Source of the DNA: an uncultured Oscillospiraceae bacterium
Lineage (GTDB): Bacteria > Bacillota > Clostridia > Oscillospirales > Oscillospiraceae
Direction of reading: 5' to 3'
NCBI GenBank assembly: GCA_947628805.1
Contig: CANRBG010000001.1
Span: 25,655-89,654, forward strand
DNA: 64,000 bases
A program made the translations under genes and the position numbers. Below, in pieces: positions 1 to 64,000 of this stretch; positions within the stretch are counted from its first letter, which is position 1, and the number at the start of each line of letters is the position of its first letter. The notes under the pieces were generated by a model. It was not told where the DNA came from, did no database searches, and worked only from the letters and a program-made list of their open reading frames with translations.

Positions 1-96
1 GGATACTACACCGTTGGCGTGTACGACGCCGACGAGGCGGACCGCTGGGCCGGGATCGTGGCCCTGGCGGACGAGACGATCGAGCGTTGGCAGTGA
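1..96 (+). CDS. C-terminal fragment of a HAD-superfamily hydrolase (truncated by window edge)
   Basis: Frame 1 reads GYYTVGVYDADEADRWAGIVALADETIERWQ*, resembling the C-terminus of HAD phosphatases; abuts the thiN-like gene. Confidence 0.5.
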   Translation, partial: GYYTVGVYDADEADRWAGIVALADETIERWQ

Positions 97-130
97 CCGG
101 CAGACTTTACGGAAAGGCGGCGGTTAGGAT

Positions 131-775
131 ATGGCCCGGTGCGTGATCATCGGCGGCGCGGCGATAAAGGATTATGAGCGGATTCGGCAGACGCTGCGGG
201 CGGGAGACTTTTTCATCTTCTGCGACAGCGGTCTGTGCCATCTGGAAAAGCTGGGGGTCCGGCCCGATCTGGTGGTGGGGGATTTTGACTCCCACGCCGA
301 TCCCCATCTGCCGGTGGAGACCATCGTCCTGCCCAGCGTAAAGGACGATACCGATACGGTGTACGCCGCCCGGGAGGCCCTGAAGCGGGGATTTGACGAG
401 TTTCTGCTGCTGGGGGTCATCGGCGGGCGGCTGGATCACACCCTGGGGAATCTGGCCATCCTGCTGATGCTGGACGCCCGGGGAAAGCGGTGCGCGGCGA
501 TGGACGACTACAGCCGGGTGGAGGTGGTGTCCCGGGAGCCGGCCCGGGTGCGGCACGGCGAATACCCCTACTTCTCCCTTTTGAACATCACCGGCACGGC
601 AAAGGGCGTCACGGTCCGAAACGCCAAATACCCTTTGGCGGACGCGGAGATCACCTGCGAGTATCCCTACGGCGTGAGCAACGAGCCCCTGCCGGGAAAG
701 ACGGCGGAGATCACGGTCCGGGAGGGGAAGCTGCTGCTGGTCAAGGTGTTCCGGGACCTGGCCGCCGGCGAATGA
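131..775 (+). CDS. thiN: Thiamine diphosphokinase
   Basis: VVGDFDSH, DDTDT and GVIGGRLDHTLGN motifs typical of thiamine pyrophosphokinase. Confidence 0.88.
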   Translation: MARCVIIGGAAIKDYERIRQTLRAGDFFIFCDSGLCHLEKLGVRPDLVVGDFDSHADPHLPVETIVLPSVKDDTDTVYAAREALKRGFDEFLLLGVIGGRLDHTLGNLAILLMLDARGKRCAAMDDYSRVEVVSREPARVRHGEYPYFSLLNITGTAKGVTVRNAKYPLADAEITCEYPYGVSNEPLPGKTAEITVREGKLLLVKVFRDLAAGE

Positions 776-800
776 TACGGGTGCAAGGAGGTATGGGCTT

Positions 801-1709
801 ATGCGGCAAGTGGATCTGAGCGCGTTTATCGAGACGGTGCGGCGGAAAGACCTGGCGGTGCGGGGCATGCGGGTGTTCCGGGACGGCCAGCTGGCCGCCA
901 GCTATCAGCCAGGCCCGGAGCGGCGGCAGAACCAGTACTCAGGTACCAAGAGCTTTACCGCCACCGCCGTGGGCTTTGCCGTGCAGGAGGGGATGTTCTC
1001 CCTGGACGACCGGGTGCTGGACCACTTCCGGGCCGACGGGCCCGAGGCGCCGTCGGAAAATCTGCAAAAAATGACCTTGCGCCATCTGCTCACCATGTCC
1101 ATGGGGGTAGAGCAGCCGCTGCTGATGGGCGATATGCGGCCCAGAATGAAGGAGAAGGACTGGGTGAAGTTCGTGCTGCGGGCGCCCGTGGTCCACGAAC
1201 CGGGCAGCCTGTTCCGATATACCAACGCGGGGCCCTATCTGCTGGGCGTGCTGATCCAGCGCCTGTCCGGCATGTCCCTGGCGGCTTATCTCGGTCCACG
1301 CCTTTTCGAGCCTCTGGGGATACGGACGCCGGAGTATGAGCGGGACCCCATGGGCTACGACTTTGGCTCCAGCGGCATGTGCATGACGGTGTCCGAGTTT
1401 GCCAAGCTGGGGCTTTTGTACCTGCAAAAGGGCGTATACAACGGCGTCCGCCTGCTGGACGAGAGCTGGGTAGAGGCAGCCTCCGCGCCCCAGATCGAGA
1501 CGGACGAGGGCGACGGGGAGCTGGGCCGCCACTACGGATACCTGTTCTGGGTCATGCCGGACGGTATGTACCGGGCGGACGGCATGTACGGCCAGTACTG
1601 CGTGATCGTACCGAAAAAGAACGCGGTCATAACGATCAACTCCATGCAGGAGAAAAATACGAAGCAGATCCTGCGGGCCGCCCTGCGCACGGTCCTGCCC
1701 CAGCTGTGA
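801..1709 (+). CDS. Serine hydrolase, beta-lactamase class C/PBP4*-like
   Basis: YSGTKSFTATAVGFAVQEG (SxxK), RYTNAGPYLLG (YxN) motifs. Confidence 0.85.
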   Translation: MRQVDLSAFIETVRRKDLAVRGMRVFRDGQLAASYQPGPERRQNQYSGTKSFTATAVGFAVQEGMFSLDDRVLDHFRADGPEAPSENLQKMTLRHLLTMSMGVEQPLLMGDMRPRMKEKDWVKFVLRAPVVHEPGSLFRYTNAGPYLLGVLIQRLSGMSLAAYLGPRLFEPLGIRTPEYERDPMGYDFGSSGMCMTVSEFAKLGLLYLQKGVYNGVRLLDESWVEAASAPQIETDEGDGELGRHYGYLFWVMPDGMYRADGMYGQYCVIVPKKNAVITINSMQEKNTKQILRAALRTVLPQL

Positions 1710-1737
1710 GGGAAGGGCGCCGCCCCGGCGGTTTTCG

Positions 1738-1766
1738 TTGACAAAGCCGGTCTGATCCTGTACGCT
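1738..1766 (+). promoter_or_regulatory. Putative sigma-A promoter for the GH127 gene
   Basis: TTGACA-N17-TACGCT. Confidence 0.5.
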
Positions 1767-1797
1767 GAGCACAGAAATATAACGGGGAGGTAACGCC

Positions 1798-3738
1798 ATG
1801 CGCGCACGTCCAGAGCCCATCGGATTGAAAGATATATCCATCCACGACGCCTTCTGGGACCGCTATACCCGCCTTGTGCCGGAGAAGATGCTGCCCTATC
1901 AGTGGCAGGCATTGAACGACCTGGTGCCGGACGCGGAACCCAGCCACTGCATCGAAAACCTGCGCATCGCCGCCGGCGAGGCGGCCGGCCATTTCCACGG
2001 TTTCGTGTTCCAGGACACGGACATCGCCAAGTGGCTGGAGGCGGCGGCCTATACCCTGGCCTGGCGGCCTGACCCGGCGCTGGAGGCTCTGGCCGACCAG
2101 GCCATTGCGCTCATCGGCCGGGCCCAGGAGCCGGACGGCTATCTGGACAGCTATTTCACCATCGAGGCCCCGAACAGCAGGTTCCGCAACCTGCGCTACG
2201 GCCACGAGCTCTATACCGCCGGCCATATGATCGAGGCGGCGGTGGCCTATTACCAGGTCACGGGCAAGCGGCGCTTTTTGGACATCATGTGCCGCACGGC
2301 GGATCTGATCTGCCGGGTCTTCCGCACGGAGGAATTCCGCTCCGCCTACCCGGGCCACGAGGAGATCGAGCTGGCTTTGATCCGGCTGTACGCCGTTACC
2401 GGCAAACGGGACTATCTGGATATGGCCCGTGAATTTGTGGACCGCCGGGGCGCCGACCCGGATTACTTTGCCCATGAGGCGGCCCACCCCGACTGGATCC
2501 CTTTCTTCGGCCAGACCCGGGACGAGCGGGTGGACACGAAATACCACCAGTGCCACATGCCGGTGCGGGAGCAGACCGCCGCCGAGGGCCACGCGGTGCG
2601 GGCGGTGTATCTGCTGACCGCCATGGCGGATCTGGCATGGGAATACCAGGACCAGACCCTGGACGATGCCTGCCGGCGGCTTTATGAGAACATCACCCAG
2701 CGGCGGATGTACGTGACCGGTGGCATCGGTTCGTCGGGCGTCATGGAGCGGTTCACCGCGGACTTCGATCTGCCCAACGACGCCGCCTATGCCGAGAGCT
2801 GCGCCTCCATCGGCCTGGCTATGTTCTGCCGACGGATGGTCCAGAACACCCGGGACGGCCGCTACGCCGACACCATGGAGCGGGCCCTGATGAACACCGT
2901 CACCGCCGGGGTGGCCCTGACCGGGGACGCTTTTTTCTACGTCAACCCCCTGTCCGTCTGGCCGGACAACTGCCTGGAGGACACCTCCATGGCCCATGTC
3001 AAGCCCGTGCGGCAAAAGTGGTTTGGCTGCGCCTGCTGCCCGCCCAATATCGCCCGCACTTTCGCCTCTCTGGGCCAGTACGCCGCGCTGACCGCCCCGG
3101 AGGGGATATGGCTGAACCTGTTTTTCACCGGCCGGCTCACCGCCGTTCTGGGCGGCCAGCCGGTGGAGATCGAATGCCAGACCGCCTTCCCCTTCGATGG
3201 GTCGGTCACGCTCCGCGTCCACGCCGCCGCGCCGGCCAATGGGGCGATCGCCCTGCGGCTGCCCGCCTACGCCAAGGACCCGGCGGTCCTGCGAAACGGC
3301 GCGGCCGCCGCCCCCCGTCTGGAGAAGGGCTACCTCTATCTGGACGGCCCCTGGCAGGACGACACGGTCCAATACGGCTTTTCCATGCCGGCCCGCTTCG
3401 TCTGGGCCGATCCCCGGCTCCGGGCGGACACGGGCCGGGCCGCCGTGATGAAGGGCCCGCTGGTCTACTGCCTGGAGGAGATCGACAACGGAGACGATCT
3501 GGCGGCCCTGTCCGTGGATACGTCCGCCGGGCTCGTCGAGAGCTATGATCCCGCTCTGCTGGGGGGCACGGCGGTGATCCGGGCCAAAGGCAAACGGCTC
3601 GCCGCAGCGGCGGACGGGGCCCTCTATCGGGACGCGCCCCCCGCCGAGACGCCGGCGGAGCTGACATTCGTTCCCTACTGCTTCTGGGGCAATCGAGGCC
3701 CCGGAGAGATGCAGGTCTGGACCAGGACCTGCTCCTGA
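1798..3738 (+). CDS. GH127 beta-L-arabinofuranosidase-like protein
   Basis: DAFWDRYTRLVPEKMLPYQWQALND N-terminus, GHELYTAGHMIEAAVAYYQ, CACCPPNIARTFASLGQY Cys-rich zinc site. Confidence 0.92.
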   Translation: MRARPEPIGLKDISIHDAFWDRYTRLVPEKMLPYQWQALNDLVPDAEPSHCIENLRIAAGEAAGHFHGFVFQDTDIAKWLEAAAYTLAWRPDPALEALADQAIALIGRAQEPDGYLDSYFTIEAPNSRFRNLRYGHELYTAGHMIEAAVAYYQVTGKRRFLDIMCRTADLICRVFRTEEFRSAYPGHEEIELALIRLYAVTGKRDYLDMAREFVDRRGADPDYFAHEAAHPDWIPFFGQTRDERVDTKYHQCHMPVREQTAAEGHAVRAVYLLTAMADLAWEYQDQTLDDACRRLYENITQRRMYVTGGIGSSGVMERFTADFDLPNDAAYAESCASIGLAMFCRRMVQNTRDGRYADTMERALMNTVTAGVALTGDAFFYVNPLSVWPDNCLEDTSMAHVKPVRQKWFGCACCPPNIARTFASLGQYAALTAPEGIWLNLFFTGRLTAVLGGQPVEIECQTAFPFDGSVTLRVHAAAPANGAIALRLPAYAKDPAVLRNGAAAAPRLEKGYLYLDGPWQDDTVQYGFSMPARFVWADPRLRADTGRAAVMKGPLVYCLEEIDNGDDLAALSVDTSAGLVESYDPALLGGTAVIRAKGKRLAAAADGALYRDAPPAETPAELTFVPYCFWGNRGPGEMQVWTRTCS

Positions 3739-3745
3739 GGCCGGT

Positions 3746-3774
3746 TTGACAACGGTCTGAAACGGGGATATAAT
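3746..3774 (+). promoter_or_regulatory. Perfect consensus promoter for the DUF624 gene
   Basis: TTGACA (3746-3751), 17-nt spacer, TATAAT (3769-3774). Confidence 0.75.
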
Positions 3775-3832
3775 GCGGATATAAGCGCATTTAACGCGTG
3801 AAAGAGCATGATCAAACGAAAAGAGACGAGCC

Positions 3833-4507
3833 ATGAAGAGACTTTTTGATCTGGACAACCCCGTCATGCGGGCCTTGGGCAAGCTGTACGATCTGATGAT
3901 CGCCAACGTCTTGTTTCTGGTGTGTTCTCTGCCGGTGCTGACCTTCGGAGCGTCCCTGGCCGCCATGACGAAGGTGACCCAGGATATCGTGCGCGAGACC
4001 GGCTCCGGGACGGCCAGGACGTTTTTCCGCGCCTTTCGGTCCAACTTCCGGCAGGCCACCGTCCTGTGGCTGATCCTGGCGGCGTTTTTTGTCTGTACAG
4101 TCTGCAATCTTGTGCTCATCGACACCTATCTCACCGGTACGGCCGCCCAGGTGATGCGAGTGGCGCTGATCATGTTCGCGGTGGTCGTGGTAGCGGTTGC
4201 CTGCTACATGTTCCCGCTTCTGGTCCGCTATGAGAACACCCTGCTTGCCCACTGCCGCAACGCGCTCATACTGACCGGCGCGAAGCTGCCCCGGACCGTG
4301 TGTCTGGTGGTCCTGACGCTGCTGCCCGCCGCGCTGGCCTACTACTCCCTGGCGTCGTTTTTGCGGATATCGCTGCTGTTTTCCGTGATCGGCTTTGCCG
4401 GACTGAATTACCTGTGCAGCCTGCTGCTCCGGCCCGTCATGGCCCAGTTGGAGAAAGACCAGACCCCGGCGGCGGAGGAAAAAGAGGACGCGGAGACGCC
4501 GGCATAA
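3833..4507 (+). CDS. DUF624 (YesL-like) membrane protein
   Basis: LFDLDNPVMRALGKLYDLMIANVLFLVCSLPVLTFGASLAAM is characteristic of YesL/DUF624; glycoside-utilisation context. Confidence 0.88.
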   Translation: MKRLFDLDNPVMRALGKLYDLMIANVLFLVCSLPVLTFGASLAAMTKVTQDIVRETGSGTARTFFRAFRSNFRQATVLWLILAAFFVCTVCNLVLIDTYLTGTAAQVMRVALIMFAVVVVAVACYMFPLLVRYENTLLAHCRNALILTGAKLPRTVCLVVLTLLPAALAYYSLASFLRISLLFSVIGFAGLNYLCSLLLRPVMAQLEKDQTPAAEEKEDAETPA

Positions 4508-4528
4508 GCGCCGTACGACCATGCAAAC

Positions 4529-4563
4529 AAGGCCCGGAATGCGCTCAGCGCATTCCGGGCCTT
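4529..4563. terminator. Bidirectional intrinsic terminator between convergent genes
   Basis: AAGGCCCGGAATGCGCT c AGCGCATTCCGGGCCTT near-perfect hairpin. Confidence 0.85.
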
Positions 4564-4591
4564 TGCCGGTTTTTTCTGTTTTTATAACAGT

Positions 4592-7556
<2,965 letters not shown>

Positions 7557-7560
<4 letters not shown>

Positions 7561-8426
7561 CCTTTGACCGCGCCGGCCGTCATGCCTTCCACGATGAACC
7601 GCTGGGCGAACAGGTAGATCAGCAGCAGCGGCAGTATCGCGAAGCAGGAACCGGTGATCATCAGGTCGTAGTTGTTGCCGTAGGGGGACCAGAGGGTGTT
7701 CAGACCGATGGGGACGGTGTACTTGTTGGCGTCAGAGATCACCAGCATCGGCCACAGCAGGGCGTTCCACGCGCCCATGCCGGTCAGCACCGCCATGGAG
7801 GCGTAGGCCGGCTTCATGATGGGCATCACGATGCGGAAGAAGATGCCGTACTCCGTGCAGCCGTCCAGACGGGCCGTCTCCAGCAGGTCTTTGGGCACGT
7901 TGGTCAAAAACTGCCGGAAGAAGAACACCGCGCTCATGTTGACCAAAAACGGCAGCATGACGCCCGCGTAGGTGTTGCGCAGGCCCATGGCGTTGATCTG
8001 GGTGTACATGGGGAGCATCAGGATCTCCAGGGGCACCATCATGACCAGCAGCACGCACATGAACAGGGCGTTTTTGCCCTTGAAGTCGTACTTGGCGAAG
8101 CCGTAGGCCACCATGGACGACAGCAGCAGCGTCAGACCACCCTGGACCAGAACGATCATCAGGCTGTTGCGGTACCAGATGAAGTAGTTGTGTGGATTGT
8201 ACTCGCCGTTGGACATGATGCCGGTGAACAGATAGCGCCAGGCCTTGACGTGCAGCAGTTCAAAGGTGGGATTCAGGTTCAGGCCGCTGACGAACAGCTC
8301 CGCGCCGCCCTTGAAGGTACCCAGCAGCAGCGCGTACAGCGGGATCAGAAACAGGACGCACAAAATGGCGAAGAATATCGTGAGCAGCGCGGTCCCTACG
8401 GGACGGCTTCCAACTTTCTCGTTCAT
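7557..8426 (-). CDS. Carbohydrate ABC transporter permease (MalG/AraQ type)
   Basis: Six-TM permease with LLETARLDGCTEYGIFFRIVMPIMKPAYA (EAA loop). Confidence 0.92.
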
Positions 8427-8427
8427 G

Positions 8428-9624
8428 TCAGTCCTCCTTCTTCCTGCCGATCGTGCCGGTGACCCACAGCTGCAGCACGGTGACGATCATGGCGCCGACC
8501 AGCAGCACCAGGCCCACCGCGGAGGCGAAGCCGAGGCGGTCCACCTGCTCGAAGCCGTAGCGGTACAGGTAACCGACGATGGTGAGGCCGTAGTTCTTCG
8601 GGGAGTTGTTGCCGCCGAAGATCATGTAGCTCTCGGTGAACATCGACAGGCCCGCGTAGATGGAGATGGTCAGCACGTAGATGGTGGTGGGCTTCAGCAG
8701 CGGCAGACTGATCTTGGTGAACTTCTGCCAGTTGGTGCAGCCGTCCAGCGTGGCCGCCTCATAAAGCTCCGTGGGGATGGACTTCAGGCCGGCCATGTAA
8801 TAGAGCATATTCATGCCCGTCCACCGCCAGAAACACAGCAGCACCATGGCGAACATGGACCCGCTGGCGGTCTTCAGCCAGGCGATGGGCTCCAGGCCGA
8901 ACAGACCCCGCAGCTGGTTCATCATGGCGCCGTCCAGCTCGGAGAACATCATCCGGAAGATGATACCGGCCACCACGACGGAGCACAGCACCGGCATGAA
9001 GGCGATGGTCTTGAAAAGTCCGCCCGTCTTTGCCATCTTGGACTCGGTCAGGTATGCCAGCAGCATGGGCACCGGGACCAGGATCGCGCAGGTCAGGACC
9101 ATGTATATCACGGAGTTTTTCACGGCGGTGTGGAAGTTTTTGTTGGCGAACAGGTTTTTATAGTTTTCAACGCCGATAAACTTGCTCCCCGCGCCGGTGA
9201 CCTCCTGGAAGCTCATCTTGATGGTGGTGAGCAGCGGGTATGTAAAGAACAGAAGGAACGTGATGATAAAGGGCGCGATGAACACGAACGGGGCGATCTT
9301 CTGGTTATACAAAAGCTCCCGGTTCATGGCCACATATCCCACGATCATCGCTATACCAAGCAGCATGACCCACAGCCGCCTGCGGACGATCATGAACCAC
9401 AGGTTCTGGAGGGCCGAATAGCTCTGCCCCTCCTCCAGCGCGCCAAAGAAATAGTCGCCAAGGTCGCCGTGCTGATCGTAAGCGGCGTCGAAGCGGACGG
9501 CCTTACCCTGGAGGGAGAACAGAGCGACAATGCCTACGATGAACACGATAATGCCCAGGATCAAAAGTAAGGTTGCCCGATGGCCTTCCTTCTTTTTGAT
9601 CGTTGCGATCGATTGATCTTGCAT
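8428..9624 (-). CDS. Carbohydrate ABC transporter permease (MalF/AraP type)
   Basis: LYEAATLDGCTNWQKFTKISLPLLKPT (EAA loop), FVFIAPFIITFLLFFTYPL. Confidence 0.92.
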   Translation of the reverse strand: MQDQSIATIKKKEGHRATLLLILGIIVFIVGIVALFSLQGKAVRFDAAYDQHGDLGDYFFGALEEGQSYSALQNLWFMIVRRRLWVMLLGIAMIVGYVAMNRELLYNQKIAPFVFIAPFIITFLLFFTYPLLTTIKMSFQEVTGAGSKFIGVENYKNLFANKNFHTAVKNSVIYMVLTCAILVPVPMLLAYLTESKMAKTGGLFKTIAFMPVLCSVVVAGIIFRMMFSELDGAMMNQLRGLFGLEPIAWLKTASGSMFAMVLLCFWRWTGMNMLYYMAGLKSIPTELYEAATLDGCTNWQKFTKISLPLLKPTTIYVLTISIYAGLSMFTESYMIFGGNNSPKNYGLTIVGYLYRYGFEQVDRLGFASAVGLVLLVGAMIVTVLQLWVTGTIGRKKED

Positions 9625-9765
9625 TGTTTCTTCCCCTTTCCGCGCGCATCGCTCGCGATGCGCAGATTCTCGCGCGGCGTCCGTCCCGGGCAGAGGCGAA
9701 AGACGCGCTATATAAAGCGCATGGGAGCGCTAAGGCTCCCATGCATGCAAGGGTGTCTTCAGAGA

Positions 9766-11061
9766 TCAGAACAGATCGCTGTCAATAGCGTCCTGCGCAT
9801 CCTCCAGAGCCGTCGCGGTGTCGACGCCGTCAACATAGACCTCGTTCCACAGAGTGGTGCCAAGGTAGTTGTTGATGGTGGGGCTGATGCTGGTGGACTG
9901 GATGTAGCCGATCTCGTCCTTCATGGGCAGCAGCGCGTCGATGGGATAGCCGATGAAGTACTGGTTGAACTTGTTGTCGTCGGTCTTCATGATGGAGTCG
10001 TCGTCCCAAATGGAGGTGTTGCAGGGGTCGAAGCCCAGGACCTCCCAGATCTGCGCCTCGCCCTCGGGAGCGATCTTGGCGTAGACCAGGAACTCGGCGG
10101 CCAGATCGGGGTCAGTGCCGTTGGCATACACCACGGTGCCGGTACCGCCCTGGCCGATGGAGCGCATCTGGCCCTCCTCGAACACGGGAGCGGGAGCGAC
10201 CACGTAGCGATCCTTGCAGGACTCGCCGATCTCATCGGTGAAGCGGCTCATGAACCAGAAGGGCATGATCACGCTGGCGATCTTGTTGTTGGCGATGTAG
10301 GCCTTGCCCTCCTCGGTGTCGGGCTGGCCGCCGGGGCAGGTCTCGCAGATACCGGCCTCCAGCCAGGACTTCTGGGTATCGATGACCTTGGCCACCTCTT
10401 CGGTGTTGATCAGGGCCTCGGTGCCGGTCTCATCCTGCCAGTCGGTGCCCAGCTGGGCGAGCATCAGGGAGGCGACCCACTGGGTGCTGGTCTCCACGGT
10501 GCCCATCCAGGCGTCGGGATCGGCTTCCTTCAGGGCGACGCCCGCGTTGTACCAGTCGTCCCAAGTCTTGATGTCTTCATAGTTGACGCCGGCGGACTCC
10601 AGCAGCTCCTTGTCATAGAAGGAGACCATCGCGCCCACGTGCAGAGGAGCGCCATAGTACTTGCCGTCCTTGGCGTAGATCTCCAGACGGGCCTTGACCA
10701 GGTCGTCCATGTAGGGGCTCAGAGCGTCGGTCAGGTCGACCAGCTTATCGCTGTAAGCCAGCACGTTGGGGAACTGGCCCAGCTCCACGTCGCAGATGTC
10801 GGGCGCGCCTTCGTCGGCCTGCAGAGCGACCTTCAGTTTGTTGTGCATGTCGTCATAGCCCAGAGTGGTCACTTCGATCTCGATCTGACGATCAGGATTC
10901 TCCGCGTTCCAACGCTCGGCGGCCTTTTCAAAGAACTCCTGATGCTGGGCGATGAACGTCCACATCGTGAGCTTGGTCGCTCCGCCGTCATCGGCAAAAG
11001 CCACCGGGGCCAGAGTGAGAACCATGCACAGGACCAAAACCATTGCAAAGACTCTCTTCAT
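9766..11061 (-). CDS. Extracellular carbohydrate-binding protein of ABC transporter
   Basis: Signal peptide MKRVFAMVLVLCMVLTLAPVAFA-DD; family 1 SBP architecture (ALQADEGAPDICDVELGQFPNVLAYSDKLVDLTD). Confidence 0.9.
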   Translation of the reverse strand: MKRVFAMVLVLCMVLTLAPVAFADDGGATKLTMWTFIAQHQEFFEKAAERWNAENPDRQIEIEVTTLGYDDMHNKLKVALQADEGAPDICDVELGQFPNVLAYSDKLVDLTDALSPYMDDLVKARLEIYAKDGKYYGAPLHVGAMVSFYDKELLESAGVNYEDIKTWDDWYNAGVALKEADPDAWMGTVETSTQWVASLMLAQLGTDWQDETGTEALINTEEVAKVIDTQKSWLEAGICETCPGGQPDTEEGKAYIANNKIASVIMPFWFMSRFTDEIGESCKDRYVVAPAPVFEEGQMRSIGQGGTGTVVYANGTDPDLAAEFLVYAKIAPEGEAQIWEVLGFDPCNTSIWDDDSIMKTDDNKFNQYFIGYPIDALLPMKDEIGYIQSTSISPTINNYLGTTLWNEVYVDGVDTATALEDAQDAIDSDLF

Positions 11062-11234
11062 TTTGGATATACCCTCCTTAAAAATATATTGATGAGCTTT
11101 CTCCGCTCAACAATCCTGTCGAAAAGCCCCCTCTCGAGGGGCGCCAGCCGCGCCGCGTCCCGGCGGAAAGGATTTTCCTATTTATTCCAATTCAATGATA
11201 TGTACTCTTTTTTGGCCCGACCATCATTAATGCA

Positions 11235-11264
11235 AGTATAATACACAAAAACCCTCTTCGTCAA
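11235..11264 (-). promoter_or_regulatory. Putative promoter of the sugar ABC transporter operon
   Basis: Minus strand TTGACG-N18-TATACT, leaving a leader of about 170 nt. Confidence 0.5.
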
Positions 11265-11435
11265 CCCTTTTTGTTTTGCGATTTCCACAAATATTGCATG
11301 AAATCGACCGCCGGTCCTTTCGCCGTCCGGGCGGGGCGTTCTCGCCGGATCCGCTTGCAATCAGGCGGTCCGCATGATAAAATGCGGTTTGAAACGGTAT
11401 TGCTTTTTCAATCATAGCGCCCGGAGGGACGATAT

Positions 11436-12386
11436 ATGACCGACCTGATCTTCAATAAGCCCTGGATACCCCAGCGGGCGGACCCGTATGTGTACCGCCA
11501 CACGGACGGGACGTACTATTTTACCGCATCGGTGCCGGAGTATGACGGCATCCGCCTGCGTCACGCGTCGACCCTGGCGGGCCTGGCCCAGGCCCCGGAG
11601 ACGGAGGTCTGGCACAAGCATGACAGCGGGATCATGTCCATCCACATCTGGGCCCCCGAGCTGCACTATCTGGACGGGAAATGGTACATTTACTATTCCG
11701 GCGGCGACAAGGACGATATCTGGGAGATACGGCCCTACGTGCTGGAGTGTCAGGGCGATGACCCCATGGCCGGGCCATGGGTGGAGCGGGGCAAGCTGAC
11801 CCGCGCTTCGGGGGACGACTTCTCCTTTGAGGCCTTCTCCCTGGACGGCACGGTCTTTGAGGACGCCGGACGGCGGTACTATGTCTGGTCCGAAAAGGTG
11901 GGCGTGGGCAAACAGATCGCCAACCTCTACATCGCCCGAATGAGCTCCCCTACCAGTCTGGAGACGGTCCAGGTGCTGCTGTCCAGCCCTGACTACGACT
12001 GGGAGCGGGTGGGCTTCTGGGTCAACGAGGGCCCGGCGGCCATCCACCACGCCGGCCATATCTACCTGACCTATTCCGCCTCCGAGACGGGTGTGAAGTA
12101 CTGCATGGGTATGCTGACGGCCAGGGAGGGGACGGATCTGCTGGATCCCCTGAACTGGAAGAAGGAGCGCTGGCCTGTGCTGACCAGCGATTTCGGCAGG
12201 GGCATCTACGGCCCCGGCCACAATTCCTTCACCACCGACGAGCAGGGCAATGACATCATGGTATACCACGCCCGGACCGAGGAGAAGATCGTAGGCAACC
12301 CCCTCTATAACCCCAACCGCCACGCCATGCTGATGCGACTGCGCTGGGATGGGGCGGGAAGGCCCGTCTTTTCCTACGACGACTGA
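11436..12386 (+). CDS. GH43 glycosidase (arabinofuranosidase/xylosidase type)
   Basis: [84 protein letters not shown]. Confidence 0.93.
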
Positions 12387-12405
12387 CCAAAAAGGAGGCA
12401 TCCCT

Positions 12406-13911
12406 ATGGCGACGATCAGGATCGACGAGACGGCCCCCCGGGGCCGGATAGCCCCGGAGATATACGGCCACTTTTCCGAGCATCTGGGCCGGTGCATCTA
12501 TGAGGGCGTTTTTGTAAAGCCGGACAGCGGCATCCCCAACGACAACGGCATGCGCCGGGACGTGGTGGAGGCTCTGCGGGAGATCCGCGTGCCCGTGCTG
12601 CGCTGGCCCGGCGGCTGCTTTGCCGACGAGTACCATTGGCGGGACGGCATCGGCCCCCGGGAAAGCCGCAAAAGGATGGTCAACACCCACTGGGGCGGGG
12701 TGGTGGAGGACAATTCCTTTGGCACCCACGAGTATTTTGAGCTGTGCCGCCAGCTTGGCTGCAAGACCTACGTCAACGGCAACGTGGGCAGCGGCACGGT
12801 CCGGGAGATGAGCGAGTGGGTGGAGTACATGACCTTCGGCGGCGTCTCGCCCCTGGCGGAGCTGCGGGCCCAAAACGGCCATAAGGACCCCTGGCGGCTG
12901 GACTATTTCGGCGTGGGCAACGAAAACTGGGGCTGCGGCGGCAACATGACCCCGGAGTACTATGCCAACCTCTACCGCCGCTACCAGACCTATGTGCGCC
13001 AGTACGACCCCGGCGCTCCCATCGCCAGGATATGCGGCGGGCCCAACGTGGACGACGACAACTGGACCCGGAAGGTGCTGGAGACCTGCTATGCAAGCCC
13101 CCACCCGCCGGAGGACTTCCATGGCTTCATGGACGGGCTCAGCCTGCACTACTACGTCCATCCCGGTGGCTGGGACAACAAGGGCAGCGCGACGGAGTTT
13201 ACCGACGAGGCGTTTTATGCCACCATGGAAAAGGCCCTGTGGATGGAGGACCTTATCAAGCTGCACGGCGGTATCCTGGACCGGTTCGACCCGGACAAGA
13301 GGATCGGCCTGATGGTGGACGAGTGGGGCGCCTGGTACGATGTGGAGCCGGGCACCAATCCGGGCTTTCTCTACCAGCAGAACACTATGCGGGACGCGCT
13401 GGTGGCGGCGGTGACGCTGAACATCTTTAATAACCACTGCGACCGGGTGAAGCTGGCCTGCATCGCCCAGATGGTGAACGTGCTCCAGTCGGTGCTGCTG
13501 ACGGAGGGCCCCCGGATGGTCCGCACCCCCACCTGGTATGTGTTCCATATGTACCGGGATCACCAGGGCGCCCGGCTGTTGGATACCGCGGTGGAGGGCG
13601 CCGGGACCGTGGGCGGCGGTCTGCCCAACATCCAGACGTCCGCCTCTCTGGACCGGGACGGCAAAACCGTTATGGTGACGGCGGCCAACCTGTCCCTGAC
13701 CCGGGCTCAGGACGTGACCTTCCGGCTCAGCCGGTCCTACATCGCCTGCGGAGAGGGGACCATCCTGGCCGGAGACGCCCATGATCACAACACCTTTGAC
13801 GAGCCTGACACGGTGCGGGAGGAGAAGCTGGACGTGATGGGCGTGGGTCCGCTGGTCAATATCCGCCTGCCCGCCTGTTCGGTGGCGGCGGTCCGGTTCA
13901 GGCTGGCGTGA
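12406..13911 (+). CDS. GH51 alpha-L-arabinofuranosidase
   Basis: [74 protein letters not shown]. Start at MATIRIDE (12406). Confidence 0.96.
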
Positions 13912-14156
13912 GCACGCGGTGGTGCCTGCGCTGTCTTTTGCGGGAGTTCGACGAGCAGGCGTATGTGAAGACGCTGAAAGAGCGCATCGAGCGCACCCCG
14001 GCCCGGGAGCGGACCGATCCGGCGGCATATGACGCGCGGCTGGAGGTCTGCAGGGCCTGCGACCGGCTGGAGCGGGGCACATGCCTGGCCTGCGGGTGCT
14101 ATGTGGAGCTGCGGGCCGCCTCCAAACGGGGCCGCTGCCCCTATGGGAAATGGTGA
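13908..14156 (+). CDS. Small Cys-rich protein (DUF6171-like)
   Basis: [38 protein letters not shown]; overlaps the GH51 stop by 4 nt. Confidence 0.7.
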
Positions 14157-14174
14157 AAAGGATAAAAAGCACAC

Positions 14175-14216
14175 GGCGCGGTCCTTCGGGGGCCGCGCCG
14201 CGCTATGTTTTTCCCG
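14175..14216 (+). terminator. Putative terminator
   Basis: GGCGCGG...CCGCGCC hairpin with a T-run slightly downstream. Confidence 0.4.
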
Positions 14217-14308
14217 GCGCCTTTACACGGATCTTACATTCCCGTGGTGGCGGACTTTACAATGGACGGGTACGATAGAGACAGAAAATCGAGAGCGGGA
14301 GCGTTATT

Positions 14309-16060
14309 ATGGACATTTTCGACCTTTTGTCTCTGGCCGGTGGGCTGAGCCTGTTTCTGTTCGGCATGAGCGTGATGGGCCAGGCTCTGGAGCGGCGGGC
14401 CGGCGGCAGTCTGCGGAGCCTGCTGGGAAAGATGACCACCAGAAAGGCGGCGGGGCTGCTGACGGGTCTGGCCGTCACGGCGGTGATCCAGAGCTCCTCC
14501 GCCACCACGGTCATGGTGGTGGGCTTCGTCAATTCGGGGCTCATGACGTTGGGCCAGGCCGTCAATGTGATCATGGGGGCCAACATCGGCACCACGGTCA
14601 CGGCCTGGATACTGTCCCTGGCGGGGATCGACGGGGACAGCCTTTTCGTGCAGCTTTTGAAGCCCAGCTCCTTTACCCCGGTCCTGGCGGCGGTGGGCGT
14701 CGTTTTCTATATGTTCTGCCATTCCGACAAAAGAAAGGACACGGGGGCCATTTTGCTTGGCTTTGCCACGCTGATGTTCGGCATGGAGACCATGTCCGGG
14801 GCGGTAGCGGGGCTGGGTGACGAGCCTGGGTTCCGGCAGGCGTTTTTGCTGTTCAAGAATCCCGTCCTGGGGGTGCTGGCCGGGGCCGCGCTGACGGCCG
14901 TCATCCAGTCCAGCTCCGCGTCGGTGGGCATTTTGCAGGCCCTGGCGGCCACGGGTCAGGTCAGCTACGGCGCGGCCATCCCCATCATCATGGGCCAGAA
15001 CATTGGCACCTGCGTCACGGCGCTGCTGTCCGCCGTGGGAGCCAACAAAAACGCCAAGCGGGCCGCGCTGGTGCACCTGAGCTTCAACGTGATCGGCACG
15101 GCGGTGTGGCTGAGCGTGTTCTGCCTGATCCGGGGGGCGTTTTCTCCCGGGCTGCTGGACGAGAGCGCGTCGCTTTTGGGCATCGCGGCGGCCCACTCGG
15201 TGTTCAACGTGCTGTGCACAGCGCTGATGCTGCCCTTGAGCGGCTTTTTGGAGAAGCTGGTATGCCGGCTCGTACCGGACGCCGCCCGGCGGGAGACCCC
15301 AAGCGAGCTGGACGAGCGGCTTTTGGCAACGCCGCCCATCGCTCTGGAGCGGTGCCATGCCGTGGCCGCCGATATGGCTGCCTGCGCCGACGGCGCGCTG
15401 ACCGGTGCCATGGCCGCCATTCGGGCCTATACCCCGGAGCTGGCGCAGTCTGTCCGGGACGCAGAGGAACGGGCCGACCACTATGAGGACATTTTGGGCA
15501 CCTATCTGGTGAAGCTGAGCGCGGAGCAGATCAGCGAGCGGGACAGCGGCGAGGCGGCGGAGCTTTTAAAGGTCATCGGGGACTTTGAACGCATCAGCGA
15601 CCACGCGGTGAACATCATCCAGTCCGTGGAGGAGCTGCGCGGCAAGGAGCTGGCCCTGAGCACGGCCGCGGCGGCGGAGATGGACACGCTCACCGCGGCG
15701 GTGGGGGAGATCCTGGCCCTGAGCCAGCGGGCGTTCCTAAACCGGGACATGGCCGCGGCGGAGCAGGTGGAGCCTCTGGAGCAGGTCATCGATCTTTTGA
15801 AGGAGACATACCGGACCCACCACATCCAGCGCCTTCAGCAGGGCAAGTGCTCCATCGGGGCGGGATTCGTGTGGAACGATCTGCTGACGGATCTGGAGCG
15901 GGTCAGCGACCACTGCTCCAACATCGCCGGATGTGTCATCGACGCTCATCTGGGCAACCTGAGCATCCACGAGTCCGTCCGAGCCATCCGGGGCGACCGG
16001 GAGAAGTTCGCGGAGCGGTACGAGGGATATCTGGAAAAATACGCCCCCGCCGCCGGCTGA
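14309..16060 (+). CDS. Na/Pi cotransporter family protein with C-terminal PhoU-like domain
   Basis: Duplicated TAVIQSSSATTVMVVGFVNSG / TAVIQSSSASVGILQ motifs, GANIGTTVTAWI; C-terminal helical repeats. Confidence 0.92.
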   Translation: MDIFDLLSLAGGLSLFLFGMSVMGQALERRAGGSLRSLLGKMTTRKAAGLLTGLAVTAVIQSSSATTVMVVGFVNSGLMTLGQAVNVIMGANIGTTVTAWILSLAGIDGDSLFVQLLKPSSFTPVLAAVGVVFYMFCHSDKRKDTGAILLGFATLMFGMETMSGAVAGLGDEPGFRQAFLLFKNPVLGVLAGAALTAVIQSSSASVGILQALAATGQVSYGAAIPIIMGQNIGTCVTALLSAVGANKNAKRAALVHLSFNVIGTAVWLSVFCLIRGAFSPGLLDESASLLGIAAAHSVFNVLCTALMLPLSGFLEKLVCRLVPDAARRETPSELDERLLATPPIALERCHAVAADMAACADGALTGAMAAIRAYTPELAQSVRDAEERADHYEDILGTYLVKLSAEQISERDSGEAAELLKVIGDFERISDHAVNIIQSVEELRGKELALSTAAAAEMDTLTAAVGEILALSQRAFLNRDMAAAEQVEPLEQVIDLLKETYRTHHIQRLQQGKCSIGAGFVWNDLLTDLERVSDHCSNIAGCVIDAHLGNLSIHESVRAIRGDREKFAERYEGYLEKYAPAAG

Positions 16061-16077
16061 CCGGCGCGGCGTCATAT

Positions 16078-16109
16078 GGGCAGGCATGCCGGCGCCTGCC
16101 CGCTTTTTT
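16078..16109 (+). terminator. Intrinsic terminator
   Basis: GGGCAGGC-N8-GCCTGCCC followed by gcTTTTTTG. Confidence 0.8.
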
Positions 16110-16121
16110 GTAAAAGGCCCG

Positions 16122-16150
16122 TTGCCATGGACCGCAATACATTGTATACT
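16122..16150 (+). promoter_or_regulatory. Putative promoter of the DUF5107 gene
   Basis: TTGCCA-N17-TATACT. Confidence 0.55.
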
Positions 16151-16184
16151 GGTCCCACAAACCATTTTGCGGGAGGATGCGGCA

Positions 16185-19100
16185 ATGGGTCCGGTGACGG
16201 TGAAGCGGGAGAGGCTGGTCATACCCACCTATGAGGCGGCGGCATATGACAAAAACCCCATGTTTCTGGAAAAGCGGGTCTATCAGGGCTCCAGCGGCCG
16301 GGTGTATCCCCACCCGGTGTGCGAGGGCGTGTCGGACGAAAAGACCGACCATACCTACGACGCCGTCTGGATGGAAAACGACTATCTCCGGGTCCTGCTG
16401 CTGCCGGAGCTGGGGGGCCGGGTCCAGCGGTTGTACGATAAGACAAACGGCTACGACGCGGTGTATTATAACGAGGTGGTCAAGCCGGCCCTGGTGGGCT
16501 TGGCGGGGCCCTGGATATCCGGAGGCATCGAGTTCAACTGGCCCCAGCATCACCGGCCCTCCACCTTCGACCCGGTGGACTGGGCCATCAAGAAGGGCCC
16601 GGACGGGTCCGTGACGGTCTGGATGGGCGAGACGGAGAAGATGTTTCACACCAAGGGCATGGCGGGCTTCACTCTCTATCCGGACCGGGCCTATCTGGAG
16701 ATCAAAGGCAGGATCTATAACCCCACGGACCGGCCCCAGACCTTTCTGTGGTGGGCCAACCCCGCGGTGGCGGTGAACGACCACACCCAGTCCATATTCC
16801 CCCCGGACGTGCACGCGGTCATGGACCACGGCAAGCGGGACGTGTCCAAATTCCCCATCGCCGACGGGGTCTATTATAAGTACGACTACGCCCCCGGCAC
16901 GGATATCTCCCGCTATAAGAACATCCCCGTGCCCACCTCCTATATGGCATACCATTCCGACCTGGACTTTATCGGCAACTACGACCACGAAAAGAAGGCG
17001 GGGCTGCTGCACATCGCGGACCACCATGTGTCCCCCGGCAAGAAGCAGTGGACCTGGGGCAACGGGGATTTCGGCCGGGCCTGGGACCGGAACCTGACCG
17101 ACGCCAACGGCCCTTATATCGAGCTCATGACCGGCGTGTTCACGGACAACCAGCCAGATTTCACCTTTCTGAAGCCCTACGAGGAAAAGACCTTCACCCA
17201 GTATTTCATGCCCTACAAGGCCGTGGGGGCGGTGAAAAACGCCAGCCTGGCCGCCGCCATGAATGTGGAGCTGACGGAGGCCGGCAAGGTCCGGGCGGCG
17301 GTATACACCCCTTCCGGCCTGAAAGACGCCGTTCTCACGGTCTATGCCGGGGACCGGGCGGTGTTTTCCGCCCCGCTGGACCTGCCTCCGGCGGGGGTGT
17401 TTGAGCGGGTGATCGACGTGCCCGGCGTGGATGCGGCGGCCCTCTTGGCGGCCATCACCCGGGACGGCCGGACGATCCTGGAGCAGCGTCCCGCCGGGGA
17501 GCCGGAGGACCCGCCCGTTCCGGCGGAGGCCATCCCCGCCCCGGAAGAGCTTCCCACCACGGAAAAGCTGTATCTGGCGGCGGTCCATCTGGAGCAGTAC
17601 CGCCACGCCACCCGGTCCCCGGAGCCCTACTATTTGGAGGGCCTGCGGCGGGACCCCACGGACATCCGACTCAACGACGGCTATGGCCGGTATCTGTACG
17701 GCAAGGGCCTGTTCGCCGAGAGCATCCCCTATTTCCGGGCGGCCATCAAAGCCGCCACCTGGAAAAATCCCAATCCCTACGACTGCGAGCCATACTACGA
17801 CCTGGGCCTGGCGCTGAAGCGGACCGGGGACCTGGCCGGGGCCTATGACGCCTTTTATAAGGCCACCTGGGACGGAAATATGCAGCAGCGGGCCTTTTAC
17901 GAGCTGGCCTGTCTGGCGGCGGCGAAGGGGGACTTCCCGGCGGCGCTGGATTTCGTGGATCAGTCCCTGGTCCGGGGCCTGCACAACCTGAAAGCCCGGA
18001 CCCTCAAGACCGCCCTGCTGCGGCTGACCGGGGCGGCGGATGAAGCGGCGGCCTTCGCGGCGGAGACACAAAAGCTGGACCCCCTGGACCACGGCAGCCG
18101 GTATGAGCTTTACCGGCTCACGGGGGAGGGGCTGGACGCGTTCCGGGCCCTGCTGCGGGACGAGGAACACAGCTACATCGAGCTGGCGTTGACCTACCTG
18201 GCCGCGGGCCTCGCGGGGGAGGCGGACCGGGTCCTGGCCCTGTCGCCGGCGCCCGGCGGACCGCTGGTCCACTATTACAGATTCTACTGCACCGGCGACG
18301 GGACGGAGCTGCAAAAGGCGGAGGGCGCCAGCCCCCTCTACTGCTTCCCCAACCGTCTGGAGGACATCCCGGTCCTGGAAAAGGCCGTTCAGGCCGGCGG
18401 CCCCATGGCGGCCTATTATCTGGGTGAGCTCTTCTACGACCGGGACCGCTGGCAGGAGGCGACGGCGCTCTGGGAGGGCTGTGCGGAGAGGATCAAGCTG
18501 CCCACGGTATGGCGGAATCTGGCCCTGGCCTATTATAACAAGCAGGGGGACGGGGCGAAGGCCCGGCAGGCCATCGAGACCGCCTTCGCCATGGACCCCA
18601 CCGACGCCCGGGTGTTCTTTGAGCTGGACCAGCTTTACAAGGCCCTGAACGAGCCCGTGGAAAAGCGGCTTGCAAACATGCGGGCCCATGAAGCGCTGCT
18701 GGCGAGCCGGGACGACCTGTACACGGAGTACGTGACGCTGCTGAACCTGACCGGGGCCTGTGACGAGGCCTATGACCGCATCATGGACCACGTGTTCCAC
18801 CCCTGGGAGGGGGGCGAGGGAAAGGTCCCCGCCCAGTACCGGGCCGCCCTGATGGGCAAGGCCGGGTCGGACCCGGACCGGGCCATGGAATACTTGGAGG
18901 CGGCCCTGACCTATCCGGCGAATCTGGGGGAGGGCAAGCTCATCGGCAGCCTGGACAACGACATATACTACCTGCTGGGCCGGGCCTATCCGGACCGGGA
19001 GAGATCGGAGCGGGCCTACGTCCTGGCGGCCCGGGGGCCTTTCCAGCTGGCCTCGGCTACCTACTACAACGACCAGCCCCCGGAGATGATGTACTACGCC

Positions 19101-19400
19101 GCTAAGGCCCTGGAGGCCCTGGGGGACGCCGCCGAGGCGGAAAGGCGGTTCGACCGGTTCATCGCCTACGCCCACGAGCACATGGACGATCACGTGACCA
19201 TCGACTACTTTGCCGTGTCCCTGCCGGACTTTCTCATCTTCAACGGGGACCTGGACCGGAAAAACCGGGTCCACTGTCTGTATATGGCCGCTCTTGGCTG
19301 GCTGGGCAAAGGCGATACCGCCCAGGCGAAGCAGTACGCCGCCCAGGGCCTGGCCCTGGAAAACGGCCACGCCGGCCTGCGCCGGATCGCGGCATTGTAA
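16185..19400 (+). CDS. DUF5107 domain protein with C-terminal TPR-like repeats
   Basis: Aldose-epimerase-like N-terminus (LRVLLLPELGGRVQRLYDKTNGYDAVYYN, GGIEFNWPQHHRP) then helical repeats. Start placed at MGPVTVKRER. Confidence 0.85.
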   Translation: MGPVTVKRERLVIPTYEAAAYDKNPMFLEKRVYQGSSGRVYPHPVCEGVSDEKTDHTYDAVWMENDYLRVLLLPELGGRVQRLYDKTNGYDAVYYNEVVKPALVGLAGPWISGGIEFNWPQHHRPSTFDPVDWAIKKGPDGSVTVWMGETEKMFHTKGMAGFTLYPDRAYLEIKGRIYNPTDRPQTFLWWANPAVAVNDHTQSIFPPDVHAVMDHGKRDVSKFPIADGVYYKYDYAPGTDISRYKNIPVPTSYMAYHSDLDFIGNYDHEKKAGLLHIADHHVSPGKKQWTWGNGDFGRAWDRNLTDANGPYIELMTGVFTDNQPDFTFLKPYEEKTFTQYFMPYKAVGAVKNASLAAAMNVELTEAGKVRAAVYTPSGLKDAVLTVYAGDRAVFSAPLDLPPAGVFERVIDVPGVDAAALLAAITRDGRTILEQRPAGEPEDPPVPAEAIPAPEELPTTEKLYLAAVHLEQYRHATRSPEPYYLEGLRRDPTDIRLNDGYGRYLYGKGLFAESIPYFRAAIKAATWKNPNPYDCEPYYDLGLALKRTGDLAGAYDAFYKATWDGNMQQRAFYELACLAAAKGDFPAALDFVDQSLVRGLHNLKARTLKTALLRLTGAADEAAAFAAETQKLDPLDHGSRYELYRLTGEGLDAFRALLRDEEHSYIELALTYLAAGLAGEADRVLALSPAPGGPLVHYYRFYCTGDGTELQKAEGASPLYCFPNRLEDIPVLEKAVQAGGPMAAYYLGELFYDRDRWQEATALWEGCAERIKLPTVWRNLALAYYNKQGDGAKARQAIETAFAMDPTDARVFFELDQLYKALNEPVEKRLANMRAHEALLASRDDLYTEYVTLLNLTGACDEAYDRIMDHVFHPWEGGEGKVPAQYRAALMGKAGSDPDRAMEYLEAALTYPANLGEGKLIGSLDNDIYYLLGRAYPDRERSERAYVLAARGPFQLASATYYNDQPPEMMYYAAKALEALGDAAEAERRFDRFIAYAHEHMDDHVTIDYFAVSLPDFLIFNGDLDRKNRVHCLYMAALGWLGKGDTAQAKQYAAQGLALENGHAGLRRIAAL

Positions 19401-19412
19401 AATATAAAAACA

Positions 19413-19438
19413 GGGGCAAGCGCGAAAGCGTTTGCCCC
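19413..19438. terminator. Terminator between convergent genes
   Basis: GGGGCAAGCGC GAAA GCGTTTGCCCC, one G-T wobble. Confidence 0.75.
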
Positions 19439-19454
19439 CATTTATAAGTGGTAT

Positions 19455-20297
19455 TCAGTTTTCCTGCACGGCCTTTATCAGGCCCGGCAGACAGGACTCG
19501 AACTTGACCCCGTACCAGTGATCGGCCTTGTCCGGCATGGTGGCCCGGATGCATTCCACGGTGTAGTCCACCGCGATGCGCAGCGCGTCCGGCAGGGGCT
19601 TTCCAAGCACCCCGGCCCCCGCCAGGGCGGAGGTGAAGATGTCGCCGGTGCCGTGGAAGGACACGTCGATGTGCTCCCGGAAGGCCTGGAAAAAGGCGTT
19701 TTTCGAGCTGTCATAGGCCACGGCCCCCTGATGGGCCCCATCGTAGTTGACGCCCGTCAGCACCGCCACCCGGCAGCCCAGACCGGTGAGCCGCCGCAAA
19801 AGGCCGTGGATATATTCCTCGTCGTAGCCGAAGGGGATGTATTCCTCCCCCAGCATGAACGCCGCCTCCGTCATATTGGGCACGATCACGTCCGCGTGAC
19901 CGCACAGCCGGGCCACCCCGGCGGCGTAGGCCATGTCAAAGGCCGGGTAGAGCTTGCCGTTGTCGGCGAATACCGGGTCCACGACCTTTACCGCCTCCGG
20001 GAACAGCCGGAAGTAGTATTCCACCATGTCGATCATGTCGATGGTGCCCAGATATCCGGTGCTGATGCCGTCAAAGGTCAGGCCCTGGCTCTTCCAGTGC
20101 TTCGCGATGGCGGTCAGGTCCGCCGACAGGTCCCGGAAGGTCCAGTTCGTGAACCCCGCCGTGTGGGTGGACAATATGGCCGTGGGCACCGGGCACACCT
20201 CCAGCCCCATGGCGGACATGATGGGGTGGGCCACCGTCAGCGAGCACTTGCCGAAGCAGGACAGGTCCTGTATGGTGGCGATCCGTTTCTGTCTCAT
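19455..20297 (-). CDS. Pyridoxal/pyridoxamine kinase
   Basis: IQDLSCFGKCSLTVAHPIMSAMGLEVCPVPTAILSTHTAGF and HGTGDIFTSALAGA ribokinase-type motif. Confidence 0.88.
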   Translation of the reverse strand: MRQKRIATIQDLSCFGKCSLTVAHPIMSAMGLEVCPVPTAILSTHTAGFTNWTFRDLSADLTAIAKHWKSQGLTFDGISTGYLGTIDMIDMVEYYFRLFPEAVKVVDPVFADNGKLYPAFDMAYAAGVARLCGHADVIVPNMTEAAFMLGEEYIPFGYDEEYIHGLLRRLTGLGCRVAVLTGVNYDGAHQGAVAYDSSKNAFFQAFREHIDVSFHGTGDIFTSALAGAGVLGKPLPDALRIAVDYTVECIRATMPDKADHWYGVKFESCLPGLIKAVQEN

Positions 20298-20399
20298 GAT
20301 TGCGCCTCCAAATCTGTTTCAGTGCCACCACTATAACACAAACTGGATATATTAAAATGCCCAGTTTCGCAAAAAATTATAATATCAGATTGCCTGGAG

Positions 20400-20459
20400 G
20401 CCAACGGCGTTGCATTTTCCGGATAGGATGCTATAATAGCGCCGTTGGCTCTATTATAC
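20400..20459. promoter_or_regulatory. Promoter framed by a perfect 10-bp inverted repeat upstream of the TauE gene
   Basis: GCCAACGGCG (20400-20409) / CGCCGTTGGC (20450-20459) enclosing TTGCAT-N16-TATAAT. Confidence 0.55.
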
Positions 20460-20523
20460 CTGAAAGATACCAGTCGCGCTCCCGGCTGACGCCGAAACCG
20501 CGCGACATGGTATAAGGCGGCAT

Positions 20524-21243
20524 ATGGATATCATCATCATTTTTCTGGGCTGCGCGCTGGGGTGCGCCCTGAATACGATCTGCGGCTTTGGGTTCGGCGT
20601 GGTGTGCATGATGTTTTTACCCTACATCATGGGCTCCACGGTCCAGGCCGCCACGGTGGTCAACGCCGTCACGTTCCTGCAGGCCGCCGTTTTGGCGGTC
20701 CGCTACCGGCGGCATATCCGGTGGAAGCTGCTGTGGACGCCGCTGGCGGCGTATCTGGTGGTCGGCGCGGCGGCGGTGCGTCTGGCGGTGGGGCTGGACA
20801 ACGAGCTCCTGAAGCGCATTTTGGGGGCCTTTTTGCTGGTGCTGAGCGGGTATTTCATCTTCGCGGCCAAGCGGGTGCGGATGCGCGCCGGCGTCCGCAA
20901 CGGCCTTATCGCCGGCACGGTAGGCGGAGTCATGAGCGGCATGTTCGCCACCGGCGGGCCACCCGCCAGTCTGTACTTCTCCGCCGTCACGGAAACAAAG
21001 GAGGAATACCTTGCCACCATCCAAGCCTATTTCACAGTCACCAATTTCTACGTGGTGGCGGTGCGGGCCCTGAACGGGGCGCTGACCGAGGCCGTGGCCC
21101 GGGCCGTGGGCGTGGGCGTGGCGGGCCTGCTGCTGGGTAACTTCCTGGGGGAGATGGTATTCAAGCGGGTGGACGTGAACTTCATCCGCAAGGCCATTTA
21201 CGTCATGATGGCCCTCTCCGGGGCCGCTATGGTATTCATGTGA
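20524..21243 (+). CDS. TauE/SafE family membrane permease
   Basis: TM protein with GTVGGVMSGMFATGGPPASLYFSA repeat motif. Confidence 0.87.
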   Translation: MDIIIIFLGCALGCALNTICGFGFGVVCMMFLPYIMGSTVQAATVVNAVTFLQAAVLAVRYRRHIRWKLLWTPLAAYLVVGAAAVRLAVGLDNELLKRILGAFLLVLSGYFIFAAKRVRMRAGVRNGLIAGTVGGVMSGMFATGGPPASLYFSAVTETKEEYLATIQAYFTVTNFYVVAVRALNGALTEAVARAVGVGVAGLLLGNFLGEMVFKRVDVNFIRKAIYVMMALSGAAMVFM

Positions 21244-21255
21244 CGGGACAAATGT

Positions 21256-21286
21256 AAAAACGGCTGCTTTACGCAGCCGTTTTTTA
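21256..21286. terminator. Bidirectional terminator
   Basis: AAAAACGGCTGC ttta c GCAGCCGTTTTTT. Confidence 0.88.
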
Positions 21287-22048
21287 TTGCCACCGGTCCA
21301 GCAACTTTCGCATGTATCCGGTCACGTCCATGCCGTATACCCGGTCCAACAGGGACCGGTCCAGGTCCTCCGCCGGGCACTGGGCCAGGGCCGCGCCCTC
21401 TTCCATGACCAGCACCCGGTCCGCGAAGGACAGGGCCAGGGACAGGTCGTGGAACACCCCTACCACGCACCGGCCCTCCCGGGCCGACCAGGCCCGCAGA
21501 CTGTCCGTCAGCTCCGCCTGGTATTGCAGGTCCAGGTGGTTGGTGGGCTCGTCCAGCAATACTACCGCCGGGTCCTGGGCAAAGGTCCGGGCCAAAAACA
21601 CCCGCTGGAGCTGTCCGCCGGACAGCTCGGTAATGAGCCGGTCCCGAAGAGGCCACAGTCCGGTCCGTTCCAGACTATCCCGGACGGCCTGCCGGTCCGC
21701 CTCGTCGTCCCGGTCCAGCAGGCCCCGTCTTCGCTGCCGGGCGTACCGGCCCATGCGCACGGTCTCATAGACCGTGTAGGCAAAGTACACCGGCGCCAGC
21801 TGGCTCATGAGCCCCACCCGGCAGGCCAGCTCCCGCCGGGAGAGCGAGCGGGCGTCGGCCCCGCCGACGGTCACGCTGCCCTCGTAGGGCAGCAGCCCCG
21901 CCAGAGCACGCAGCAGGGTGGTCTTGCCGCAGCCATTGGGGCCCAGGATACAAAGCCGCTCCCCCTGGCCCACGGCAAGGGATATGTCCTTTATCACCGG
22001 CTGGCCGCCATAGCCGCAGGTGATATGCTCCGCTTGCAGCAGGATCAC
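21284..22048 (-). CDS. ABC transporter ATP-binding protein, FecE/BtuD family
   Basis: Walker A GPNGCGKTTLL, LSGGQLQRVFLART, VVLLDEPTNHLD. GTG start inferred, overlapping the permease stop. Confidence 0.9.
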   Translation of the reverse strand: MILLQAEHITCGYGGQPVIKDISLAVGQGERLCILGPNGCGKTTLLRALAGLLPYEGSVTVGGADARSLSRRELACRVGLMSQLAPVYFAYTVYETVRMGRYARQRRRGLLDRDDEADRQAVRDSLERTGLWPLRDRLITELSGGQLQRVFLARTFAQDPAVVLLDEPTNHLDLQYQAELTDSLRAWSAREGRCVVGVFHDLSLALSFADRVLVMEEGAALAQCPAEDLDRSLLDRVYGMDVTGYMRKLLDRWQ

Positions 22049-23076
22049 GACGGCCCACCCCGCTTTCTGCCGGCAAAGTACACGTACAGGAAAAAGGGCG
22101 CGCCCAGCAGCGCTGTGATGGAGCCGATGGGGATCTCCCGGGGCGGGGTCAGGGTCCGGGCGGCCAGGTCGCACAGCACCATGAACGCGCCGCCGAACAG
22201 GGCGCTTGCGGGGAGCACCTTCCGGTGGGACGCGCCGAAAAACCGCCGCACCACATGGGGCGCGATCAGATCCACGAAGCCGATGATCCCCACGAAAGCC
22301 ACCGCCGTCCCCGTCAGCACCGCCACGGCACAGATGAGGCCGGTCTTGCACCGGCGCAGCGCCACCCCCAGGGCAAGAGCCTGCTCCTGACCAAAGGTCA
22401 TCACGTCCATCTCCCGGGCGTATGCCTGAAAGAAGCACAGCCCCGCCGCCGTCACCGCCAGCAGCACCCACACGCTGGACCACTCCCGCATGGAGAAGCT
22501 GCCCAGTAGCCACAGGTTGATCCGCTGGGCGTAGCCGGGGGAGAGGGTCGCCAGCAGGTTCATGACGGCGTTGAAGAAAAGGCTTGCCACCATGCCGATC
22601 AGCACGATGGTCACGCTGCCCAGGCCCCGGTCGATGCGCCCGGCGGCCCAGAGAACGAAAAATACCGTCCCCAGCGCGCCCAGCAGGCTCACCGCCGGCA
22701 GGGCGAACATGCGCCCGGCCCCGGCGGCCAGCCCCGTCACGATCACGATGGCGGCCCCCAGTCCCGCGCCGGAGGATACCCCCAGCGCGAAGGGGGAGGC
22801 CAGCGGGTTTTGCAGCACCGACTGCATCACCGTGCCGCTGGCCGCGAGAGCCGCGCCGGTGATGAAAGCCAGCAGCACCCGGGGCAGACGCATGTCCATC
22901 ACCATGGCGGGATACACCGTGCCGATCCGCTCCGGCAGAGCCGCCCCGAAGAGGCGGCTTGCCAGAATGGACAGGATGTCGCCGGGCGGGATATAGACGC
23001 TGCCCACCGCCGTCCCTACCAGGATGCTCCCCAGGGCGGCCAGAGCCAGCAGCGCCATTTTCCCCCCGGTCTTCAC
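22045..23076 (-). CDS. FecCD/BtuC family ABC permease
   Basis: GVSSGAGLGAAIVIVTG, FVGIIGFVDLIAPHVVRRFFGASHRKVLPASALFGG. Confidence 0.95.
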   Translation of the reverse strand: MKTGGKMALLALAALGSILVGTAVGSVYIPPGDILSILASRLFGAALPERIGTVYPAMVMDMRLPRVLLAFITGAALAASGTVMQSVLQNPLASPFALGVSSGAGLGAAIVIVTGLAAGAGRMFALPAVSLLGALGTVFFVLWAAGRIDRGLGSVTIVLIGMVASLFFNAVMNLLATLSPGYAQRINLWLLGSFSMREWSSVWVLLAVTAAGLCFFQAYAREMDVMTFGQEQALALGVALRRCKTGLICAVAVLTGTAVAFVGIIGFVDLIAPHVVRRFFGASHRKVLPASALFGGAFMVLCDLAARTLTPPREIPIGSITALLGAPFFLYVYFAGRKRGGPS

Positions 23077-24002
23077 TTTTTATAATAGTCCGGATAGACG
23101 GCCTGGGCCATCTGCTCCAGGGCTTTGACCACGTTCTGGTCGGGCACGGAGGAGGCGTTGGTATCGATGGGATAGACCCGCTCCTCCGCCACGGCGGTCA
23201 CCCCGGCCCAGCCGTCCCGGGACAGGATCTCCCCCACGGGATCGTCGATGTAGTTGACGCTGGTCAGGATCACATCCGGGTCCGCTGCCGCCACAGTCTC
23301 GGCCTCCACGGATAGCCAGCCCTCCTGGTCCGCCAGGATGTTCTCCGCGCCGATGAGGCCGAGCATCTCGTTCAAAAAGACCCCGTCACCGAAGCTGTAC
23401 ATATAGGGAGCGGCGGAGATCTCAAAGTAGACGCTCTTGCGATCCTCCTCCGGGATGGTCTCGCCGATGGCGGCGATGCGGTCGATGTCCGCCTGCATAT
23501 GGTCGATGAGCTCCTGGCCGGCCTCGTTCTCGCCCAGCAGGGCGGCCACGAAAGCGATGTCATCCTCGATGCCCTGGAGACTGTCGCTGTCCGGCACGCA
23601 AGCCACGCAGGCACCCAGATCCACCAGAGGCTGGAAAGGGTCCTCCTGGTCGTAGAGGGACAGGTTGCTCACCAGCACCAGATCCGCCTCCAGACCCGCA
23701 AGCTGCTCCATGTCCGGGGCCACCATGTCAAAGACCGGCAGGTCCGGATCCATCCCCTCCAGAGCCGCGCTGTTGGTGTCGCAGGCCACGATCTGATCCC
23801 CATGGCCCAGGGCTGTCACCATCTCGGTGACCGAGGGGGCCAGGGTCACGATGGACTCGATCTTCTCCGGTGGTTCAATGGGCGCGCCGCTGCGGTCCTC
23901 CGTTGGGGGCGCGGGCGTGGGCGTCTTATCCGCCGCCAGGGCGGCGACGTTAAGGCCCGGCAGCAGGGTCAGGGCCAGCAATAGTGAAACGATCTTCTTC
24001 AT
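23073..24002 (-). CDS. Periplasmic-binding protein of B12/Fe-type ABC transporter
   Basis: Signal peptide MKKIVSLLLALTLLPGLNVAALA; IVTLAPSVTEMVTALGHGDQIVACD typical of BtuF/FepB fold; preceded by a cobalamin riboswitch. Confidence 0.9.
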   Translation of the reverse strand: MKKIVSLLLALTLLPGLNVAALAADKTPTPAPPTEDRSGAPIEPPEKIESIVTLAPSVTEMVTALGHGDQIVACDTNSAALEGMDPDLPVFDMVAPDMEQLAGLEADLVLVSNLSLYDQEDPFQPLVDLGACVACVPDSDSLQGIEDDIAFVAALLGENEAGQELIDHMQADIDRIAAIGETIPEEDRKSVYFEISAAPYMYSFGDGVFLNEMLGLIGAENILADQEGWLSVEAETVAAADPDVILTSVNYIDDPVGEILSRDGWAGVTAVAEERVYPIDTNASSVPDQNVVKALEQMAQAVYPDYYKK

Positions 24003-24049
24003 GCTTTTTCCTCCAAGAGATGATTTTTTAGGTCTTTCCCGCCCCCGAA

Positions 24050-24081
24050 AAACAGAACACCTTTCCGGTTGGAAAGGCGTT
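24050..24081 (-). terminator. Putative riboswitch expression platform terminator
   Basis: Minus strand CGCCTTTCC AACC GGAAAGGTG then TTCTGTTTTT, between aptamer and start codon. Confidence 0.65.
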
Positions 24082-24089
24082 TCATGCAA

Positions 24090-24300
24090 ACTTTGGCGGC
24101 GTCGGGCAGTCCTGCTGACGCTGCCCGGCGCGGCGGCTCATGCACAAACCCATCCATCGTGGACCTGCACAGGACAGCTCAGCGATCCGGCTCAGCGTCG
24201 TTGGACGCATCACGGTGGCGGGACCGCGGGGGATTCGCACCCCACTTCTCTGACAGACGACTGCCCGTAACGTATTCTGTTTTCCGGGAACAGGGGGGGA
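24090..24300 (-). ncRNA. Cobalamin riboswitch (boundaries approximate)
   Basis: Minus strand GTGCGAATCCCCCGCGGTCCCGCCACCGTGATG matches the cobalamin core and B12 box; CCxGTCGTCTGTC-like P-region 5' of it. Confidence 0.88.
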
Positions 24301-24340
24301 TATGCCGCGTCCCGCCGCGTCTGACGGCCGGGCGCGGGAC

Positions 24341-24370
24341 CATTGTATAGGCCCGGCGGGCCCCTTGTCA
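24341..24370 (-). promoter_or_regulatory. Putative promoter of the riboswitch/btu operon, overlapping a GC hairpin after azlD
   Basis: Minus strand TTGACA-N16-TATACA (or N18-TACAAT). Confidence 0.5.
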
Positions 24371-24396
24371 AGGGCCCGCCGGAGGAATATGTCATT

Positions 24397-24723
24397 TTAC
24401 AAGAGCCGGATCAGCGCCATATAGATGGCGGTGCCGGACAGGATGCTGACCAGGGAGTTTTTCCGCCAGACCTGCAGCGCCACCACCGCCGCGGCGGCCA
24501 GAAGCTCCGGCGCGCCGTAGGGAGCGGCGGTCAGGACCGTGTCCTTCAGACAGTAGATCACCAGCATGCCGATGATGGCCTGGGGCAGCACGTCTCCCAG
24601 GTAGGATATGTACGCCGGCACCGGCCGGCCCTTGCGGAAAATGAGAAAAGGCAAAAACCGCAGCAGCATGGTCACCGCCGCCATGACGGCCACCAGCACC
24701 GCCGCGTGGGCGTTGGAGGTCAT
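24397..24723 (-). CDS. azlD: AzlD family branched-chain amino acid transport protein
   Basis: MTMLLRFLPFLIFRKGRPVPAYISYLGDVLPQAIIGMLVIYCLKD. Start at MTSNAHAAV. Confidence 0.88.
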   Translation of the reverse strand: MTSNAHAAVLVAVMAAVTMLLRFLPFLIFRKGRPVPAYISYLGDVLPQAIIGMLVIYCLKDTVLTAAPYGAPELLAAAAVVALQVWRKNSLVSILSGTAIYMALIRLL

Positions 24724-25439
24724 TGTTCCGCCGCCCCCTTTCCGGCCCGGTCCAGCCGGGGCCGCAGGGCGGTCAGCGCCGCCGTGATCACCAGCATGGC
24801 GGGGATGAGAAAGCGATCCGGCCCGAAAATGAGCAGGCAGACAAGGGTCCCGAAAAGCCCCGCCAGGGCGGGGATGTGGTCTTTCGTGTCCAGCCACTGC
24901 TGGGTGAACGAGGCCACGAACAGCGCGGTCATGGAAAACTCCACCCCGGCGGTGCTGAAGGGCAGCGCCGCGCCCAGGATGCTGCCCAGCACGCAGCCAA
25001 TCACCCAGTAGCACTGGTCGAAAGCCGACACCAGAAACCGGTACAGATTGGGGTCCGCCCCCGCCGGGGCCGCGCCGTCGCACAGCAGGGAATAGGTCTC
25101 GTCGGTCAGGGCGAAGATCATGTAGGGTTTATACCGGCCCGCGTCCCGGTACCGGCCGATCATGGAGATGCTGTAAAAAAGATGCCGGGCGTTGACCATG
25201 AAGGTGGTCAGTATGGCGGTGACCACCGACGCGCCCCCGGCCAGCAGACCCACGCCCACGTACTGCATGCTCCCGGCGTAGATCAAAAGGCCCATGGCGA
25301 AGGACCACAGCACCCCATAGCCCGCGTCGTGGAGCAGTATGCCGAAGCCGATGCCCAGCACCACGTACCCGGCCATGACGGGGAGGGACTTGACAAAAGC
25401 CTGCCGCACCACAGAATTTGTATTTTTCTTTGTATCCAT
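24720..25439 (-). CDS. azlC: AzlC family ABC-independent branched-chain amino acid exporter subunit
   Basis: SLPVMAGYVVLGIGFGILLHDAGYG, LIYAGSMQYVGVGLL, VNARHLFYSISM; 4-nt overlap with azlD. Confidence 0.92.
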   Translation of the reverse strand: MDTKKNTNSVVRQAFVKSLPVMAGYVVLGIGFGILLHDAGYGVLWSFAMGLLIYAGSMQYVGVGLLAGGASVVTAILTTFMVNARHLFYSISMIGRYRDAGRYKPYMIFALTDETYSLLCDGAAPAGADPNLYRFLVSAFDQCYWVIGCVLGSILGAALPFSTAGVEFSMTALFVASFTQQWLDTKDHIPALAGLFGTLVCLLIFGPDRFLIPAMLVITAALTALRPRLDRAGKGAAEQ

Positions 25440-25472
25440 TGCGAATCTGTCACCCGCCGGCGGCCCGAGACG

Positions 25473-26921
25473 TCACCGGCCCATGGGGATCTTGTCGGCC
25501 CCCAGCATCTGCAGGTTCTCCAGCACGCCCCGACCGTCGGCCTGGGCGATCATGGCGTCCCGGGTCTTTTTGGCCTCGGCGATGGTCATGTTCTTGCTGG
25601 GGCCGCCCACGCAGCCGCCCTCGCAGACCATGCCCTCGATGAAGTCCTCAGGCAGCTTGCCGGCTTTCAGCAGCAGCAGGGCCTTTTTGCACTCCGCCGC
25701 GCCGGAGCACTTGACCACCTTGGGGTCTATGTCCTCGCCCATCTCTTTCAGGCACTGGAGCACCGCCGCGGCCACGCCGCCGCCGTTGCCGAACCGCTTG
25801 CCGAACACGCTGCTCTGCTGGACCGTGTTGGCCGCCGGCTCCAGCTCGATGTCCTTGCCGTACAGCAGCGACCGGGCTTCCCCGTAGGTCAGAACATAGT
25901 CCGCGTTGTCCTCCACCCCGTGGAGGTTCACCTCGCTCTTTTTGGCGATGCAGGGGCCGATGAACACCGTCACCGTCTCGGGATCCTTGGCTTTCAGATA
26001 CCGGCTCACGCCGCACATGGGGGACACGGTCTGGGACATGTTTGCCGCCAGGGCGGGGTAGTGGAGGTTTATCATATTCACGAAAGCGGGGCAGCAGGAG
26101 GTGGTCATCTTCTTGCCCTCTTTGTATGCATCGGCCCACTCTTTGGCCTCGGCGGCGGCGGTCATGTCGCCCCCCAGGCCCACCTCCACCATGTCGACGA
26201 AGCCGGCCTTTTTCAAAGCCACACGCCAACTCTCCATGGTGATGTCGGGGCCGAACTGGCCCTCCGTGGCGGGGGCCAGCATGGCCACCACCTTTTTACC
26301 GGATTTGATGGCCCGGATCACATCCACCACGGCGGCCTTGGTGCCGATGGCCCCGAAGGGGCAGTTGTGGATGCAGATGCCGCAGCGGATGCATTTCGAC
26401 TCGTCGATCTTGCAGATGCCGTACTGATCATAGGTGATGGCGTCGGCGGGGCAGGCTTTCTTGCAGGGCCGCTCCAGGTGGGCGATGGCGTTGTAAGGGC
26501 AGGCCTGGGCGCACTTGCCGCACTCACGGCATTTGCTTGGGTCTATGTAGGACCGGGTGGGGCCCATGGAGATGGCCCCGAACTGACAGGAATTCTGGCA
26601 GGCCTTGCCCATGCACTTGCGGCAGTTGTCCGTCACGATGTAGGAGGCGATGGGACACTCCTCGCAGGCCGCCTGGATCACCTGGACCATATTGTCCGAG
26701 TGCTGTCCCGATGGGCACAGCCCCTCCGCCAGACGGATGCGCTGGCGAATGATCTCCCGTTCTTTGTATACGCAGCAGCGGAACTGAGCCTGGGGGCCGG
26801 GGATCATCTGGTAGGGGATGGTGTCCCGGGCCTCGTCCAGCCTGTCCTCCCAGGCCAGCTTGCAGACCAGGCGCATGACCTCATGCTTTACCTGGGCGAT
26901 GGCTTCGTCGTTGGTTACCAT
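25473..26921 (-). CDS. [FeFe] hydrogenase, group-B-like, with N-terminal 4Fe-4S clusters
   Basis: Several CxxCxxC ferredoxin motifs; H-cluster motifs TSCCPAFVNMI, GPCIAKKSE, EGGCVGGPSK. Confidence 0.88.
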   Translation of the reverse strand: MVTNDEAIAQVKHEVMRLVCKLAWEDRLDEARDTIPYQMIPGPQAQFRCCVYKEREIIRQRIRLAEGLCPSGQHSDNMVQVIQAACEECPIASYIVTDNCRKCMGKACQNSCQFGAISMGPTRSYIDPSKCRECGKCAQACPYNAIAHLERPCKKACPADAITYDQYGICKIDESKCIRCGICIHNCPFGAIGTKAAVVDVIRAIKSGKKVVAMLAPATEGQFGPDITMESWRVALKKAGFVDMVEVGLGGDMTAAAEAKEWADAYKEGKKMTTSCCPAFVNMINLHYPALAANMSQTVSPMCGVSRYLKAKDPETVTVFIGPCIAKKSEVNLHGVEDNADYVLTYGEARSLLYGKDIELEPAANTVQQSSVFGKRFGNGGGVAAAVLQCLKEMGEDIDPKVVKCSGAAECKKALLLLKAGKLPEDFIEGMVCEGGCVGGPSKNMTIAEAKKTRDAMIAQADGRGVLENLQMLGADKIPMGR

Positions 26922-27041
26922 ATCGTTCCTCCTCGCGGGATCGCGTTATATCTTTATCATACTCGCTCGCTTTGTGACAATATTATATATGCCTCGGCGG
27001 GAAAATGCAAAAAAACTTTCTGCCAGGTTTCCAGGATGTAA

Positions 27042-27070
27042 AAGACCACGGCCTCACAGGCCGCGGTCTT
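27042..27070 (-). terminator. Terminator of the opp operon
   Basis: AAGACCACGGCC TCACA GGCCGCGGTCTT, one mismatch. Confidence 0.65.
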
Positions 27071-27083
27071 CTATGTGCGCGCT

Positions 27084-28016
27084 TTATTTCCAGGCGTCGA
27101 ATTCCGGATCGGTACACTTGACGTAGTGGGTGCCCTCTAAGAGGTGATAGGTCCCCGCGTTGTAGTCGATGCCGGAGGTCTTGTAGTCGTAGCTCATGGC
27201 CACCCGCCGCTTCTCCACCGCCGGGTTGGGGGCCGGGATGGCCGACAGCAGGCTCTTGGTGTAGGGGTGGACCGGGTGGGCGAAGATCTCGTCCGTGGTG
27301 CCGGTCTCCAAAAGGTGCCCCAGGTGCAGCACCCCGATCCGGTCGGAGATGTATTTGACCATGGAGAGGTCGTGGGCGATGAACAGGTACGCCGTGCCGG
27401 TCTCCTCCTGGATGTCCTTCATCAGATTCACCACCTGGGCCTGGATGGACACGTCCAGGGCCGAGATGCACTCGTCGGCGATGATCAGCTTGGGGTTCAT
27501 GATCAGGGCCCGGGCGATACCCACCCGCTGGCGCTGGCCGCCGGAGAACTGGTGGGGGTAGCGGCTGGCGTGCTCCGGGGCCAGGCCCACCTTTTCCAGG
27601 ATGGCCCGGACCCGGTCCCGTTTCTCTGCGGCGCTGGAGCACATGTGGTGGATGTCCAGCCCCTCGCCGATGATGTCCTCCACCTTTTTGCGGGGGTTCA
27701 GCGACGCCATGGGGTCCTGGAAGATCATCTGCATCTGGGTCCGCAGGGCTTTCTGGTCCGACGCCTTCATCCTGCCGGAGATGTCCATGCCGTTGAAGCG
27801 GATGGAGCCGGCGGTGGGGTCGTACAGCCGGATCACGCTCCGGCCGATGGTGGATTTGCCGGACCCGGACTCGCCCACCAGGCCGTAGGTCTCCCCGGGA
27901 TAGATCTCGAAGTCCACGTCGTCCACGGCCTTGACCGTGAAAGTATGACTGACCTTGAAGTACTGCTTCAGGCCCGTCACCTTCAGGAGGGGCGACCCGT
28001 TATAATTCACTGCCAT
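27084..28016 (-). CDS. oppF: Oligopeptide/dipeptide ABC transporter ATP-binding protein
   Basis: [42 protein letters not shown]. Confidence 0.94.
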   Translation of the reverse strand: MAVNYNGSPLLKVTGLKQYFKVSHTFTVKAVDDVDFEIYPGETYGLVGESGSGKSTIGRSVIRLYDPTAGSIRFNGMDISGRMKASDQKALRTQMQMIFQDPMASLNPRKKVEDIIGEGLDIHHMCSSAAEKRDRVRAILEKVGLAPEHASRYPHQFSGGQRQRVGIARALIMNPKLIIADECISALDVSIQAQVVNLMKDIQEETGTAYLFIAHDLSMVKYISDRIGVLHLGHLLETGTTDEIFAHPVHPYTKSLLSAIPAPNPAVEKRRVAMSYDYKTSGIDYNAGTYHLLEGTHYVKCTDPEFDAWK

Positions 28017-29091
28017 GCTTTGCCGCCTCCTCTTTCATGCGCTCGATGCGGGCTTTCAGCTCCGCCGGCATCTCCACCTTGGGGGCCCGGGGGTCCAAAA
28101 GCCAGCTGGCAACATAGTGGTCCTCGGTGATCTTGAACATGGGCGGCTCCGCCTTGTCGTCCACCACCAGCGCGTACCGGTTCCGGGGCGAAAAGGCGTC
28201 GCCGGGCTTTTCATACAGCAGGTTGGGGGGCGAGCCGGGGATGGTGTAAAGCCGCTCGTCCGCTGTGTCCAGATCCGGCATGGCCGACAGCAGACCCCAG
28301 GTGTAGGGGTGGCGGGGGTCGTAGAAGATCTCGTCCACCGTGCCCTTTTCCACGATCTTGCCCGCGTACATCACGTTCACGTAGTCCGCCACCTTGGCCA
28401 CCACGCCCAGATCGTGGGTGATGTAGATGACGGAGATGCCCCGCTCTTTTTGGAGCCGGCGGATCAGCTCGATGATCTTGGCCTGGATGGTCACGTCCAG
28501 GGCCGTGGTGGGCTCGTCACAGATCAGCAGGTCCGGGTCGCAGCTCAGGGCGATGGCGATCACCACCCGCTGGCGCATGCCGCCGGACAGCTGGTGGGGG
28601 TAGTTTTTCATCCGCTTTTCCGGATCGTCTATGCCCACCTCCCGCAGCAGCTGCACCGCCTTGGCGTAGGCCTCCGTCTTGGGGGTCTTGAAGTGCCAGA
28701 TCATGCCCTCCATGATCTGCTTGCCGATGCTCATGGTGGGGTTGAGACTGGTCATGGGGTCCTGGAACACCATGGCGATGCGCTTGCCGTTGATGTGGTC
28801 CCGGATCCATTTTTTCGGCTGGGTCAGGATGTCCACCGTGGCGGGAGAGCCGTCGGCGTGGTGGTAGCTGAACTGGATGGTCCCCCGGTTCACCGTGGCG
28901 TTGGAGGCCAGGATGCCCATGGCCGCCTTCATGGTGACGGACTTGCCGGAGCCGGACTCGCCCACGATGGCGACCGTCTCGCCGGTGAACAGGTCGATAT
29001 CCACCCCCCGGATGGCGTGGACCACGCCCGCCGTGGTCTTGAAGGAGATGTCCAGGTCTTTTATGTCGAGTATCTTTTCTTTGTCAGACAT
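28000..29091 (-). CDS. oppD: Oligopeptide/dipeptide ABC transporter ATP-binding protein
   Basis: [53 protein letters not shown]. Confidence 0.94.
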
Positions 29092-29100
29092 CGGAACACC

Positions 29101-30165
29101 TCACATTTCCTTCATCTTGGGGTCCAGCGCCTCCCGAAGCCCGTCTGCCACCAGGTTGAAGCTGAACATCAGCAGCGCCATGGCGATCACAGGGGGGATG
29201 ATCTGGTAGGGGTGGGTGGTAAAGGCGTTGAAGCCCTCGGAGATCAGCGAGCCCAGGGAGCACCGGGGCACCGGGATGCCCAGGCCCACGAAGCTCAAAA
29301 ACGCCTCCGTGAAGATGGCGGTGGGGATGGAGAACATCACCTGAGTGATGATGGGTCCGATGATATTGGGCAGGACCTCCCGGAAGATGATGAAGAACTT
29401 GCCCGCGCCCAGGGTCCGGGAGGCCAGCACGAATTCCTGCTCCTTGAGCTTGAGCATCTCCGCCCGGGCGATGCGGCTCATGCCCACCCACTCGGTGAGC
29501 ATCAGTGCGAAGATGATGGTCAGCATGCCGGGCTCCAGCACCAGCAGCAGCAGCGTCACGATCACCAGCCGGGGGATGCCGTTCATGATCTCCAGAAACC
29601 GCTGCATCACCATGTCCACCCGGCCGCCGAAGTAGCCGGAGATCAGGCCGTAGCTCATGCCGATGATCATGTCGATCAACGCCGCCGCCGCGGCGATGAT
29701 CAGGCTCACCCGGGCGCCGGACCAGGTCCGGGTCCAGATGTCCCGGCCAAAGTTGTCGCTGCCGAACCAGTAATACACGTCGGTCAGGTCTTTTTCGATG
29801 TAGTTGTTGACGGTCTTGTTGCCGGAGGTGGTGTGCATGGTCTCGGAGCCGTCGAAAATGCCGTAATTCTCCAGCCCCTGCACCCGGGGAGCCAGGTTTT
29901 TCTGGGTCAGCTGCTGGCCGTCGTAGGTGTAGGCATTCATGCCGGGGCCCACGATGGACATGAGGGTGATGATGATAATGAGGGCCAGACCCAGCACCGC
30001 GCTCTTTTTGCGGAAAAACCGCACCAGCACATCTTTCCAGAAGCTCTGGGAGGCAAAGTTGGTATCCAGCATCAGCGCGTCGTCGGCGTTTTTCAGCACG
30101 AAATCGGCGTCGGTGGGGACATAGGCGGTCTCGGCGGCCGCCAGAACGGGCTGTTTCTTTGCCAT
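29101..30165 (-). CDS. oppC: Oligopeptide ABC transporter permease
   Basis: GTDNFGRD-like FGSDNFGRDIWTRTWSGARVSL; EAA loop; SFVGLGIPVPRCSLG. Confidence 0.92.
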   Translation of the reverse strand: MAKKQPVLAAAETAYVPTDADFVLKNADDALMLDTNFASQSFWKDVLVRFFRKKSAVLGLALIIIITLMSIVGPGMNAYTYDGQQLTQKNLAPRVQGLENYGIFDGSETMHTTSGNKTVNNYIEKDLTDVYYWFGSDNFGRDIWTRTWSGARVSLIIAAAAALIDMIIGMSYGLISGYFGGRVDMVMQRFLEIMNGIPRLVIVTLLLLVLEPGMLTIIFALMLTEWVGMSRIARAEMLKLKEQEFVLASRTLGAGKFFIIFREVLPNIIGPIITQVMFSIPTAIFTEAFLSFVGLGIPVPRCSLGSLISEGFNAFTTHPYQIIPPVIAMALLMFSFNLVADGLREALDPKMKEM

Positions 30166-30166
30166 A

Positions 30167-31102
30167 TCAGTCGCCCTCCTTTGCCAGCCGGATGCGGGGA
30201 TCGATGACGCCGTAGAGGATATCCACCACCAGCATGATGCCGATATACATGGCGGAGTAGATGAAGCTCAGGGAGATGACCACGTTGTAGTCGTTGGATT
30301 GGATGGCGTTGACCAGCAAACTGCCCACGCCGGGGATGGCGAAGATCTTCTCCACCACCAGCGAGCCGGTCATCAGATCCACGATCAGCGGCGCCAGCAC
30401 GGTGATGATGGGGATCAGGGCGTTTCTGAGGGCGTGGCGGAAGATCAGCGCCGGGCCGGACACGCCCTTGCTCTCGGCCAGGAGCATGTAGTCGCTGTCC
30501 AGCACCTCCAGCATCTCGGTCCGGGTGAACCGGGCGATGGAGGCCATGGTGAACATGGAAAGGGCGATGCTGGGCAGTACGCTGGACTGGGTAGCCAGCT
30601 GGGTGTTGTACAGCATGGGGAACCACTGCAGCCGGAACCCCAGCGCGTAGCTCAAGGCCAGGGCAAACACATAAGAGGGCACCGATACGCCGATAACGGA
30701 TATGACCGTGGCCAGGGTGTCCCAGAAAGTGTCGTGCTTCAGCGCGGCGATCAGCCCCAGGATCAGCCCCATCACCGCTCCCAGGGCCACCGCCGCGCCG
30801 CCTATGTAGATGGAGGTGGGCAGACGGGTCTGGATCAGCTGGGAGATGGGGGTGTTCTTGGAGATGTTGTAGCTGACGCCGTAATCGCCCCGGAGCATGT
30901 TGCTCACGTAACGGAAAAACTGCACCAGCACCGGCTGGTCCAGGCCGTATTTGGCATAGAGCGCGGCACGCTGGTCGTCGTTGAGCTTTTCATCGTTGAA
31001 GGGCGAGCCGGGCATGAGCTGCATCAGGATGAACAGCACCAGCAGTATCGCCAGCAGCGTGAACAGCGACGTGAAAAGCCGTTTGAGCGTGTATTTTTTC
31101 AC
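30167..31102 (-). CDS. oppB: Oligopeptide ABC transporter permease
   Basis: LFILMQLMPGSPF, YGLDQPVLVQFFRYVSNMLRGDYGVSY. GTG start (VKKYTLKRL) chosen over the track's upstream ATG. Confidence 0.92.
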   Translation of the reverse strand: MKKYTLKRLFTSLFTLLAILLVLFILMQLMPGSPFNDEKLNDDQRAALYAKYGLDQPVLVQFFRYVSNMLRGDYGVSYNISKNTPISQLIQTRLPTSIYIGGAAVALGAVMGLILGLIAALKHDTFWDTLATVISVIGVSVPSYVFALALSYALGFRLQWFPMLYNTQLATQSSVLPSIALSMFTMASIARFTRTEMLEVLDSDYMLLAESKGVSGPALIFRHALRNALIPIITVLAPLIVDLMTGSLVVEKIFAIPGVGSLLVNAIQSNDYNVVISLSFIYSAMYIGIMLVVDILYGVIDPRIRLAKEGD

Positions 31103-31123
31103 GGTTGCCTCCTTTTGGTTCGT

Positions 31124-31162
31124 CTGAACAGTGGCAACACAGGTCCCGTTGCCACTGTTCAG
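31124..31162. repeat. Perfect 15-bp inverted repeat between oppA and oppB
   Basis: CTGAACAGTGGCAAC ACAGGTCCC GTTGCCACTGTTCAG. Confidence 0.9.
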
Positions 31163-31179
31163 GCAAGCCTTTATGAAAA

Positions 31180-31211
31180 GGCCGCGCCAAAGTTTGCGCT
31201 TCGGCGCGGCC
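31180..31211. repeat. Second hairpin between oppA and oppB
   Basis: GGCCGCGCC-N14-GGCGCGGCC. Confidence 0.85.
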
Positions 31212-31236
31212 GGACTTACATGCTGTGAGCGGAAGC

Positions 31237-32859
31237 TCAGCCCTCTTTGACCACGTTCTTGAACACGCGGTTGAGAGCGCAGGGATGATGCTCGATGCCG
31301 GTGACGGAGGGAGAGATCATCTCCGCGTTGGCCTGGGTGTACAGCGGGAAGATCACCGCGTCGGCCATGACCAGCTCCTCGGCGTCGTACAGCCGGGCCC
31401 AGCGGCCCTCGGCGTCCGTGCACAGGTCGCCGGTGGTGCACTCGTCGATGATGGCGTCATATTCCTCGTTGCTCCAGAAGCCGTAGTTGTTGGAGTTGTC
31501 GGTGACCCACATGCCCAGGTAGGTCATGGGATCGGCGTAGTCGGGGCCCCAGCGGGTCAGACCCAGCTCGAAGTCGCCGTTCTGCATATCCTCCACGCGC
31601 TGCTTCTTGGGCTCGATGGTCAGGTTGACGGTCAGGCCGGGCAGAGCGGTCTCCCACTGGCTCTTCAGCACCTGGGCGACCTTCTGGGGGGCGTCGTCGG
31701 CGTCAACGATCATGTCCAGCTCCAGAGAGTCGATGCCCAGCTCTTCCAGGCCGGCAGCCCAGTACTCGGCGGCCTTGTCGGTATCGTCGGCGCAGTAGTC
31801 GGCGTACTTGGACTGATCGCCGGAGAAGTCGGAGCCGTCCGGGCCGGTGGCGAACTGCAGAGGCACGGCGGTGTAGGTGGGGATGGAGCCGTCCATCAGC
31901 ACGCCCTCGGTGATGTCAACACGGTTGATGGCGTAGGTCAGAGCCATGCGGACGTTCAGGTTGGCAAGAGCCTCCACGCCCTTGATGTTGGGGCTGACAT
32001 ACCACAGGTAGCCGGCGCCCACGGTCAGGAAAGCGGGGTCGTCCTTGACCTGCTCCACCTGCTCGCCGTTGACCAGGGTGGTGTCCAGCGCGCCGGTCTG
32101 ATAGCTCATGAGGGCCTGCTGGGAGTCCTGGATGACCTGGTAGTTGACGCCGGAGATCTGCACGCTGTCGGCGTTGTAGTAGTCGGGGTTCTTGGTCATG
32201 TGGAAGGCGGTGGCGGCGGGCTCATAGCTGTCCAGGATGAACGCGCCGTTGGAAAGCACGGTCTCGGGGCTGGTGCCGAAGGTGTCGCCCACGGACTCAT
32301 AGAACGCCTGGTTCACGGGATAGTAGGTGGGGAAGTACATCAGGCTCAGGAAGTAGCTGACGGGCACGTTCAGGGTCACTTCCAGGGTCTTGTCGTCCAC
32401 GGCCTTGACGCCCAGCTCGGAGACGTCCTTCTCGCCGGCGATGATCTCGGCGGCGTTGACCACCTGGCCGATGTCGCTGAGCATGTAGGAATACTCAGAG
32501 GCGTTGGCGGGGTCCACGGCGCGCTGCCAGCCAAACACGAAGTCGGCGGCGGTCACGGGATCGCCGTTGCTCCACTGCGCGTCGCGCAGATGGAAGGTGT
32601 AGACGGTGCCGTCGTCGGAGATGTCCCAGCTCTCGGCGATGGCCGGGATGGCGCCGCCCTCGGCGTCCATCTGGGTCAGGCCGTCGGTGTAGCCGGCGAT
32701 GACCTCAAAGGAGGTGCCGTCAGTGGCGATCTGGGGGTCCAGGGACTCCACAGGGGTCTCGACCATCACGTTCAGGTCGGAGCCCTCCGCCGCCATGGCG
32801 GGCACAGCCAGGGAGAGGATCATGGCCAGCGCGAGAATAAGTGTTGCCAGTCTCTTCAT
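31237..32859 (-). CDS. oppA: Oligopeptide-binding protein
   Basis: SBP family 5 motifs (SLDPQIATDGTSFEVIAGYTDGLTQMD, YTFHLRDAQWSNGDPVTAADFVFGWQRAVDP). Start at MKRLATLILALAM. Confidence 0.93.
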   Translation of the reverse strand: MKRLATLILALAMILSLAVPAMAAEGSDLNVMVETPVESLDPQIATDGTSFEVIAGYTDGLTQMDAEGGAIPAIAESWDISDDGTVYTFHLRDAQWSNGDPVTAADFVFGWQRAVDPANASEYSYMLSDIGQVVNAAEIIAGEKDVSELGVKAVDDKTLEVTLNVPVSYFLSLMYFPTYYPVNQAFYESVGDTFGTSPETVLSNGAFILDSYEPAATAFHMTKNPDYYNADSVQISGVNYQVIQDSQQALMSYQTGALDTTLVNGEQVEQVKDDPAFLTVGAGYLWYVSPNIKGVEALANLNVRMALTYAINRVDITEGVLMDGSIPTYTAVPLQFATGPDGSDFSGDQSKYADYCADDTDKAAEYWAAGLEELGIDSLELDMIVDADDAPQKVAQVLKSQWETALPGLTVNLTIEPKKQRVEDMQNGDFELGLTRWGPDYADPMTYLGMWVTDNSNNYGFWSNEEYDAIIDECTTGDLCTDAEGRWARLYDAEELVMADAVIFPLYTQANAEMISPSVTGIEHHPCALNRVFKNVVKEG

Positions 32860-33154
32860 TTTGGTTCCTCCATAAAAGATTTTCGTACCGCGGGCCCGGC
32901 GGCGGACCGCCTGCATCCGCTATGTACACGCAATTCCGCTTTTACGCGGTAATTATACAATATTTTATTACGTTAATGAATAAAAAGTCAATGGCACTTT
33001 ATAACAAAACGGCAGGGCATATCCGCGTAAAAATCGGGACTATAGGCAAAAGACCGGGCCGTATACCCCGGGTCGTCGGAAATGCGGCTTTTGGTTGTAA
33101 CGGACCGGCGCATGTGGTAAACTATATAAAAAGGCGCGAAAGAGCGCGGGGAGG

Positions 33155-34876
33155 ATGGAGATCTTGCTGCATAAAATAAAAGAAAAGCTGCCAAAGGGCC
33201 GGTTCGGTCAGGTGCTGTTCAGCCTGATCGTCACGGCGGTGGTGGGGTTCGTGTACTTTTACGTGTCCCTGCCGGCCCTCAATTTCCAGGACGGGGCCTT
33301 TTATACCTTTCTGATATTGCTGTGCGCGGTGTACATCGGCTGCGCGGTGCTGACCACGGTGAAACGGAGCGTGACCGGCGGCGGTGACGACGGCGCCGCC
33401 CAGGTGGTGCGCACGCCGGGCCAGAAGATCCGGGAGGGCCTTCGCTTCATCCGCAGCAATTGCCTGCCGGTGGGCGTGCTGCTGGCGGTGGTGCTGGCGG
33501 CGGCGCTGGTAGGCAAGGTCATATCCCTGCCCGTGTTCCGGGCCGGGGCCTACCGGGAGCTGCTGGACGTGCAGACCGCCGACTTTGCCCAGGACGTGGC
33601 CCAGATATCCTTTAACGAGATCCCCACCCTGGACCGGACCTCCGCCAACTACCTGGGGGACCGGCAGATGGGCACCTTGAGCGACATGGTGAGCCAGTTC
33701 GAGTATTCCAACGACTCCACCCAGATCAACTACCAGGGCCGGCCCGTGCGGGTGGCACCCATCGGATACGCGGACCTGTTCAAGTGGTTCACCAACCGGG
33801 GCGGCGGCCTGCCGGCCTATGTGGTGGTGGACATGGTGACCCAGCAGGCCCAGGTGGTGCGCTTGGCCGAGGGCGTGAAATACTCCTTCTCCGAGCCTTT
33901 GAACCGGAACGTGCTGCGGCATCTGCGGTTCCAGTATCCCACCATGATGTTCTCCACGCCGGAATTTGAGATCGACGAGGACGGCCATCCCTGGTGGGTG
34001 GCGCCCCGGCTGGTGAAGACCATCGGCCTGTTCGGCGGACGGGACATCCGGGGGGCGGTGCTGCTGGACGCGGTCACCGGCGAGAGCCAGTATTATGAAG
34101 AGGTCCCCGCCTGGGTGGATACCTTGTATACCCCGGCGCTGATCATGGAGCAGTACGACTACCACGGCACCCTGGTCCACGGCTTCATCAACTCCATTTT
34201 GGGCCAGCGGGACGTGACCATGACCACGGAGGGATATAACTACATCGCCATGAACGACGATGTGTACGTCTACACCGGCGTCACCTCCGCCAACGCGGAC
34301 CAGTCCAATCTGGGGTTCCTGCTCTGCAACATGCGCACCAAGGAGACCCGCTACTACGAGGCCCCCGGCGCCACGGAGACGGCGGCCATGGCCTCCGCCA
34401 TGGGCGTGGTCCAGGACCTGGGCTATACCGCCACGTTCCCCCTGCTTCTGAACATCTCCGACCAGCCCACCTATTTCATCCCCCTGATGGACGCCACGAA
34501 TCTTGTGAAGAGCTACGCCATGGTGAACGTGGCCCAGTACCAGATCGTGGCGACCGGCTCCACGGTACCCGCCTGTGAGCGGACCTACGTGGGCATGCTG
34601 TCCGACCGGGGCGTGGTGAAAAACGACGCTCTGCCGGAGGTCCAGGCCGAGGCGGAGGGCACGGTGGAGGAGATCCGCACCGCTGTCCTGGGCGGGGCCA
34701 GCTGGTACTATATCCGCCTGGAGGGGGAGGACGTATTTTACGCCGTCTCCGCCGAGCAGGATCAAAACGCCATCATCCTCAGCGAGGGTGACCGGGTCGC
34801 CGTGGTCTATGAGGTCCCGGAGGAGGGAACGGACCCCGGCCCGATCCTGCAGGCCTACTCCGTCGCGATAAAATAA
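33155..34876 (+). CDS. Conserved-looking membrane protein of unknown function
   Basis: 573 aa, two N-terminal TM segments then a large extracytoplasmic domain; good coding signal and own terminator. Confidence 0.75.
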   Translation: MEILLHKIKEKLPKGRFGQVLFSLIVTAVVGFVYFYVSLPALNFQDGAFYTFLILLCAVYIGCAVLTTVKRSVTGGGDDGAAQVVRTPGQKIREGLRFIRSNCLPVGVLLAVVLAAALVGKVISLPVFRAGAYRELLDVQTADFAQDVAQISFNEIPTLDRTSANYLGDRQMGTLSDMVSQFEYSNDSTQINYQGRPVRVAPIGYADLFKWFTNRGGGLPAYVVVDMVTQQAQVVRLAEGVKYSFSEPLNRNVLRHLRFQYPTMMFSTPEFEIDEDGHPWWVAPRLVKTIGLFGGRDIRGAVLLDAVTGESQYYEEVPAWVDTLYTPALIMEQYDYHGTLVHGFINSILGQRDVTMTTEGYNYIAMNDDVYVYTGVTSANADQSNLGFLLCNMRTKETRYYEAPGATETAAMASAMGVVQDLGYTATFPLLLNISDQPTYFIPLMDATNLVKSYAMVNVAQYQIVATGSTVPACERTYVGMLSDRGVVKNDALPEVQAEAEGTVEEIRTAVLGGASWYYIRLEGEDVFYAVSAEQDQNAIILSEGDRVAVVYEVPEEGTDPGPILQAYSVAIK

Positions 34877-34889
34877 GCGTTCCCATGGC

Positions 34890-34918
34890 AAAGGCACGCC
34901 CGGCGGGCGTGCCTTTTT
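34890..34918. terminator. Intrinsic terminator
   Basis: AAGGCACGCC CGGCG GGCGTGCCTT TTT. Confidence 0.87.
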
Positions 34919-34932
34919 CGTCTGTGCTTTTT

Positions 34933-36036
34933 CTATGTCCTGCCGCCGGTCAAAACGGCGTAGAAGCGGGGCAGGAGCTCTTTCAGTATCATGCTCCCCA
35001 GGATGCAGCCGCCGATGATGACGGCGGGGATACCCACATACTGGAGCACCTGGAAGGGCACCGTGGACGGCAGCAGCCGGGCCGCGGCCTTTTTCAGGAA
35101 CGTCAGGGCCAGCTCGTGGAACAGATACACCGGCATGCTGTATCCGGCCAGCCGGAGCAGGAACCGCCGCCAGCCGCCCCGGCACCAGGCGGTGGCCCGG
35201 GTGAAGAACAAAAGCCCCAGGATGATGGACACATGCCGGACCAGATATTGCAGCTGCGCCCCCCGCAGGGCGGTATCCGCCGCCACCGCCGCGGCATAGG
35301 CCGCCCCCAGCAGAAGGCCGGGCAGCCGGTCCGCGTCGGACAGCTGCAGGCCGTATTTCACCGCGTAGCAGCCCAAAAAGAAGTACACGACCGCCTGTTG
35401 GCTGAGAAACCAGGGCATCTTCAGGTCCAGGACCATGGCTGCCGCCAGGGCCAGCAGCGTCAGCCGGGGCAGCCGGTCGATCAGCGCCCGGATCGCCGGG
35501 ACCAGCAGGTTCAGGGCCAGCAGATCCCGCATGAACCAGAAGGGATACACCAGCGGCACATAGTCCGGCCCCCGCAGACCGGCGTAGGCGTTCAGAAGGT
35601 CCTTCCAGGACCAGCCCCGGACATTGTACACCGAGTCGTCCAGCACGAAGCCGCTGAGCGGGCCGATGTGCTGGGCGGCAAAGATCGCCCCGATCCAGAA
35701 GGTGGTGATGATCACATAGGGCACCAGAAGGCTCTTCACCTTTTTTCGCATGTTATCCGCCCATGTGAAGTCCCTGCGGTACAGCAGCAGGGAGGACAGA
35801 AAGAAAAATCCCGGCACGGCGCAGCGGGCGATCACCCGGGAGATGGCGTATTTTGTCCATTGCAGCCAGAGCGGGACTTCCAGCACCATGTCGCCTTCGG
35901 CAAAATGGATCTCCTCCGAATAGGCGTGGATGAAGACGACCAGGATGATGAACCACACCTTCAATATCCGTATCCGTTCCGACGAATCCTGGCTGATGAC
36001 ATATTCCCGCCGGCCGGCCAACGTCTTTGTTTCCAT
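34933..36036 (-). CDS. Acyltransferase 3 family membrane protein
   Basis: Multi-TM; RIRILKVWFIILVVFIHAYSEE, VPGFFFLSSLLLYRRD, YSMPVYLFHEL. Confidence 0.87.
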   Translation of the reverse strand: METKTLAGRREYVISQDSSERIRILKVWFIILVVFIHAYSEEIHFAEGDMVLEVPLWLQWTKYAISRVIARCAVPGFFFLSSLLLYRRDFTWADNMRKKVKSLLVPYVIITTFWIGAIFAAQHIGPLSGFVLDDSVYNVRGWSWKDLLNAYAGLRGPDYVPLVYPFWFMRDLLALNLLVPAIRALIDRLPRLTLLALAAAMVLDLKMPWFLSQQAVVYFFLGCYAVKYGLQLSDADRLPGLLLGAAYAAAVAADTALRGAQLQYLVRHVSIILGLLFFTRATAWCRGGWRRFLLRLAGYSMPVYLFHELALTFLKKAAARLLPSTVPFQVLQYVGIPAVIIGGCILGSMILKELLPRFYAVLTGGRT

Positions 36037-36079
36037 AGCCGTGTTCCTTTCTTTGTGATCATTTGCCCATGTGGGCCGC

Positions 36080-37186
36080 TCATCCCAGGGCGATCAGCTT
36101 TTTCCAGAACGTCACTCCGGCGGGCAGGACCGTCTCGTCGTCAAAGGCGAAATCCGGCCCGTGCAGGGCCGGCGTGTCCCCCACACCCAGGAAAAAGTAC
36201 AGGCCCGGCACGCGCTTTTGATAGAACGAAAAATCGTCCGCCCCCATGACCGGCTCCGGCAGCGGGGCGGGTCCCTCCGGCCCCAGCCCGGCGCAGACAG
36301 CCTGGTACAGGGCCTCGTCGTTCCACACAGCGGGATAGCCCTCGCTGCAATGGACGTCGATGGCGCAGCCGGTCTGGTCCGCCAGGGCCTGGCCGATGTC
36401 CGCCAGCAGCTTTTTGCAGGTGGAAAACGTCTCCTCCCGGTAGGTGCGGAACGTGCCCTCCAGCACCGTCTGGTCACTGAGGGCGTTGCGGACCGTGCCG
36501 GATGTCATCTTGCCGAACCGCAGCACGCTGGGCGGGTCCGCCGGCAGAGCCGCCGCCAGATCGTAGGCCAGGCGGAGAAATTCCGCCCCCGCCGCCAGGG
36601 CGTCCCGGCCCTCCCGCCAGCGGGCGATGTGTACGCTCCGGCCCGTGACGGTGACCGTCACCTCGCTGGACCGGGCCATCATGGGCCCCGGCCGGCAGTA
36701 AACCTGTCCCTTGGGCAGGCCGGGCCAGAGGTGGACGCCGAACACCCGCGTCACATTGTATTTTTCCAAAATGCCGCTGCCGCACAGGGCGGCGGCGCCG
36801 CCGGTGGTCTCCTCCGCCGGCTGGAACAAAAACAGCACGTTCCGGGGCAGGTCCCCGGCGCTTTTCGCTATGTGCTCCGCCAGCGCCAGGGCCATGGCCA
36901 TATGGCCGTCGTGGCCGCAGGCGTGCATAACGCCGGGGTGGACGGAGGCAAAGGCCAGGCCCGTGGCCTCCGTCACCGGCAGTGCGTCCATGTCCGCCCG
37001 GACGGCCACGGTCTCGTCCCGGCCCAGGTCGAACCAGGCGCAGACGCTCCCCGCCGTGGGAGAGGTGATCTCACAGCCCAGCTTTTCCAGCGCCGCCCGC
37101 AGATAGGCCGCCGTCTCCGGCAGACGGTCGTCCAGCTCCGGGATCCGGTGCAGGGCCCGGCGGTGGGCCACGGATGATTCGGCCAT
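36080..37186 (-). CDS. M20 family amidohydrolase/deacylase
   Basis: HRIPEL, RADMDALPV, MHACGHDGHMAMALALAEHI, LFLFQPAEE, GADDFSF. Start at MAESSVAHRR. Confidence 0.9.
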   Translation of the reverse strand: MAESSVAHRRALHRIPELDDRLPETAAYLRAALEKLGCEITSPTAGSVCAWFDLGRDETVAVRADMDALPVTEATGLAFASVHPGVMHACGHDGHMAMALALAEHIAKSAGDLPRNVLFLFQPAEETTGGAAALCGSGILEKYNVTRVFGVHLWPGLPKGQVYCRPGPMMARSSEVTVTVTGRSVHIARWREGRDALAAGAEFLRLAYDLAAALPADPPSVLRFGKMTSGTVRNALSDQTVLEGTFRTYREETFSTCKKLLADIGQALADQTGCAIDVHCSEGYPAVWNDEALYQAVCAGLGPEGPAPLPEPVMGADDFSFYQKRVPGLYFFLGVGDTPALHGPDFAFDDETVLPAGVTFWKKLIALG

Positions 37187-37307
37187 GGTATTTTCCTCCC
37201 GTTTCACGCGTATATAAGAAAGTATACCATACGCCGCCCCGGTCGAAAAGCCCCAAAACGCGCCGCCGGAGCCGGCGATCCTTATAGGAACCTCCAACAG
37301 GAGGCTA

Positions 37308-37336
37308 TTGCACTATGGCGCGCTGTATGATATAAT
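37308..37336 (+). promoter_or_regulatory. Promoter of the dap operon
   Basis: TTGCAC-N17-TATAAT. Confidence 0.65.
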
Positions 37337-37389
37337 TTGCAAGAAAATGCCAAGAGGGAACAGAAAATATTGCATTGGAGGAATGGGGT

Positions 37390-38277
37390 ATGAGATTCAC
37401 CAACCAGAAAGGGTCCATCGTTGCCATGATCACGCCCTACAAGGCGGACGGGAGCATCAACTTTGACGCGCTGACCCGGCTTTTGGAGCGGCAGATCCGG
37501 GAGGGCACCGACGCCATCCTGGTGCTGGGCACCACCGGCGAGGCTCCCACCATGAGTCACGAGGAGGACGCCTCCATCGTGGAGCACGCGGTGAAGGTGG
37601 TGGACGGCCGGGTGCCCGTGATCGTGGGGGCCGGGTCCAACTCCACCGCCACCCAGATCGAAAAGGCCCAACGGTTCCAACGGCTGGGGGCGGACGGGCT
37701 GCTTTTGATCGCGCCCTACTACAACAAGGCCAATCCCGAGGGCATGTACCGGCACTTTGCCTCCACGGCGGACGCGGTGGATCTGCCCTGCATCCTCTAT
37801 AACGTCCCCAGCCGGACCGGCTGCGCCATCCCGGTGAGCGTGGTGGAGCGGCTGTGCGGCCATGAGAACATCGCCGCCATCAAGGAGGCCAGCGGGGACA
37901 TGGCCTACGCCATGAAGATCGCCCACTGCGTGGGGCCCGACTTCGCCCTGTATTCCGGCAATGACGACATCACCCTGCCACTTTTGAGCATCGGCGGCAG
38001 CGGCGTCATCTCCGTGTACGCCAACGTGATGCCCGCCATGTGTCACCAGATCGTCATGGACTACATAGAGGGCCGCCGGGAGCGGGCGCTGGAAAACCAT
38101 CTGCGGTATTTGCGGCTCATGAACGACCTCTTCATGGAGGTCAACCCCATACCGGTGAAAGCGGCCATGAACATGATGGGCCTGGAGGCGGGCCCCACCC
38201 GGCTGCCGCTATATGAGATGGCCCCGGAGAACGCGGCGAAGCTCCGGGCCGCCATGGAGGAGGCCGGGCTGCTGTGA
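37390..38277 (+). CDS. dapA: 4-hydroxy-tetrahydrodipicolinate synthase
   Basis: VLGTTGEAPTMSHEE, LLIAPYYNKANPEGMYRHF, ILYNVPSRTG, IAAIKEASGD. Confidence 0.95.
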   Translation: MRFTNQKGSIVAMITPYKADGSINFDALTRLLERQIREGTDAILVLGTTGEAPTMSHEEDASIVEHAVKVVDGRVPVIVGAGSNSTATQIEKAQRFQRLGADGLLLIAPYYNKANPEGMYRHFASTADAVDLPCILYNVPSRTGCAIPVSVVERLCGHENIAAIKEASGDMAYAMKIAHCVGPDFALYSGNDDITLPLLSIGGSGVISVYANVMPAMCHQIVMDYIEGRRERALENHLRYLRLMNDLFMEVNPIPVKAAMNMMGLEAGPTRLPLYEMAPENAAKLRAAMEEAGLL

Positions 38278-39005
38278 AGATCGTGCTGATCGGCCGGGGC
38301 CGGATGGGCAGTCTCATCCTGACCACCGCCCAGGCCCAGGGGGACCAGGTGGCGGCGGCCTATGGCCGGGAGGACCTGGGGGCCCTGCTGAAGCTGGAAA
38401 GCTCTGCCGACGTGGTCATGGATTTCTCCCAGCCCGGCGCGCTGGACACGGTGGCGGCCTATGTGCGAAAGACTGGCACGCCCCTTTTGAGCGGCGTCAC
38501 CGGCTATACGCCGGAGCAGCTGGACGCTCTGCGGGCCCTGGGGGCGTACGCCCCGGTGCTGTGGTCGGCCAACTTCTCCCTGGGCGTGGCGGTGCTGTAC
38601 CGGGCGCTGCGGACCGCGGCGGCGGCCCTGGGGGAGGACTTTGACGTGGAGATCGTGGAGACCCACCACAATCGGAAGGCGGACGCGCCCAGCGGCACCG
38701 CCAGGCTGCTGTTGGAGGCGGTGGACCCGGACGGGGCCCTGACGCCGGTATACGGCCGGGAGGGCCGGCCCGGGGAGCGGTCCAAAACCGAGGTGGGCGT
38801 CCACGCCCTGCGGGGCGGCACCGTGGCCGGGACCCATACGGTGTATTTTCTGGGCCCGGACGAGGAGCTGGAATTCACCCACCGGGCCGCCAGCCGACAG
38901 ATATTCGTCAACGGGGCCCTGCGCATGGCCCGGATCTTGACCGGCATGCCCAAGGGGGTCTACGACACCCAATCCATCCTGTTCAAAGACGAAGGAGACG
39001 CTTGA
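38274..39005 (+). CDS. dapB: 4-hydroxy-tetrahydrodipicolinate reductase
   Basis: DVVMDFSQPGAL, VETHHNRKADAPSGTA, GTVAGTHTVYFLGPDEELEFTHRAASRQIF. Confidence 0.95.
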   Translation: MKIVLIGRGRMGSLILTTAQAQGDQVAAAYGREDLGALLKLESSADVVMDFSQPGALDTVAAYVRKTGTPLLSGVTGYTPEQLDALRALGAYAPVLWSANFSLGVAVLYRALRTAAAALGEDFDVEIVETHHNRKADAPSGTARLLLEAVDPDGALTPVYGREGRPGERSKTEVGVHALRGGTVAGTHTVYFLGPDEELEFTHRAASRQIFVNGALRMARILTGMPKGVYDTQSILFKDEGDA

Positions 39006-39701
39006 ATGGACGCACAGCAGATCATCGACTATATCGCGAACAGCGAGAAAAAGACCCCGGTGAAAGTATACGTGAACACCACGGGGCCGGTGGATTTCGG
39101 CTCCGCCAAGGTGTTCGGCGGCAGCGGCAGCTATGTGGTGTTCGGGGACTGGTCCGAGCTGGGTCCCATTTTGGAGGCCAGCCGGGACCACATTGCCGAC
39201 CTGGTGGTGGAGAACGACCGGCGCAATTCCGGTGTGCCCCTGCTGGACATGAAGGATGTGCCCGCCCGGATCGAACCGGGGGCGGTGATCCGGGAGAAGG
39301 TGAGCCTGGCGCCGGGGGCCATCGTCATGATGGGCGCGGTGGTGAACATCGGCGCCTCCGTGGGAGAGGGCACCATGATCGACATGGGGGCCGTGCTGGG
39401 GGGCCGGGCCACCGTGGGGGCCCGGTGCCACATCGGGGCCGGGGCCGTGCTGGCCGGGGTCATCGAGCCCGCGTCGGCAACGCCCGTGATCGTGGAGGAC
39501 GGGGTCCTGGTGGGGGCCAACGCGGTGATCGTGGAGGGGGTCCACATCGGCAAAAACGCCGTGGTGGCCGCCGGGGCCGTGGTATTGGAGGACGTGCCCG
39601 ACAACGCCGTGGCGGCGGGCAACCCCGCCCGGATCGTGAAATACCGGGACGAAAAGACCGACGGCAAGACCGCCCTGGTGGACGCGCTAAGGACGTTGTG
39701 A
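39006..39701 (+). CDS. dapH: 2,3,4,5-tetrahydropyridine-2,6-dicarboxylate N-acetyltransferase
   Basis: Left-handed beta-helix hexapeptide repeats; [51 protein letters not shown]. Confidence 0.93.
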
Positions 39702-39710
39702 AAACCAAAA

Positions 39711-39750
39711 AAGGTGGGCCGCGCTGGGCAAGCCAGCGCGGCCCGACCTT
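39711..39750 (+). terminator. Terminator of the dap operon
   Basis: AAGGTGGGCCGCGCTGG GCAAG CCAGCGCGGCCCGACCTT. Confidence 0.8.
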
Positions 39751-39845
39751 TATCTTACGGGTGACGGCATGGGAACGGCGGCCGCTTCCAGACGTTCACA
39801 CTTGCAAAAGTGCGCGAAACGTGGCATACTGTACAAAATCTGAGC

Positions 39846-41891
39846 ATGCGGAAAGTGCGGTATATGCAGACAAAAAGCACGAAAATCCAAGATGTCCTCC
39901 GCCGGGCCCTGGGCCGGCTGGGGACCTGGTACCGGCTGCACCCCATGCGCTTCACGGCGGGGCTGTCCGTGGCGCTGTGTCTGGCGCTGGAGATATTGGG
40001 CCGGCACTCGCTGGTAGACACGCTGGGCTTTGTCGTGGGCCACCCGGTCCATTTTCTCGCCAACGCTGCCATCATCCTGGCCACGCTGTCGGTGAGCTTC
40101 CTGTTCCGCCGGCGGCGGTTTTTGCTGCCGCTGCTGTCGATCCTGTGGCTGATTTTGGGCTTTATCAACTGCGTGGTGCGGTTTTTCCGGGCCACGCCCC
40201 TGGGCGCGTCGGATGTGCTTTTGATCCCGTCGGGCTTTTCCATTATCGGGCTTTACCTGGACATGTGGCTGATCGTGCTGCTGGTCCTGGCGGTGGCGGC
40301 GGGGCTGGTGTGTCTGGTGCGGGCCTTTCTCAAGAGCGAGAAGACGCCCCCGGACTACCGGCGGGCCACGGCCTTCGTGCTGGTATCCGCGGCCCTGGCG
40401 GCGGCCCTGTACGGCGGAACGGTCTGGGGCCGGGAGGAGGAGCGGGCGGAGGCCTACCGCAACCTGATCGACGCCTACGATCACTACGGCTTCGTCTACT
40501 GCTTCTGGACCGGGGCCCTGGACCGGGGCATCGGGGAGCCGGATACATACGGCCCGGAGGCGGTGGAGGCCCTGGTAGAAGACCTGGACCCGGCCGCGCC
40601 GGCGCCGGCGGCGGAGACCCTGCCGGACATCGTCATGGTGCAGCTGGAGTCCTTCTTCGATGTGGACTACCTGGGGGACGTGACATACGACCAGGACCCG
40701 ATCCCCGTTTTCCGGTCGCTGAAAGAGGATTACGCCTCGGGCTTTCTCACCGTTCCCAGCGTGGGAGCCGGCACCGCCAACACGGAGTTCGAGGTCCTCA
40801 GCGGCATGAGCCTGGACTTTTTCGGCATGGGGGAGTATCCATACATGACCGTACTCCAGGAGCAGACCTGCGAGACGGTGGCGGCGGACCTGAAAAAGCT
40901 GGGTTACGAGGCCCACGCCTTCCACAACAACACCGGCGCTTTCTATTCCCGGAACGTGGTCTTTTCCCAGCTGGGCTTCGATACATACACCTCTTTGGAG
41001 TTCATGAACGACGTGACCTATAACCCCATCGGCTGGGCTCGGGACGAGGCCCTGCTGGCGCCCATGGAGCAGGCGCTGGATCAGACCGGCGGCCCCGCGT
41101 TCCTGTTCGCCATCACGGTCCAGGGCCACGGCAAGTATCAGCGGGGCGTGGACAGCGTGGATCTGGAAAAGCAGACCATCACCTGGGCTGACGACGAGGA
41201 GGATGAGGACGCCCTGGCCTACTATCTGGGCCAGCTGAAGGAGACGGACGATTTCATCGGCCGGCTGGTGCGGATGCTGTCGGACCGGGACCGGCCGGCG
41301 GTGCTGGTGCTGTACGGGGACCATCTGCCCAACTTCGACATCGGCTCCGAGGAGCTGAAAAACGGCGATATCTTCCAGACCGAGTATGTGATCTGGGACA
41401 ACATGGGCCTGCCTGTGGAGGACCGGGACCTGGACGCCTACCAGCTGAGCGCCTATGTGCTGGGGCGGTTGGGCCTGTCCGGGGGCGTGCTGAGCCGGTA
41501 TCACCAGCAGCGGCAGGACCAGACGAACTATGAAGAGGGCCTGGAGCTTCTGGAGTACGACATGCTCTATGGGGAGAAATACTGCTTTGGCGGGGCGGAA
41601 AAGGATCCCTACGCCCCCTCGACCCTGCGGATGGGCCTCACGCCCCTGACCGTGGAGGACGCCTCCTGGGCCGACGGAGCCCTGACCGTCAGCGGGGAAG
41701 GGTACACCCCCTGGAGCCGGGTGACCGTGGACGGGGACGAGCTGGATACGGTCCTGTCTGCGGACAAGACGGCCCTGACCGCGGAACTGGACGAGCCCCC
41801 GGAGCCGGGGGAGGTCCTGACCGTCCGCCAGCGGGCGGAAAATCTGACCGGCATACTGGCCGAGAGCGGCGAATACGTCTGGCCCGGCTGA
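39846..41891 (+). CDS. LTA synthase/sulfatase family membrane protein
   Basis: N-terminal TM helices; PDIVMVQLESFFDV, VPSVGAGTANTEFEVLSGMS, AFHNNTGAFYSRN, VLVLYGDHLPNF. Start uncertain (39810, 39846 or 39864). Confidence 0.9.
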   Translation: MRKVRYMQTKSTKIQDVLRRALGRLGTWYRLHPMRFTAGLSVALCLALEILGRHSLVDTLGFVVGHPVHFLANAAIILATLSVSFLFRRRRFLLPLLSILWLILGFINCVVRFFRATPLGASDVLLIPSGFSIIGLYLDMWLIVLLVLAVAAGLVCLVRAFLKSEKTPPDYRRATAFVLVSAALAAALYGGTVWGREEERAEAYRNLIDAYDHYGFVYCFWTGALDRGIGEPDTYGPEAVEALVEDLDPAAPAPAAETLPDIVMVQLESFFDVDYLGDVTYDQDPIPVFRSLKEDYASGFLTVPSVGAGTANTEFEVLSGMSLDFFGMGEYPYMTVLQEQTCETVAADLKKLGYEAHAFHNNTGAFYSRNVVFSQLGFDTYTSLEFMNDVTYNPIGWARDEALLAPMEQALDQTGGPAFLFAITVQGHGKYQRGVDSVDLEKQTITWADDEEDEDALAYYLGQLKETDDFIGRLVRMLSDRDRPAVLVLYGDHLPNFDIGSEELKNGDIFQTEYVIWDNMGLPVEDRDLDAYQLSAYVLGRLGLSGGVLSRYHQQRQDQTNYEEGLELLEYDMLYGEKYCFGGAEKDPYAPSTLRMGLTPLTVEDASWADGALTVSGEGYTPWSRVTVDGDELDTVLSADKTALTAELDEPPEPGEVLTVRQRAENLTGILAESGEYVWPG

Positions 41892-41897
41892 AAAAGG

Positions 41898-41927
41898 AAA
41901 ACCGTCCCCGGTGGGGGGCGGTTTTTG
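41898..41927 (+). terminator. Intrinsic terminator
   Basis: AAACCGTCCCC ggt GGGGGGCGGTTTTT. Confidence 0.75.
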
Positions 41928-41959
41928 TTTACATTTCGGGCGGGATGTGATAAAATTTT

Positions 41960-43384
41960 CTAATATGTGAGCGGGTATCCGGCGGGGATATGGCGTTTCA
42001 GCCAATTCTTGCGCAGGTAGTAGACGATGAACACCGCCGCCGTGATGCCCCAGGTGACCGGATAGCTGGCCGCCACCATGGGCGGCGTCCGGTGCAGGGG
42101 CAGCACGCACCAGATCCACACCAGCCGCAGCACGCATACCCCAAACACGGTGATGAGCATGGGCGGCAATGCCTCGCCCACCCCCCGGACTGTGCCGGAC
42201 AGGATCTCGATGAATACATATACGGTATAGGCCGGGGCCCAGACCCGCACGAAAGACGTGGCCAGCGCCACCACTGCCGGGTCCCCGGTGAAGATCCGCA
42301 GGACGGGACCGGCAAAGGTGATCTCCAGAACGCTGAGGGTGAGGATGGTCCCGGCGGTCATAGCCAGACACACCCGGGTCCCCCGCAGGACCCGGTCATA
42401 TTTGCCCGCACCGAAGTTCTGGCCCGCAAAGGTGGTCACAGAGATGCCGAAGGCCTCCATGACCATCCACACAAAGCCGTCGATGCGGCTCACCGCAGCC
42501 CAGGCCGCCACCGCGTCGGTGCCAAAGGAGTTCACCGCCGCCTGGATCACCAGGTTGGACACGGAATACAGCACCGACTGCATGCCGGTGGGCAGACCCA
42601 GCTGCACGATGCGCTGGAGCATGGACCGGTGGAAGCGGATCTGCCGCAGCCGGACCCGATAGGCCTCCCGGGTCCGGCAAAGCCGCAGCAGGATCAGCGC
42701 CGCGCTGACCGTCATGGCAAGCACCGTGGCCAGCGCCACCCCCATCACGGCCCAGTGGAAGACCACCACGAACAGCAGGTCTAGCGCGATGTTCACCACG
42801 CAGCAGACGATCAGGATGTAAAGGGGCCGTTTCGAGTCCCCGATGGCCCGCAGGATACCGGTGCCCACGTTGTAGACAAGGCACGGGATGATGCCAAGAT
42901 AGAAAATATTGATATAAGTCAGGGCCTCGTCCATCACGTCCGCCGGCACGGCAAGAAGCTCCAAAGACCACCGGGCGGAGGCCAGGCCCACGGCCATAAG
43001 CGCCGCGCCCCCGGCCGGGGACAGGGCAACTGCCGTGTGCACCGCCCGGGACAGGTTCTCCCGGTCCCGGGCCCCGAAGTACTGGGAGATGATCACCGAC
43101 GCGCCGCCGGCCAGGCCGATGAAAAAGCCCACCCACAGGTTGATGACCGTGCCCGTGCTGCCCACGCCGGCCAGGGCTTCCTTGCCCACGTACTGGCCCA
43201 CGATGATGGTGTCCACGGTGTTATATAGCTGCTGGAAGAAGGAGCCGATCAGGATGGGGAAGAAGAACAGCAGCAGCTGTTTCCAGATCACGCCCTCGGT
43301 GATCCCGTTGCGCTGGAGCGTATCCATATTTCCGCCTCCTTCCGACAAGTTCCCACAGATAACAGGCATCATATTATCACACAT
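41960..43384 (-). CDS. MATE family efflux transporter
   Basis: LYNTVDTIIVGQYVGKEALAGVGSTG, GLAGGASVIISQYFGA, two-repeat 12-TM architecture. Start may be at the internal MDTLQRNGITEG. Confidence 0.93.
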   Translation of the reverse strand: MCDNMMPVICGNLSEGGGNMDTLQRNGITEGVIWKQLLLFFFPILIGSFFQQLYNTVDTIIVGQYVGKEALAGVGSTGTVINLWVGFFIGLAGGASVIISQYFGARDRENLSRAVHTAVALSPAGGAALMAVGLASARWSLELLAVPADVMDEALTYINIFYLGIIPCLVYNVGTGILRAIGDSKRPLYILIVCCVVNIALDLLFVVVFHWAVMGVALATVLAMTVSAALILLRLCRTREAYRVRLRQIRFHRSMLQRIVQLGLPTGMQSVLYSVSNLVIQAAVNSFGTDAVAAWAAVSRIDGFVWMVMEAFGISVTTFAGQNFGAGKYDRVLRGTRVCLAMTAGTILTLSVLEITFAGPVLRIFTGDPAVVALATSFVRVWAPAYTVYVFIEILSGTVRGVGEALPPMLITVFGVCVLRLVWIWCVLPLHRTPPMVAASYPVTWGITAAVFIVYYLRKNWLKRHIPAGYPLTY

Positions 43385-43427
43385 TTAAGGCAAGTCAAGA
43401 GATAAATATATAACGAGGAGAGAAGAC

Positions 43428-44810
43428 ATGAAACTGACCCGTTCCCAGACCGCCGCCTTTGGCGTCGGCGCCATAGGAAAGGACATGGTGTACGCCCTGT
43501 CCGCGTCCTACGTGATGTACTTTTACCAGGATATCCTGGGCCTGTCGGCCACCTTTGTGGGGCTGATTTTGATGATCGCCCGGGTGTTCGACGCGCTGAA
43601 CGATCCCTTTATGGGCATCCTGGTAGCCAAGACCCGGACCCGGTGGGGCCGGTTCCGGCCCTGGCTTTTCAGCGGCACGGTCCTGAACGCTTTCGTGCTG
43701 TACGCCCTGTTCGCCGCGCCGGAGCTGTCCGGCAAGGGGCTGATGGTGTACTTCGGGGTGATCTACATCCTCTGGGGCGTCACCTACACCATGATGGACA
43801 TCCCCTACTGGTCCATGATCCCCGCCGTCACCGACACCCCCAAGGACCGGGAGAACCTGTCCGTGGTGGGCCGCACCTGCGCGGGCATCGGCTCGGCGGT
43901 GATCCAGGTGGGGACCCTGCTGGCGGTGAACGCCCTGGGCCGGGGCAACGAGCGGATCGGCTTCGGCCGCATCGCCCTGATCGTGGCGGTGCTGTTCGTG
44001 GCGGCGGAAGTATTTTGCTGCGCCAAGGTCCGGGAGCACGACGTGGGCCGAATGGAGACCTCCACCGTCAAACAGATGTTCCAGGCCCTTTTCCGCAACG
44101 ACCAGGCCATGATCACCGTGCTGGCTATATTGATGATCAACGGCTCGCTGTACTTGACCAGCAACTTGGTCATTTACTTCTTCAAATACGACTTCGGCGG
44201 GACCGGCTGGATGGGCAGCTACACCCTGTTCACCACCGTGGGCGGCGGCTGCCAGATCTTGGGCATGATGGTCCTGTATCCGCTGCTGCACAAAAAGCTG
44301 GATAACACGGTCCTGTTCCGTGTGGCGTTGTGCATGGCCATGGTGGGGTACGCCCTGGTGCTGGCCCTGTGCCTACTGGGGTTCAGCTCCAATTTGGCGC
44401 TGCTTTGCGTGTGCGCGGTGCTGGTGTTCGGGGCCAACGGGGTGCTGACCGTGCTGACGACGGTATTTCTGTCCAGCTCCGTGGACTACGGCCAGATGAA
44501 GACCGGCCGCCGGGAGGAAAGCGTCATTTTCTCCATGCAGACCTTTGTGGTGAAGGCCGCATCCGGCGTGGCGGTGTTCATCACCGGCATCGGCCTGGAC
44601 ATGATCGGCCTGGTGGGGGACACGGCGGAGACCGGCGCGGTGGCGGCCCAGAGCGCGTCCACCATACTGGGTCTGCGGCTGCTCATGACCGTGCTGCCCA
44701 TATTGGGGCTGACGGTGGCGTTCATCTTCTTCGTGCGCAAATTCACCCTGACCGACAAGCGGGTGGACGAGATCGCCGCCCAGCTCAAGAGCGGCAAGAC
44801 CGAGCCCTGA
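43428..44810 (+). CDS. MFS transporter, GPH (glycoside-pentoside-hexuronide) type
   Basis: FGVGAIGKDMVYALSASYVMYFYQDILGLSATFVGLILMIARVFDALNDPFMGILVAKTRTRWGRFRPWLF. Confidence 0.92.
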   Translation: MKLTRSQTAAFGVGAIGKDMVYALSASYVMYFYQDILGLSATFVGLILMIARVFDALNDPFMGILVAKTRTRWGRFRPWLFSGTVLNAFVLYALFAAPELSGKGLMVYFGVIYILWGVTYTMMDIPYWSMIPAVTDTPKDRENLSVVGRTCAGIGSAVIQVGTLLAVNALGRGNERIGFGRIALIVAVLFVAAEVFCCAKVREHDVGRMETSTVKQMFQALFRNDQAMITVLAILMINGSLYLTSNLVIYFFKYDFGGTGWMGSYTLFTTVGGGCQILGMMVLYPLLHKKLDNTVLFRVALCMAMVGYALVLALCLLGFSSNLALLCVCAVLVFGANGVLTVLTTVFLSSSVDYGQMKTGRREESVIFSMQTFVVKAASGVAVFITGIGLDMIGLVGDTAETGAVAAQSASTILGLRLLMTVLPILGLTVAFIFFVRKFTLTDKRVDEIAAQLKSGKTEP

Positions 44811-44840
44811 CAGGGCGGAAGAACGTACATAGCCAGTCGC

Positions 44841-44882
44841 GGCCCCGGCGGAGGTGGGAAGACCTCCGCCGGGGCCGTTTTT
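44841..44882 (+). terminator. Intrinsic terminator
   Basis: GGCCCCGGCGGAGGT GGGAAG ACCTCCGCCGGGGCC GTTTTT, perfect 15-bp stem. Confidence 0.9.
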
Positions 44883-44934
44883 CTTGTGTCCATTGTGCAA
44901 TCTGTTCAGCGCTGTATAATGCGAGCGGTTTATA

Positions 44935-44962
44935 TTGACAAATCGCACAAAAGATATATACT
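44935..44962 (+). promoter_or_regulatory. Promoter of the ACAD-ETF-rubredoxin/FDP operon
   Basis: TTGACA-N16-TATACT. Confidence 0.6.
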
Positions 44963-45023
44963 GTATTATAATGTCGGTCCATCCGGACCGGGCAGGGAGA
45001 CAACGATCAAAGGAGGAACGTGT

Positions 45024-46934
45024 ATGTTATATCAGACCACGCAGGATCACGAGGCCCTGCGGGCCAGGATCCGCCAATTCGCGGAGGAGGAGATCAAACC
45101 CATCGCCTTCTCCCTGGATCAGGAAAACGGCTTCCCCGACGAGGCCGTGAAGAAGCTGGGCCAGATGGGCCTCATGGGTATCCCCTACCCGAAGGAATAC
45201 GGCGGCGCGGGGCTTGACGTGCAGAGCTACGCTATCGCCGTGGAGGAGCTGGCCCGGGTGGACGGCGGCGCGGGGGTCATTTTGTCGGCCCACGTGTCTC
45301 TGGGCAGCTATCCCATCTTCGCTTACGGCACGGAGGAGCAGAAGAAGAAATACCTCGTTCCTCTGGCAAAGGGCGAGAAGATCGGCGCTTTCGGCCTGAC
45401 CGAGCCCAACGCGGGCTCCGACGCCGGCGGCACCGAGACCACCGCCGTGGACAAGGGCGACTACTACCTGCTGAACGGCGGCAAGATCTTCATCACCAAC
45501 GCCCCCAAGGCGGATACCTATGTGGTCTTCGCCGTCACCACCCCGGACATCGGCACACGGGGCATCAGCGCCTTCATCGTGGAAAAGGGCTGGAAGGGCT
45601 TTGACTTCGGCGATCACTACGACAAGATGGGCATCCGCTCCTCCTCCACGGCGGAGCTGATCTTCAACGACGTGAAGGTGCCCAAGGAGAACCTGCTGGG
45701 CAAGGAGGGCCAGGGCTTCAAGATCGCCATGAGCACCCTGGACGGCGGCCGCATCGGCATCGCGGCCCAGGCCCTGGGCATCGCCCAGGGAGCCTATGAG
45801 AACGCGGTCAACTACGCCAAGGAGCGCATCCAGTTCGGCAAGCCCATCGCCTTCCAGCAGGCCATCTCCTTCAAGATCGCGGACATGGCTACCAAGCTGC
45901 GCTGCGCCCGGTTTTTGGTGTACTCCGCCGCGGAGCTGAAAGAGCACCACGAGCCCTACGCCAAGGAAGCGGCCATGGCGAAGATGTACGCCTCCGACAT
46001 CGCCCTGGAGGTCACCAACGACGCCTTGCAGATCTTCGGCGGCTCCGGCTTCATGAAAGGCATGGAGGTGGAGCGGGCCTACCGGGACGCCAAGATCACC
46101 ACCATCTACGAGGGCACCAACGAGATCCAGCGGGTGGTCATATCCTCCGCCATCCTGGGCAAGGCCCCCAAGTCCTCCGGCGGCGGTGGCAGCGCCCCCA
46201 AAAAGCCCGCCCCCATCACCGGCGTGCGGAAAAAGACCATCTTCCGGGAGGGCGACGCCCAGGAAAAGGTGGACGCGCTGGTGGCTGCCCTGAAAAAGGA
46301 CGGCTACGACTTCACCGTGGGCATCCCCATCGACACCCCCATCGCCCAGGCCGAGCGGGTGGTATCCGCCGGCAAGGGCATCGGCGACAAGGCCAACATG
46401 AAGCTCATCGAGGACCTGGCCAAGGCCGCCGGCGCGGCCATCGGCTCCAGCCGTCCCGTGGCGGAGACCTTGAAGTACGTGCCTCTGAACCGGTTCGTGG
46501 GCATGTCCGGCCAGAAATTCACCGGCAACCTCTACATCGCCTGTGGCATCTCCGGCGCCATCCAGCACCTGAAGGGCATCAAGGACGCCAGCACCATCGT
46601 TGCCATCAACACCAATGCCGGCGCGCCCATCTTCAAAAACTGCGATTACGGCATCGTGGGGGATGTGAACGAGATCCTGCCGCTGCTGACCAAAGCCCTG
46701 GACACCGGCAAGAAGAAGCCCGCCCCGCCCATGGTGAAGATCAAGCGGCCCGCGCCCCCCAAGCCGGAACCCATCGGTCCCCGGTACGTCTGCGGCGGCT
46801 GCGGCTACGAGTATATCCCGGAAAAGGGCGACTCGGACGCGGAGATCGCCCCCGGCACCACTTTCGACAAGCTGCCGGAGGAATGGGTGTGCCCGGAGTG
46901 CGGCGAGAGCAAAGCCCAGTTCATCGAAGCGTAA
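45024..46934 (+). CDS. Tri-fusion: acyl-CoA dehydrogenase + ETF-alpha C-terminal (FAD) domain + rubredoxin
   Basis: ACAD motifs [33 protein letters not shown]-alpha domain [27 protein letters not shown]...[35 protein letters not shown]; rubredoxin [16 protein letters not shown]...[13 protein letters not shown]; Gly/Pro and Lys/Pro linkers. Confidence 0.93.
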
Positions 46935-46955
46935 GAAGAAGGAGGAAAAGAGACT

Positions 46956-48170
46956 ATGCATTGCGTCAGAGAAGTTACCGATAACCTTTACTGGGTAGGC
47001 GCCAACGACCACCGCCTGACCCTGTTCGAGAACATCCACCCTATCCCCAAGGGGGTCAGCTACAACGCCTATCTGCTGCTGGACGAAAAGACCGTGCTGT
47101 TCGACACGGTGGACTGGTCCGCCTGCCGGCAGCTGCTGGCCAACATGGAATACCTGCTGGGGGACCGGCCCCTGGACTACCTGCTGATCAACCACATGGA
47201 GCCGGACCACGCCGCCACCATCGAGGAAGTGCTGCTGCGCTGGCCCGATGTGAAGATCATCTCCAACGACAAGGCATTTCTGCTCATGCGTCAGTTCGGC
47301 TTCCACATCGACAGCCACGAGCTGATCTCCGTGAAGGAGGGGGACACTTTCTCCTTTGGCGGTCACACGGTCACCTTCGTGGCGGCCCCCATGGTCCACT
47401 GGCCGGAGGCCATGGTGACCTTCGACACCACGAGCGGGGTGCTGTTCTCCGCGGACGCTTTCGGCTCCTTCATCGCCCTGGACGGCAAGCTCTTCGCCGA
47501 CGAGGTGGATTTTGACCGGGACTGGCTGGACGAGGCCCGCCGGTATCTGACCAACATCGTGGGCAAGTACGGCCCCCATGTCCAGCTGCTGCTGAAAAAG
47601 GCGGCCGGCATCCTGGACCAGATCAAATTCATCTGTCCCCTGCACGGTCCCGTGTGGCGCAAGGATCTGGGCTACTTTGTGGACAAGTACGACAAGTGGA
47701 GCCGCTACGAGCCGGAGGTCAAGGGCGTGCTGATCGTGTACGCGTCCATGTACGGCAACACGGAGGCGGCGGCCCAGTGCCTGGCGGCCAAGCTGTGCGA
47801 GAAGGGCGTCACCAACGTGGCGGTGTACGACGTGTCCAACACCCATGTCAGCTACCTGATCGCCGAGGCGTTCAAGTACAGCCACATCGTTCTGGCCAGC
47901 GTGACCTATAACCTGGGCATCTATCCGGTCATGCACAACTTCCTCATGGACATGAAGGCCCTGAACCTGCAAAACCGCACCTTTGCCGTGGTCGAAAACG
48001 GCTCCTGGGCCGTGAAGAGCGGGGATCTGATGAGCGCGTTCATCACCGACCAGCTCAAGAACATGACGCTTTTGAACGAGCGCCTGAGCCTGGCCTCCTC
48101 CCTCAAGGAGGACAAGGCAACCGAGCTGGAGAACCTGGCCAACGCCCTGGTGGAGTCCGTGAAAGCGTAA
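46956..48170 (+). CDS. Flavodiiron protein (FprA/ROO family)
   Basis: NHMEPDHAATIEE diiron ligands, PLHGPVWR, flavodoxin-like VYASMYGNTEAAAQCLA. Confidence 0.94.
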   Translation: MHCVREVTDNLYWVGANDHRLTLFENIHPIPKGVSYNAYLLLDEKTVLFDTVDWSACRQLLANMEYLLGDRPLDYLLINHMEPDHAATIEEVLLRWPDVKIISNDKAFLLMRQFGFHIDSHELISVKEGDTFSFGGHTVTFVAAPMVHWPEAMVTFDTTSGVLFSADAFGSFIALDGKLFADEVDFDRDWLDEARRYLTNIVGKYGPHVQLLLKKAAGILDQIKFICPLHGPVWRKDLGYFVDKYDKWSRYEPEVKGVLIVYASMYGNTEAAAQCLAAKLCEKGVTNVAVYDVSNTHVSYLIAEAFKYSHIVLASVTYNLGIYPVMHNFLMDMKALNLQNRTFAVVENGSWAVKSGDLMSAFITDQLKNMTLLNERLSLASSLKEDKATELENLANALVESVKA

Positions 48171-48186
48171 AAGGTAATATGCATGG

Positions 48187-48220
48187 CAATACCCCTCCGG
48201 CATCTGCCGGAGGGGTATTG
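48187..48220. terminator. Shared bidirectional terminator of two convergent redox operons
   Basis: CAATACCCCTCCGGC ATCT GCCGGAGGGGTATTG, perfect 15-bp stem. Confidence 0.88.
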
Positions 48221-48235
48221 TTCCTATGTGGGCGT

Positions 48236-48391
48236 TTATTCCTGGGTGAAGTCGTCCTTGCCCGCGCCGCACAGGGGGCACTCAAAATCGGCGGGCAGGT
48301 CCTCCCACTTGGTGCCGGGGGCGACGCCGTGCTCCGGGTCGCCGGCGGCCTCGTCATAGGTCCAGCCGCACAGATCGCAAACATACTTCAT
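48236..48391 (-). CDS. Rubredoxin, 51 aa (absent from supplied ORF track)
   Basis: Minus strand translates to [51 protein letters not shown]; two CxxCG motifs; GGAGG RBS upstream; 24 nt after the upstream gene. Confidence 0.95.
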
Positions 48392-48415
48392 TTTTTCTTC
48401 CTCCTAAATGTTTAT

Positions 48416-50296
48416 TTACTGGTCCAGAGGCTCAAAGTCCTCGGGGCCGTGCTTACAGAGCGGGCAGACAAAATCGTCAGGCAGCGTGTCACCCTCGTAG
48501 ATATAGCCGCAGATCTTGCACACGAAGCCCTTTTTCTTTTCCAGCACCGGGGGCTTGGGCTTGATGTGGTCGAAGTAGTATTCATAGGTGACGCTGTCCT
48601 CCCCGGAGAGGGTGCGGGCCTCCGTCACATCCGCCACGAACAGGGTGTGACTGCCGCAGTCCACGGTCTGGACCACCTGGCCGGAGATATAGGCGTTGGC
48701 GAACCGGGTCAGATAGGCAAGGCCGTTGCCACTCCGGGCGGAGAAGGCCCAGCCCGTCAGCTTATCCGCCTCCCGGCCCGACTGGAAGCCGAAGTGCTTG
48801 AAAAGCTCCATGGGCGCGTCCTTGGTCAGCACGGACACGTTGAACGCGCCGGTCTTTTGGATCATGTCGTGGGTCAGGTTCTCCTTGTTCACGGAGATGG
48901 CGATCCGCAGCGGGGAGCCGGCCACCTGCTGGACCGTGTTGATGATGCAGCCGTTGTCCTTTTCCCCATCCTTGGCGGTCAGCACGAACAGCCCATAGGA
49001 CAGCTTGTGGATGGCCTTGCTGTCCACGGCGGAGGCTTTTTCCCCTTTTCCAGCGCCGGAGCCTTCCTTGGCTGCCGGCGCGGCCTGATCCGCCGCTTCC
49101 GCCTCATGGACCGAGGCGGCCACCGCCTCCGCCAGGGCCTCCAGCTGGTCCAGCTGGGACTCTTTGAGAGCGGAGCGGATGGTGAGGCCGTCCTCCAGGA
49201 CGGTCAGATTATTCAGCGGGGCCAGGATGCCCGCCATGAGCTTGCCAGCCGTGGGGGCCCAGGAGCCATTCTCCACAAAGGCCACGGTGCGGTTTTGCAG
49301 GTTGTGGGCGGCGATATCGTGCAGGAGGTTTTCCATGTTCACGAACACGCCCGCGTTGTAGGTGGTGGAGGCAAATATGATGTGGCTGCAGCGGAACGCC
49401 TCCGCCACGATGTAGGACGGATGGGTCACGGACACGTCGTACAGCGCGGAGCGCACGCCCTTTTCCGCCAGGCGCGCCGCCAAAATCTCCGCCGCGTTTT
49501 CCGTGTGGCCGTATACGGACGCGTAGGCGATCAGCACCTCCCGGTCCTCCGGGGCGTAGCCGCTCCAGTGGACGTACTTGTCCAGAAAGTCCCCGATGTT
49601 CCGCCGCCACACGTAGCCGTGCAGGGGGCAGATCATGGCGATGTCCAGGCCCACGGCCTTTTTCAGCACCGCCTGGACCTGGTTGCCGTACTTGCCCACG
49701 ATGTTGGTGTAGTACCGGCGGGCCTCGTCCATGTCGAATTTTTCGATCTCGTCGGCGAAGATGCCCCCGTTCAGGGCGCCGAAAGAGCCAAAGGCGTCCG
49801 CGGAGAACAGGAGCTTTTCCGAGGCCTCATAGGTCATCATGACCTCCGGCCAGTGGACCATGGGGGCCATGACGAAGGCGAAAGTGTGGCCGCCCACGGA
49901 CAGGGTGTCGCCCTCCTTCACCAGATGGACCCGGCTGTCCACATCGAAGGTGAAATACTGCTTCATCATGGTGGCGATCTTCTGGTTGCAGACGATCTTC
50001 ACCTCTGGCCAGCGCAGGACTACTTCCTCGATGGTGGCGGCGTGGTCCGGCTCCATGTGGTTCACGATGAGCCAGTCCAGGCTCCGGCCGGCCAGCAGGT
50101 GGCGGATGTTCTCAAAAAACACGTCCCGGACCGCCCGGTCCACCGTGTCGATCACCACGGTCTGGTCGTCGTCCACGAACCAAGAGTTGTAGCTGACCCC
50201 CGCCGGGACTGGGTAGACGTTCTCGAACAGGCTGATGCGCCGGTCGTTGCCGCCGATCCAGCTGACGGCGTCGGTCACCTTTTTGATGCAGTACAT
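48416..50296 (-). CDS. Flavodiiron protein fused to flavin reductase and rubredoxin domains
   Basis: NHMEPDHAATIEE, YASVYGHTENAAEILA; flavin-reductase segment IHKLSYGLFVLTAKDGEKDNGCIINTVQQVAGSPLRIAISVNK; C-terminal FVCKICGYIYEGDTLPDDFVCPLCKHGPEDFEPL. Confidence 0.94.
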   Translation of the reverse strand: MYCIKKVTDAVSWIGGNDRRISLFENVYPVPAGVSYNSWFVDDDQTVVIDTVDRAVRDVFFENIRHLLAGRSLDWLIVNHMEPDHAATIEEVVLRWPEVKIVCNQKIATMMKQYFTFDVDSRVHLVKEGDTLSVGGHTFAFVMAPMVHWPEVMMTYEASEKLLFSADAFGSFGALNGGIFADEIEKFDMDEARRYYTNIVGKYGNQVQAVLKKAVGLDIAMICPLHGYVWRRNIGDFLDKYVHWSGYAPEDREVLIAYASVYGHTENAAEILAARLAEKGVRSALYDVSVTHPSYIVAEAFRCSHIIFASTTYNAGVFVNMENLLHDIAAHNLQNRTVAFVENGSWAPTAGKLMAGILAPLNNLTVLEDGLTIRSALKESQLDQLEALAEAVAASVHEAEAADQAAPAAKEGSGAGKGEKASAVDSKAIHKLSYGLFVLTAKDGEKDNGCIINTVQQVAGSPLRIAISVNKENLTHDMIQKTGAFNVSVLTKDAPMELFKHFGFQSGREADKLTGWAFSARSGNGLAYLTRFANAYISGQVVQTVDCGSHTLFVADVTEARTLSGEDSVTYEYYFDHIKPKPPVLEKKKGFVCKICGYIYEGDTLPDDFVCPLCKHGPEDFEPLDQ

Positions 50297-50438
50297 AAAG
50301 GGAGTTCCTCCTCCGATCGTTTTTTTACGGTAAAATATGGACCTATTATATCCGTATTCCCACGCAATTGCAAGGGGCTGTCACGGTTGCCGGAAGAGGG
50401 GAGATGTGGTACAATGGAATAAATGAGAGAAACGGGGG

Positions 50439-51272
50439 ATGGATGTGAGCCGGGTAAAAGACGATATCCTGTTCTGGGCCGAGCTGCTGGCTCCGCTGCC
50501 GGCGGGGCTGTGCGCCATGGCCGCGGACCTGCGGGGCTGGACGGCCGTGGCGGCCTTCCTGGGCTTTTACGCCGCGTGGTTTCTGGGCTTGATCGCGGTA
50601 TGGGTGATCGCCGTGTTTTTGCTGTCGCTGACGGTGGATCTTTCTAAGCCCGTGCCGGAGGACCACCCAGCGGCCCGCTGGATCGTCGTCACCATCATCG
50701 GACTGCTGTGCAAGGTGGGCCGGCTGCGCATCCATGTGACCGGCTGGGAGAACCTGCCGGCGGGGCGGTTTTTGCTGGTGGGCAACCACCGGTCTAACTA
50801 TGATCCCATCGCCACGGTGTGGGCCCTGCGCCGGAAGGGCGTGGACGTGGCTTTCATCACCAAGCCGGAGAATATGAAGATCCCTCTGGTGCGGCTGATC
50901 CACTGGGCCAACTTCCTGGTCATCGACCGGCAGGACGCCCGCAGGGCCATCGAGACCATCCACGCCGCCGCTGATCTGCTGAAGCGGGACGTGGTGAACG
51001 TGGGGGTGTACCCGGAGGGGACCCGCAGCAAGTCAGCGGAGATGCTGCCGTTTCACAACGCGGTTTTCAAGATCGCCAAGCAGGCCGGCGTGCCCATCCT
51101 GGTGGCCGCCATCGACGGCACGGAGAAGATCCACGAAAACGCCCCCTGGAAAAGGACCGGCGTGACCATCGACCTGCGGGCCTGCATCCCGGCGGAGGAG
51201 GTGGCCGCCGGCTCCACAAAGGACCTGGGAGAGCGGGTGCGGGCCCTGTTGGAACAGGCCGCCGAAAGGTGA
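50439..51272 (+). CDS. plsC: 1-acyl-sn-glycerol-3-phosphate acyltransferase
   Basis: LVGNHRSNYDPI (HxxxxD-like motif), VYPEGTRSKSAEMLPFHNAVFKIAKQAGVPILVAAI. Confidence 0.9.
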   Translation: MDVSRVKDDILFWAELLAPLPAGLCAMAADLRGWTAVAAFLGFYAAWFLGLIAVWVIAVFLLSLTVDLSKPVPEDHPAARWIVVTIIGLLCKVGRLRIHVTGWENLPAGRFLLVGNHRSNYDPIATVWALRRKGVDVAFITKPENMKIPLVRLIHWANFLVIDRQDARRAIETIHAAADLLKRDVVNVGVYPEGTRSKSAEMLPFHNAVFKIAKQAGVPILVAAIDGTEKIHENAPWKRTGVTIDLRACIPAEEVAAGSTKDLGERVRALLEQAAER

Positions 51273-51346
51273 GGGGCCTTTTCAAGTATCCCGATATGTG
51301 GTATACTTAATCAAGAGATCGTACGAAAGAGAAAGAGGCGAGATGG

Positions 51347-51985
51347 GTGGACAAGAGGAAAGTAGCCGCCGGTGTGGCGGCGGTGACCCTGGCCGCCGGC
51401 GTGGGCGTGTATGATAACTACACCCTGGAAGAGCTGTTGGGACAGGGCGAGGTCCCAGCCCCTCACATCGAACAGGCCCCGGAATACTTGGAGCCCACGG
51501 ACGTACTGGCGGAGACGGAGGAACCGGAGCGCCTGAGCCGGCGGGACCAGCTCCGGGCCGGCTTTCTGCGGCGGTCCGCGCTGGTGAAGTCCGCGTGCCT
51601 GTTGCCCCTGTGGGCGGTGGGGGCCATCCCGGCCGCGCTGCTGACGGCGGCGGGGCCCCTGTGGACCCTGTTCGGGGGCTTTTTGCTCCAGCTGGGCCTG
51701 CTGATGGGGGTGTTTGCCCTGGCGTTCAAGCTGCTGTTTCCCCATAAAAAACTCCGGGAGCTGTTCCGGCGGAAAAACTGGAAATGGCTTTTCCTGGGGG
51801 CTTTCACCGTCACGGCGGCCAACGTACTGCTGGGGTCGCTATGGTCAGACTGGCCGGCAGTCCGGGCGCTGGTCCTGGCGGCGGTCGGCCTGGGGACGCT
51901 TGCTCTGCTGTGGAAGCGGCTGTGCGGCAAGTTTGCCCCGCCGGAGCCCGGCGTGGTGAAGACCCGGCTGGTGATGGACTCATAA
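51347..51985 (+). CDS. Hypothetical membrane protein
   Basis: GTG start, N-terminal hydrophobic segment and further TM segments; coding-like third-position GC. Confidence 0.5.
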   Translation: MDKRKVAAGVAAVTLAAGVGVYDNYTLEELLGQGEVPAPHIEQAPEYLEPTDVLAETEEPERLSRRDQLRAGFLRRSALVKSACLLPLWAVGAIPAALLTAAGPLWTLFGGFLLQLGLLMGVFALAFKLLFPHKKLRELFRRKNWKWLFLGAFTVTAANVLLGSLWSDWPAVRALVLAAVGLGTLALLWKRLCGKFAPPEPGVVKTRLVMDS

Positions 51986-52040
51986 AAGACGGCGGCGCCG
52001 TCAGACTATAATCAATACGCAAATGGGAGCGAGAGGAAAA

Positions 52041-52859
52041 ATGGCAGAAAATTGCGATCATAACTGCGAAAGCTGCGGCGTGGACTGCGCCCAGCGCACG
52101 GCCCCGGAGAGCCTGCTGGAGCCGGTCAATGAGCTGTCCCATGTGGGCAAGGTCATCGCCGTGGTCAGCGGCAAGGGCGGCGTGGGCAAGAGCATGGTCA
52201 CCTCCATGCTGGCGGTGTGCGCGGCCAAGAGCGGAAAAAAGGTGGGCGTGCTGGACGCGGACATCACGGGTCCCTCCATCCCCACGGCCTTCGGCGTCCA
52301 TGGCCGGCCCTACGGCACCGACAAGGGTATGCCCGCCCTGGAGAGCCAGGGGGGCATCAAGGTCATGAGCATCAACCTGCTGCTGGACAACGAGACCGAC
52401 CCGGTGATCTGGCGGGGGCCCATCCTGGCCTCGGCGGTGAAGCAGTTCTGGACCGACGTGATCTGGGGCGATCTGGACTACCTGTTCGTGGACATGCCTC
52501 CCGGGACCGGGGACGTGCCCCTGACCGTGTTCCAGTCCCTACCGGTGAACGGCGTGGTGGTGGTGACCACCCCCCAGGACCTGGTGGGCATGATCGTGGA
52601 GAAGGCCGTCAACATGGCCGGGATGATGCATGTGCCCGTGCTGGGGCTGGTGGAGAACATGGCCTGGTACGAGTGCCCCTGCTGCGGACAGAAGCTGAAC
52701 ATCTTCGGCGAGAGCCACGTGGAGGAACAGGGCATGCGCCTGGGCGTGGGCAATACCGTGAGCCTGCCCCTGGACCCCGCCATCGCCGCCGCCTGCGACA
52801 GCGGCAAGGTGGAGGAAGCGGATGTGGCCCGGCTGTGGGACTTCGCGCAGAACATTTAA
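52041..52859 (+). CDS. Mrp/NBP35 family P-loop Fe-S carrier ATPase
   Basis: CDHNCESCGVDC N-terminal Cys cluster, SGKGGVGKSMVTSMLA, DYLFVDMPPGTGDVPLTVFQSLP, CPCC. Confidence 0.93.
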   Translation: MAENCDHNCESCGVDCAQRTAPESLLEPVNELSHVGKVIAVVSGKGGVGKSMVTSMLAVCAAKSGKKVGVLDADITGPSIPTAFGVHGRPYGTDKGMPALESQGGIKVMSINLLLDNETDPVIWRGPILASAVKQFWTDVIWGDLDYLFVDMPPGTGDVPLTVFQSLPVNGVVVVTTPQDLVGMIVEKAVNMAGMMHVPVLGLVENMAWYECPCCGQKLNIFGESHVEEQGMRLGVGNTVSLPLDPAIAAACDSGKVEEADVARLWDFAQNI

Positions 52860-52869
52860 TAAAAACAAT

Positions 52870-52912
52870 AACAGATCCGCCCGGCTGCAAACGCGGCCGG
52901 ACGGATCTGTTT
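52870..52912 (+). terminator. Hairpin terminator after the Mrp gene
   Basis: AACAGATCCG...CGGATCTGTT imperfect stem. Confidence 0.6.
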
Positions 52913-52938
52913 AACGGCCTGTGCGGGAGCATATGTTA

Positions 52939-52976
52939 ATAATAGTTCATTTTATAAAATAAAAGATGAACTGTTA
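52939..52976. promoter_or_regulatory. Operator-like inverted repeat upstream of the island promoter
   Basis: AATAATAGTTCAT ... ATGAACTGTTATT, 13-bp arms with one mismatch, AT-rich centre. Confidence 0.55.
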
Positions 52977-53005
52977 TTGACAGGCCCCGCCGCGCACGCT
53001 ATAAT
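52977..53005 (+). promoter_or_regulatory. Perfect consensus promoter of the nitrilase/wHTH island
   Basis: TTGACA (52977-52982), 17-nt spacer, TATAAT (53000-53005). Confidence 0.85.
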
Positions 53006-53018
53006 ATAATAAATTTAA

Positions 53019-53037
53019 TTTAAACAGTATGTTTAAA
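53019..53037. promoter_or_regulatory. Palindromic operator-like site just downstream of the predicted transcription start
   Basis: TTTAAAC AGTAT GTTTAAA. Confidence 0.5.
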
Positions 53038-53075
53038 AGCGCGTGGGCGGATAGAGCGGCGGAAAGGGACCGATC

Positions 53076-54575
53076 ATGGCGTTTCAGTATAAAAACATAA
53101 ACCCGTTCAATGTGGAAGCGGAGCTGATCGGGAGATTAAAGTCGCTGGACAGGGAGCGGTTTTACAACGTCGAACAGCGGAGAACGACGTGCGATCCGCC
53201 CGATGTGGAACAGCAGACCCAGCGGCTTTTTGAGACGCTTCCCTGTCTTCGGGACACAGCAAGACTGATCGTCTTTGGCGTTCCAGCGGAGGAGATGGAG
53301 CTGATCCGGAGCTGGGAGCATTTTGATTCATTTGTGCATGTCCTGTGTTTCCTGCGTCTTTTTTCCCGGCAAATGCCGCTGGCGCAGGTGCTCAGGTCGC
53401 CGTATTTTTACAGCCTCACCCACGCGCAGGACGGTCGAACCGTGGAGTTTGACCAGTTGAATACGAACGCGGAGGAAACGGGCGTTGCCGTCTACCCCAA
53501 GATCAGGACGATCCACGATCCGCTGGAACCCGCCGCCGAGGAAGAAAAACACTGGGCGGCGGACCGGGTCCGCGGCGTCCAAAGCGAACTTGCGGATACG
53601 TACTATGTGGAGCTGGACGACCTGCGATGTGCGGGAAAACGCTATCGGGTCAGGCACTCGTTCCTGTCGCGGCACATTTTTCCGGAGGGAAAGAAGCGGC
53701 TCAAGATCGCCGTATGCCCCGTAGGCCGGGCGGATCTGCTCGCGCCGGAGCGATATGCCTGCGACGGACCAGCGGGAAAGCAGAGGCTTTTCCGCATAAA
53801 TGGACTAAAGGACGAGGCGTATATCCATGACAGGTGTGCGGCGGCGATCGTCCGGGCGGCGGAGGAAGGGGCGGACATAGTCATATTTCCGGAGATGTTG
53901 GGGAGCGAACGGCTCGTCGGCCCCGCGTTTTATGAGGAGACAGCACGGGCGGTCAAAGAGCGCGGCGGCTCCATGCCGGGACTTATCCTGCTGCCCACCT
54001 GGTGGCATGACAACAAAAACGCCCTCTTTGTGCTGGACGCCGCCGGCAGGTGGCTTTGCGTTCAGGAAAAGCAGTTTCCGTTTGTTTACACGAATGATAA
54101 AACGGAAAAGAATAAAGATGGGGACGATCTTGCGTACTGCGAGGACCTGAGAGAGATAGATCGGACGATACATATGGTCCACATCCCCGATGTGGGCAGG
54201 TTTGCTTTCCCGATCTGCCGCGATTTTCTGGAGACGGACTATGCTTTTCTTATGCTTCAGCAGCTCCGCGCCACATTTCTTCTCTGTCCGTCCTATACCC
54301 TGCATAAGAAGCAGTTCGATCTGACCGCGCCCGGCGCGATCCCCTATGGATGCTATGTTCTTTGGTGCAACACCTGCGCGGCGTTTTATGACGAAGCGGT
54401 CCCCGCGTATGTTGGGCTGGCGTCCGGGCCGCAGGAATTGCCCGCGGGCCCTGTTGATTATATGAGACCGGAGTGCGGCGGGCGCTGTGGGCAGCAGCAG
54501 GACGCCTGTATTTTTCTGGTTGAGATCAGCATGGATCATTCCGCGGTCATAACGCACAGGCATATATATGCGTAA
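53076..54575 (+). CDS. Nitrilase-superfamily (carbon-nitrogen hydrolase) protein with about 200-aa unknown N-terminal domain
   Basis: E-K-C triad candidates: VIFPEM (E about 273), CVQEKQFPF (K about 332), FPICRDFLE (C about 381). Confidence 0.72.
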   Translation: MAFQYKNINPFNVEAELIGRLKSLDRERFYNVEQRRTTCDPPDVEQQTQRLFETLPCLRDTARLIVFGVPAEEMELIRSWEHFDSFVHVLCFLRLFSRQMPLAQVLRSPYFYSLTHAQDGRTVEFDQLNTNAEETGVAVYPKIRTIHDPLEPAAEEEKHWAADRVRGVQSELADTYYVELDDLRCAGKRYRVRHSFLSRHIFPEGKKRLKIAVCPVGRADLLAPERYACDGPAGKQRLFRINGLKDEAYIHDRCAAAIVRAAEEGADIVIFPEMLGSERLVGPAFYEETARAVKERGGSMPGLILLPTWWHDNKNALFVLDAAGRWLCVQEKQFPFVYTNDKTEKNKDGDDLAYCEDLREIDRTIHMVHIPDVGRFAFPICRDFLETDYAFLMLQQLRATFLLCPSYTLHKKQFDLTAPGAIPYGCYVLWCNTCAAFYDEAVPAYVGLASGPQELPAGPVDYMRPECGGRCGQQQDACIFLVEISMDHSAVITHRHIYA

Positions 54576-54636
54576 GGAGGGATATTTTTAAACACAGGAG
54601 AGGCGGGACCGCCTGAAAGACGAGGGAGGAAAGACA

Positions 54637-55443
54637 ATGGCACAGCAGTTACTAAAGGATGTCGTGGACACAGGCGACCTGTATTCCGTGTTGGAAAAAA
54701 CATACGAATACGAGGAAGCATTATGGATGACCTGGACGGACGATCGCAACGGCGCGTTTGAGACGACGCTGCGGCAGGCGATCCAGGAGATCGAGCAGGT
54801 GAAAGACCTGCGTCCCGAATACAATATCAGCATTCAGTATCAGATCGGCAGGCTGGACGGATGGACCGAGGCGTTTGAGCGGCTGTACCGTGCGGAAGAG
54901 AGCGTGAGCAAAGCCGCGGGGGCGTTATCCGGTCTGAGCGCAAAGGCGAAGATGATCCTGGAATGCCTTTACAAAAACAGGGAGGGGATGCGCCACGGCG
55001 AGCTGGCAGCTGCCATCGGCAGTTCGGACAGTTCCCTGACGAATATCATGAAACGCGTTCTCCTTTCAGGCGCGGTCGAATCTGTGCGCTCTGGGAAAAA
55101 CACCATTTACTATCTGACGGATGTCGGAAGACGATACTGCCAGGAGCGGGACAGAGGGGAACAGGATCTGAAGACGATCATATACGATTGCATAAGCAGG
55201 GCGCTTGAGCCGCTCAGCGCGAGCCTCCAACAGATCGCGGCCACGCTGAATGTTTCACAGCATAGTCCCGATATGACGTCGGTCCCGCGCCGGTTTACGC
55301 CTGTGTTGGATAATAACGTCCTGGAGCCTGTGGAGGTCGGCACATGGCTCGCGTTCGAAGATAAGGACTTTGTGCAGTTGAATTCGTGCGGCGAAGAAGG
55401 ATCGGACGATATGAGCCCCATATATAGCCTGCAGAGCGCGTGA
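54637..55443 (+). CDS. Winged-helix (MarR-like) DNA-binding domain protein
   Basis: AKAKMILECLYKNREGMRHGELAAAIGSSDSSLTNIMKRVLLSGAVESVRSGKNTIYYLTDVGRRY resembles a wHTH. Confidence 0.7.
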   Translation: MAQQLLKDVVDTGDLYSVLEKTYEYEEALWMTWTDDRNGAFETTLRQAIQEIEQVKDLRPEYNISIQYQIGRLDGWTEAFERLYRAEESVSKAAGALSGLSAKAKMILECLYKNREGMRHGELAAAIGSSDSSLTNIMKRVLLSGAVESVRSGKNTIYYLTDVGRRYCQERDRGEQDLKTIIYDCISRALEPLSASLQQIAATLNVSQHSPDMTSVPRRFTPVLDNNVLEPVEVGTWLAFEDKDFVQLNSCGEEGSDDMSPIYSLQSA

Positions 55444-55452
55444 GGTGGAAAT

Positions 55453-56139
55453 ATGAAAGATAAGATAGATGAATTGCTGGAGGTCGTCAAGGCGAACCAG
55501 ACCATGATCTGGGATACGTGTCTGGCCGTCTGGGAGTTTATTTCCCAGAAAGAGCCCCCGGAGAAAGCGGAGTATTTTGTCCTTTTTATGAGTCAGATCG
55601 GTATCGAGCAGGTCGAGCCGGAGGATATCGAGCAATACTTTTCCAAAGAGCTGTTGGAGCATATCGGTTCGGACATCAAATCCCTGGAGGACCGGGTCGT
55701 GGACAATCTTATCCGGCAAAAGCCGGAGGAAGACGTGTTTTATGAGAAGCTGTATGAAAAGATATGCGACAGCTCGCTTTTACCGGATCTTGACGCCCAG
55801 ACCGCTTTTTTCACGTGCCTGTGGCTGGACCCCCGGATACCGTACTTTTATCTGGACGACGGATACAGGCTGTCCAACGAAGAATACGCGGCCACGCGGC
55901 GGGAGATCATGCCGGCTCTGAAAAAGGCGGACTATGTCCTTGTCCATCCCTTCCGCCAGAAAACGCAGCGCGCGTCGCATCTTATGGCATTGGCGGACAG
56001 CCTCGCCAACGAACGGCAGAAGACGGTGTATTGGGCCAACGTCATTGCGCACATCATGAGCGTAGCACGTCCGCGTAAGACCTCCGCGTCTCCGGCGGAT
56101 GCGCCGGCGGAGCAGGAGAAGAAGTCCAAAGACGAATAA
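55453..56139 (+). CDS. Protein of unknown function, third gene of the island
   Basis: 9 nt after the wHTH gene; C-terminal DPRIPYFYLDD...KKADYVLVHPFRQKTQRASHLMALADSLANERQKTVYW; no family recognised. Confidence 0.65.
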   Translation: MKDKIDELLEVVKANQTMIWDTCLAVWEFISQKEPPEKAEYFVLFMSQIGIEQVEPEDIEQYFSKELLEHIGSDIKSLEDRVVDNLIRQKPEEDVFYEKLYEKICDSSLLPDLDAQTAFFTCLWLDPRIPYFYLDDGYRLSNEEYAATRREIMPALKKADYVLVHPFRQKTQRASHLMALADSLANERQKTVYWANVIAHIMSVARPRKTSASPADAPAEQEKKSKDE

Positions 56140-56147
56140 TGCTGTTT

Positions 56148-56202
56148 ATATACGATCAACTGCCCGGTATTTCACAGAAACACCGGGCAGTTGATCGTAT
56201 AT
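56148..56202. terminator. Bidirectional terminator closing the island
   Basis: ATATACGATCAACTGCCCGGT (13-nt loop) ACCGGGCAGTTGATCGTATAT, perfect 21-bp stem. Confidence 0.88.
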
Positions 56203-56224
56203 TCATTGGCTCTGCTGAAAAAGC

Positions 56225-56989
56225 CTACATGCGGTCGATCAGGTAGATCTTCCACATGGCGAAGGCCTCCCGGATGGCGTAATTGACGAGCAGGCTCGCC
56301 TTCGTGGTGGGGGCCGCCACCAGCGCCGGGTCGCAGCCCAGCTTTTCCGCCATATAGCCCAGCCGATACAGGTGGTATTCGCTGGACAAGATCGCCACCC
56401 GGCCGGTGGGGTCCCCGCCCTTTTGGGCGATCAGAGCCAGGGAGTATTCGATGTTCTGCCGGCTGTTGTCCGCCCGGTCCTCCAGAAGCAGCCTGCTCGG
56501 GTCCACGCCCCGGGCCGTGAGCCAGGTATACATGGCCTCCGCCTCCGAGATGTCCTCGTCCGGGCCTTGGGAACCGGAGAGAATGGCGGTGCCGTCCGGG
56601 TTTTCCGCCAGCCAGTCCACGGTCCGCTCCAGCCGGTCCGTCATGGACCGGGAGGGGACGGAGCCGTTGATCCCGGCCCCGCAGACGATCAGATAGGGGG
56701 CGGCGGTGTCCAGGTCCGAATGGGCCCGGCGGACGACCGGTATCTCCGCTATCAAAAACAGGCCGAAGCCCACTGCCAGCGCCGCCACAGCCACGGCCCG
56801 CAGCCGGCGGGCCCAGGGCGCCTTTTTCGGGGCCAGGACGGCGAAAAAGACGAGGCACGCCGCCACGCCCCAGAATACCAGGGCGGTCATGAAATAGCCG
56901 ATCATGCAAAACTCGAATACCGCGCCCGCCGCGACGCACCCGGCCGCCAGGCCGAAGAGGATCTTTTGGGTTTTGGTAAGCATTTTCAT
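56225..56989 (-). CDS. YdcF/SanA-like DUF218 membrane protein
   Basis: YLIVCGAGINGSVPSRSMTDRLERTVDWLAENPDGTAILSGSQGPDEDISEAEAMYTWL...LLEDRADNSRQNI. Start placed at MKMLTKTQK. Confidence 0.88.
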   Translation of the reverse strand: MKMLTKTQKILFGLAAGCVAAGAVFEFCMIGYFMTALVFWGVAACLVFFAVLAPKKAPWARRLRAVAVAALAVGFGLFLIAEIPVVRRAHSDLDTAAPYLIVCGAGINGSVPSRSMTDRLERTVDWLAENPDGTAILSGSQGPDEDISEAEAMYTWLTARGVDPSRLLLEDRADNSRQNIEYSLALIAQKGGDPTGRVAILSSEYHLYRLGYMAEKLGCDPALVAAPTTKASLLVNYAIREAFAMWKIYLIDRM

Positions 56990-58887
56990 CCCTCCGCCAG
57001 CGCCTCCCACTGACTGTACAGCCCGTCCAGCCGCTCCTGCAGGGCGGCTTTTTCCTCGCCCAGCTCCATGAGCTTCTGGTAGTCGGTGGCGTTGGCCTCC
57101 TCTTGGGCCGTCAGGTCGGCCAAGGCGCTCTCCAGCTTTTCGATCTCCCGCTCCAGGCGGGCCAGCTGCTTGGAGGGGTCCTTCTGCCGGGCCGTTTTTT
57201 TGCCCTGTTCGGCCTTTTCGGTCCTTTCGTCTTTGGCCTTTCCCTTGAGCTCGTGGTGCTTGGCCGCCAGGGAGAGCTCCGTCTGCCGGGCCTTATACTG
57301 CTGATATTCCGTGTAGCCCCCGGCAAAGTCCGTCAGGGTCCCGTCCTTGATCTCCCAGATCCGGGTGGCGAAGCGGTCCGTGAACCACCGGTCGTGGCTG
57401 ACGAAAAGCAGGGTGCCGCCGTAGTCGTCCAAGGCCTGCTCGATCCACTCCCGGCTGGCGATGTCCAGGTGGTTGGTGGGCTCGTCCAGGATGAGGAAGT
57501 TCACGTCGTCTTTCATGAGCATGCACAGCCGCAGCCGGCTCTGCTCCCCGCCGGAAAGGCTGCCCACGGTCTTGAATACGTCCTCTCCGGTGAAGTTGAA
57601 GGCGGCCAGCCGGTCCCGGGCCTGCTGGGGCAGAGCCTTGTCCTCGTAGATCAGGGTGTCCACCAGCGTCCGCTCCGGGTGGGAGAAGGCGATGGTCTGG
57701 GGCAGATAGGCCGTGCGGATGGCGGGGCCCCTGCGGGTATAGCCCGTGTCGGGGGTCTCCAGGCCCAAAATGAGCTTCACCAGCGTGGACTTGCCGCTGC
57801 CGTTGTCCCCCATGACGGCCACCCGCTCCCCGGGGCGGATCAGAAGCTCCAGGTGTTGGAAGAGCGTTTTCTCCCCGAAGCGCTTGCTCAGGTCGTCGAT
57901 GACCAACACCTCGTCGCCGAAAAATTCCTGTTCCTTGAACCGGGCGTTCAGCTTCCGCTCCCGCCGGGGCTGAGGGGCCGTCTGCAATTTCGCGATGCGC
58001 TTTTCCATGGAGAACGCCCGCTTGTAGAGCTTGTCGTTGCCCAGAAAGGCCCATAGCCGCAGGTCCTTGGCGGCCTGCTCCAGGTGGGCGATCTGGCGCT
58101 GGTTCTTTTCGTACTGCTTTTGCAAAAGCTGGTAGCGCCGCTGCTTTTCGTCGATGTAGAAGCTGTAGTTACCGGCGTAGAACTGGCAGACCCCGTCCGC
58201 CAGCTCGATGGTCCGCTGGGCCACCGTGTCCAGAAACCACCGGTCGTGGCTCACGGTCAGCACCGTGCCCTTGAACCGCAGCAGAAATTCCTCCAGCCAC
58301 TGGGTGCTCTTCAGGTCCAGGTGGTTGGTGGGCTCGTCCAGCAGCAGGATGTCCGTGTCCTCCAAGAGCAGCCGGGCCAGGTTGACCCGGGTCTTCTCCC
58401 CGCCGGAGAGGCTCTCAAAGCTCTGCGCCCGCATGGCCGCCGACAGGTCCAGGCCGTTTGCCACCCGCTCCCGCTCATAGTCCGCGCTGTAGCCGCCCAG
58501 CCGGTCGTATTCCGCCGCCAGCCGGTCGTATCTCGCCAGGGTCGCCGGGGAGTCGTCGGTCTGCATGGCCGCTTCCAGGGCGGTCATTTTCTCCCGGAGC
58601 TCGTCCAGGTGCCGGTGGGCGGAGCGGAGCACGTCCTCGGTGGTGTACCCCGCAGGATAGACGGGGATCTGGGAGATGAGGCCCACCCGCTTGCCCGGGG
58701 CCAGGACCACGGTCCCCTCATCCGGCTCCAGCGCCCCGGTGAGAACGCGAAGCAAGGTGGTCTTGCCGGCCCCGTTGGGGCCCAGCAGCGCCACCCGCTC
58801 GCCGGACTGGATATCAAAGCTCACGCCGCGCAAAATCTCCACGCCGCCGAAGCCTTTTTTCACATTTTGCAGGGATATGTCGATCAC
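56986..58887 (-). CDS. ABC-F family ATPase
   Basis: Two Walker A motifs (GPNGAGKTTLL, GDNGSGKSTLV), two LSGGE signatures, DEPTNHLD twice, coiled C-terminus. Confidence 0.94.
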   Translation of the reverse strand: MIDISLQNVKKGFGGVEILRGVSFDIQSGERVALLGPNGAGKTTLLRVLTGALEPDEGTVVLAPGKRVGLISQIPVYPAGYTTEDVLRSAHRHLDELREKMTALEAAMQTDDSPATLARYDRLAAEYDRLGGYSADYERERVANGLDLSAAMRAQSFESLSGGEKTRVNLARLLLEDTDILLLDEPTNHLDLKSTQWLEEFLLRFKGTVLTVSHDRWFLDTVAQRTIELADGVCQFYAGNYSFYIDEKQRRYQLLQKQYEKNQRQIAHLEQAAKDLRLWAFLGNDKLYKRAFSMEKRIAKLQTAPQPRRERKLNARFKEQEFFGDEVLVIDDLSKRFGEKTLFQHLELLIRPGERVAVMGDNGSGKSTLVKLILGLETPDTGYTRRGPAIRTAYLPQTIAFSHPERTLVDTLIYEDKALPQQARDRLAAFNFTGEDVFKTVGSLSGGEQSRLRLCMLMKDDVNFLILDEPTNHLDIASREWIEQALDDYGGTLLFVSHDRWFTDRFATRIWEIKDGTLTDFAGGYTEYQQYKARQTELSLAAKHHELKGKAKDERTEKAEQGKKTARQKDPSKQLARLEREIEKLESALADLTAQEEANATDYQKLMELGEEKAALQERLDGLYSQWEALAEG

Positions 58888-58894
58888 GTCAAAA

Positions 58895-60214
58895 TCATCC
58901 TAACACAGAAACCGCTTTTTGCAGCACGGCGTTGGCGATGGGGGAGGCCACGCCGTAGCCGCTGCCGGCCCGCTCCGCCATGACCACGAAAGCCAGGGGG
59001 GCGTTGGCGTTGGTGATGAAGCCGGCGAACCAGGCGTGGGTGCCGCCGTATGTCTCGGCGGTGCCGGTCTTGGCGTGCATCTCCAGGCCCGGGTAATTGC
59101 CCGTGCCGTACTCGTACTGGACGTTGTAGCTCATCATCTCCGACAGGATCTGGGCGGTGGAGGGGTCCATGATCTGCTCCGAGCCGCAGCTCTTGCCGTA
59201 GAGGATGGTGGGCTCCACCACCTTGCCCCCGTTGGCGATGGCCCCGATGAAGCGCAGGAAGGCGTAGGGGTTCACCAGGTCCTCATACTGGCCGATGCCG
59301 GCCCAGGCCGCGTCGCCCTGCCCCTGGGCCACGGGCACGCTGCCGGCGGCGGTGGGGATGTCCTTGTTGAGGGTATGGGCGGTGGTGAGGCCGTATTTTT
59401 CCGCGTACTGGCTGATCAGCTCACCGCCCAGCTCCGATGCCACGTGGCCGAACACCACGTTGCAGGAGCAGGCCAGGCCCTGTTCGATGGTCAGGGTCCC
59501 GTGGTGGCCCGTGCACTTGATGGTCTGGCTGCCGATGATGTCGCTGCCGGTGCAGGTATAGGTCCGCTGCCAGAAGTCCGGCATGTTCTCCAGCGCCGCC
59601 GCCACGGTCACCAGCTTGAACACGGACCCGGGGGTGAAGGTGGAGCTGATGGCCCGGTTGATGAACGCCCCCTCATAGGCGGAGTCGTTCACGTCGAAGT
59701 CGATGCCCTGCTCCGGGTCCCAGCCGGGGGTGGACACCATGCACAGGATCTCCCCGGTCTGGTAATTGTACACCAGCACCGTGCCCTTGCGCCCGTTCAG
59801 GGCGTTGTAGGCCGCGGCGGACACGTCCGCGTCGATGGTCAGCTTCATGGCCCCGCCCTTGGTGGTGGTGCCGGTGAGCAGGGAGTAGTCGATGAATTTG
59901 CCCCGGAAGATGCTCAGCATGCTGGTGCCGATGTTGCCATCCAGATCCCCCACCACGTGCAGGCAGCCCCGGCGCACCGCGCTGTCGTCGGCATAGTGGA
60001 AGGCGTCCTCCCCGGCGGCCGCCAGCACGGTACCGTTCCGGTCCGTGATGGAGCCCCGGTTCAGGACCCCGTTTGTGTACACGCTGTCGTTGGCGTAAAA
60101 GGACGCCCAGTCGCCCCCGTCCATGACCAGCCGGACCAGGTATACCCCCATGCCGGCCACCACCAGGGCCGCCAGCAGCAGCACCGCAAAGGCGCGTTTC
60201 GTCACTTTTTTCAT
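58895..60214 (-). CDS. Penicillin-binding protein 2-type transpeptidase
   Basis: NRGSITDRNGTVLA, STFTPGSVFKLV (SxxK), SCN, MHAKTGTAE (KTG). Confidence 0.93.
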   Translation of the reverse strand: MKKVTKRAFAVLLLAALVVAGMGVYLVRLVMDGGDWASFYANDSVYTNGVLNRGSITDRNGTVLAAAGEDAFHYADDSAVRRGCLHVVGDLDGNIGTSMLSIFRGKFIDYSLLTGTTTKGGAMKLTIDADVSAAAYNALNGRKGTVLVYNYQTGEILCMVSTPGWDPEQGIDFDVNDSAYEGAFINRAISSTFTPGSVFKLVTVAAALENMPDFWQRTYTCTGSDIIGSQTIKCTGHHGTLTIEQGLACSCNVVFGHVASELGGELISQYAEKYGLTTAHTLNKDIPTAAGSVPVAQGQGDAAWAGIGQYEDLVNPYAFLRFIGAIANGGKVVEPTILYGKSCGSEQIMDPSTAQILSEMMSYNVQYEYGTGNYPGLEMHAKTGTAETYGGTHAWFAGFITNANAPLAFVVMAERAGSGYGVASPIANAVLQKAVSVLG

Positions 60215-62112
60215 CTGCGCCCTCCCGGATAGTAGTATCCGCCCGGATCGGCGGGGCCGTTGTCGTAATAGCCGCCGGGTCCGTTTCCGTCGTCATAGTA
60301 ACCGCCGCTGCCGTCGTCGTAGCCGCCGTCGGGGCCCGGGTCGGCGTCATCCACGCCGATGCCGCCGGAGAACCGCTCCGGCCGCTTCACGGCAAAGCTG
60401 GCGTTGGCCCGCATGTCGGAGCCCTTCACGAAGGCCAGCATCATCCAGCAGGCGATCAGGCTGCTGCCGCCCACCGACGCGAAGGGGAACGTGACGCCGG
60501 TGAAGGGCAGGATGTCCATGGTGCCGTACACGTTCAGGATCACCTGCGCCAGCATCATGCTCATGGTGGCGGCGGCGGCGATGACGAAGTAGCTGGACCG
60601 GCCGGAGGAGGCGTTTTTCACCACGAAGCCCGCCAAGGCCAGCAGGGCCCCCACGCAGCACAGACCCGTGATCAGGCCCATCTCCTCGCAGATCACCCCG
60701 AAGACCATATCCGTCTCGGCGGCGTAGATGTCCACAAGCCAGCCGTTGCCGGCCCCCTGGCCGAACAGGCCGCCGCTGGCGGCCGCGCTCATGGCACGGA
60801 CCTGCTGGTAGCCGTTGCCGTACACGTCCTCCCACACGTGGCCCCAGGTCTCGAACCGGGCCACCACGTGGGGCTTGACCGTCACCACCAGCATCACGCC
60901 CAGCGCCGCGCCGGCCACCGCCAGAAACACCGTGGCGAAGTTGCCCGAGCGCATGTAGGATATGACCAGGAAGGTGACGAAAAACACCAGCGCCGTTCCG
61001 AAGTCGCCCATCAGGGCCAGCAGCCCCACGCAGGCGGCGGAAAAGCCGATGTAGAAGATCAGGTTTCGGTTCACGAACAGCCGGTCCAGGGTGGCCGCAC
61101 CGGCGTATATGTACAGCACCTTTACGAATTCCGACGGCTGGATGGTGAACGAGCCGAACTCCAGCCAGTTGCGGGCGCCGTTGCGCTCCGGGGCCAGCAC
61201 CAGCGTCACCGCCAGCAGCCCCACCGCCGCGAAAAAGGCGTAAAGCCGCACGGCCTTGACCCGTTTCAGGTCCCGTATCCACAGGCACATGAACACGAAC
61301 AACCCCACCGACACCCCGAACAGGATGATGTACTTGAGCATGTCGTCCGGGGTCTTGGAGGCGGCCACGCTCATGCCCACCGTGGACAGAAACAGCGCCA
61401 GGATCTCCGGTTCAAAGCCGGTCTGGCCGGCGGTGCGGACCACGGTGAAGTAGGTCCACTGGGCTGCCGCCAGGATGCCGAAGCCCATGATCACGCCCAG
61501 GCCCGCCTCCGGGTTATAGGTCAGCTGCTGGAAAAGCAATATGATCTGGAACACCGTCAGCAGCAGCATGGTGGCCCCGGGCCGGACCTGCCGGCCGGGG
61601 GCGTGGCGGTACTTCAAAAGGGCGGACCGCTCCTCCTCCGTCAGATCCACGAACCGGGCCGACACCTGGCCCAGGGTCAGCACATCCGCGTCCTGGATCA
61701 GGGCCCCGCCGGGCTGGACCAGGTCGCCGTTGACATAGGTGGCGCCCTTGCCCAGGCCGTACACTGTCCAGTCCCCCTGGGGACCTCGGATCAGACAGGC
61801 GTGAATCCGCTCCACGCCGGGGTCGTCGATCTGCCCGTCCACGGACTTGGCCCGGCCCAGGATGCACTCCCAGTGCCGCAGGGGGATCATCACGTCCCCC
61901 GCCAGGTACAGGTATGCCCATGTCTCCGGCTCGTACCGCTCCCGCAGCATGCTCCGCACGCACCGGGCCACGATCCACAGCCCTATCAGCGGCAGGATGT
62001 ACCGGGACAGGTTCGCCAGGGTGGTGGACGCCTGCCCGAACAGCAGCGAGACGGGATCGAAGTCGAGGCCACTGAGAAAGTCTAAGTTGAGATTGCTCAG
62101 ATCGAGATGCAA
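60211..62112 (-). CDS. FHA-domain/FtsW-RodA-SpoVE fusion protein
   Basis: FHA signature CILGRAK...VERIHACLI...ATYVNGDLV after an N-terminal TM; SEDS motifs (QPSEFVKVLYIY, GDFGTALVFF, GLFGQGAGNGWLVDIYAAETDMVFGVICEEMG); Gly/Tyr/Asp-rich C-terminal tail. Confidence 0.92.
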   Translation of the reverse strand: MHLDLSNLNLDFLSGLDFDPVSLLFGQASTTLANLSRYILPLIGLWIVARCVRSMLRERYEPETWAYLYLAGDVMIPLRHWECILGRAKSVDGQIDDPGVERIHACLIRGPQGDWTVYGLGKGATYVNGDLVQPGGALIQDADVLTLGQVSARFVDLTEEERSALLKYRHAPGRQVRPGATMLLLTVFQIILLFQQLTYNPEAGLGVIMGFGILAAAQWTYFTVVRTAGQTGFEPEILALFLSTVGMSVAASKTPDDMLKYIILFGVSVGLFVFMCLWIRDLKRVKAVRLYAFFAAVGLLAVTLVLAPERNGARNWLEFGSFTIQPSEFVKVLYIYAGAATLDRLFVNRNLIFYIGFSAACVGLLALMGDFGTALVFFVTFLVISYMRSGNFATVFLAVAGAALGVMLVVTVKPHVVARFETWGHVWEDVYGNGYQQVRAMSAAASGGLFGQGAGNGWLVDIYAAETDMVFGVICEEMGLITGLCCVGALLALAGFVVKNASSGRSSYFVIAAAATMSMMLAQVILNVYGTMDILPFTGVTFPFASVGGSSLIACWMMLAFVKGSDMRANASFAVKRPERFSGGIGVDDADPGPDGGYDDGSGGYYDDGNGPGGYYDNGPADPGGYYYPGGRR

Positions 62113-62220
62113 GACCGATCCTCCTTTCCAAAGGGGCTTATAGCCGCGCCCGGCGTTTTCCGGGCGGTTTCTATCAGAATCATATTGACATTATACATTC
62201 TTGTAACTAAAATGTAAACT

Positions 62221-62559
62221 ATGAAAGGGAAAACTCTTTTTTGGATCTGTCTGTTCGGGGCGCTGGCCGCCCTGGGGGCGGGGGTATACCTGCTGCACGG
62301 ACCGGCGGGGCGGCGGGCGGCCGTCTATGTGGACGGGGAGCTGTACGACACGGTGGACCTGACCGCGGCGGCGGAGCCCTATGAATTCACAGTGGAGACG
62401 GCCTGGGGCTGGAACACCGTCCAGGTGGCCCCGGGGAGCATACGGGTGCTGGACGCGGACTGTCCTAATCACGACTGCGTGAAGCAGGGGGCCATCACCG
62501 ACGGGGTCATCCCCATCGTGTGTCTGCCCCATAAGCTGGTCATAGAGATCAAAGACTGA
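62221..62559 (+). CDS. NusG domain II-containing membrane-anchored protein
   Basis: N-terminal TM; VYVDGELYDTVDLTAA, DADCPNHDCVKQGAITDGVIPIVCLPHKLVIEI. Confidence 0.9.
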   Translation: MKGKTLFWICLFGALAALGAGVYLLHGPAGRRAAVYVDGELYDTVDLTAAAEPYEFTVETAWGWNTVQVAPGSIRVLDADCPNHDCVKQGAITDGVIPIVCLPHKLVIEIKD

Positions 62560-62560
62560 T

Positions 62561-63076
62561 ATGAGCAAAACGCAAAAACTGGTTTTTATGGCCCTGCTGA
62601 CAGCCCTGGAGCTGACGATCTGGGTCATCGAGGGACAGATACCGGCGCCCATCCCCGTGCCGGGAGTGAAGCTGGGTCTGGCCAGCGTGATCACCCTGAC
62701 GGCCATGGCGGTCATGGGCCGGAAAGAGGCCGGGGCCATACTGCTGGCCCGGATATTCCTGTCGGCGCTGTTCGCCGGCAGCTTTTCCGCCATATTGTTC
62801 TCCCTGGCGGGCGGGATCCTGTCCTGGGCGGTGATGGCCGCGCTGGTGGGGCGTTTTCCACAAAAGCTGCTGTGGGTGGTCAGCGTGTTCGGGGCCATCG
62901 GCCACAACGCGGGCCAGCTTCTGGCGGCGGCGGCGGTGACCCGGACGGCGGCCATCTTCTGGTACGGCCCGGCGCTTCTGGCCGCGGCCATCGTCACCGG
63001 GGCCTTCACCGGCATGGGGGCGATGTATCTTGTGCGGGCCCTGGACAAGTACCGGGCCGGCCGCAAGGGGCAATAG
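62561..63076 (+). CDS. Gx transporter family/heptaprenyl diphosphate synthase component I-like membrane protein
   Basis: ALLTALELTIWVIEGQIPAPIPVPGVKLGLASVITLTAM. Confidence 0.88.
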   Translation: MSKTQKLVFMALLTALELTIWVIEGQIPAPIPVPGVKLGLASVITLTAMAVMGRKEAGAILLARIFLSALFAGSFSAILFSLAGGILSWAVMAALVGRFPQKLLWVVSVFGAIGHNAGQLLAAAAVTRTAAIFWYGPALLAAAIVTGAFTGMGAMYLVRALDKYRAGRKGQ

Positions 63077-63095
63077 AGGGAAAGGATGTCGATTT

Positions 63096-63893
63096 ATGGA
63101 CCGTAAGAAACTGAAAAATGAGGCCCGGGAGGCCATGCGGCAGGCCCGGCCCAATCCCTTTTGGGTGGCGTTGCTGCTCGTGCTGGTGATGCTGGGACTG
63201 GAGCTGCTGGAGGTAAGCATCAGCGGCACCCTGGATGCCTACCGAACCATGTTTGCCTCCATGCTGGAGAAGGGCGTGGTGGAATATGTGCGGCCCCTGC
63301 CAAAGGGCGGTATTTTGGGCTCGCTTTTGCAGATCGCGCTGGAGCTGATGGCGCTGGAGCTGACAGTGGGCTTCGTCATCTACGCCCTGCGGGTCTGGCG
63401 GCGGGAGAAGGCCGGCTGCGGCGATATTTTTGACGCCTTCGGCGTATTCCTCCGGGCCATCCTGATCCAGCTGATACCGGGCCTGCTGGTGTCGCTGTGG
63501 TCGCTGATCTACGTTGTCCCCGTGACGGGACTGATCGTGGCCACCGGCCAGACCTGGTGGCTGTTTGCCGGCCTGCCGCTGATGATCCCGTCCATCATGG
63601 CGCTGTATTCTTACCGGCTGGCGGTGTATATCATGCTGGACAATCCCGGCGCGGGATGCTGGCAGTGCGTGGCGCTGAGCCGGGAGGTCATGCGTGGCCA
63701 TCGGTGGGAGCTTTTCGTGCTGGATATGAGCTTTATAGGCTGGGCGCTGCTGTGCATGGTCCTGCCCCTGGTGGGGCTGATCCTGGCGGTATGGGTCAGT
63801 GTCTATGCCCAGGTGGTCTGCGCGGGCTATTACGACAGGCGTATCGCGGAATTCATGACCCGCAACGCCCCGCCCGTGGAGCCGGGCATATAA
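63096..63893 (+). CDS. DUF975 family membrane protein
   Basis: MDRKKLKNEAREAMRQARPNPFWVALLLVL; SREVMRGHRWELFVLDMSFIGWALL. Confidence 0.85.
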   Translation: MDRKKLKNEAREAMRQARPNPFWVALLLVLVMLGLELLEVSISGTLDAYRTMFASMLEKGVVEYVRPLPKGGILGSLLQIALELMALELTVGFVIYALRVWRREKAGCGDIFDAFGVFLRAILIQLIPGLLVSLWSLIYVVPVTGLIVATGQTWWLFAGLPLMIPSIMALYSYRLAVYIMLDNPGAGCWQCVALSREVMRGHRWELFVLDMSFIGWALLCMVLPLVGLILAVWVSVYAQVVCAGYYDRRIAEFMTRNAPPVEPGI

Positions 63894-63906
63894 AAGATGA
63901 AAAAAG

Positions 63907-63927
63907 CAGCAGAGCGTCTCTGCTGCG
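63907..63927 (+). terminator. Putative terminator hairpin
   Basis: GCAGCAGAG CGT CTCTGCTGC; weak T-tract. Confidence 0.5.
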
Positions 63928-64000
63928 TCAGTCTGTCAAAGAACTCCCCAAACGTGGGAGTATATGGTATAATGGGGAAGAGAGTATGTGAGGGGTGTAA

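Follow-up and report, generated by a model that had tools for sequence, protein, structure and literature searches.

The window analysed here, a stretch of 64,000 nucleotides from an uncultured Oscillospiraceae bacterium, holds a compact group of three co-directional genes (A, B, and C) between the genes for a Mrp-type NTPase and a DUF218 protein. These genes are preceded by a consensus promoter lying among inverted repeats, and are followed by a strong hairpin. The features of the locus are the following, in window positions:

52909..56240, no strand assigned: whole inserted island; limits approximate (~15 nt), based on the empty site and the drop in GC and GC3
52934..52982, + strand: inverted repeat with two 16-nt arms, TGAACTATTATTAACA / TGAACTGTTATTGACA; overlaps the -35 box and is the probable operator of B
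52977..53005, + strand: sigma-A type promoter TTGACA-N17-TATAAT (TTGACA 52977-52982, TATAAT 53000-53005), zero mismatches
53019..53037, + strand: further palindrome, TTTAAACAgtaTGTTTAAA, located 3' of the -10 box
53076..54575, + strand: gene A, 499 aa; helical N-terminus followed by a predicted nitrilase-fold hydrolase, with the tetrad E273, K332, E356, C381
54474..54509, + strand: motif of three cysteines (C467, C471, C478) in the C-terminal part of A, present in 11/12 members
54637..55443, + strand: gene B, 268 aa; winged helix-turn-helix (wHTH) at about residues 96-166; probable autoregulator
55453..56139, + strand: gene C, 228 aa; all-helical in its AF2 model (pLDDT 85)
56148..56202, + strand: closing hairpin, with a 21-bp perfect stem within 26-nt arms (96%) and no T-run

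The intergenic gaps are only 61 nt between A and B and 9 nt between B and C. The perfect promoter, the palindromes on both sides of it, the tight spacing of the three genes, and the 21-bp closing hairpin had all been pointed out in a preliminary description of this DNA, and each of them was recovered at the positions listed above. The same description had noted by eye a codon choice less extreme than that of the surrounding genes, an impression borne out by the third codon positions, with a GC3 of 0.68–0.71 in the island genes against 0.85–0.93 in nine flanking genes. Overall gene GC follows the same trend (0.54–0.57 against 0.61–0.67 in these nine genes), and regional GC falls from ~0.65 outside to mostly 0.53–0.57 across the island.

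In the sister genome G002 (locus L070), whose Mrp-type NTPase protein is 94% identical to that of the window, the two genes flanking the island are adjacent and the cassette is absent. Window positions 51001-52908 and 56241-57690 match G002 DNA in two pieces that lie ~15 nt apart in that genome. Since both flanks are matched and ~52909-56240 is not, the island represents a presence/absence insertion, coincident with the interval that had been singled out beforehand as a self-contained island. No target duplication was recognised when the window was compared with the empty site of G002. The foreign composition of the island, together with its patchy distribution (see below), argues for a gain in the lineage of the window rather than a loss in G002. 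Elsewhere in the window, positions 60211-62112 encode a FtsW/RodA-family protein carrying an FHA domain at its N-terminus, adjoining a penicillin-binding transpeptidase gene, and positions 46956-50296 hold two flavodiiron-type genes (ODP beta-lactamase and flavodoxin domains) that face each other, the second of them additionally bearing flavin reductase and rubredoxin domains.

The product of gene A had been described as nitrilase-like, and its predicted structure agrees with this assignment. Pfam detects the CN_hydrolase family only below threshold (E 0.011), and no NCBIfam model matches the protein. The AF2 model, computed with 8 sequences (pLDDT 80.7, pTM 0.85), consists of a helical N-terminus followed by a nitrilase domain, and its top Foldseek match is Nit2 (E 2.7e-8, probability 1.00), along with a carbamoylase and related amidases; the profile of A also matches the glutaminase domain of NAD synthetase (E 0.0014). 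The residues E273, K332, E356, and C381 are identical in 12/12 members of the family, whose mean pairwise identity is 22%, and this invariance at such low identity is strong evidence that catalysis matters. Thus, both the modelled fold and the Glu-Lys-Glu-Cys tetrad place A in the nitrilase (C-N hydrolase) superfamily, and the protein is predicted to hydrolyse an amide or nitrile bond. Two features are unusual beside known enzymes. A holds ~200 extra N-terminal residues, and a C-terminal three-cysteine motif, missing among the 12 homologues only from L005, which to our knowledge does not occur in standard nitrilases.

Gene B had been reported as a winged-helix protein, in agreement with the match of its family profile to the structure of AdcR (8e-6), as well as to MarR and ArsR structures. 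The individual protein gives MarR, sigma-70 region 4, and IclR HTH matches, all below cut-off, and its architecture comprises an N-terminal part, a MarR/ArsR-type wHTH in the middle of the protein, and a variable tail. For C, there was no match above cut-off in PDB, BFVD, Pfam, NCBIfam, or PADLOC. A longer version of C, of 366 aa, is found at L068:11288-12388, where an extra C-terminal domain resembles DUF1828 (E 3.4e-4, narrowly below the Pfam cut-off) and PADLOC PDC-M24B (E 2.5e-4). The hairpin that closes the operon is very stable (-43 kcal/mol, z = -9.4); it might serve as a terminator or as an RNA-stabilising end, the role of intrinsic terminator being uncertain due to the lack of a T-run. 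A repeated mobile-element end was discarded, because the hairpin occurs at a single site in the genome.

The best clue to the regulation of the cassette comes from the region ahead of A. Within the 200 nt upstream of this gene, the exact octamer TGAACAAT is present in 6/11 operons, with 9 occurrences in total, while 0/1000 shuffles yielded any octamer reaching 6 sequences or 9 occurrences, and only 1/119 control upstream regions of related loci holds the box. The boxes recur ~10–12 nt ahead of the -35 box, and a second one often lies ~11 nt further. L067 and L068 show no clear box upstream of A, and in L010 the box adjoins the start codon rather than the -35 box. The window and L043 each hold a pair of diverged boxes in inverted orientation, at the same offsets in both (-35 and -10). 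The arms of this pair in the window are 52934-52949 (- strand, TGAACTATTATTAACA) and 52967-52982 (+ strand, TGAACTGTTATTGACA), and the inverted-repeat pattern has 2 matches in the window against 0.01 expected. The right-hand box runs into TTGACA, so that the -35 box lies inside the right arm. An inverted repeat that includes the -35 hexamer suggests that B is probably the regulator of the operon, acting as an autoregulator through this operator-like box. Autoregulation through the palindromes had been proposed from the window alone, and the retention of the box across diverged copies supports it. The box sits on or directly against the -35 of a promoter already at consensus, a position from which B would more likely act as a repressor than as an activator.

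The search for further copies covered ~2000 genome draws (overlapping between searches) and one contig scan, and yielded 12 clear homologues of A, a small set from mostly fragmented genomes. The order A-B-C is kept in 11/12 (the window, L043, L009, L010, L004, L005, L041, L062, L066, L067, and L068), although B and C in several diverged members were assigned by position, length, and alignment, their pairwise scores not being significant, and in L062 the contig ends within C. The remaining locus, L011, holds A without B and C. The homologues share 17–50% identity with A of the window and lie at unrelated sites. The distance matrices of A, B, and C are congruent (Mantel 0.69–0.83, p <= 0.0014), indicating that the three genes have mostly travelled together. 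The possibility raised beforehand that they might occur independently of each other is therefore not what these copies show, nor are they core genes of the lineage: the cassette was found in 4/394 genomes of the order, 4/201 of its own family, and 4/200 of a second family, and its genes are rare and patchy (~1–2% of the genomes sampled). In genome G010, where the Mrp protein is 95% identical, a diverged A-B-C operon is present too, but on a different contig (L004), which suggests that the family entered the genus more than once, or moved. Of the 39 matches that the A1 profile gave in the class, most were set aside as ordinary nitrilase-superfamily proteins on account of their low scores and lengths. 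Single-protein searches of plasmid, phage, and viral contig collections found no true relatives of A, B, or C, giving two distant Rhizobium plasmid matches at most. Taken together, the island of the window is best explained as a small, horizontally acquired, autoregulated three-gene cassette that recurs as a unit in gut and rumen Clostridia.

The neighbourhoods of the copies are diverse. At L041, the neighbours are IS3-type transposase ORFs (identified by eye), then a FRG protein (PDC-S15), NDT_II-A with the retron RT_II-A, and AbiH, with AbiLi and PDC-M69-like genes further on, and this neighbourhood is clearly a defence island. It extends over L041:6200-11991 and L065:1292-6186 (G474 contig C15), where an AbiLi-like ATPase and a PDC-M69-like pair are encoded. 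A phage terminase large subunit lies beside the cassette in L043, a type II methyltransferase is found within 3 kb in L066, together with a lysozyme-domain protein, and a DUF4143 ATPase (PDC-S01) lies near the cassette in L005. The ORFs at L005:5302-6841, also next to the cassette, resemble on visual inspection a disrupted nuclease/NTPase gene of defence type, and have no library match. The window, L009, L010, L067, and L068 hold no recognised defence neighbour, their surroundings consisting of housekeeping, cell-surface, or unassigned genes. Among the operons read, no CRISPR gene was recognised next to the cassette, and no transporter or metabolic gene recurs beside it. The association with defence islands is suggestive overall, being clear for L041 and suggestive for L043, L066, and L005.

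Two systems provide precedents for nitrilase domains with a role in immunity. DRT1, a class 3 UG/Abi reverse transcriptase with a C-terminal nitrilase whose substrate is not known, needs the nitrilase active site for abortive infection, which is abolished by the C1116A substitution (PMC13275509). UG5, a reverse transcriptase–nitrilase protein accompanied by one transmembrane protein, originates from P4-like satellites and also confers protection (PMC9122126). A shares with DRT1 the nitrilase fold, an intact tetrad in the presumed effector, a helical region ahead of the nitrilase, and the proposed growth arrest. However, Pfam, PADLOC, and fold comparisons detect no reverse transcriptase in A, B, or C, in line with the preliminary description, which saw no reverse transcriptase, nuclease, or other known defence gene, and the wHTH protein and C are separate genes. 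Like the UG5 system, the cassette combines a nitrilase with further genes in a small system on a mobile element, but it has neither reverse transcriptase nor membrane protein, and the nitrilase is accompanied instead by a wHTH protein and a helical protein that is soluble. The preliminary description had invoked nitrilases fused to defence reverse transcriptases as a precedent; the requirement for the active site in DRT1 upholds this precedent, while kinship with A was not found. Membership of A in the DRT clade was rejected because its profile scores DRT-type nitrilases at 7.0 and 0.8 bits and ordinary nitrilases at up to 38 bits, and PADLOC gives a weak match (E 0.015). Hence, the analogy is functional only, and the cassette may at most work like DRT1 without being a member of that group.

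Other nitrilase proteins were also compared. The CARF_nitrilase family (PADLOC PDLC01989) resembles A in length and in the C-terminal position of the nitrilase part, but A of the window does not match the family and shows no CARF domain by family match, its N-terminus being predicted to be mainly helical. Only the divergent L011 protein matches it well (E 7e-11), through the nitrilase part, so that this identity was rejected; a search of 148 genomes of the class turned up no CARF-nitrilase. Metabolic nitrilases, amidases, and the glutaminase domains of NAD synthetases share the fold and the Glu-Lys-Glu-Cys tetrad with A, which differs from them in its N-terminal helical region, three-cysteine motif, operon partners, and sub-threshold Pfam score. 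No operon of this kind was found in the literature searched, a coverage that excludes preprints and most subscription journals.

There is about an even chance that the cassette is an anti-phage defence module with a nitrilase effector. Under such a mechanism, B would bind the promoter box and repress the operon, and C would sense a trigger or keep A inactive, either by itself or jointly with the helical N-terminal part of A. Phage infection or a related stress would then release A, which would hydrolyse an amide (C-N) bond of an essential metabolite or protein, so that growth would stop and phage spread would be prevented. By analogy, its action would parallel that of the nitrilase effector in DRT1, with the wHTH/C control module replacing the reverse transcriptase. 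The insertion, the joint travel of the genes, the constraint on the catalytic residues, and the conserved box are observed, and the trigger, substrate, and outcome, as well as the parts given to B and C in infection, are what we infer. Several observations argue for the defence reading: the insertion with foreign composition and patchy presence, the A-B-C order kept at low identity with congruent distances, the invariant tetrad and conserved promoter box, the island of L041, the terminase of L043, and the methyltransferase of L066, in addition to the precedents of DRT1 (PMC13275509) and of the reverse transcriptase–nitrilase with a membrane partner (PMC9122126). Arguing against it are the window, L009, L010, L067, and L068, with their ordinary surroundings, the failure to find relatives in phage, plasmid, and viral contig collections, and the fact that A is not specially close to DRT nitrilases. 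As to the suggestion of a defence module, one of those made from the window, only some copies lie beside defence or phage genes, and the window itself is not among them.

An enzyme encoded together with a MarR/ArsR-type wHTH protein and a promoter operator is the usual layout of inducible detoxification operons. The chief rival to defence is accordingly an inducible detoxification or catabolic cassette, in which B would be a MarR-like repressor responding to a toxic compound (an amide, nitrile, or antibiotic) that A hydrolyses, with C as an accessory protein. Horizontal spread would fit this explanation too, but it is unlikely given the lack of a recurring transporter or metabolic neighbour, the great diversity of A and its distance from known amidase clades, the unusual 228-aa helical partner and additional N-terminal residues, and the copy inside a defence island. 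A little less likely still is a toxin-antitoxin-like or general stress module with a role in stabilisation or stress, where A would inhibit growth, and B and/or C would neutralise it and repress the operon. Such a module would account for a compact, autoregulated, patchy, and mobile operon; nevertheless, an enzyme placed first and a regulator second is not the usual toxin-antitoxin order, and a large enzyme with a strict tetrad suggests a specific substrate. This explanation and the defence reading are hard to separate.

At L011:360-4901 (G303 contig C95), the relative of A is tightly placed, with the gene of a Cache-domain SpoIIE phosphatase on one side and those of NUDIX hydrolase and HATPase_c_2 proteins on the other, a set that resembles partner-switching systems and stands in place of B and C. 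This gene run indicates that signalling genes can be partners of A, as would be expected if A made or destroyed a small amide-bond signal read by B and C. However, it is one case, involving a protein 23% identical to A, and a signalling cassette appears improbable. Finally, an intact catalytic tetrad would also suit a core metabolic nitrilase with its regulator, but the distribution contradicts this explanation, which is very improbable: the genes are absent from nearly all relatives, a sister genome holds the empty site, and the composition is foreign. Likewise, neither a metabolic clade for the nitrilase nor metabolic neighbours, both considered in the preliminary description, were found.

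Within the defence reading, the cassette might constitute an undescribed immune system, formed by a stand-alone nitrilase as abortive-infection effector, a wHTH operator switch, and a helical partner with a new fold, although the chances of this are somewhat short of even. The experimentally supported defence nitrilases in the literature searched are domains joined to reverse transcriptases. If the proposal holds true, the recruitment of nitrilase effectors would have happened repeatedly and without dependence on reverse transcriptases, and the C-terminal cysteine cluster of A may belong to the switch. A small cassette without reverse transcriptase and with an intact active site would make it simpler to learn which target a defence nitrilase destroys, and the conserved operator-like box, together with C as a partner, makes its regulation directly testable. 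Even with another function, these genes represent a coherent family from gut and rumen Clostridia, undescribed in the sources searched.
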